From an uncultured Steroidobacter sp. (GTDB taxonomy: Bacteria; Pseudomonadota; Gammaproteobacteria; Steroidobacterales; Steroidobacteraceae), in assembly GCA_946478975.1 (NCBI GenBank), contig CAMLEO010000078.1, forward strand, positions 1 to 25,488: 25,488 nt of DNA, written 5' to 3'. The translations under genes were made by a program, and so were the position numbers. A model generated the notes under the pieces. That model was not told where the DNA came from. It made no database searches and saw only the letters and a program-made list of their open reading frames with translations. Of this stretch, positions 1 through 25,488 are shown piece by piece. How positions within the stretch are numbered: position 1 is the stretch's first letter; every line of letters begins with the position of its first letter.

Positions 1-693
1 GGTTCGGAACGTCACATCGCCGCCGTGCTCGCACGCATCGATTCTCACGCCTCGCCCGAGACCTTCATCGCACAAGTGCGTGCCGAGGCCGCGGCTTCGA
101 ACCAGAGTCGTCGCTTCCCGGTGTTCGAGTTGTTTCGCGACGGCCGCGCCCGCAAGACTTGCGTCGTGTGGCTGGCGTTCTTCATGAATTTGCTGGTGAT
201 GTATTTTCTGGTGAACTGGCTGCCCGCGCTGGTGCGCAGCTCTGGTTTCGCGCTCGATGTCGCCATCCTGACCACATCACTGCTCAACTTCGGAGGCGTG
301 ATTGGCGGCGTCGTGCTCGGCCGCTGGATCGATCGACGCAATCCTTATCTCATTCTCGGCGGCGCTTACGCTGTGTCAGCGGTGTTCATCATGGTGCTCG
401 CCTCCGCCGCTTCAGGCGTCGTCGTGTTACTCGCGGCCGCGACGGTGGCGGGCTTCGGTGTTTCGGGCGGACAGATTGGACTCAACGCCGTCACGGCCGC
501 GAGCTATCCCACGAGCATTCGAGCAACGGCGATCGGCTGGGCGCTGGGCGTAGGCCGCGTCGGCTCCGTGCTCGGACCTACCATCGGCGGAGCATTGTTG
601 AGCCTGGGCTGGCAGGCCGATTCGTTGCTGCTGATCGCCGCGATTCCGGCAGCGATAGCATCGGCAGCAGTGATCGCGCTACGCTACGTCTAA
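1..693 (+). CDS. MFS transporter, aromatic acid:H+ symporter type (5' partial)
   Basis: The reading frame is open from base 1, so the start lies outside the window and only about the last 230 residues are seen. They hold a short charged loop followed by six hydrophobic segments, i.e. the C-terminal half of a 12-TM major facilitator. The loop after TM8 (GRWIDRRNP) and the motif YPTSIRATAIGWALGVGRVG near the end are typical of the aromatic acid:H+ symporter family (PcaK/BenK/MhpT-like), which import benzoates and related acids through the inner membrane. The GST-type isomerase gene begins 15 bases after the TAA stop, so the two are probably co-transcribed. This suggests the substrate feeds a homogentisate- or gentisate-type ring-cleavage pathway. 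The exact substrate cannot be read from the sequence. Confidence 0.88.
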   Translation, partial: GSERHIAAVLARIDSHASPETFIAQVRAEAAASNQSRRFPVFELFRDGRARKTCVVWLAFFMNLLVMYFLVNWLPALVRSSGFALDVAILTTSLLNFGGVIGGVVLGRWIDRRNPYLILGGAYAVSAVFIMVLASAASGVVVLLAAATVAGFGVSGGQIGLNAVTAASYPTSIRATAIGWALGVGRVGSVLGPTIGGALLSLGWQADSLLLIAAIPAAIASAAVIALRYV

Positions 694-708
694 CCAGGAC
701 TGGCTCCC

Positions 709-1341
709 ATGAAGTTACACAGCTACTTCCGCTCGTCGGCTTCGTACCGGGTGCGCATTGCGCTCGCTGTGAAGGGCATCGCGTACGAAACCCACTCGCA
801 TCACTTACGCCGCGACGAGCAACAGGCGCCCGAGTATCGGGCACTGCAGCCGCAAGGCTTGGTGCCCGCACTCGAAACTGACGGCGCGGTGCTGATTCAA
901 TCGCTCGCGATCTGCGAGTACCTGGAAGAAACACATCCTCAGCCGCCGCTGCTTCCGAAAGATCCGATTCAGCGCGCGCGGGTTCGTGCATTCGCGCAAG
1001 TGGTCGCTTGTGACATTCACCCGATCCAGAATCTGAAAATATTGCGCCGGCTGCGGTCGTCGGGATTCAGCGAAGACGCCGTGAATCAATGGGCGGCACA
1101 GATCATTTCGGAAGGTTTCGACGCCTGCGAGCAGCTCATTGCACACGAGCCCGGCCCGTTCTGCTTCGGCAGCTCGGTGACGCTCGCGGATGTTTTTCTG
1201 ATTCCGCAGCTGGTGAATGCGCGGCGCTTCAAGGTCGATCTGCGTTGGCCTCGACTGCTGGCAGTCGAGGCCGCATGTTTGCAACTAGAGGCGTTCAAGC
1301 AAGCCGCGCCCGAACAGCAGCCCGATTTCGAGCGCGACTGA
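709..1341 (+). CDS. maiA: Maleylacetoacetate (or maleylpyruvate) isomerase, zeta-class GST
   Basis: The 210-residue protein has the length and two-domain layout of zeta-class glutathione transferases: an N-terminal thioredoxin-like domain (about 1-80) and a helical C-terminal domain. The signature SSASYRVRIAL at residues 9-19 corresponds to the SSxxxRVRIAL glutathione-binding motif of MaiA; the cysteine found in the eukaryotic enzyme is alanine here, as is common in bacteria. The family uses glutathione to isomerise maleylacetoacetate to fumarylacetoacetate in tyrosine/homogentisate breakdown. Close relatives act on maleylpyruvate in the gentisate route, and sequence alone does not separate the two. 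An AGGA lies ahead of the ATG, which follows the aromatic-acid transporter by 15 bases. The ring-cleavage and hydrolase genes would be expected upstream of the window. Confidence 0.88.
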   Translation: MKLHSYFRSSASYRVRIALAVKGIAYETHSHHLRRDEQQAPEYRALQPQGLVPALETDGAVLIQSLAICEYLEETHPQPPLLPKDPIQRARVRAFAQVVACDIHPIQNLKILRRLRSSGFSEDAVNQWAAQIISEGFDACEQLIAHEPGPFCFGSSVTLADVFLIPQLVNARRFKVDLRWPRLLAVEAACLQLEAFKQAAPEQQPDFERD

Positions 1342-1356
1342 GCTGCGACGCTTAGT

Positions 1357-1728
1357 TCAGCCGACGCGATAGAAGAACTGCTCCAGCACGACCTTGCCGT
1401 TCCGGACGCGGTACACGCAGATTTCTTCCATGGCATAGCGGCCGCCCTGCTTCCAGGTTGCGTCCAGGCCCATCACCAGGCTGAAAAATTCTCCCGAGAC
1501 CAGCGGATCGCTGACGGTGATGCTGTGGATCTTTTCGTAGGTCTGATCGAACGCCTTGCCCTTCTCACGAATCGCATCCAGCCCGCGTGCATTGCCGAGC
1601 GCGCCGCCCGGCGATCCTTCCATTTCGATGCTGACAGCGTCCTGGGCATAGAGCTCGTCCTGCGCCTTGCTGAATTCGCCGCGACGGCACAGCTCGACCA
1701 ATCGATTCGCAACTTGCTGAGTATTCAT
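1357..1728 (-). CDS. SnoaL-like / NTF2-fold protein of unknown function
   Basis: The protein has 123 residues and no signal peptide. An N-terminal helical part (NTQQVANRLVELCRRGEF...) is followed by a strand-rich second half ending EEICVYRVRNGKVVLEQFFY. This is the usual pattern of SnoaL-like members of the NTF2-like superfamily, which form a cone-shaped fold with a hydrophobic pocket and act as small isomerases, hydrolases or binding proteins. No catalytic residues can be assigned. An AGGAG seven bases before the ATG supports the start at 1728. It is convergent with maiA (15-base gap). The function is unknown; the fold assignment rests on pattern resemblance. Confidence 0.75.
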   Translation of the reverse strand: MNTQQVANRLVELCRRGEFSKAQDELYAQDAVSIEMEGSPGGALGNARGLDAIREKGKAFDQTYEKIHSITVSDPLVSGEFFSLVMGLDATWKQGGRYAMEEICVYRVRNGKVVLEQFFYRVG

Positions 1729-1792
1729 GAACGCACTCCTGTGGATGGGAGCGCATCATAGGCCTGCGAAGTTGACGGGTTGTGTCAGGGAA

Positions 1793-2998
1793 TCAGCGGC
1801 GCCTGGAATATCGCTGATACCAGCGCGACGCGTGGCCGTAGTACCAGCCTCGCACGATTGCCCACGAGCGCCGCACGCTGAACACGAGGCCGGCGATCAT
1901 CGTGACCAGGTACAACGCCGCGTTCTTTTCATCCAGATACAAGCCGGCGCCGCCGGCCAGCAGCACCAGGAACGGATTGAAGATCCAGGCAGACACCGTG
2001 GAGATCCACTCCACCGTGGTGCTGGAAACATCGAAGTATCCCTGCGCCCAGCCGCGGATGCGCGCGAACGTCAGCACGCCGCTCACGAACAATCCGGACC
2101 ACACGTAACCGGACACGTCGATGTCACCAGTGAGCCGGTGCCGCACGAATCCGATCAACGCCAGCGCCGCGCTCACCGGCAGCACGATCTTGAACAACAG
2201 GATGAACCATCCGACGGTCGCAGAGCCTTGCTCCTGCTGCAGATAGTAGCGATACACGTTCGGACTCAAACGGGCGAGCAAACCTTTCGACGTCGTCAAC
2301 AAACGCTGGCCGCGCAGGGCGCGAGCGCCCCGGTACAGATTGACTTGCGCTTCGCCTTCCAGCGGATTCACCGCCAGCGCACGCTCGAAACATTGCACAG
2401 CTTCCACCGTGCGCCCCTGCTCGGCAAGCACGCTCCCAAGATTGTTGTGAGCAGATGCGTTTTGCGGATCCAGGCGCAGCGCTTCGCGGAAGTGAGCTTC
2501 GGCTTGGAGCAATTGCTTGCTCGCGAGCGCCACGCGACCGGAGAGATCGAACACGTGCGTATTGTTCGGCTCCATGGCGCGAAATCGTTCGGCGATCTCT
2601 CGCGCCTGGCTCGGGCGCGAACTGCTGAGCAGGATGTTCGCCAGCACGAAATTCGTCAGCCACAGATCGGGGGCGAGCCGATGAGCCTGCTGCGCGCACG
2701 CGAGCGCCAGCTTCAATTCGCCGAGCTCGCGGAAAGTGACGGCGCGCAGGCGATGCGGCCACTCGTTGTTCGGATCTTTCTTCAATGCATCGTCGAGCAC
2801 CGCCAACGCTCGTTGGCGTTGTCCGGCCATGCGCAGCGCCAGCGCCATGTGACAGTACGTGGTCACCGACTCGGGATCGAGGCGCAGCGCCTCGACGATC
2901 ATCGGCAAAGCCTGCTCGTGCCGGCCGAGATCGAGCAGTATCTGCGCTCGATCCAGGTGCGCGCGAGCCTGGTCTTCGCTGCTGACCGCGGCGGTCAT
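1793..2998 (-). CDS. TPR-repeat membrane protein, partner of the AAA ATPase
   Basis: The preferred start is the ATG at 2998, giving 401 residues. It begins one base after the TGA of the AAA ATPase gene (TGATATG), so the two are almost certainly translated together; an open frame reaches back to 3061 but would overlap that gene. Residues 1-215 are a run of about six tetratricopeptide repeats, with the typical small/large pattern (e.g. AEAHFREALRLDPQNASAHNNLG). The C-terminal 140 residues hold about four hydrophobic segments, among them VGWFILLFKIVLPVSAALAL, and end in a basic tail (WYQRYSRRR). It is probably an inner-membrane protein with the TPR solenoid as a docking surface, perhaps recruiting the upstream ATPase. 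The function is not known. Confidence 0.82.
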   Translation of the reverse strand: MTAAVSSEDQARAHLDRAQILLDLGRHEQALPMIVEALRLDPESVTTYCHMALALRMAGQRQRALAVLDDALKKDPNNEWPHRLRAVTFRELGELKLALACAQQAHRLAPDLWLTNFVLANILLSSSRPSQAREIAERFRAMEPNNTHVFDLSGRVALASKQLLQAEAHFREALRLDPQNASAHNNLGSVLAEQGRTVEAVQCFERALAVNPLEGEAQVNLYRGARALRGQRLLTTSKGLLARLSPNVYRYYLQQEQGSATVGWFILLFKIVLPVSAALALIGFVRHRLTGDIDVSGYVWSGLFVSGVLTFARIRGWAQGYFDVSSTTVEWISTVSAWIFNPFLVLLAGGAGLYLDEKNAALYLVTMIAGLVFSVRRSWAIVRGWYYGHASRWYQRYSRRR

Positions 2999-2999
2999 A

Positions 3000-4268
3000 T
3001 CAAAGCTTGTGTTCTTTGACGTAGGCGAGCAGGTCGTCGTAGACGCCGCCTTCGTTGGCAAACATCGCGTAGTTTTTCGCGAGGTCGAACCATTGGCGCG
3101 TCGTGGCCCGCACGTCTTTCAGCGCTTTCTTGAAGTCGGTCATCGTGATCGGACGCGCGGTGCCGGACTTGAGCGCATCTTCCATCGCCAGCTCGGTGGC
3201 GCTCTCGCACAGATGCGCCAGGTCGGCGCCGGAGAAGTGCGCGGTCTGTTTGGCGAGCGCCGCGACGTCGACGTCGGAGACAGGCTTGTCGCTCAAATGT
3301 TTGCTCAGGATCGCTTCGCGCGCGGCTTGATCCGGCGGCAGCACCAGCAACACTCGATCGAAACGACCGGAACGACGCAACGCTGCGTCCACGTCCCACG
3401 GGTGATTGGTGGCACCGAGGATGAAGACACCCTCGTTGCTGTGACCGACGCCGTCCATTTCACTCAGCAATTGATTGACGACATTGCGGCCGGCGGACTG
3501 GCGCTGTTGGGCGCGCTTCTGGCCGAGCGCGTCGATCTCATCGAAGAACAACACGGTGGGAGCGTTGCGACGTGCAGTCTCGAACAACTCGTGCAGCTTG
3601 CGCTCGCTCTCGCCCAGATACATATCCAGCACGTCCGAGAGCTCGATGCTCATGAACTTCGCGCGCAACTCACCGGCCAAGGCGCGTGCAATATATGTTT
3701 TGCCGCAGCCGGGAGGGCCGTACATCAGCAGGCCGCCCTTGAGCTTCTTCGCGTACAGCTTGCGCACTTCGGGGTTGCGCATCGGCGCGAGGAAGGCCAT
3801 GTCGAGACGCCGCTTCACTTCGGCGAGGCCGCCGACATCCGCGAGCGTGACGCTCGGAATGAGATCTTCCTCGATCGCCTCCTCTTCTGATTCCGCTTCG
3901 TTGGCAGAAGAAACACCACCCTGAATCACTCGCAACCGCGGCGGCTGAGCGGGCGGCGGCGATGGCGCGATCGTCGGAATCGTGGTCACCGGCGCGGGCT
4001 GCGCTTCGCCCGCCAGCGAAGCATGGAGCTTGCGATACGCGGCGGCACGAACCGTGTCGTTGATTTGTTCCGCGGCCGTCGCCGCTCCTTTCAGCGCCGC
4101 GAGATTCACCGGGTCCAGGGCGAGCACGGCGGCATAGTGTTCGAGAGCGACGGCGGGCTGGCCTGCCTCCACCAACACCGACGCCAGATGCAGGCGCAGA
4201 GCCGGATCTTTGGGATTTGCCGTCACGGCGGCGCCTAGCGCCGAAATCACACTGTCGAGGGCGGACAT
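3000..4268 (-). CDS. AAA ATPase with N-terminal TPR region (Cdc48/26S-like single AAA module)
   Basis: The protein has 422 residues. Residues 1-85 form a short TPR-like helical region, 90-115 a Pro-rich linker and 120-135 an acidic stretch. One AAA+ module follows: Walker A GPPGCGKT at 184-191, a pore-loop-like MYLGESE at 217-223, Walker B FFDEID at 241-246, sensor-1 ATN at 286-288, arginine-finger region RRSGRFD at 298-304 and SGADL at 346-350. The module resembles the classical AAA clade (proteasomal ATPases, Cdc48, FtsH), whose hexamers thread or remodel proteins. No protease domain or transmembrane segment is present, so this is likely a cytosolic remodelling ATPase. It is the first gene of a pair with the TPR membrane protein. 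No clear Shine-Dalgarno precedes the ATG; a 9-bp inverted-repeat arm ends six bases from it. Confidence 0.9.
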   Translation of the reverse strand: MSALDSVISALGAAVTANPKDPALRLHLASVLVEAGQPAVALEHYAAVLALDPVNLAALKGAATAAEQINDTVRAAAYRKLHASLAGEAQPAPVTTIPTIAPSPPPAQPPRLRVIQGGVSSANEAESEEEAIEEDLIPSVTLADVGGLAEVKRRLDMAFLAPMRNPEVRKLYAKKLKGGLLMYGPPGCGKTYIARALAGELRAKFMSIELSDVLDMYLGESERKLHELFETARRNAPTVLFFDEIDALGQKRAQQRQSAGRNVVNQLLSEMDGVGHSNEGVFILGATNHPWDVDAALRRSGRFDRVLLVLPPDQAAREAILSKHLSDKPVSDVDVAALAKQTAHFSGADLAHLCESATELAMEDALKSGTARPITMTDFKKALKDVRATTRQWFDLAKNYAMFANEGGVYDDLLAYVKEHKL

Positions 4269-4274
4269 TCTGAT

Positions 4275-4314
4275 GGGTGCTGCTTATGGTTCATTCATAT
4301 GTTAGGCAGCACCC
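4275..4314 (-). promoter_or_regulatory. 9-bp inverted repeat in the leader of the AAA/TPR operon
   Basis: GGGTGCTGC at 4275-4283 is matched perfectly by GCAGCACCC at 4306-4314 with a 22-base AT-rich spacer. The proximal arm ends six bases before the AAA gene's ATG, where a ribosome-binding site would be expected, and no Shine-Dalgarno is visible. It could be an operator, or an RNA hairpin that controls translation. The repeat is seen directly; its role is inferred. Confidence 0.5.
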
Positions 4315-4380
4315 GGAGGAATATCGCGACAGCGGTCACGAAACCGCGCCGCTCGAAGCGACCAATCTCTCATTATCGAT

Positions 4381-4396
4381 GGGCCATCCCTGGCCC
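4381..4396 (-). terminator. Hairpin after the OMP gene, weak terminator candidate
   Basis: GGGCCA and TGGCCC flank a four-base loop 11 bases beyond the stop codon of the outer-membrane protein gene. There is no U-run after it on the minus strand, so it may stabilise the 3' end or be a poor terminator rather than a true intrinsic one. Confidence 0.3.
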
Positions 4397-4406
4397 GGCA
4401 GTCATC

Positions 4407-4958
4407 TTAGAACTTGTAGACGCCGCTCACCGACAACAGCTTGAAGCTGCCGCCGGAAACGTCGATCGCTTCGTACTCGCCGCGCACCTCGAAAGCGGTG
4501 CCGACGTTGAACGACGCACCGACGCCATACGACAGATCGTCCTCGCTGCTGCTACCGCTCGCCACGACGGCGTTGCCGATCCGGCCTTTGACGTCGCCGT
4601 CGTACGATGCGTAGCCGAGTTTGCCGAAGACTGCGAACACGTCGTTGACCGGGGCACGAACCAGCGCGGACAGGTTGAAGCCGTCGATCGAAACTTCGAC
4701 CGAGCCAGCGCCGAAACGATCGTCCGGCTTGCCGCCGTCGATGTAGCTGAGCTCGACCGCGAAGTTGCGATTGAAGTTATAACCACCGAACACTTTGAAC
4801 GCGGTGTCGTTGGCATCGAACCCCGAATCGTCGACCTTGACCCACGCCTCGCCCAAGCCGGCGCCGACATAAAATCCCGGCTGCACATCCGCCAGCGCAC
4901 TGGCGCTCGCGAACACACCCACCAACGCCAATCCGTTCAAAGCTACGCGTTTGTTCAT
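4407..4958 (-). CDS. Outer-membrane beta-barrel protein (OmpA/opacity-like, 8-strand type)
   Basis: The protein has 183 residues. A signal peptide (MNKRVALNGLALVG..., cleavage likely after ASALA near residue 23) is followed by alternating polar/hydrophobic strands rich in Gly and aromatics: FYVGAGLGEAWVKVDDS, AFKVFGGYNFNRNFAVELSY, SYGVGASFNVGTAFEVRGEY. It ends in SVSGVYKF, whose C-terminal phenylalanine is the Bam recognition signal. About 160 mature residues fit an 8-strand barrel of the outer-membrane beta-barrel family (OmpA N-domain/OmpX/opacity type). GGAGA lies five bases before the ATG. It follows the TonB-dependent receptor gene by 122 bases on the same strand. The function is not predictable; small barrels of this kind act in adhesion, stress or permeability. 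Confidence 0.88.
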   Translation of the reverse strand: MNKRVALNGLALVGVFASASALADVQPGFYVGAGLGEAWVKVDDSGFDANDTAFKVFGGYNFNRNFAVELSYIDGGKPDDRFGAGSVEVSIDGFNLSALVRAPVNDVFAVFGKLGYASYDGDVKGRIGNAVVASGSSSEDDLSYGVGASFNVGTAFEVRGEYEAIDVSGGSFKLLSVSGVYKF

Positions 4959-5080
4959 TCAAATCTCCGTGATACACCCGTCCTCAACGGGCGGCGCAGT
5001 ATGCCTATCGCGCTCGGACACAGCTCCAATCGCGGCGCTCAGGCCAGTCAAACTGCGACGTGCATCACGTGCGGCACGCA

Positions 5081-7351
5081 CTACCACTCGTACGTCAACG
5101 TTCCCACGATCGTCCTCGACGCGCCGAAGTAGCAACTGTTGTTGAATGGGCAAGCTGTGACATGACGCTCATCGAACAAGTTGGCGACATTGAACGCAAG
5201 TTGCGCGCCCGCAAGCGACGAGTGCACGCGTCCCAAGTCGTAGCTGGCCATCGCGTCGACGAGCGTGAAGCTGTCAGTGGTGAAGGCGGTGAAAACGTTT
5301 TGTCCATTGACGACCAGGTAAGTGGTCGTGCCGTCGGAGCCGCCGACGTAACGTACGCCGGCGCCGAGGGTGAGACCGTCCAGCGTATTGGAGGTTTGAT
5401 TCGCTGCGAAGTCGTAGCTCACAAATGTCGACGCCATCCATTCGGGCGTGCCGAGCGGACGCGTGCCGGTGGTCGAAGGAGTGATGCCGCTCGCCGGCGC
5501 ACCGCGAGTGATTTCGGCGTCGGTGTAAGTACCCGTCAATGTCACATCCCAGCCGGACGCGATTTCGCCTCGCCCTTCCAGCTCCACGCCGCGCACCACG
5601 ACTTCACCGATCTGAATCTGCGCATTCGAAGGAATGCCGTTGCTGCCGGCGCCCGGATGACCGACCGGCACTTTCTGCCGACGCAGGTCGTAGGCCGCTA
5701 ACGTGAAGATCGCGTTTGTATCCTGCGGCTGATACTTCACACCGACCTCGTACTGCCGGCCGGTGACCGGATCGAACGCGTCGCCTTGATACGTGCTGCC
5801 GGCCTGCGGCTCGAACGATTCGGAATAACTCACATACGGCGCGAAGCCCAGCGGCAGTTCATACAACGCACCGAACCGCGTCGTCAGCGCGTGTTGTGAC
5901 AACGGCGTCACGACGCCGTTGCGCTCGTTCAATGAGTCCTGCTGGTAGTCGTCGTAACGACCGCTCGCGATCAGCTGCAGCCGTTCGATCGCGATCTGAT
6001 CTTGCAGATACACGCCGATCTGCTCGCGCTCGGTGTCCGTGTTGATGTACGCGCTCGAAAGTTGCCGCAGATCTCGCGTCGGCATCACGCCGCCATACAC
6101 CGGCGCAAACAAGTTCAAATTTGGAATGCTGGTCAGCGGATTGGTCGTCACACCATCGTTGAAGCGCTGGACGTTTTCGCCATCGATGTTTTGATAATCG
6201 ACGCCGGTCAACACATTGTGCGCCAGCGGTCCGGTGCTGAACTTTAGCGTCATGCTCGTATCCGCAGTCAACGTATCGAAGTCCTCGTCTGCGCCGCCAC
6301 CGCCGCGAACGATCGTGGAGAAGTCGGTGTTGCGCGAAGCTCCGGTGCCGGTGGTCGCAAAGCCATTCACATACATCTGTCGGTAGCTCAGCTCGGTGTT
6401 CTGAAAGCGAGCGTTGGTCCGCAGCGAAATCAAATCGTTGAAGTCGTGCCGGAACAGCGTCGCGATCGAGCGCTGGTAACGATCGAACACTTCGTAGTTC
6501 GGGTCGCCGGTGTTGATGTCCCTCGGCAGCTGGCCGAAGGGATTCGGCAATGCCGAACCGAACGCCGGCACGCCCGAATAACCACCACCCTTGGGATCGT
6601 GCTGATAAGCGCCGATCACCGTGAGGCTGGTGTGTGCAGACGGCGCAAACGTGATTGCGGGGCTGAAATGATTGCGCTCGTTCTCCGTCATGCGCGTCGA
6701 GCCGTCGGAGCGCTGCGCTCCGCTCAGCAGGCGAAACAGCCAGGTGCCGCCGTCATCGAGCGGCCGATTGATATCGACGTCGATGCGCTGCGAATCGTAA
6801 TTGCCGACGGCGAGGTCGAGCCGCTGAAACGCCGCCGCTTCGGGCACTTTGCTGCTGACATTGATCAGGCCGCCGGGCGTCGAGTTGCCGTACAGCACCG
6901 ACGCGGGGCCTTTGACGATGTCGATGTGATCGATGCAATTGAAGTCGGTCTGCGGCGTCGAATACGGCCCGGCGATCAAACGCATGCCGTCGAGATACAA
7001 ACCCGGCGTGAAGCCGCGGACATACATCTGGTCGTAGCGGGTCACCATCGCGCCGCGCTGGTTCGGCGAAACGCCGGCGACATAGGTCAGCGCTTGATTG
7101 AGCGATCGCGCGTTGCGGCGCCTCAACTCCTCCGCATCGATCACGGTGATCGTCTGCGGCGTCTCCATCAGCGGCGTGTCGGTCTTCGTGCCTGAACCGG
7201 TGCCCTGCTCGCGCACACCGGTGACGACGATGGTGTTGTGGTCGGAAACAGCGTCGGCCGGGTCGGCCGAAGCGCTGTTGATCGTGACCAAAACGGCGCC
7301 CACGCCCAACAGCGTGCCCTTGCAGACAGCGGAGATCGAAAAGCCAGCCAT
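5081..7351 (-). CDS. TonB-dependent siderophore-type outer-membrane receptor
   Basis: The protein has 756 residues. A signal peptide ends near NSASA (about residue 29) and a TonB-box-like stretch (NTIVVTG) follows. The plug domain carries METPQTITVIDAEELRRR, then YVRGF, LYLDGMRL and DIVKGPASVLYGNSTPGGLIN. The remainder forms strands of a 22-strand barrel closing at TLTYEW. The plug motifs are those of the FhuA/FpvA-like siderophore receptor group, which import Fe(III) complexes using TonB-ExbBD energy. No N-terminal signalling domain is present, so it is not of the sigma/anti-sigma transducing kind. AGGGA lies before the ATG, and an 8-bp inverted repeat sits directly upstream. No Fur box was recognised, no siderophore genes are nearby, and the ligand is unknown; a non-iron ligand is possible. 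Confidence 0.93.
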   Translation of the reverse strand: MAGFSISAVCKGTLLGVGAVLVTINSASADPADAVSDHNTIVVTGVREQGTGSGTKTDTPLMETPQTITVIDAEELRRRNARSLNQALTYVAGVSPNQRGAMVTRYDQMYVRGFTPGLYLDGMRLIAGPYSTPQTDFNCIDHIDIVKGPASVLYGNSTPGGLINVSSKVPEAAAFQRLDLAVGNYDSQRIDVDINRPLDDGGTWLFRLLSGAQRSDGSTRMTENERNHFSPAITFAPSAHTSLTVIGAYQHDPKGGGYSGVPAFGSALPNPFGQLPRDINTGDPNYEVFDRYQRSIATLFRHDFNDLISLRTNARFQNTELSYRQMYVNGFATTGTGASRNTDFSTIVRGGGGADEDFDTLTADTSMTLKFSTGPLAHNVLTGVDYQNIDGENVQRFNDGVTTNPLTSIPNLNLFAPVYGGVMPTRDLRQLSSAYINTDTEREQIGVYLQDQIAIERLQLIASGRYDDYQQDSLNERNGVVTPLSQHALTTRFGALYELPLGFAPYVSYSESFEPQAGSTYQGDAFDPVTGRQYEVGVKYQPQDTNAIFTLAAYDLRRQKVPVGHPGAGSNGIPSNAQIQIGEVVVRGVELEGRGEIASGWDVTLTGTYTDAEITRGAPASGITPSTTGTRPLGTPEWMASTFVSYDFAANQTSNTLDGLTLGAGVRYVGGSDGTTTYLVVNGQNVFTAFTTDSFTLVDAMASYDLGRVHSSLAGAQLAFNVANLFDERHVTACPFNNSCYFGASRTIVGTLTYEW

Positions 7352-7362
7352 GACCGTCCCTG

Positions 7363-7384
7363 GCGCATGCTCATGGGCATGCGC
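7363..7384 (-). promoter_or_regulatory. Perfect 8-bp inverted repeat in the TonB-receptor leader
   Basis: GCGCATGC (7363-7370) and GCATGCGC (7377-7384) flank a six-base loop, ending 11 bases before the receptor ATG. On the mRNA this is a GC-rich hairpin next to the AGGGA ribosome-binding site, so it may modulate translation; it could also be a protein-binding palindrome. The repeat is certain, the role is not. Confidence 0.4.
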
Positions 7385-7494
7385 GTGCGTTGAGTAATGG
7401 CTGGCGAGGTCGCACCCAAGCAGGGCACGACCGAGGCGGGCTGGGCGCTAGATGATAGTGGCTCGCATCTGAGATGCAAGCCGCCGCATCCAGA

Positions 7495-7887
7495 TCACTT
7501 GTTCAGCACCACCAGCGAAATCGCACCGTCGACGTCGACGGCGTTGGCGCTGCGCTTGAGCTCCAGCGGCCGACCGAACGTGCCTTGATACACCTGGCTG
7601 AACACGGCCTTGTTGTGCTCGGGCTTGACCGGCGTGACGGTGACCTGCAGCTCGTAGTTGTCGCCGTGGATGCTCTTCACCGACATCGCGACGATGTTCG
7701 GCGGCAGGTTCAATGTGAACGGCGTGCCCGGCGGGGTCTCGAAGGTCGAGCGCACCAGGTTTTCGCTGCCGTTGCTGGCGACGCGAATTTCATAGTGGGC
7801 GCGAACGATATCCGTGGCCTGTACCGAGGCCGTCCAAAATGCGGCCGCCGCCGCGACCATCGCCAGTGTTGCGCTGAAGTTTTTCAT
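7495..7887 (-). CDS. Small secreted protein of unknown function
   Basis: I place the start at the ATG at 7887 because GGAGAG lies five bases before it and the protein then begins with a clear signal peptide (MKNFSATLAMVAAAAAFW, cleavage likely after SVQA near residue 22); an open frame extends to 7962. The 130-residue product has about 108 mature residues with alternating strands (AHYEIRVAS, LVRSTFETPPGTPFTLNLP, YELQVTVTPV) and no cysteines. It is likely a periplasmic beta-sandwich-like protein. It lies 143 bases upstream of the TonB-dependent receptor on the same strand, so the two may share a transcript. I do not recognise a family. Confidence 0.72.
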   Translation of the reverse strand: MKNFSATLAMVAAAAAFWTASVQATDIVRAHYEIRVASNGSENLVRSTFETPPGTPFTLNLPPNIVAMSVKSIHGDNYELQVTVTPVKPEHNKAVFSQVYQGTFGRPLELKRSANAVDVDGAISLVVLNK

Positions 7888-8434
7888 GCGGGCTCTCCAA
7901 TGCATGTCTTCCCGTTGCCCCATTCGTTGACACTTCTCAACTGGAGCCGCGGCAGCCGACATTTTTTGTCAGCGCGTTTTACAGGTTTATTGTCGCAAAT
8001 CCGGAACACGGAGCGGCTCGCGCGCGTCATGGAATCCACTTCGCTCATTCATCGAACTGTCCGAGGCATTCGATGACGACGCAGTAAAAACAGGGGTCGT
8101 CGCGAAGAGTTGTAAACCACGTCGACGCTGCTCGACAGCGCATTGCGCGAGTGTCAGCAACGCTTACAGCAGGCGCCAGCTCTTTGTGAAGTCAATCCCT
8201 ATCAGACAAAGTGATTTTGTGATTCGATGCTGTTTGTGAGTACGCGGCTGGCAAGGGTCCTCGACGAGCGGGTCGAACGCGTAACAAACATCGGGCGCAC
8301 ATCCGATGTGTAAAGAAATCGAACACTCACAGCAGTGCAGACCATTGCACCATTCACCTGTAACTGCGAATGACCTACAACGACAGCCCCACTGGCGACT
8401 GCGGGCAGCTTTGGAACGAGGCGAGGGAAAAATC
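7888..8434. other. 547-base intergenic region between divergent genes
   Basis: This region separates the small secreted protein (leftward) from the large lipoprotein (rightward) and is the longest gap in the window. No ORF with convincing coding features was found. It should contain both promoters, but I could not assign -35/-10 boxes with confidence. The notable element is a 7-bp inverted repeat, ACATCGG (8288-8294) and CCGATGT (8303-8309). No tRNA or recognisable riboswitch was seen. Confidence 0.5.
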
Positions 8435-11400
8435 ATGACTAGGCGCACGGGCAAATTTCATTCGAATTTATTGAGCGTGTCGGTACTGGCACTGCTGGGC
8501 GCCGCCGGATGCGGACAAGTCAACGTTACCGAGAACGCGGTGCCGTCCTCGTCGACGCCGGGCGGCGGCACCGTGGGCACGACGCCGACGCAGCCGACCA
8601 CTCCCTCGACGCCCTCGAATCCTTCGGCGGGAACCACGCCGTCGACGCCGAGCGCGACCAATCCCGGCACGATCAATCCGCCGGCGCAAGCGATCGGCGA
8701 TTCGGCCACGGCGACTGCCAACAATGCAGTGCTCACCACCACGCGCACCACGGTCTACACGCTCAACCCGGCCGCTGTCGGCCAGGGCAGCTGGCAGAAC
8801 GCCACGCTGATTGAAAACATCAACAGCCAGGGTGCTGCGCTGTTTACTCACGTCGCGACCGACTCAGCCGGCAACGGCTTTGCGATCTGGACGTACAAAT
8901 ACGGCTACGTCTACACGTCTCGTTACACAGCGAGCACGGCCACTTGGTCTGCTCCGCTGCGCATGGACTCAGGCACTGCCGTCGCGAAAGAACCGCGCAT
9001 CGCGGTGGATCGCCAGAGCGGCAACGCCATCGCCACCTGGGTGCAGAGCGACGGCACGGCAGTCTCTCAATACGTGCGTCGCTACGATGCGGCCACCAGC
9101 ACGTGGGGCGCAGTGCAACTGCTCGAAACGACCAATGGCGCAGTCGTGGAGTCGGAAGCCACGGCCGTCTCGATCAATGGCAACCAGGCCGCGATCGTGT
9201 GGCGTCAGGCGGATGGCGCGCTCACCAATATCTATCTCTCGCGCTGGGTGAATAACGCTTGGACGCCGGGTGCCGTCGTGGATACGAGCAACAACCCCGG
9301 CCTGCGCGCCGAGGTCGCAACCGACACCAACGGCAATGTCACAATCGTGTGGCGCCAGCTCGAAGACGAACAGCGCATCCACGCGCGCCGCTGGAACAAC
9401 ACCACGCAAACGTTCGGCTCCGTCATCCTGCTCGACAACGAAGGCGATCGTCAGCCGCGGCTCGGCATGGACGCGGCCGGCAATGCGATCGCGCTCTGGC
9501 GCAACGGCGGCATTTACGTGCGCCGCTACGATGCCGCCGCCGGCACGTGGGGCCCGCAGATCACCGTCGACGGTCAAACCGGCAGCCCGATCACTGGTGA
9601 GCTGTCAGTCGACGCCGCTGGCAATGCCATCGCGGCGTGGGCACAAACCACCGGCTCCACCACCGAAGTCTTCACCGCCCGCTTCAATGGCACCACCTTG
9701 ACCTGGGCCGCGCCGGTGCTGATGGAGACGAGCACTCAGCCCGTCAACACCGACAAGAACCCGACCGTGAGCATCGATGGCAACAACGCGGTCGTCGCGT
9801 GGATCCAGAAAGATCCCACCAGCGTCGTCGACAGCGTGTACGCCAGGGAAATGAGCGATGGCGTGTGGGGCCCCGTCACACTGCTCGAAAACCTGACCGA
9901 TCGCGCCGACGATCTCACGTCGAGCATCAATCCGGCGGGCAATTCCGTCGTGGTGTGGACGCAGAACGATGCGTACGCCGCGCGTTACCAGAGCTCCAAC
10001 TTCGTCGTGCCGAACGGCGCGACCTGGCAGTCGCTCGCGAACACGCTCTACGGCGTGAACTCGGTTGAAGGCGGCAACGCGCTGCAAGCCGCGATGGGCA
10101 ACATCACACTCACTCCGGGCGCTGTTCTCACTGGCCTGCCGGCAACGCTCAGCGTCACTGCGCCGATTCCGCCGTACTACACCGTGCTCGCCACGGACAC
10201 GTGGTCGCACATCGCGCAACGGGTCTACGGCATCACCGACGTGAACGCGATTTCTCAGCTGCGTTCGCTGCTGGGCAATCCCACGCTCAGCGCGGGCCTG
10301 CAGCTGGTGGTCCCGGGCACATATAACTATGTGACTTCGGGCAACTACAGCGCGCCGCTGAACTGGGCGCTGGTCAACACGACCACGACGGCTTACTACT
10401 CGCTCAACACCAGTCAGCTGACGACTCCGCTCGACAGCTGGTCGGCGCAGGAAGCGATGGAGAGCAGCTTCGCCGAAGCGACCACGCCGCGCATCGCGTT
10501 CGACGCGAACAGCAACGGCATCGCGGTGTGGGCACAGGCGAGCGACATCATGATGTCCCGCTACGTGGCCAGCACGGCAACGTGGTCGACGCCGGTCGCG
10601 CTCGATAACAACACCAACGAAGCTCACAACGCGCGGCTCGCAGTCGATCGCGCCACGGGCAACGCGGTTGTTTCGTGGTCGCAGAGCGACGGCACCGCCG
10701 AGTCGATGTATGTGAGCAGCTTCAACGCGAGCACCAACGCGTGGAGCACGCCGACGCTGCTCGAAACGGCCAATGGCGAAGTCAGCCTCTGGTCGGAGAA
10801 CTCCGCGGCGGCGAAGGCCGGCAATTACGCGGCGGTTGCCTGGGTGCAGCTCAATGGCGCCGAGAACAACCTGTACCTGTCGCGCCTCGTGAATGGCACC
10901 TGGACTGCTCCGGCGCTGATCGACAATGTTGCTGACGATGCCGAGCAGGCCGGCGTAGCCGTGGATGGCAATGGCAACGTCACGGTGATCTGGCGCCAGT
11001 TCATGCCGGCCGACGGCGAGTACCGCATCAACGTGCGCCGCTGGAACAACAGCACGCAGGCGTATGGTGCGGTGACGTCGATCAACGGCGACGGCGAACG
11101 GCAGCCGAGCATCGCCTTCGACGCGCAGGGCAATGGCTTCGCGTTGTGGGGCGGTGGCGCATACGCCCGCCGCTTCGACGTGACCACCGGCCAGTGGGGC
11201 CCGCAGGTGCAGCTGCATGTCGGCGACATGGGCGCCTGGAACGGCGAAATCTCCGTCGACTCCGCAGGCAATGCGCTCGCGGCGTGGATGGAAAACGACG
11301 GCACGAGCGTCTCCGTTTACGCCCGTTACTACAATGTGACGACGCAGTCGTGGGGTAACGCCGTGTCGCTGGAGAACAGCGCCAACCCGGCCAACTACGA

Positions 11401-11995
11401 CAAGCCGATGTCCGTCAGCCTGGTGGACGGCGGCTCGGGCGTGGTTGCGTGGATCCAGGAAGACGGTGAGCCGAACATCTACGCCGCGCGCCTCGGCAAC
11501 GGCGTGTGGGGCCCTGCCACGATGTTGGATTCCTCGCCCGATCGCACCAACGACGTCACATCGGCCATCGATGCGAACAACAACGCGACCGTGGTGTGGA
11601 TCCAGGCCGAGTCGGTGTATCGCTCGGTTTCGAATGCGACGCCGTACTACCTCGTCCCGGCTGGTGCCACGTGGCGCTCGATCGCGGCGACCTTGTACAA
11701 CGTCGATTCGGACGCTGCCGGCCAGGCGCTGCAGACGGCGATGAACAGCCCGACGCTGACCGCGGGCCTGCATCTGCAAGGCCTGCCGGTGCAGCTGGTC
11801 GTGCGTCCGCAGGTGGCGACGCACTACATCGTTCAGGCCGGCGACACGTGGGCGAGCATCACCTCGGCGCTGTATGGAACGAATGCGACGCAGGCGGTGA
11901 CGGCGCTGCAGACAGCCACGCAGAATCCGACGCTGACTGTGGGTGCGATGTTGTTCGTGCCGAGTGAACTGCTGTACTCGGTGCCGGGCACCTGA
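8435..11995 (+). CDS. Large lipoprotein: two blocks of eight propeller-like repeats, each followed by two LysM domains
   Basis: The start at 8435 (1186 residues) follows GAGGGA and opens with a lipoprotein signal (LALLGAAGC). A Thr/Ser/Pro/Gly linker spans about residues 30-85. Two homologous units follow, offset by about 547 codons. Each has eight roughly 45-residue repeats of the type D-x-x-GNAxAxW...YxRRYDxxTxTWG (about 139-520 and 687-1068), then two LysM-like domains (about 524-575 and 581-628; 1071-1125 and 1131-1180) with the pattern TWxxIAxxLYG...NPTLxxGxxLxVP. LysM domains bind peptidoglycan GlcNAc chains, and the repeats look like beta-propeller blades. It is therefore probably a cell-envelope protein anchored by lipid and wall contact. 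No catalytic motif was seen. The gene stands alone and is closed by a strong terminator. Confidence 0.85.
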   Translation: MTRRTGKFHSNLLSVSVLALLGAAGCGQVNVTENAVPSSSTPGGGTVGTTPTQPTTPSTPSNPSAGTTPSTPSATNPGTINPPAQAIGDSATATANNAVLTTTRTTVYTLNPAAVGQGSWQNATLIENINSQGAALFTHVATDSAGNGFAIWTYKYGYVYTSRYTASTATWSAPLRMDSGTAVAKEPRIAVDRQSGNAIATWVQSDGTAVSQYVRRYDAATSTWGAVQLLETTNGAVVESEATAVSINGNQAAIVWRQADGALTNIYLSRWVNNAWTPGAVVDTSNNPGLRAEVATDTNGNVTIVWRQLEDEQRIHARRWNNTTQTFGSVILLDNEGDRQPRLGMDAAGNAIALWRNGGIYVRRYDAAAGTWGPQITVDGQTGSPITGELSVDAAGNAIAAWAQTTGSTTEVFTARFNGTTLTWAAPVLMETSTQPVNTDKNPTVSIDGNNAVVAWIQKDPTSVVDSVYAREMSDGVWGPVTLLENLTDRADDLTSSINPAGNSVVVWTQNDAYAARYQSSNFVVPNGATWQSLANTLYGVNSVEGGNALQAAMGNITLTPGAVLTGLPATLSVTAPIPPYYTVLATDTWSHIAQRVYGITDVNAISQLRSLLGNPTLSAGLQLVVPGTYNYVTSGNYSAPLNWALVNTTTTAYYSLNTSQLTTPLDSWSAQEAMESSFAEATTPRIAFDANSNGIAVWAQASDIMMSRYVASTATWSTPVALDNNTNEAHNARLAVDRATGNAVVSWSQSDGTAESMYVSSFNASTNAWSTPTLLETANGEVSLWSENSAAAKAGNYAAVAWVQLNGAENNLYLSRLVNGTWTAPALIDNVADDAEQAGVAVDGNGNVTVIWRQFMPADGEYRINVRRWNNSTQAYGAVTSINGDGERQPSIAFDAQGNGFALWGGGAYARRFDVTTGQWGPQVQLHVGDMGAWNGEISVDSAGNALAAWMENDGTSVSVYARYYNVTTQSWGNAVSLENSANPANYDKPMSVSLVDGGSGVVAWIQEDGEPNIYAARLGNGVWGPATMLDSSPDRTNDVTSAIDANNNATVVWIQAESVYRSVSNATPYYLVPAGATWRSIAATLYNVDSDAAGQALQTAMNSPTLTAGLHLQGLPVQLVVRPQVATHYIVQAGDTWASITSALYGTNATQAVTALQTATQNPTLTVGAMLFVPSELLYSVPGT
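8735..10335 (+). repeat. First copy of the internal 1.64-kb duplication
   Basis: This is the first unit of the lipoprotein gene's segmental duplication. Landmark codons (the Tyr at 8756, the GNVT-x-x-WRQ arginine at 9353, the LysM proline at 10010) recur 1641-1647 bases downstream. Both the repeat order and the paired LysM domains are kept, so the whole unit was duplicated rather than single repeats. The copies are clearly diverged at the nucleotide level. Confidence 0.75.
10376..11983 (+). repeat. Second copy of the internal 1.64-kb duplication
   Basis: This is the second unit, with the same eight-repeat plus two-LysM order. Its last LysM is the most canonical of the four (VQAGDTWASI), whereas the other three have NGATW, ATDTW or AGATW in place of GDTW. 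The two units are joined by about a dozen residues without repeat character. Confidence 0.75.
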
Positions 11996-12020
11996 TCTCG
12001 AGCGGATCGTTGATCCACGG

Positions 12021-12052
12021 AACGCCCCACCTCGCGGTGGGGCGTTTTGTTT
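12021..12052 (+). terminator. Rho-independent terminator of the lipoprotein gene
   Basis: An 11-bp perfect stem (AACGCCCCACC / GGTGGGGCGTT) with loop TCGC is followed by TTGTTTTG, starting 26 bases past the TGA. There is no U-run on the opposite strand, so it acts mainly rightward, although the convergent gene ends just beyond it. Confidence 0.92.
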
Positions 12053-12057
12053 TGTGA

Positions 12058-12807
12058 CTACTGCGGATACCTGTTGGTCACATTGCCCGCCGCATCCAGG
12101 AACTCCAGCGCCGGCGTTCCATCCTGAGTCACAACCATCCGAGCACGCTCGCGCCCCTGCACATCACGCAGGCTGAGCGCGTTCTTGGTCTCGGCCGGGG
12201 CTGACGGGAAGTTCTGAGTGCCGAGATACGTGCGCAGCCCCGCTCCCGCCGGATGCGTTTCGAAGAACTTGGCGATCTCCGCCTCCTGCTGCTCCAGCGG
12301 CAGATCCTTGATCTGGTCGCGCAGGTCCAGATACTCCTGAATCGACCAGCTCGGCTGATCAATCATATTGATTTCAGCGCGATGATTGGTGCCGTCATCG
12401 GCCGCGCTGATGGTCAGCATCTGGTCCTGGTTGTAACGATCGAAGCTGAAGTGGCCGAAGCGCGAGATCTGGCCCTGAGCGTCCTGCTTGCCGCCGAACG
12501 TGAGCCCGCCGCTTTCCGTCGCCTCCGCGTCGTAGAACAGAATGCCTGCGGCCGTCGTCGGCTTGCGATTGCCGTAGTCGGCGTACTCGTGGCCGTCGAT
12601 GATGATGCCGGGGATGCGATTGTTATTGGTCAGCACCATGCGCAGCTTGCCGTCGGGCTCGACGACATTGATGCGCTGAACGGTGATGGTATCGAACTTC
12701 GCGTTGCCGCCGTCGGCAGTGAAGCCGCTCAGCAGCGCGACGGTAACGCCGACGGTCAAGACACCTGCATACGTGGCCAGCAGTTTGTGTCCGTTGATGC
12801 TCGTCAT
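12058..12807 (-). CDS. Membrane-anchored or secreted protein of unknown function
   Basis: The protein has 249 residues. One N-terminal hydrophobic segment (about residues 9-30, LLATYAGVLTVGVTVALLSGF) could be an anchor or an uncleaved signal. Most of the rest appears strand-rich and extracytoplasmic. Two stretches resemble each other: INVVEPDGKLRMVLTNN near residue 46 and LSLRDVQGRERARMVVTQDG near 213, both of the form hydrophobic-x-D/E-x-x-G-x-x-R-x-x-hydrophobic, suggesting a repeated hairpin. A helical, acidic segment (QEYLDLRDQIKDLPLEQQEA) lies between them. GGAGAG is eight bases before the ATG. It lies downstream of the GH97 gene on the same strand with a 138-base gap. I recognise no characterised family. 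Confidence 0.75.
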   Translation of the reverse strand: MTSINGHKLLATYAGVLTVGVTVALLSGFTADGGNAKFDTITVQRINVVEPDGKLRMVLTNNNRIPGIIIDGHEYADYGNRKPTTAAGILFYDAEATESGGLTFGGKQDAQGQISRFGHFSFDRYNQDQMLTISAADDGTNHRAEINMIDQPSWSIQEYLDLRDQIKDLPLEQQEAEIAKFFETHPAGAGLRTYLGTQNFPSAPAETKNALSLRDVQGRERARMVVTQDGTPALEFLDAAGNVTNRYPQ

Positions 12808-12945
12808 GAGATGAACTCTCCAAAGGTAGTGATGCCCCGACCCGAGGAGAGCAACGCGCGGCGGAGATCACTCCGCCACGGTAACTGTTACGCATCCCTG
12901 CCAAGTTGGACGAACTTTAGCGAGCCATGCTTCTGCTGGCTGCAC

Positions 12946-14886
12946 CTACTCGACGATCATCACGAATCCGCCGCGAGGACGCAGAGTCAGCTTCGCCTGT
13001 TGTTTGGCATCCAGCTCGACGCGCTGCTGAACGAACGAGAGATTGCCGCCCTCGCCGTCCGTGATCGCGGTCGCTGCTCGTTTGATTCCCAAGGGCGCCA
13101 GGTTCAACGTGACTTCCCGCGAAGCTCGCTCGCCGTTGATGCCGGCCACATACCATTGCTTGCCGCTGCGACGAGCGAGCACGACAAACTTACCGGGCTC
13201 GCCAGCGAGAAACTTCACGTCGTCCCAAATGCTCGGCACGTGTTTCATGAACTCGCGAACATATGCAGGCGCCCGCGCCATGCCTTCGGGAATCTCCGCG
13301 TAATGCTGGATGCCCGAAGTGAACAGCACCGAGGTCGCAAGCTCGAACGCGCTCGAAGTGCGACGCTCGATGTTGTTGATGCGATCGAGCACCACCGGCG
13401 TGAAGTCCATCGGATCGAACACATTGCGCGTGAACGGCAGCATCGCCATGTGCGTCGGCCCGTCCTCGGCGTTCTTCTGCTCGAACGTGATGAACTCCAG
13501 GCCGCGGATCGCCTCCATCGTCATCAGGTTCGGATACGTTCGATGCCAGCCGCGCGGCAAGGTCGCGCCGTGAAAATTCATCAGCAGACCGAACTTGGCA
13601 GCGTCGTCGAGAATGTCCTGGTAGTACTGAATCATCGACTGGCCGTCGCCGCCGAAGAAATCCACCTTCAACCCGGCGACGCCGATTTGTTTCAAGCGCT
13701 CGAACTCGCGTACGCGGCTCTCGTGCGTGAGCATCAAGCCACGCGGCGTTTGCGGAGCGGAGTTCCAGTCGCCGGCGGAGTTGTACCAGACCAGGATCTT
13801 CACGTTCTTGGTACGCGCGTAGTCGACCAGCTCCTTCAGCCGGTCGTAACCGATCTGCGTATCCCACAGCGCATCGATCAGAGTGTAATGCCAGCCCATG
13901 TCGGCGGCGTAGTCGATGAAACGTTTCTGCACGTCGTAAACGGTTTGATCGTCGCCGAGCAGCGGCCAGCTCCATGACGCTTTGCCCGGCGCATCCGCCG
14001 GCGTGACCGCGCCCGGCGCCGGCTTCTCAGCGAGATCCGCGCCCAGGTTGGACTCGACCACGGTGGCAAGATCGCCGACGACGATCAATCGCCACGGCGT
14101 CGTCCAAGGCAGCGAGTGCTCCGGCGCCACGGCACCGTTCTGGAAATTCTCCAGCGCGTCGGGAAACACGATGTGATATTCGGAGCTCCGCCACGTCGAC
14201 TGCAAACGAGTGCCGCAGTAGTTGCGCGTCAGGCCGGTCTCGCTCAACAGCAGCCACGTATCGCCGCTGCGAAACAACGCCGGATAGATCCAGCCGGCGC
14301 CGGTGGGAGCCGGCGTGCCGACAACGATGTCCTTCTCATAAATCTCTTCATACGAAGGATTGACCGAGGCCCAGCCGCTCTTGGTCACTGCAATCGGCTG
14401 CAGCCAGGCGTGCGTGTCGGGCAGGAAATTGAAGCTCGATGTTTCCGCACGAATGCGCCGGACCGTGCCGTCCTGCTCCGGAAACACATAGCGAAACGCA
14501 GCGCCGTCGTTGGAAACTTGAAATTGAATTTCCATGCGTGCGCCTTGCGGCGAGCGCAGCGTAAACACCTGCCGATTCGCCAGATATTTGTTGAGGCGGC
14601 GCTTGGAGGTGAGCAGCTCATATTCGTCGCGCACCGACGTGACGGGCGAAACGTTCGCCAACGTGAGCCCACGCGAGAAATCCGCGTCCTCGCGCACCAG
14701 CCCGAGCCGGGACTGTTGCAGCACCGTGACGCCGCTGCGTTGAATGGAATACTGCGGCTCGCCGGCAGCAGACACATCGAACGTCACCTGCAGGCGGCGA
14801 TCTGGACTCGTGAGCACGGTCGCTGCCGCTGCCCACTGAGTCATCAAGACGCCGAGCGCCACCAACCCCCACAAACTTCTTCGCAT
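12946..14886 (-). CDS. Glycoside hydrolase family 97 (alpha-glucosidase/alpha-galactosidase type)
   Basis: The protein has 646 residues, the normal GH97 length. A signal peptide (cleavage near QWAAA, residue 22) precedes an N-terminal beta-sandwich (about 25-270), a catalytic TIM barrel (about 280-560) and a C-terminal beta-domain. Barrel landmarks include MGWHYTLIDALWD, KILVWYNSAGDW, LKVDFFGGDGQSM, LLMNFHGATLPRGWHRTYPN and TMEAIRGLEF. Asp409 in KVDFF and Glu458 in MTMEAIRG sit where retaining GH97 enzymes have nucleophile and acid/base, so an alpha-galactosidase-like retaining mechanism is more likely than the inverting SusB type; this rests on alignment from memory. It is probably periplasmic. 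No SusC/SusD-type genes adjoin it. A nested palindrome lies in its promoter region. Confidence 0.9.
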   Translation of the reverse strand: MRRSLWGLVALGVLMTQWAAAATVLTSPDRRLQVTFDVSAAGEPQYSIQRSGVTVLQQSRLGLVREDADFSRGLTLANVSPVTSVRDEYELLTSKRRLNKYLANRQVFTLRSPQGARMEIQFQVSNDGAAFRYVFPEQDGTVRRIRAETSSFNFLPDTHAWLQPIAVTKSGWASVNPSYEEIYEKDIVVGTPAPTGAGWIYPALFRSGDTWLLLSETGLTRNYCGTRLQSTWRSSEYHIVFPDALENFQNGAVAPEHSLPWTTPWRLIVVGDLATVVESNLGADLAEKPAPGAVTPADAPGKASWSWPLLGDDQTVYDVQKRFIDYAADMGWHYTLIDALWDTQIGYDRLKELVDYARTKNVKILVWYNSAGDWNSAPQTPRGLMLTHESRVREFERLKQIGVAGLKVDFFGGDGQSMIQYYQDILDDAAKFGLLMNFHGATLPRGWHRTYPNLMTMEAIRGLEFITFEQKNAEDGPTHMAMLPFTRNVFDPMDFTPVVLDRINNIERRTSSAFELATSVLFTSGIQHYAEIPEGMARAPAYVREFMKHVPSIWDDVKFLAGEPGKFVVLARRSGKQWYVAGINGERASREVTLNLAPLGIKRAATAITDGEGGNLSFVQQRVELDAKQQAKLTLRPRGGFVMIVE

Positions 14887-14904
14887 GGCTGTTTTTCCGC
14901 CTGA

Positions 14905-14931
14905 CTGTATTGTCAGACAATTAAAATACAG
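14905..14931 (-). promoter_or_regulatory. Nested palindrome upstream of GH97, possible repressor operator
   Basis: CTGTATT (14905-14911) pairs with AATACAG (14925-14931). Inside lies ATTGT-CAG-ACAAT (14909-14921), which fits the TNGTNNNACNA shape of many FadR-subfamily GntR operators. It begins 18 bases from the GH97 ATG, where it would overlap promoter or leader. The palindromes are seen; the regulator class is an inference. Confidence 0.45.
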
Positions 14932-14959
14932 CTTGCCCGCGCCAGCAAGGGTCAGAATT

Positions 14960-15571
14960 TCATTGGCGCGGCTGGCGCTGCTGAGCCTGCCAGTAGCGAA
15001 TGATGACGAAGCCGGTCGCCATGCCGCCCAACTGCGCGAAATGAGCGACGCCGGAGGCGGACTGGGTCACGCCCATGACCAGCTCGAAAATGCCGAACAA
15101 CGTGACCAATAGCCACGCCGGCATCGGAATCGGCGGGAAGATCAGCATCAGCATGCGGCGTGGAAACGCCATGCCGAACGCGAGCAGCAGACCGAATACG
15201 CCGCCGGACGCGCCGACCATCGGCGATGGCGGCCTGCCCGCAGCGGTCACGACGATCAGGTGCATCAGCGCCGCACCGATCACGCACAACAAGTAGTAAA
15301 CGAGATAACGTCGGGAGCCGAACAGCCGTTCGATTTCGGAACCGAACATATAGAGCGCAAACATATTGAAGAACAGATTCGCGACGCTGCTGTGCATGAA
15401 GCCATAAGTCAGCAGCTGCCACACATGGAACGGCGGATAGCCGAACTGCGCCGCCTGCGGCGGCCAGAACGCAAACAACGCGTCGATCTGTCCGCCCAGC
15501 AGGTACTGCAGGCCGAACACCAGGACGTTGATCAGAATGAGCGCTTTGTTGAGCGGTGTAATACTCGGCAT
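14960..15571 (-). CDS. Rhomboid family intramembrane serine protease
   Basis: Taking the ATG at 15571 gives 203 residues; an open frame reaches back to 15604 with no better ribosome-binding site, so the start is uncertain. About six hydrophobic segments are visible. The rhomboid landmarks are present: HSSVANLFFNMFALYMFG in TM2, GASGGVFG with catalytic Ser122, and GVAHFAQLGG with catalytic His177, giving the Ser-His dyad. Family members cleave transmembrane substrates within the bilayer. This is the compact bacterial type without an added cytosolic domain. It is transcribed leftward from a region containing 16-bp tandem repeats and a terminator-like hairpin. The substrate is unknown. The gap to the GH97 gene is 73 bases, so co-transcription is possible, but GH97 has its own operator-like element. 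Confidence 0.92.
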   Translation of the reverse strand: MPSITPLNKALILINVLVFGLQYLLGGQIDALFAFWPPQAAQFGYPPFHVWQLLTYGFMHSSVANLFFNMFALYMFGSEIERLFGSRRYLVYYLLCVIGAALMHLIVVTAAGRPPSPMVGASGGVFGLLLAFGMAFPRRMLMLIFPPIPMPAWLLVTLFGIFELVMGVTQSASGVAHFAQLGGMATGFVIIRYWQAQQRQPRQ

Positions 15572-15616
15572 CGGGTCGATATGGGCCCCAAGTCCCCGGA
15601 ACAATATTTCGTCAAT

Positions 15617-15648
15617 GTTGCGTCAATAAAAAGTTGCGTCAATAAAAA
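15617..15648. repeat. Two exact tandem copies of a 16-bp sequence
   Basis: GTTGCGTCAATAAAAA occurs at 15617-15632 and again at 15633-15648, with a partial third copy (CGTCAAT) at 15610-15616. On the minus strand each gives TTGACG, a good -35 hexamer, ahead of the rhomboid gene. It could be a duplicated promoter element or regulator site; no matching -10 was assigned. Confidence 0.8.
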
Positions 15649-15669
15649 AGCCCACCATGCGGCGGGCTT
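15644..15669 (-). terminator. Minus-strand terminator-like hairpin with no obvious upstream gene
   Basis: Read leftward, AAGCCCGCC / GGTGGGCTT (one mismatch, loop GCAT) runs into TTTTTTATTG. It has the same form as the terminator after the alanine dehydrogenase gene, but there is no leftward gene to its right. It may block antisense transcription or attenuate the rhomboid transcript. Confidence 0.6.
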
Positions 15670-15754
15670 ATGAGGGGGATCGAGGTTACAGCAAGGGGTC
15701 ACCGAATACGACCGCGCACCGCCGGCAAAAGTTCCGCTGGCCGCAACAATCGCT

Positions 15755-15774
15755 AAAAAGCCGCGCCGACGCGG
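15755..15774 (-). terminator. Second minus-strand terminator-like hairpin
   Basis: Read leftward, a 5-bp GC-only stem (CCGCG / CGCGG, loop TCGG) is followed by CTTTTTAG. It lies 16 bases before the MFS-PlsC start codon, on the antisense strand. The stem is short, so the call is weak. Confidence 0.35.
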
Positions 15775-15789
15775 TAGGATGCGGCGCGC

Positions 15790-17664
15790 ATGACCCCACA
15801 ATCACAGTTCAAACTGCTGGGCCAGCGGCGCTTTCTCCCCTTCTTCGGTGCGCAGGCACTGGGCGCGTTCAACGACAATGTCTACAAGAACGTGCTGGTT
15901 ATCCTCGCCACGTACCAGGCCGCGAGTTACACGAGCCTGCCGCCCGAGCTGCTGACCAACGTCGCGGCGGGCCTGTTCATTCTGCCGTTCGTGTTGTTCT
16001 CCGGCCTGGCCGGCCAGCTCGCCGACCGTTATGACAAAGCGCGCGTGTTGAAAACCGTCAAGGCCGCCGAGATCGGCATCATGGCGGTCGCCGGCGTCGG
16101 CTTTGCGACCCACAGCATGGAAGTGTTGCTCGGCGCGCTGTTCCTGATGGGCATGCATTCGACGTTTTTCGCGCCGGCGAAGTACGGGCTGCTGCCCGAC
16201 GTGCTGCACGACGCCGAGCTGGTCGGCGGCAACGCGATGGTCGAAATGGGAACGTTCGTCGCCATCGTGCTCGGCACTTTGCTCGCCGGCCTGCTCGCAG
16301 CACGCGGTGACATCGGCATCATCACCGCTGTGCTGATCGTCATCGCGGTGTGCGGCTTTCTCTTCAGTCTCGCCGTACCGAAACTTCAACCCGCCGCGCC
16401 GACGTTGAAAGTCGACTGGCGCCCGTGGACTTCGAGTTGGGACAACATCCGCGCCGCCGCCGAATCGCGCGTCGTGTTCCTGTCGGTGCTCGGCATTTCC
16501 TGGTTCTGGTTTTACGGCGCGCTCGTGCTCGCACAGCTGCCGCTCTACACGAAGGATGTGCTCGGCGGCAGCGAGCAGGTCGTAACGGTGCTACTGGTGA
16601 TGTTCTCTGCCGGTGTCGGCATCGGCTCTTTGCTGTGCGAACGTTTATCCGGACGCAAAGTTGAAATCGGCCTCGTGCCGTTCGGGTCGATCGGCCTCAC
16701 CGTGTTCGCGGTCGATTTATATTTCGCGACACCGGCCGCGCCGGGTGTCAGTTTGTCTGCACGCGATTTCATCCAGCTCGCCGGCTCGTGGCGCGTGCTG
16801 ATGGATATGGCGTTGATTGGAATGTTCGGCGGCCTGTTCATCGTGCCGCTCTACGCTCTCGTGCAGCAGCGGACGCGCCGGGAAATCATGTCTCGTGTCA
16901 TCGGCGCGAACAGCATACTCAATGCCGTTTTCATGGTCGTCGCCGCCGGCTTTGCCGCTCTCGCGTTGCACGTGGGGCTCACGATTCCGCAGTTGTTGTT
17001 ACTGACTGCCGCGCTGAATGCGGTGGTCGCGATTTATATCTACACTCTCGTGCCCGAGTTCCTGCTGCGCTTCATGGCGTGGCTGCTCGTCAACGTCATC
17101 TATCGCCTCAGAGCCCGCGGCGTTGAAAACATTCCCGAGCACGGGCCCGCGCTGCTGATCTGCAATCACGTTGCGTTCGCCGATCCCGTGGTGATTTCCG
17201 CCGCCGTGTCGCGGCCGATCCGTTTCATCATGGAAAGCACCATCTTCAAGATTCCCGTGCTCAGCACGGTGTTCCGAGGCATGAAGGCGATTCCGGTCGC
17301 TCCCGCCAAGGAAGATCCCGCAGTTTACGAGCGCGCGTTCCAGGTCGTTGCGGCCGAGCTGCGTGATGGCAACCTGGTTTGTATCTTTCCCGAAGGCCGC
17401 CTGACTCGCGACGGCGAGATCGGCGAGTTCCGCGCCGGGATGATGCGGATCCTCGCGGAAACACCGGTGCCGGTTGTGCCGATGGCCGTGTCCGGCCTGT
17501 GGGATTCGATGTTCTCGCGCAAGTACTCAGCGGTTTGGAAACGCTGGCCCAGACGTTTCCTGCCCAAAATCACCTTAACCGTCGGCGCTCCCATTCCACC
17601 CGAGCAGGCCGACCTCACCAACCTGCGCCAACACGTCGTCGACCTCCGCGGCCCCGCTCCCTGA
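15790..17664 (+). CDS. LplT-like MFS transporter fused to a PlsC-type acyltransferase
   Basis: The protein has 624 residues. Residues 1-420 are an MFS domain with the LplT hallmark FNDNVYKNVL near the N-terminus and about twelve TM segments. Residues 430-610 are a glycerophospholipid acyltransferase domain with the H-x4-D motif NHVAFAD (His460, Asp465) and FPEGRLTRDGE (Glu535-Gly536). LplT flips lysophospholipids across the inner membrane and Aas re-acylates them, so this protein should couple lysophospholipid uptake with 2-acyl transfer in membrane repair. Related fusions usually continue into an acyl-ACP synthetase domain; here the frame ends right after PlsC and a hairpin follows, so the acyl donor must be made by another protein. 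TAGGA lies before the ATG. Substrate specificity is inferred from the family. Confidence 0.9.
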   Translation: MTPQSQFKLLGQRRFLPFFGAQALGAFNDNVYKNVLVILATYQAASYTSLPPELLTNVAAGLFILPFVLFSGLAGQLADRYDKARVLKTVKAAEIGIMAVAGVGFATHSMEVLLGALFLMGMHSTFFAPAKYGLLPDVLHDAELVGGNAMVEMGTFVAIVLGTLLAGLLAARGDIGIITAVLIVIAVCGFLFSLAVPKLQPAAPTLKVDWRPWTSSWDNIRAAAESRVVFLSVLGISWFWFYGALVLAQLPLYTKDVLGGSEQVVTVLLVMFSAGVGIGSLLCERLSGRKVEIGLVPFGSIGLTVFAVDLYFATPAAPGVSLSARDFIQLAGSWRVLMDMALIGMFGGLFIVPLYALVQQRTRREIMSRVIGANSILNAVFMVVAAGFAALALHVGLTIPQLLLLTAALNAVVAIYIYTLVPEFLLRFMAWLLVNVIYRLRARGVENIPEHGPALLICNHVAFADPVVISAAVSRPIRFIMESTIFKIPVLSTVFRGMKAIPVAPAKEDPAVYERAFQVVAAELRDGNLVCIFPEGRLTRDGEIGEFRAGMMRILAETPVPVVPMAVSGLWDSMFSRKYSAVWKRWPRRFLPKITLTVGAPIPPEQADLTNLRQHVVDLRGPAP

Positions 17665-17670
17665 GCCCCC

Positions 17671-17697
17671 AAAAAAAGCCCGCCAGAAGGCGGGCTT
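17671..17697 (-). terminator. Terminator between convergent MFS-PlsC and ald
   Basis: A 9-bp stem (AAGCCCGCC / GGCGGGCTT) has a four-base loop. Leftward it runs into seven Ts, a strong terminator for ald; rightward it is followed by AAAAG only, so it serves the MFS-PlsC gene less well. Confidence 0.88.
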
Positions 17698-17724
17698 AAA
17701 AGTTGGGTCCGAAATTAAAACGAA

Positions 17725-18837
17725 TCAGGCCGCGACGCGGTACGGCCGAAACGCGAGATTCAAATCGCGTGCGACGGCTTCACACGTAATCGCGCCAGCG
17801 TGCACATTCAAGCCCGCGGCGAGATGCGGATCGGCAGCGAGCGCCTTCTCCACGCCCAGATCAGCAAGCTGCTTCACATACGGCAGCGTCGCATTCGTCA
17901 GCGCGAACGTGGAAGTGCGCGGCACTGCGCCCGGCATGTTTGTAACGCAGTAGTGCACGACGCCGTCGACAACAAACGTCGGCTCCGCATGCGTCGTCGG
18001 CCGGCTGGTTTCGAAACAACCGCCCTGGTCGATGGAAATATCGACCATCACCGCGCCCTTCTTCATCTTGCTCACCATGTCACGCGTGACCAGCTTCGGC
18101 GCCGCCGCGCCGACGACCAGCACCGCACCGACGACCAGGTCCGCCTGCGTGACCAGCGACTCAATCGCTTCCGCCGTCGACGCCGCCGTCTTCAGACGGC
18201 CACCAAACAATGCATCCAACTCTCGCAGACGCTTCAGCGAACGATCGACGACCGTCACATCCGCTCGCATGCCCACCGCGATTTCCGCCGCAGAGGTGCC
18301 TGACACGCCGCCGCCCAGCACAACCACCTTCGCCGGCGGCACACCCGGCACGCCGCCGAGCAACACACCGAGACCGCCATTCGCCTTCTGCAACGAAGCG
18401 GCACCGACCTGCACCGACATGCGGCCGGCCACTTCGCTCATCGGCGTGAGCAGCGGCAGCGAGCCATTCGGCGCGGTCACAGTTTCATAAGCAATCGCCG
18501 TCGCGCCAGAAGCCATCAGCGCGTTCGCCTGAGCGGCATCGGCCGCGAGATGCAGATATGTGAACAGAACCTGCCCCGGGCGGAGCATCTTGCACTCGGC
18601 CAGCTGCGGCTCTTTGACTTTGACGACCATGTCCGCGCCGTCGAACACTTCCTTCGCCGTCGCAACGATCCTGGCGCCGGCGGCGACATACGCCGCATCT
18701 TCAACGCCGATGCCCGCACCGGCCGAGCTCTGCACCAACACCTGGTGACCGGAGGCCACCAGCTCGCGCACACCCGCGGGCACGAGGCCGACGCGATATT
18801 CGTGATTCTTGATTTCCTTCGGGACGCCGATACGCAT
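17725..18837 (-). CDS. ald: Alanine dehydrogenase (NAD-dependent)
   Basis: The start at 18837 gives 370 residues, the standard Ald length, and opens MRIGVPKEIKNHEYRVGLVP, the family N-terminus; GAGG lies four bases before it. Further hallmarks are VKVKEPQ (residues 74-80 region, with the substrate-binding Lys), the Rossmann motif VVLGGGVSGTSAAEIA and the segment VDISIDQGGCFETSRPTTH. The enzyme reversibly deaminates L-alanine to pyruvate and ammonia with NAD+ in the cytosol, letting alanine serve as carbon and nitrogen source. It is divergent from an Lrp/AsnC-type regulator, the usual partner (AldR-like) that activates ald in response to alanine. The leftward terminator is 28 bases past the stop. 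Confidence 0.96.
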   Translation of the reverse strand: MRIGVPKEIKNHEYRVGLVPAGVRELVASGHQVLVQSSAGAGIGVEDAAYVAAGARIVATAKEVFDGADMVVKVKEPQLAECKMLRPGQVLFTYLHLAADAAQANALMASGATAIAYETVTAPNGSLPLLTPMSEVAGRMSVQVGAASLQKANGGLGVLLGGVPGVPPAKVVVLGGGVSGTSAAEIAVGMRADVTVVDRSLKRLRELDALFGGRLKTAASTAEAIESLVTQADLVVGAVLVVGAAAPKLVTRDMVSKMKKGAVMVDISIDQGGCFETSRPTTHAEPTFVVDGVVHYCVTNMPGAVPRTSTFALTNATLPYVKQLADLGVEKALAADPHLAAGLNVHAGAITCEAVARDLNLAFRPYRVAA

Positions 18838-18989
18838 AGAACCTCGTGATGAATGGTGGGCAATGAGCACGGATGCGCGACCAATGTAGGTTGCCCCCCA
18901 CGCACGAAACTGTCCCAATCGGTCGCCTCCGCCCGGATCTGTGGCAGAATCTGCGACTATCCCGCTCCAATGCGACGGATTCTTGCGCC

Positions 18990-19451
18990 ATGAAATTCGA
19001 CCGCTTCGACCGCGCGATCCTGCAGGCCCTCCAGCACGAAGGCCGCCTCGCCAACAGCGCGCTCGCCGAGCGCGTCAATTTGTCGGAATCTGCCTGTCTG
19101 CGCCGCGTGCGCCAACTGGAGGAGTCAGGCCTGATCGAGGGCTACACCGCGCTCATCAATCAACAAAAAGCCGGCTGCCCGGTGAACGTATTCGTAAACA
19201 TCACGCTCGATCGCCAGGACGAGACCGACCTGCGCAAGTTCGAAGAGGCCGTGCGCAAGATTCCCGAAGTGATGGAGTGTTATTTAATGACCGGCGACTA
19301 CGACTACGTCGTGCGCGTCGTAGTCGCGGACACCGCTGACTTCGAGCGCTTGCACAGCAAATATCTCACCCGCCTGCCCGGCGTCGCTCGCGTGCATTCC
19401 AGCTTCGCCCTCCGCACCGTGCAGAAATCGCGCGAGCTGCCCATTCGATGA
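18990..19451 (+). CDS. Lrp/AsnC family transcriptional regulator
   Basis: The 153-residue protein starts at the ATG at 18990 (MKFDRFDRAIL), the family's typical N-terminus; an open frame extends back to 18873 but that part would read through the shared promoter region. Residues 5-60 form the winged helix-turn-helix (ALQHEGRLANSALAERVNLSESACLRRVRQLEESG), and the C-terminal half is the RAM/AsnC ligand-binding domain (VFVNITLDRQ, MTGDYDYVVRVVV, SFALRTV). Such proteins form octamers or dimers that bind amino acids. Divergence from ald with a 152-base shared intergenic region suggests it controls ald and itself in response to alanine, as AldR-type regulators do. No operator repeat was identified with confidence. 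Confidence 0.93.
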   Translation: MKFDRFDRAILQALQHEGRLANSALAERVNLSESACLRRVRQLEESGLIEGYTALINQQKAGCPVNVFVNITLDRQDETDLRKFEEAVRKIPEVMECYLMTGDYDYVVRVVVADTADFERLHSKYLTRLPGVARVHSSFALRTVQKSRELPIR

Positions 19452-19499
19452 TGACATTGTTCTTACGGGGCGAGCCCGCGCGATGCCGCCGCTAAAAAT

Positions 19500-20384
19500 T
19501 TACTCGCACATGCGCGGTCCGCGCTCGTCCCAAATAAACAGCTGCCTGCTTTGGGCTCGGATCGCGCCGAGATGTCGTTCGCATTGATTGAAGACCTCGC
19601 CTTCTATGCGATGCGCGAACTCGACGGCCGGACAACAGACGCCGGGAACGGTGTAGAACAAATATCCCACGATCAGCACATCCTGGTTCCCGTCGTATTT
19701 TCTGGCCGAGAAGATGGAGTTGACCGGATGACAATCGAACACGCGAAACGACAGAGTCCCGGTCAGTTTCCATCGCTCCTGTAGAGCAGCCGGTACATTC
19801 CGATACGCATGAGCGATCGCCTCGATGGCTTGCACCGCGGTTTTCAGATCCTGGAGCGTGCCTTGATTCTCCGCCTCGCTCTCGCGCTCAGCTGCGTAGG
19901 CCGCATCGGCGCTCAGGAAGTAAATGTTTGCTTTGAACGGATCGCCATTGGTGAGTCTGCGGTAAAGCGCGCTTCCCTGGCAGTCCTCCAGCGAGAACGG
20001 CTCCTGCCCGCCCTCATAGTTGGGAAACAGCCCGCTCAAGATGGGCTTGCAGGCGACGCCGAGCACGTCGATCTCATAGGAGGTGTCGAAATGTTTCTCG
20101 TAAGTCTGCCTGGCCAGGCGATCGCGATGAGGAATCACACGACTGCCGGGGTTGTCGCGATGGTTGAGCAACTGCTCCAGGTGTCGAGCGGATTCCGATT
20201 CGAACCACAGCACGAACAGCAGTGACGCCACCACGTTGGCCAGCAGCCCGGCCATGAATTCCAGGCCCCAGTCCCATCCGTCATGCGACGTCTGTCCGTT
20301 CTTGATGGCGATTACCGCCAGCAGCAGGATCGCCGCAGCCAGGCAAATCAGTATCGCTTTGAAAAGGTACGACGACAGCCTCAT
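19500..20384 (-). CDS. Two-TM membrane protein with an unrecognised cytosolic domain
   Basis: The protein has 294 residues. Two N-terminal TM helices (about 8-28 and 41-61) are joined by a short loop containing GWDWG, and the remaining 230 residues should be cytosolic. The soluble part has an alternating alpha/beta look: YEIDVLGVACKPIL (103-116), KANIYFLSADAAY (151-163), LSFRVFDCHPVNSIFS (211-226), DVLIVGYLFYT (235-245). The pattern of strand, then D-x-H-P-x-N-S, then strand resembles domains distantly related to phospholipase-D-like folds that follow HTH or TM regions in other bacteria, but no HKD catalytic motif is visible and I am not sure of the family. Its ATG overlaps the previous gene's TGA (ATGA), so it is the last gene of a coupled three-gene operon. 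It is convergent with the Lrp gene. Confidence 0.78.
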   Translation of the reverse strand: MRLSSYLFKAILICLAAAILLLAVIAIKNGQTSHDGWDWGLEFMAGLLANVVASLLFVLWFESESARHLEQLLNHRDNPGSRVIPHRDRLARQTYEKHFDTSYEIDVLGVACKPILSGLFPNYEGGQEPFSLEDCQGSALYRRLTNGDPFKANIYFLSADAAYAAERESEAENQGTLQDLKTAVQAIEAIAHAYRNVPAALQERWKLTGTLSFRVFDCHPVNSIFSARKYDGNQDVLIVGYLFYTVPGVCCPAVEFAHRIEGEVFNQCERHLGAIRAQSRQLFIWDERGPRMCE

Positions 20385-21700
20385 GCGCTGGCGCCCAGGT
20401 GCTGCGTCAGAGGAACGAAGCCGAGTCCCGGCAAGGACTGGTAACCGCTCACGCCGCTCGGGACGCGCGCAAACACGCCGTCAAAATCCTGCAAACCGCT
20501 GCACGCGCGCGAGATCGGCCCATACACGACGAACGCGTGATAGACATTCTTGTCCGGCAGCTGACAGGTTTCGAAAAAGTTTGCACCTTTGACGAACACC
20601 GCATCCGCTGCATCCAGGATTTTCAGCGCGGCCGGTGGGAGAAGATTGCTTTGAAACGAAATGAACGGACAATAGATCGAGGTGACGCGCAGGCGATCCG
20701 ACGAGCACGAAAACAGGCTCCGGAAACTCGGGTGACGGCGCACGGCGGCGAGCATCTGCGAGCAGAAGTTGATACTCACCTGAACGACGTTGACCAACAG
20801 GTGCACCCGCAGGAACGGGAACAACAACAGCAAGTCTTGCAGCCAGAGCAGGTCATCCACCGATTCCGCCGCGTCGTCGAGAACGACGGCGAGTTCGAAA
20901 TCGTTCCTGCGACGACCGGCTTCCGCAATCTCTCCAAGCAGCCGTTGACGATCGTCGATCGCGAGCGCGGTGCCCACAAATTGGAATGTTACATCCTGCA
21001 CGCGCTTCACCGCCGACCGATCGAGTCGGGCGCCGCCACGACGGCTTTCGATGAACGACACCCCTCGGCCAAGCGCCGTGCTCATTTTGTCCAGCAAGGA
21101 CAAGTTGGCGTGCTCCGGCATCAATGCCAGAGCGGCGTGCAGCGATCGGCGCGTCGCCGCTATTTCCTGCCGTTCCGAGTCGTAGCACCGCCGGCCCACC
21201 AGCGCTTCAACCACCTTGGAGATCAGGAACATGTTGAAGTTGTTGTTGATGTTCTTGATCAGGAAGTGCTGGTTCGCCTGGTACAGCGTCGCGAGCAGCA
21301 CGCATGCATCGTCGAGCAGTGCGTCCACTTTCTCGGCCTCCAGGCGCCCTTCACGAGCGAGGTTGGCCAGGATTCGATACAGCGCATTGGTGTTGTAAGT
21401 AAACGAGACCGCCAGGTGCAGCGGCGTCGCGTCGCGCCAGGCGAACGGGGGTTGCGGAATCGTATCGCCCAACTCGAATGGCACACCGGGAATGCGGGGG
21501 AAAAATCGTTGCTGTATCTCTAGCCAGCTCAGTCGGCCAGCGCCGCTGGCCGGCAGGTTGCCGTAGATTTCCAGGAATCGCAGCGGGTCGTGATGAGAAA
21601 TTCCTTTCACACGGACGGCGCAGCTCCGGATGGCCTGCAGATCGAGCTCCGCTTCCTTGCCCTGCCAGAAGCAGATCCGGGTGGCGCGGCTGGCATTCAT
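20381..21700 (-). CDS. Divergent DUF89/ARMT1-like metal-dependent phosphatase
   Basis: The start is the ATG at 21700, which overlaps the HIT gene's TGA by ATGA and gives 439 residues; a longer frame to 22099 would overlap that gene. The N-terminal half is helical. The C-terminal half matches the DUF89/ARMT1 (damage-control phosphatase) pattern: VVLDDAAESVDDLLWLQ (272-288) for the LDNxGE-x-x-x-DL motif, VNVVQVSINFCS (303-314) with Asn311 for the second metal site, and ADAVFVKGANFFET (365-378) for the KGxxNFE motif. The canonical Asn of LDN is Asp276 and the Asp after Asn311 is Phe313-like, so it is divergent. The family removes phosphate from damaged or surplus sugar/nucleotide/pantetheine phosphates. 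The fold assignment is from motif pattern only. Confidence 0.7.
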   Translation of the reverse strand: MNASRATRICFWQGKEAELDLQAIRSCAVRVKGISHHDPLRFLEIYGNLPASGAGRLSWLEIQQRFFPRIPGVPFELGDTIPQPPFAWRDATPLHLAVSFTYNTNALYRILANLAREGRLEAEKVDALLDDACVLLATLYQANQHFLIKNINNNFNMFLISKVVEALVGRRCYDSERQEIAATRRSLHAALALMPEHANLSLLDKMSTALGRGVSFIESRRGGARLDRSAVKRVQDVTFQFVGTALAIDDRQRLLGEIAEAGRRRNDFELAVVLDDAAESVDDLLWLQDLLLLFPFLRVHLLVNVVQVSINFCSQMLAAVRRHPSFRSLFSCSSDRLRVTSIYCPFISFQSNLLPPAALKILDAADAVFVKGANFFETCQLPDKNVYHAFVVYGPISRACSGLQDFDGVFARVPSGVSGYQSLPGLGFVPLTQHLGASA

Positions 21701-22353
21701 TTCACGGCATCGTCCATCATGGGATCGGCGAAGACGAAGCCACGCAGCGCAAGCTCCCAATTCCAGTGCTGCAGATTCAGCAGGCGAGCCAGATGACGCC
21801 GTACGAACTGACACGGCAACGGCACCGTAATTCGCCGCACCAGGTGACCGCGACCGCTGTGGTCCTCGCAGGCAAGATAGTCGCCGGCGGCACATTCGCT
21901 CAGTACCCGCGATGGGAAAACGGCCGCATGCCGCGTCGTTTCGCCCACTTCCCGGATCCAGTCGGCCACCGGAGCCTCGCCCGGAATGAAATGAATGTGG
22001 GCGTGCGCAATACACGCCCCAGCGGACACCTCGCCGACTCTCGCGCCGTGCTCGAACAACACCGGCGACGCGAAGCGACGCGTCACCAGCTGAATGCATT
22101 CGGCCTTGAACTCCCTGAGCTCCTCGCGCTCCCTGCCGGAGAGCTGCCCGAAGTTCGAGTAATGCTTTTTGGGAATGAGCAGGCTGTGCCCGGCAACCAG
22201 CGGCGAAATATCGCGCAGCAGGATGAAGCGCTCGGATTCGAGCAGGATCTTGTCCTGCTCCGATTCGTACAGCGCCAGCAGCGACGACAAGGGCCGATTC
22301 CCGCTCAGCTCATCGCATAGCAAGCAATCGCTCGTCGAGAACAAATCGCGCAT
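21697..22353 (-). CDS. HIT-superfamily nucleotide hydrolase/transferase
   Basis: The protein has 218 residues. CLLC at 10-13 recalls the N-terminal Cys pair of zinc-binding HIT proteins. The N-terminal sheet (ERFILLRDISPLVAGHSLLIPKKHY, 41-64) is typical of the HIT fold, and FEHG (100-103) precedes the histidine triad HAHIHFIP (His117, His119, His121). HIT proteins attack nucleotide alpha-phosphates through the central histidine, hydrolysing or transferring NMP (AMP-lysine, Ap4A, nucleotide sugars). The C-terminal 90 residues are an extension of uncertain role with LVRRITVPLPCQFVRRHLARLL. It is the first gene of a three-gene chain with 4-base overlaps. No strong ribosome-binding site precedes this ATG, and an in-frame stop lies about 30 bases upstream. 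The substrate is unknown. Confidence 0.85.
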   Translation of the reverse strand: MRDLFSTSDCLLCDELSGNRPLSSLLALYESEQDKILLESERFILLRDISPLVAGHSLLIPKKHYSNFGQLSGREREELREFKAECIQLVTRRFASPVLFEHGARVGEVSAGACIAHAHIHFIPGEAPVADWIREVGETTRHAAVFPSRVLSECAAGDYLACEDHSGRGHLVRRITVPLPCQFVRRHLARLLNLQHWNWELALRGFVFADPMMDDAVK

Positions 22354-22563
22354 CTGTCGTCGACCCTTGAATCGTTTTTATGCCCGCGATGCTGGCGGGT
22401 CGCATTCCTCCTTGAAAGTCAGTAGTTGCGCTTAGCTTCGCACTGCCCGTGGGCGCGCTTCACCACCGATGTGCAGAGTCGGATATAGCGCCGCGGCTCG
22501 TGTCGTTATATCTTCCGGGATACTGCGATGAAGCAACCAGTTCGGATGAGCAGGATCTTTGAT

Positions 22564-22583
22564 CTGCCGCTAGCGAGCGGCAG
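22564..22583 (-). terminator. Hairpin at the end of modE, weak terminator candidate
   Basis: CTGCCGCT and AGCGGCAG form an 8-bp perfect stem with loop AGCG, overlapping the modE stop codon. On the minus strand it is followed by ATCAAAG rather than a U-run, so it may limit read-through into the HIT operon only weakly or be a chance palindrome. Confidence 0.35.
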
Positions 22584-22995
22584 CCCGCTTTGCCGCCGCG
22601 GTGGCGGGCGAGCGTTGGGTGCGGTTGATCGAGCGGCGCACGCCTTCGCGCTGTGCGCTGACGGTCTTGAGCATCGAGCCGAAAAACTTTTCGGCGCGAA
22701 CGTTGGTTTCTTTTTCGAACTGGCGATAGGCGGCGACGACTTCGGTGCCAAACTCGGTCAGCGTGGTACCGCCGCCGCCGGAGCCGCCGGTGCTGGTGAG
22801 GACCAACGGCTCGCGAAAGGTTTGATTGAGACTGGCGAGCAGCTGCCAGGCCCGGCGGTAACTCATGTCGAGCTCGCGCGCGGCTTGGGAAAGGGAGCCG
22901 GAATCGCGCATTTTTTCCAGCAGCGCGACCTTGCCCGGCCCGATCGAATGGACCGCGTCGAAATCGACACGCAACGTAATCTTGAGCCGGCTCAT
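22570..22995 (-). CDS. modE: ModE-type molybdate-responsive regulator, DNA-binding domain only
   Basis: The start at 22995 is chosen because GGGGAGA lies about five bases upstream; the frame is open to 23019. The 141-residue protein has the ModE winged-helix domain: ITLRVDF, a helix-turn-helix (SGSLSQAARELDMSYRRAWQLLASLN) and the Gly-rich wing TGGSGGGGTTLTEFG. Full ModE has a C-terminal pair of TOBE (Mop) domains that sense molybdate; here the domain is followed by a helix and a basic tail (KRAAAR), so molybdate sensing must be absent or lie in another protein. Single-domain ModE homologues are common. It is divergent from modA with a 71-base gap, so it probably controls the transporter. No canonical ModE box was recognised in the gap. 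Confidence 0.88.
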   Translation of the reverse strand: MSRLKITLRVDFDAVHSIGPGKVALLEKMRDSGSLSQAARELDMSYRRAWQLLASLNQTFREPLVLTSTGGSGGGGTTLTEFGTEVVAAYRQFEKETNVRAEKFFGSMLKTVSAQREGVRRSINRTQRSPATAAAKRAAAR

Positions 22996-23066
22996 CGCAA
23001 TCTCCCCGATCGATACCATGACGTTAGCTCACCGCCGCTGGCGATCCAAGCATTAACGGGAACATC

Positions 23067-23969
23067 ATGATCTCAATCGTTCGGCGCCTTCTCCTCGTCG
23101 CGGCCACGCTGATCGCACCGCTGACATTCGCGGCGGACGCGCAGCGCGAACCTTTGGTCGTGTTCGCGGCGGCTTCGCTGACCGATGTCTTGCAGCAGGT
23201 CGGTCCTTTGTACACGAAGCAGTCGAGCGTACCGGTGAAGTTTTCGTTCGCCGCCAGCTCGACGCTGGCGAAGCAGATCGAGTCCGGCGCGCAGATCGAT
23301 GTGTTTGTGTCGGCCGACCAGGATTGGATGAACTACCTGCAGGAGCGCCAGCTGATCGACGCCGCCACGCGCACAGATCTGCTCGGCAATCGCCTGGCGC
23401 TGATCGCGCCGAAGGACAGCAAAGTCAGTTTGAAACTGCAGCGGGGCGCCAGGCTGCTCGCGGCACTCGGCACCGACGGCCGCCTTGCGACTGGAGATCC
23501 GGACTCGGTTCCTGTTGGCAAGTACGCGAAGGCGGCGCTGACGAATCTCGATTTATGGTCGTCGATCGAACCGCGACTGGTGCGAGCCGACAACGTTCGC
23601 GTCGCGCTGATGTACGTCGCTCGCGGCGAAGCGCCGCTTGGCATCGTCTATGCGACCGACGCAGCAGTCGAACCTCAGGTGCGCATTGTCGATCTGTTCC
23701 CAGAGTCCTCGCACGCGCCGATCTCATATCCGGTCGCGGCCACGAAGCGAGCGTCGACGGACGCAGCCGCCTTTCTCACATATCTTAGAAGCAACACCGC
23801 TCGCGCAATCTTCACGCGCAGCGGATTCAGCGTCATCGATGCTAAACAGCCGGCAGCTCCGGGCGCGGCGCTTCCAAGAACGCGTGACCTCGAATCGAAA
23901 CGGTCTTCACCAGCACCCACACGGGCAGGCCCGGCCGCAGCGACAACACCGACGACGCGGCGCGAGTGA
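23067..23969 (+). CDS. modA: Molybdate ABC transporter periplasmic binding protein, with an abnormal C-terminal extension
   Basis: The 300-residue protein has a signal peptide with cleavage near TFAA (residue 23) and the ModA ligand motifs AAASLTD, FSFAASSTLAKQIESG, IDVFVSADQDWM and TGDPDSVPVGKYA. It captures molybdate or tungstate in the periplasm for ModB/ModC. The normal family end is near GFSVID (Asp258, base 23840). The frame then continues for 42 low-complexity Pro/Ala/Arg-rich residues, read entirely from the antisense of modC, whose stop is at 23842-23844. A TAA at 23843-23845 is one frame away, so a single-base indel or stop loss is likely, real or in the assembly. The orientation opposite to modB/modC is unusual for this operon. 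Confidence 0.9.
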   Translation: MISIVRRLLLVAATLIAPLTFAADAQREPLVVFAAASLTDVLQQVGPLYTKQSSVPVKFSFAASSTLAKQIESGAQIDVFVSADQDWMNYLQERQLIDAATRTDLLGNRLALIAPKDSKVSLKLQRGARLLAALGTDGRLATGDPDSVPVGKYAKAALTNLDLWSSIEPRLVRADNVRVALMYVARGEAPLGIVYATDAAVEPQVRIVDLFPESSHAPISYPVAATKRASTDAAAFLTYLRSNTARAIFTRSGFSVIDAKQPAAPGAALPRTRDLESKRSSPAPTRAGPAAATTPTTRRE

Positions 23970-24963
23970 CGCGAGCGAGCACGCAAGGGCCGCCGACATC
24001 GACGTAGATGAGATCGGAATCTTCATCGTCGGCGACGACACGCGCGACAGTGCCGGTGAGCACGTTGCGCACGCTGAGATTTTCGGGATGACTGGTCGCG
24101 AGAATCACGTCTCGCGCCAGCAGTTGCACTCGTACTGCCGATCCGACTCGCGCGCCACGCAAGTTGAGCTTTAAAGCACTGTTGCCGATCTTCACGTCGG
24201 CAAGACCAGTGGCGCCATCGAACGATTCCACCGTTCCACGCAGCACTGAGCCCACGGCATCGGGCCCGACGATGGCGCGCAACTCTGGATGCAAGCTGAG
24301 ATCGTCGAGTGAGCCTTGCGACAACACTTTGCCGCGATCCATGAGCACGACGTGAGTCGCGAGCCGCAGCACTTCTTCGAATTGATGACTGACGTAGACG
24401 ATGGGAATCGACAGCTCATCGCGCAGCTTTTCCAGGTACGGCAGCACTTCTTCGCGACGAGCCGCGTCGAGCGAGGCCAGCGGCTCGTCGAGCAACAACA
24501 ATCGCGGTTGTGACAAGAGCGCACGCCCCAGCGCGACGCGCTGACGTTCACCGCCGGAAAGCTGATGAACTCGACGCGTGAGCAATGGCTCGAGCGCAAG
24601 CATCGGCGCGATTTTTTCGAGCGTAATCGACGTGCGCGAATCCGCACTTGCCCGGCTCTCGCCGTATCTCAGGTTCGCCATCACATCCAGATGCGGAAAC
24701 AGTCGCGCGTCCTGAAAAACATATCCAATGCGCCGCCGCTCCGCCGGCACATATTTGCCCGCGCCTTCGAGCACGACGCCGTCGATCTCCACGTGCGCAT
24801 CATCCGCGCGCAACAAGCCCGCGATGATGTTTGCAAGCGTCGTCTTGCCGCAGCCGGAGCGCCCGAACAACGCGACCACGCCAGGGGCGGACACTTCGAT
24901 CGAAACATCCAACGCGAATCCGTCGCGGCGTTTTTTGGCGCGAATGCTGAACATGGATCGCAT
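23842..24963 (-). CDS. modC: Molybdate ABC transporter ATP-binding protein
   Basis: The protein has about 373 residues. The ABC domain (about 1-235) carries Walker A GRSGCGKTT, Q-loop VFQDARLFPHL, signature LSGGERQRVALGRA, Walker B LLLLDEPLASLD and the switch histidine in SHQ. The C-terminal part (about 240-373) looks like TOBE/Mop-type beta-domains (e.g. LKLNLRGARVGSAVRVQLLARDVILA), which bind molybdate and regulate ModC. The ATG at 24963 overlaps the modB stop by one base (TGATG); a GTG at 24966 and an ATG at 24954 are alternative starts. It energises molybdate import through ModB at the inner membrane. Its 3' end overlaps the modA frame by 128 bases tail to tail. Confidence 0.94.
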   Translation of the reverse strand: MRSMFSIRAKKRRDGFALDVSIEVSAPGVVALFGRSGCGKTTLANIIAGLLRADDAHVEIDGVVLEGAGKYVPAERRRIGYVFQDARLFPHLDVMANLRYGESRASADSRTSITLEKIAPMLALEPLLTRRVHQLSGGERQRVALGRALLSQPRLLLLDEPLASLDAARREEVLPYLEKLRDELSIPIVYVSHQFEEVLRLATHVVLMDRGKVLSQGSLDDLSLHPELRAIVGPDAVGSVLRGTVESFDGATGLADVKIGNSALKLNLRGARVGSAVRVQLLARDVILATSHPENLSVRNVLTGTVARVVADDEDSDLIYVDVGGPCVLARVTRAASSVLSLRPGLPVWVLVKTVSIRGHAFLEAPRPELPAV

Positions 24964-25488
24964 CACCTGCCCAGCATGCGCCGCACCCGGCGGGCAATGA
25001 ATTCGGCCGCGACCAGGCCGAGCAGGCCCAGCGAAAAAGAAATGATCGCGAGCCGCGCTGCCATCGCATCGCCGCCGGGCGTCTGCAGAGCGGTGTAGAG
25101 CGCTAACGGCAGCGTGCGCGTCTCGCCCGGAATGTTAGATACGAAAGTGATCACCGCACCGAACTCGCCGAGCCCGGCGGAAAACGCGGTGACGGCGCCC
25201 GCCAGAATTCCCGGCAGCATCAGCGGCAGCGTCACCGTGAAAAATCGATCCCACGGCCCGGCGCCTAGCGTGCGCGCTGCGTCCTCCAATCCCGCATCGA
25301 TGCCTTCCAGCGAGATCCGCATCGCGCGCACCATCAAGGGAAAACTCATCACGGCGGTGGCCAACGCGGCGCCGGCGCTGGTGAAGACCAGCCGGATGCC
25401 AAACGTCTCATATAGCCAGCCGCCGATCGGCCCGCGCATGCCGAACAACAGCAGCAGCACATAACCGACGACCACCGGCGGTAGCACC
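24963..25488 (-). CDS. modB: Molybdate ABC transporter permease (5' partial)
   Basis: The frame is open to the window edge, so the start is missing; about 174 residues, roughly three quarters of a ModB, are seen. They include the permease signature DAARTLGAGPWDRFFTVTLPLMLPG (EAA loop that docks on ModC), LPPVVVGYVLL and the C-terminal FSAGLGEFGAVITFVSNIPGETRTLPLALY, which are typical of ModB/CysT-type permeases. About five TM segments are visible. It forms the inner-membrane channel of the molybdate importer. The stop overlaps the modC start by one base, so the two are coupled. Confidence 0.93.
   Translation of the reverse strand, partial: VLPPVVVGYVLLLLFGMRGPIGGWLYETFGIRLVFTSAGAALATAVMSFPLMVRAMRISLEGIDAGLEDAARTLGAGPWDRFFTVTLPLMLPGILAGAVTAFSAGLGEFGAVITFVSNIPGETRTLPLALYTALQTPGGDAMAARLAIISFSLGLLGLVAAEFIARRVRRMLGR

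What the first reader, a model, noticed from the sequence alone, without database searches (positions are those of the whole stretch)
19500..22353. Three-gene operon: HIT hydrolase, ARMT1-like phosphatase and 2TM protein joined by ATGA overlaps
Both junctions are 4-base ATGA overlaps (at 21697-21700 and 20381-20384), which implies tight translational coupling and equal stoichiometry. A nucleotide-handling HIT enzyme, a divergent DUF89/ARMT1-like phosphatase and a two-TM protein with a cytosolic domain form a set I do not recognise from any housekeeping pathway. Compact chains of nucleotide enzymes ending in a membrane effector occur in nucleotide-signalling defence and stress systems, so this could be a small-molecule repair or signalling module. 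The operon architecture is seen; the functional idea is inference.
Basis: partly seen in the sequence, partly recalled or inferred. Interest (0 to 1): 0.75.

Follow-up and report, generated by a model that had tools for sequence, protein, structure and literature searches.

The report
HIT–DUF89-like–membrane operon, probably conflict-linked
Three tightly overlapping bacterial genes encode a nucleotide-handling enzyme, an unusual member of a metabolite-phosphatase fold and a membrane protein; relatives of these parts are joined to immune-type, probably NAD-destroying proteins, so this may be a rare, uncharacterised defence or stress module, though no function has been tested.

The parts
21697..22353 (-). 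Gene 1: HIT-family protein, 218 aa, with C-terminal extension (P.QF.RR..A....W.W)
   Evidence: Pfam HIT 8.7e-11; alignment with 3 relatives
21991..22005 (-). Histidine triad H117-A-H119-I-H121 of gene 1
   Evidence: All three His invariant in the 4 aligned sequences, the window's included
21697..21700 (-). ATGA overlap gene 1 / gene 2
   Evidence: sequence
20381..21700 (-). Gene 2: 439-aa divergent DUF89/ARMT1-fold protein with ~85-residue N-terminal extension
20852..20878 (-). Motif D275-D276-A-A-E279...D283, equivalent of the DUF89 DNxGE...D motif
   Evidence: 103 of 103 sequences with a residue there, of 105; profile alignment to canonical DUF89
20768..20791 (-). Motif N304..Q307.S309.N311; N311 sits where DUF89 enzymes have their second catalytic Asp (inferred)
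   Evidence: N311 103 of 103; same 36-residue spacing as PANK4 Asp623-Asp659 (PMC9352595 passages)
20570..20590 (-). Motif K371-G372..F376-E377, DUF89 KG...E motif, kept
   Evidence: K371 103 of 104, E377 102 of 102
20381..20384 (-). ATGA overlap gene 2 / gene 3
   Evidence: sequence
19500..20384 (-). Gene 3: 294-aa two-TM protein
   Evidence: ORF; one homologue, 70%
20199..20366 (-). Two predicted transmembrane segments of gene 3 (about residues 7-27 and 39-62)
   Evidence: hydropathy; N-terminal helices in a poor model
19620..20171 (-). Soluble domain of gene 3 (residues 72-255), shared with the TIR protein of L001
   Evidence: BLASTP 2e-14, 24% identity

Best explanation
A rare, patchily distributed conflict-type (probably anti-phage or stress) module. 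SHOWN: an enzyme pair, HIT plus a divergent DUF89-fold protein, sits in one operon with a third protein made of a shared soluble domain and an exchangeable output part (two TM helices in the window, TIR in L001). INFERRED: the HIT and DUF89-like enzymes make, edit or erase a nucleotide- or sugar-phosphate-linked small molecule; the soluble domain of protein 3 reads that molecule, or its absence, and switches on an output, membrane perturbation here and NAD+ cleavage in the TIR version. In the Chloroflexota versions the DUF89-like domain is built into a SIR2- or DUF4062-NACHT-FGE protein, with Nudix in place of HIT. Direction (maker or eraser of the signal) is unknown.
For: HIT directly upstream of the middle gene in L001 and L002, the 2 other loci with a close homologue that could be read, as in the window, and a HIT-middle fusion, P0040 (HIT 4.6e-7). 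Gene 3 soluble domain shared (2e-14) with the L001 gene in the same position, which carries TIR_2 1.2e-11. The L002 gene run starts with TIR_2 6.1e-17 + FGE 4e-46. L012: SIR2_2-NACHT-FGE-ARMT1-like in one 1489-aa protein, N-terminus like ThsA SIR2 in PADLOC, 4.2e-30. L023: DUF4062-NACHT-FGE-ARMT1-like. Both are followed by Nudix, aminotransferase and Gfo/Idh genes in the same order. DUF4062 is reported as an antiphage TIR-like NADase (PMC13174449, abstract and outline). The two branches are specific relatives: hhalign 99.4%, 6.3e-22 over 285 columns, against 93.3%, 2.8e-7 to canonical DUF89; the reverse search hit 2 of 24 genomes, the seed and L002's (1.6e-18). Very patchy: 1 of 396, 1 of 400, 1 of 257, 2 of 396, 1 of 399 genomes, seeds included, samples overlapping. 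Control: NADase, NACHT, FGE, HIT and Nudix queries hit 0 of 10 canonical DUF89 neighbourhoods. HIT (ThsC) accompanies 2.4% of Thoeris systems (PMC8565338, passage).
Against: Only 5 loci with context could be read, the window included; L012 and L023 have no HIT seen and L002 no gene-3 homologue seen. Window flanks are core-type genes (10 flanking ORFs), no TIR, SIR2, DUF4062, FGE, NACHT or Nudix hit in 25 kb with the queries, GC close to the surroundings (0.602 against 0.620). No relative of the middle protein in viral contigs, plasmids or phages, none of gene 3 in viral contigs or plasmids. PADLOC gives only a weak ThsC hit for gene 1 (3.5e-4), and for L023's giant protein only weak ATPase hits. 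TIR is not rare in these genomes: 2 of 10 arbitrarily chosen 16-kb stretches, both among the 3 from G1634, the genome of L023. Methyltransferases (L002), aminotransferase and oxidoreductase (L012, L023), and the biosynthetic-looking setting of a HIT relative in L006, fit metabolism as well. The shared-domain search found no further member.
Confidence: 0.5

Rival explanations
1. Small-molecule biosynthesis or metabolite-repair operon: HIT and the DUF89-like protein act in series on a phosphorylated, nucleotide-activated intermediate; the 2TM protein is an accessory or membrane anchor. TIR and NACHT partners elsewhere reflect recruitment of the pathway by conflict systems.
For: The DUF89 domain of PANK4 and characterised relatives are metabolite phosphatases (PMC9352595 passages). 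L002 has two SAM methyltransferase proteins in the gene run; L012 and L023 have Nudix, class-III aminotransferase, Gfo/Idh/MocA; the HIT relative with a similar C-terminal extension in L006 lies among PfkB, a TrpD-like protein (Pfam Glycos_transf_3) and a methyltransferase, with cysteine desulfurase-like and PhyH-like ORFs named by eye.
Against: Partners vary more than in a fixed pathway; predicted NADase partners in 4 of 5 loci; direct fusion to SIR2- and DUF4062-NACHT-FGE proteins; very low frequency.
Confidence: 0.3
2. Toxin with two neutralising enzymes: gene 3 (2TM or TIR) is the harmful part, and HIT plus DUF89-like remove a small ligand that would trigger it (eraser model).
For: Overlapping genes with the output last; the PADLOC authors propose that ThsC might form or degrade the signal, perhaps as an off-switch (PMC8565338 passage); histidine triad intact.
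Against: No ligand-making enzyme recognised in the window operon; second essential DUF89 Asp apparently replaced, so hydrolase activity is unproved.
Confidence: 0.13
3. Chance neighbours: three unrelated genes in one transcript with no joint function.
For: Gene 3 has only one homologue in the protein search, so its linkage to the pair rests on the window and L001.
Against: HIT-middle adjacency in 2 of 2 other loci plus a fusion; gene 3 domain in the same position in L001.
Confidence: 0.04

Closest known systems
DUF89 / ARMT1 damage-control phosphatases (PH1575 2g8l, At2g17340 1xfi, yeast DUF89 entries, PANK4 domain)
   Different: No PF01937 hit; Asn311 in place of the second essential Asp; Asp276 where Asn is usual; own N-terminal extension; linked to HIT
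Thoeris, especially the HIT-containing variant with ThsC (PADLOC type II)
   Same: HIT protein in one gene run with a TIR protein (L001, L002); ThsA-like SIR2 in L012
   Different: No TIR or SIR2 found in the window; a DUF89-like protein is present instead
STAND/NACHT conflict proteins with SIR2 or DUF4062 and FGE domains
   Same: L012 and L023 have SIR2_2 or DUF4062 + NACHT + FGE
   Different: They end in a DUF89-like domain and head a Nudix-aminotransferase-oxidoreductase run; no NACHT hit in the window
Nucleotide-signalling systems with 2TM effectors (CBASS, Panoptes, SLATT; 2TM parts of the first two recalled)
   Same: Works-like only: compact operon ending in a 2TM protein with a soluble domain
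   Different: No cyclase recognised in the operon; SLATT_1 match insignificant (E 1.7)

Membership tests
HIT superfamily | HIT domain with intact histidine triad | tested here: met
   Pfam 8.7e-11; H117, H119, H121 in all 4 aligned sequences
DUF89/ARMT1 | DUF89 fold | tested here: met
DUF89/ARMT1 | Match to PF01937 above curated cut-off | tested here: not met
   No hit for P0001; 3 of 29 family members hit, best E 0.034
DUF89/ARMT1 | Two essential catalytic Asp (PANK4 Asp623, Asp659) | tested here: not met
   First kept (D275), second is Asn311 in 103 of 103; equivalence rests on profile alignment and equal spacing, not on coordinates
DUF89/ARMT1 | Metal-dependent phosphatase activity | not testable with these tools
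   needs protein
Thoeris | TIR ThsB plus ThsA effector | tested here: not met
   tblastn of three TIR and two SIR2 pieces: no window hit at 1e-3 (distant forms could be missed); PADLOC on the three proteins gave only weak ThsC
CBASS / Panoptes / Pycsar | nucleotide cyclase or polymerase in the operon | tested here: not met
   None among the three proteins in Pfam, NCBIfam, PADLOC
SLATT 2TM effectors | SLATT domain | tested here: inconclusive
   SLATT_1 E 1.7, 8.6 bits against cut-off 41; gene 3 model too poor (pLDDT 50.8)
Conflict/defence module in general | confers protection or abortive response | not testable with these tools
   needs experiment

The most novel reading that the evidence does not exclude
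A new class of nucleotide-linked immune signalling in which a HIT enzyme and a ligand-swapped DUF89-fold enzyme (Asp-Asp...Asn instead of Asp-Asn...Asp) make or edit the signal, a previously undescribed soluble domain reads it, and outputs are swapped between membrane (2TM) and NAD+-destroying (TIR) forms; a sister of the same enzyme domain was separately wired into SIR2/DUF4062-NACHT-FGE receptors.
Probability: 0.25. Interest if true: 0.85.

Novelty: new variant of a known kind. Interest (0 to 1): 0.6.

Why it matters
DUF89/ARMT1 proteins are known as metabolite phosphatases. An altered version tied to HIT, TIR, SIR2, DUF4062 and NACHT partners would mean that a metabolite-repair fold has been recruited to bacterial conflict signalling, and would point to a signal or substrate not yet known. 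The operon gives a small test system: three genes, one predicted output.

Tried and rejected
Searches that led nowhere: the middle-family profile against PDB sequences gave only chance-level matches to a P450 (best E 0.36). No relative in viral contigs for middle, gene 3 or HIT; none for the middle in phages or plasmids (a divergent member in plasmids); none in plasmids for gene 3, the L012 DUF89-like domain or the L012 Nudix. Gene 3 was not searched against phages. Gene 3 found one homologue; the L001 soluble domain only itself. Gene 3 structure: pLDDT 50.8 from three sequences; Foldseek with it gave 0 matches at E <= 0.001, treated as meaningless. HIT relatives on plasmids: 7 records; only L006 aligned over the C-terminal extension; of the other 6, the 4 fetched (L007-L010) showed no DUF89, TIR or SIR2 name in their annotation.

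Considered and rejected: 'defence island' for the window (flanks are core-type); 'Thoeris' (no TIR or SIR2 found); 'foreign by composition' (GC only slightly lower); counting the test-locus hits as evidence (the queries were cut from those loci; only the control rows inform, and the 'random' stretches were chosen by hand).

Literature, open PMC library only, listings seen in part: searches (0 papers; 2 of 2; 10 of 16; 15 of 1,904; 15 of 22; 15 of 1,140; 0; 8 of 23; 6 of 79), 118 (2 of 2). None listed joined DUF89/ARMT1 with phage defence; the unlisted rest and subscription papers were not seen. Term searches inside PMC9503650, PMC7159879 and PMC13092281 found no DUF89 or ARMT1. Huang et al. 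on DUF89 is not held; that the usual metal set is Asp-Asn-Asp is recalled.

Full report
OBSERVATION. The three genes exist where stated: HIT 22353..21697, a 439-aa protein 21700..20381 and a 294-aa protein 20384..19500, all on the minus strand, with ATGA at both junctions. There is a 216-base gap to the regulator gene upstream and 48 bases to the convergent Lrp-type gene downstream. The neighbours are ordinary: alanine dehydrogenase and an Lrp/AsnC regulator on one side; a LysR-type-HTH (ModE-like by eye) regulator, a solute-binding protein, an ABC ATPase with TOBE and a permease on the other (10 flanking ORFs scanned). GC of the operon (0.602) is close to that of the window (0.620).

GENE 1. 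A HIT protein (Pfam 8.7e-11) with all three histidines (H117, H119, H121), invariant in the 4 sequences aligned (window, L001, L002, P0040), and a C-terminal extension with P..QF.RR..A....W.W. Of 7 plasmid records with a HIT relative, only L006 from Rhizobium leguminosarum aligned over the extension (27%). It lies between PfkB, cysteine desulfurase-like, TrpD-like and methyltransferase genes (the desulfurase name is by eye), a biosynthetic-looking setting.

ACTIVE SITE. In P0001 plus its 104 homologues, D275, D276, E279, D283, N304, S309 and N311 are invariant in the 103 sequences that have a residue there; K371 in 103 of 104, E377 in 102 of 102. In characterised DUF89 enzymes two Asp are essential (PANK4 Asp623 and Asp659; passages of PMC9352595). 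They are 36 residues apart, as are D275 and N311. So the second essential Asp appears to be an invariant Asn here, and the residue after the first Asp, Asn in the 6 of 10 canonical proteins whose motif I saw, is Asp276. That is an inference from alignment, without coordinates. It suggests a rearranged metal site: a changed phosphatase, or a binding protein. The fusion-type domains below also align Asn at the second site but have DN at the first.

GENE 3. Two hydrophobic N-terminal segments (a third window, 236-254, just passes the threshold), then a soluble domain. Only one homologue, 70%. But BLASTP to the third gene of L001 gives 2e-14 over residues 72-255 (24%).

OTHER LOCI WITH A CLOSE MIDDLE GENE. 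The genome-contig scan found two. L001 (Bryobacterales): HIT (cut by the contig end), middle, then with an ATGA overlap a protein made of the shared soluble domain plus TIR (TIR_2 1.2e-11; the frame appears to break within TIR). L002 (Chloroflexi): TIR_2-FGE (6.1e-17, 4e-46), two SAM methyltransferase proteins, HIT, middle, then a transposase-like ORF on the other strand (by eye). Thus HIT lies directly upstream in 2 of 2 other loci, as in the window, and both have a TIR protein in the run.

DISTANT VERSION. Genome profile searches found the middle family in 1 of 396 (phylum of L001's genome), 1 of 400 (phylum of L002's), 1 of 257 (order of L001's), 2 of 396 (class of L002's), 1 of 100 (relatives of G1179) and 1 of 399 (class of L001's); samples overlap and include the seed genomes. 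The only new genome was G1179 (4e-24): its domain ends a 1489-aa protein SIR2_2 (3.4e-18) - NACHT (4e-9) - FGE (2e-43) - ARMT1-like (4.5e-5, just under Pfam's cut-off), followed by Nudix, class-III aminotransferase, Gfo/Idh/MocA and a SIR2_2 protein (L012). A PF01937 search of 26 genomes (8 with hits) turned up a second in G1634: DUF4062 (2.4e-18) - NACHT (6.4e-5) - FGE (3.2e-46) - ARMT1-like (1.1e-4; NACHT and ARMT1-like under their cut-offs), followed by Nudix, aminotransferase, Gfo/Idh/MocA, a TIR_2-FGE protein with weak NACHT, and a second Nudix (L023). The two domains share 45% identity, and the loci share gene order. They match the window family at 6.3e-22, and the reverse search of 24 genomes hit two, the seed and L002's genome at 1.6e-18.

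CONTROL. tblastn with TIR, SIR2, DUF4062, FGE, NACHT, HIT and Nudix pieces cut from the test loci: 0 of 10 canonical DUF89 neighbourhoods (6 to 17 kb, some cut by contig ends), but 2 of 10 arbitrarily chosen 16-kb stretches (TIR in both, FGE in one), both among the 3 from G1634. So the separate TIR gene near L023 is weak evidence; operon membership and direct fusion are the stronger points. The window itself shows only HIT.

READING. The DUF89-like domain keeps company with predicted NADases (TIR, SIR2, DUF4062) in 4 of 5 loci, the window being the exception, and with a nucleotide-cleaving-type enzyme (HIT in 3, Nudix in 2) in 5 of 5. DUF4062 is reported to be a TIR-like NADase of an antiphage system (PMC13174449, abstract and outline); HIT proteins (ThsC) accompany some Thoeris systems and were proposed to form or degrade the signal (PMC8565338, passages); FGS/FGE, TIR and STAND-type domains recur in described conflict systems (PMC7159879, passages). 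I therefore favour a conflict-type module with a small-molecule signal, at 0.5. The chief rival, a small-molecule pathway, rests on the methyltransferase, aminotransferase and oxidoreductase neighbours; both may be true if the pathway makes the signal.

LIMITS. Five loci only; no genome held for the window; no viral, phage or plasmid relative of the middle protein found; gene 3 cannot be modelled; no activity known. In the open library, listings seen in part (call numbers and shares under Tried and rejected), no paper joining DUF89 with defence appeared.

Noticed in passing
L012:5113-13745 and L023:1996-12221: Two loci with the same order: SIR2- or DUF4062-NACHT-FGE-DUF89-like protein, Nudix, class-III aminotransferase, Gfo/Idh/MocA, then another SIR2 or TIR protein. 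It deserves a study of its own.
   Followed up: partly
L006:2777-9329: Rhizobium leguminosarum pRL1: HIT relative within an SDR, PfkB, cysteine desulfurase-like, TrpD-like, methyltransferase, PhyH-like run (some names by eye), a probable biosynthetic cluster.
   Followed up: partly
window:8306-11995: 1229-aa open frame (+) without a Pfam hit at 1e-5, with a 739-aa frame on the opposite strand (9605-11824); which is coding was not settled.
   Followed up: no
L002:1846-5279: Two proteins with C-terminal SAM methyltransferase domains and long N-terminal parts without Pfam match, overlapping each other and HIT; PADLOC matches the second one's methyltransferase to mad2 (3.8e-13).
   Followed up: no
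L012:14028-14642: Membrane protein with an 8xMP match below the cut-off, upstream of the SIR2-NACHT-FGE-DUF89-like gene.
   Followed up: no
L023:3-1562: Open frame with RHS/YD-type repeats (by eye) next to the second Nudix.
   Followed up: no
L001:3562-4380: Nudix-like open frame (by eye) on the opposite strand downstream of the TIR gene.
   Followed up: no
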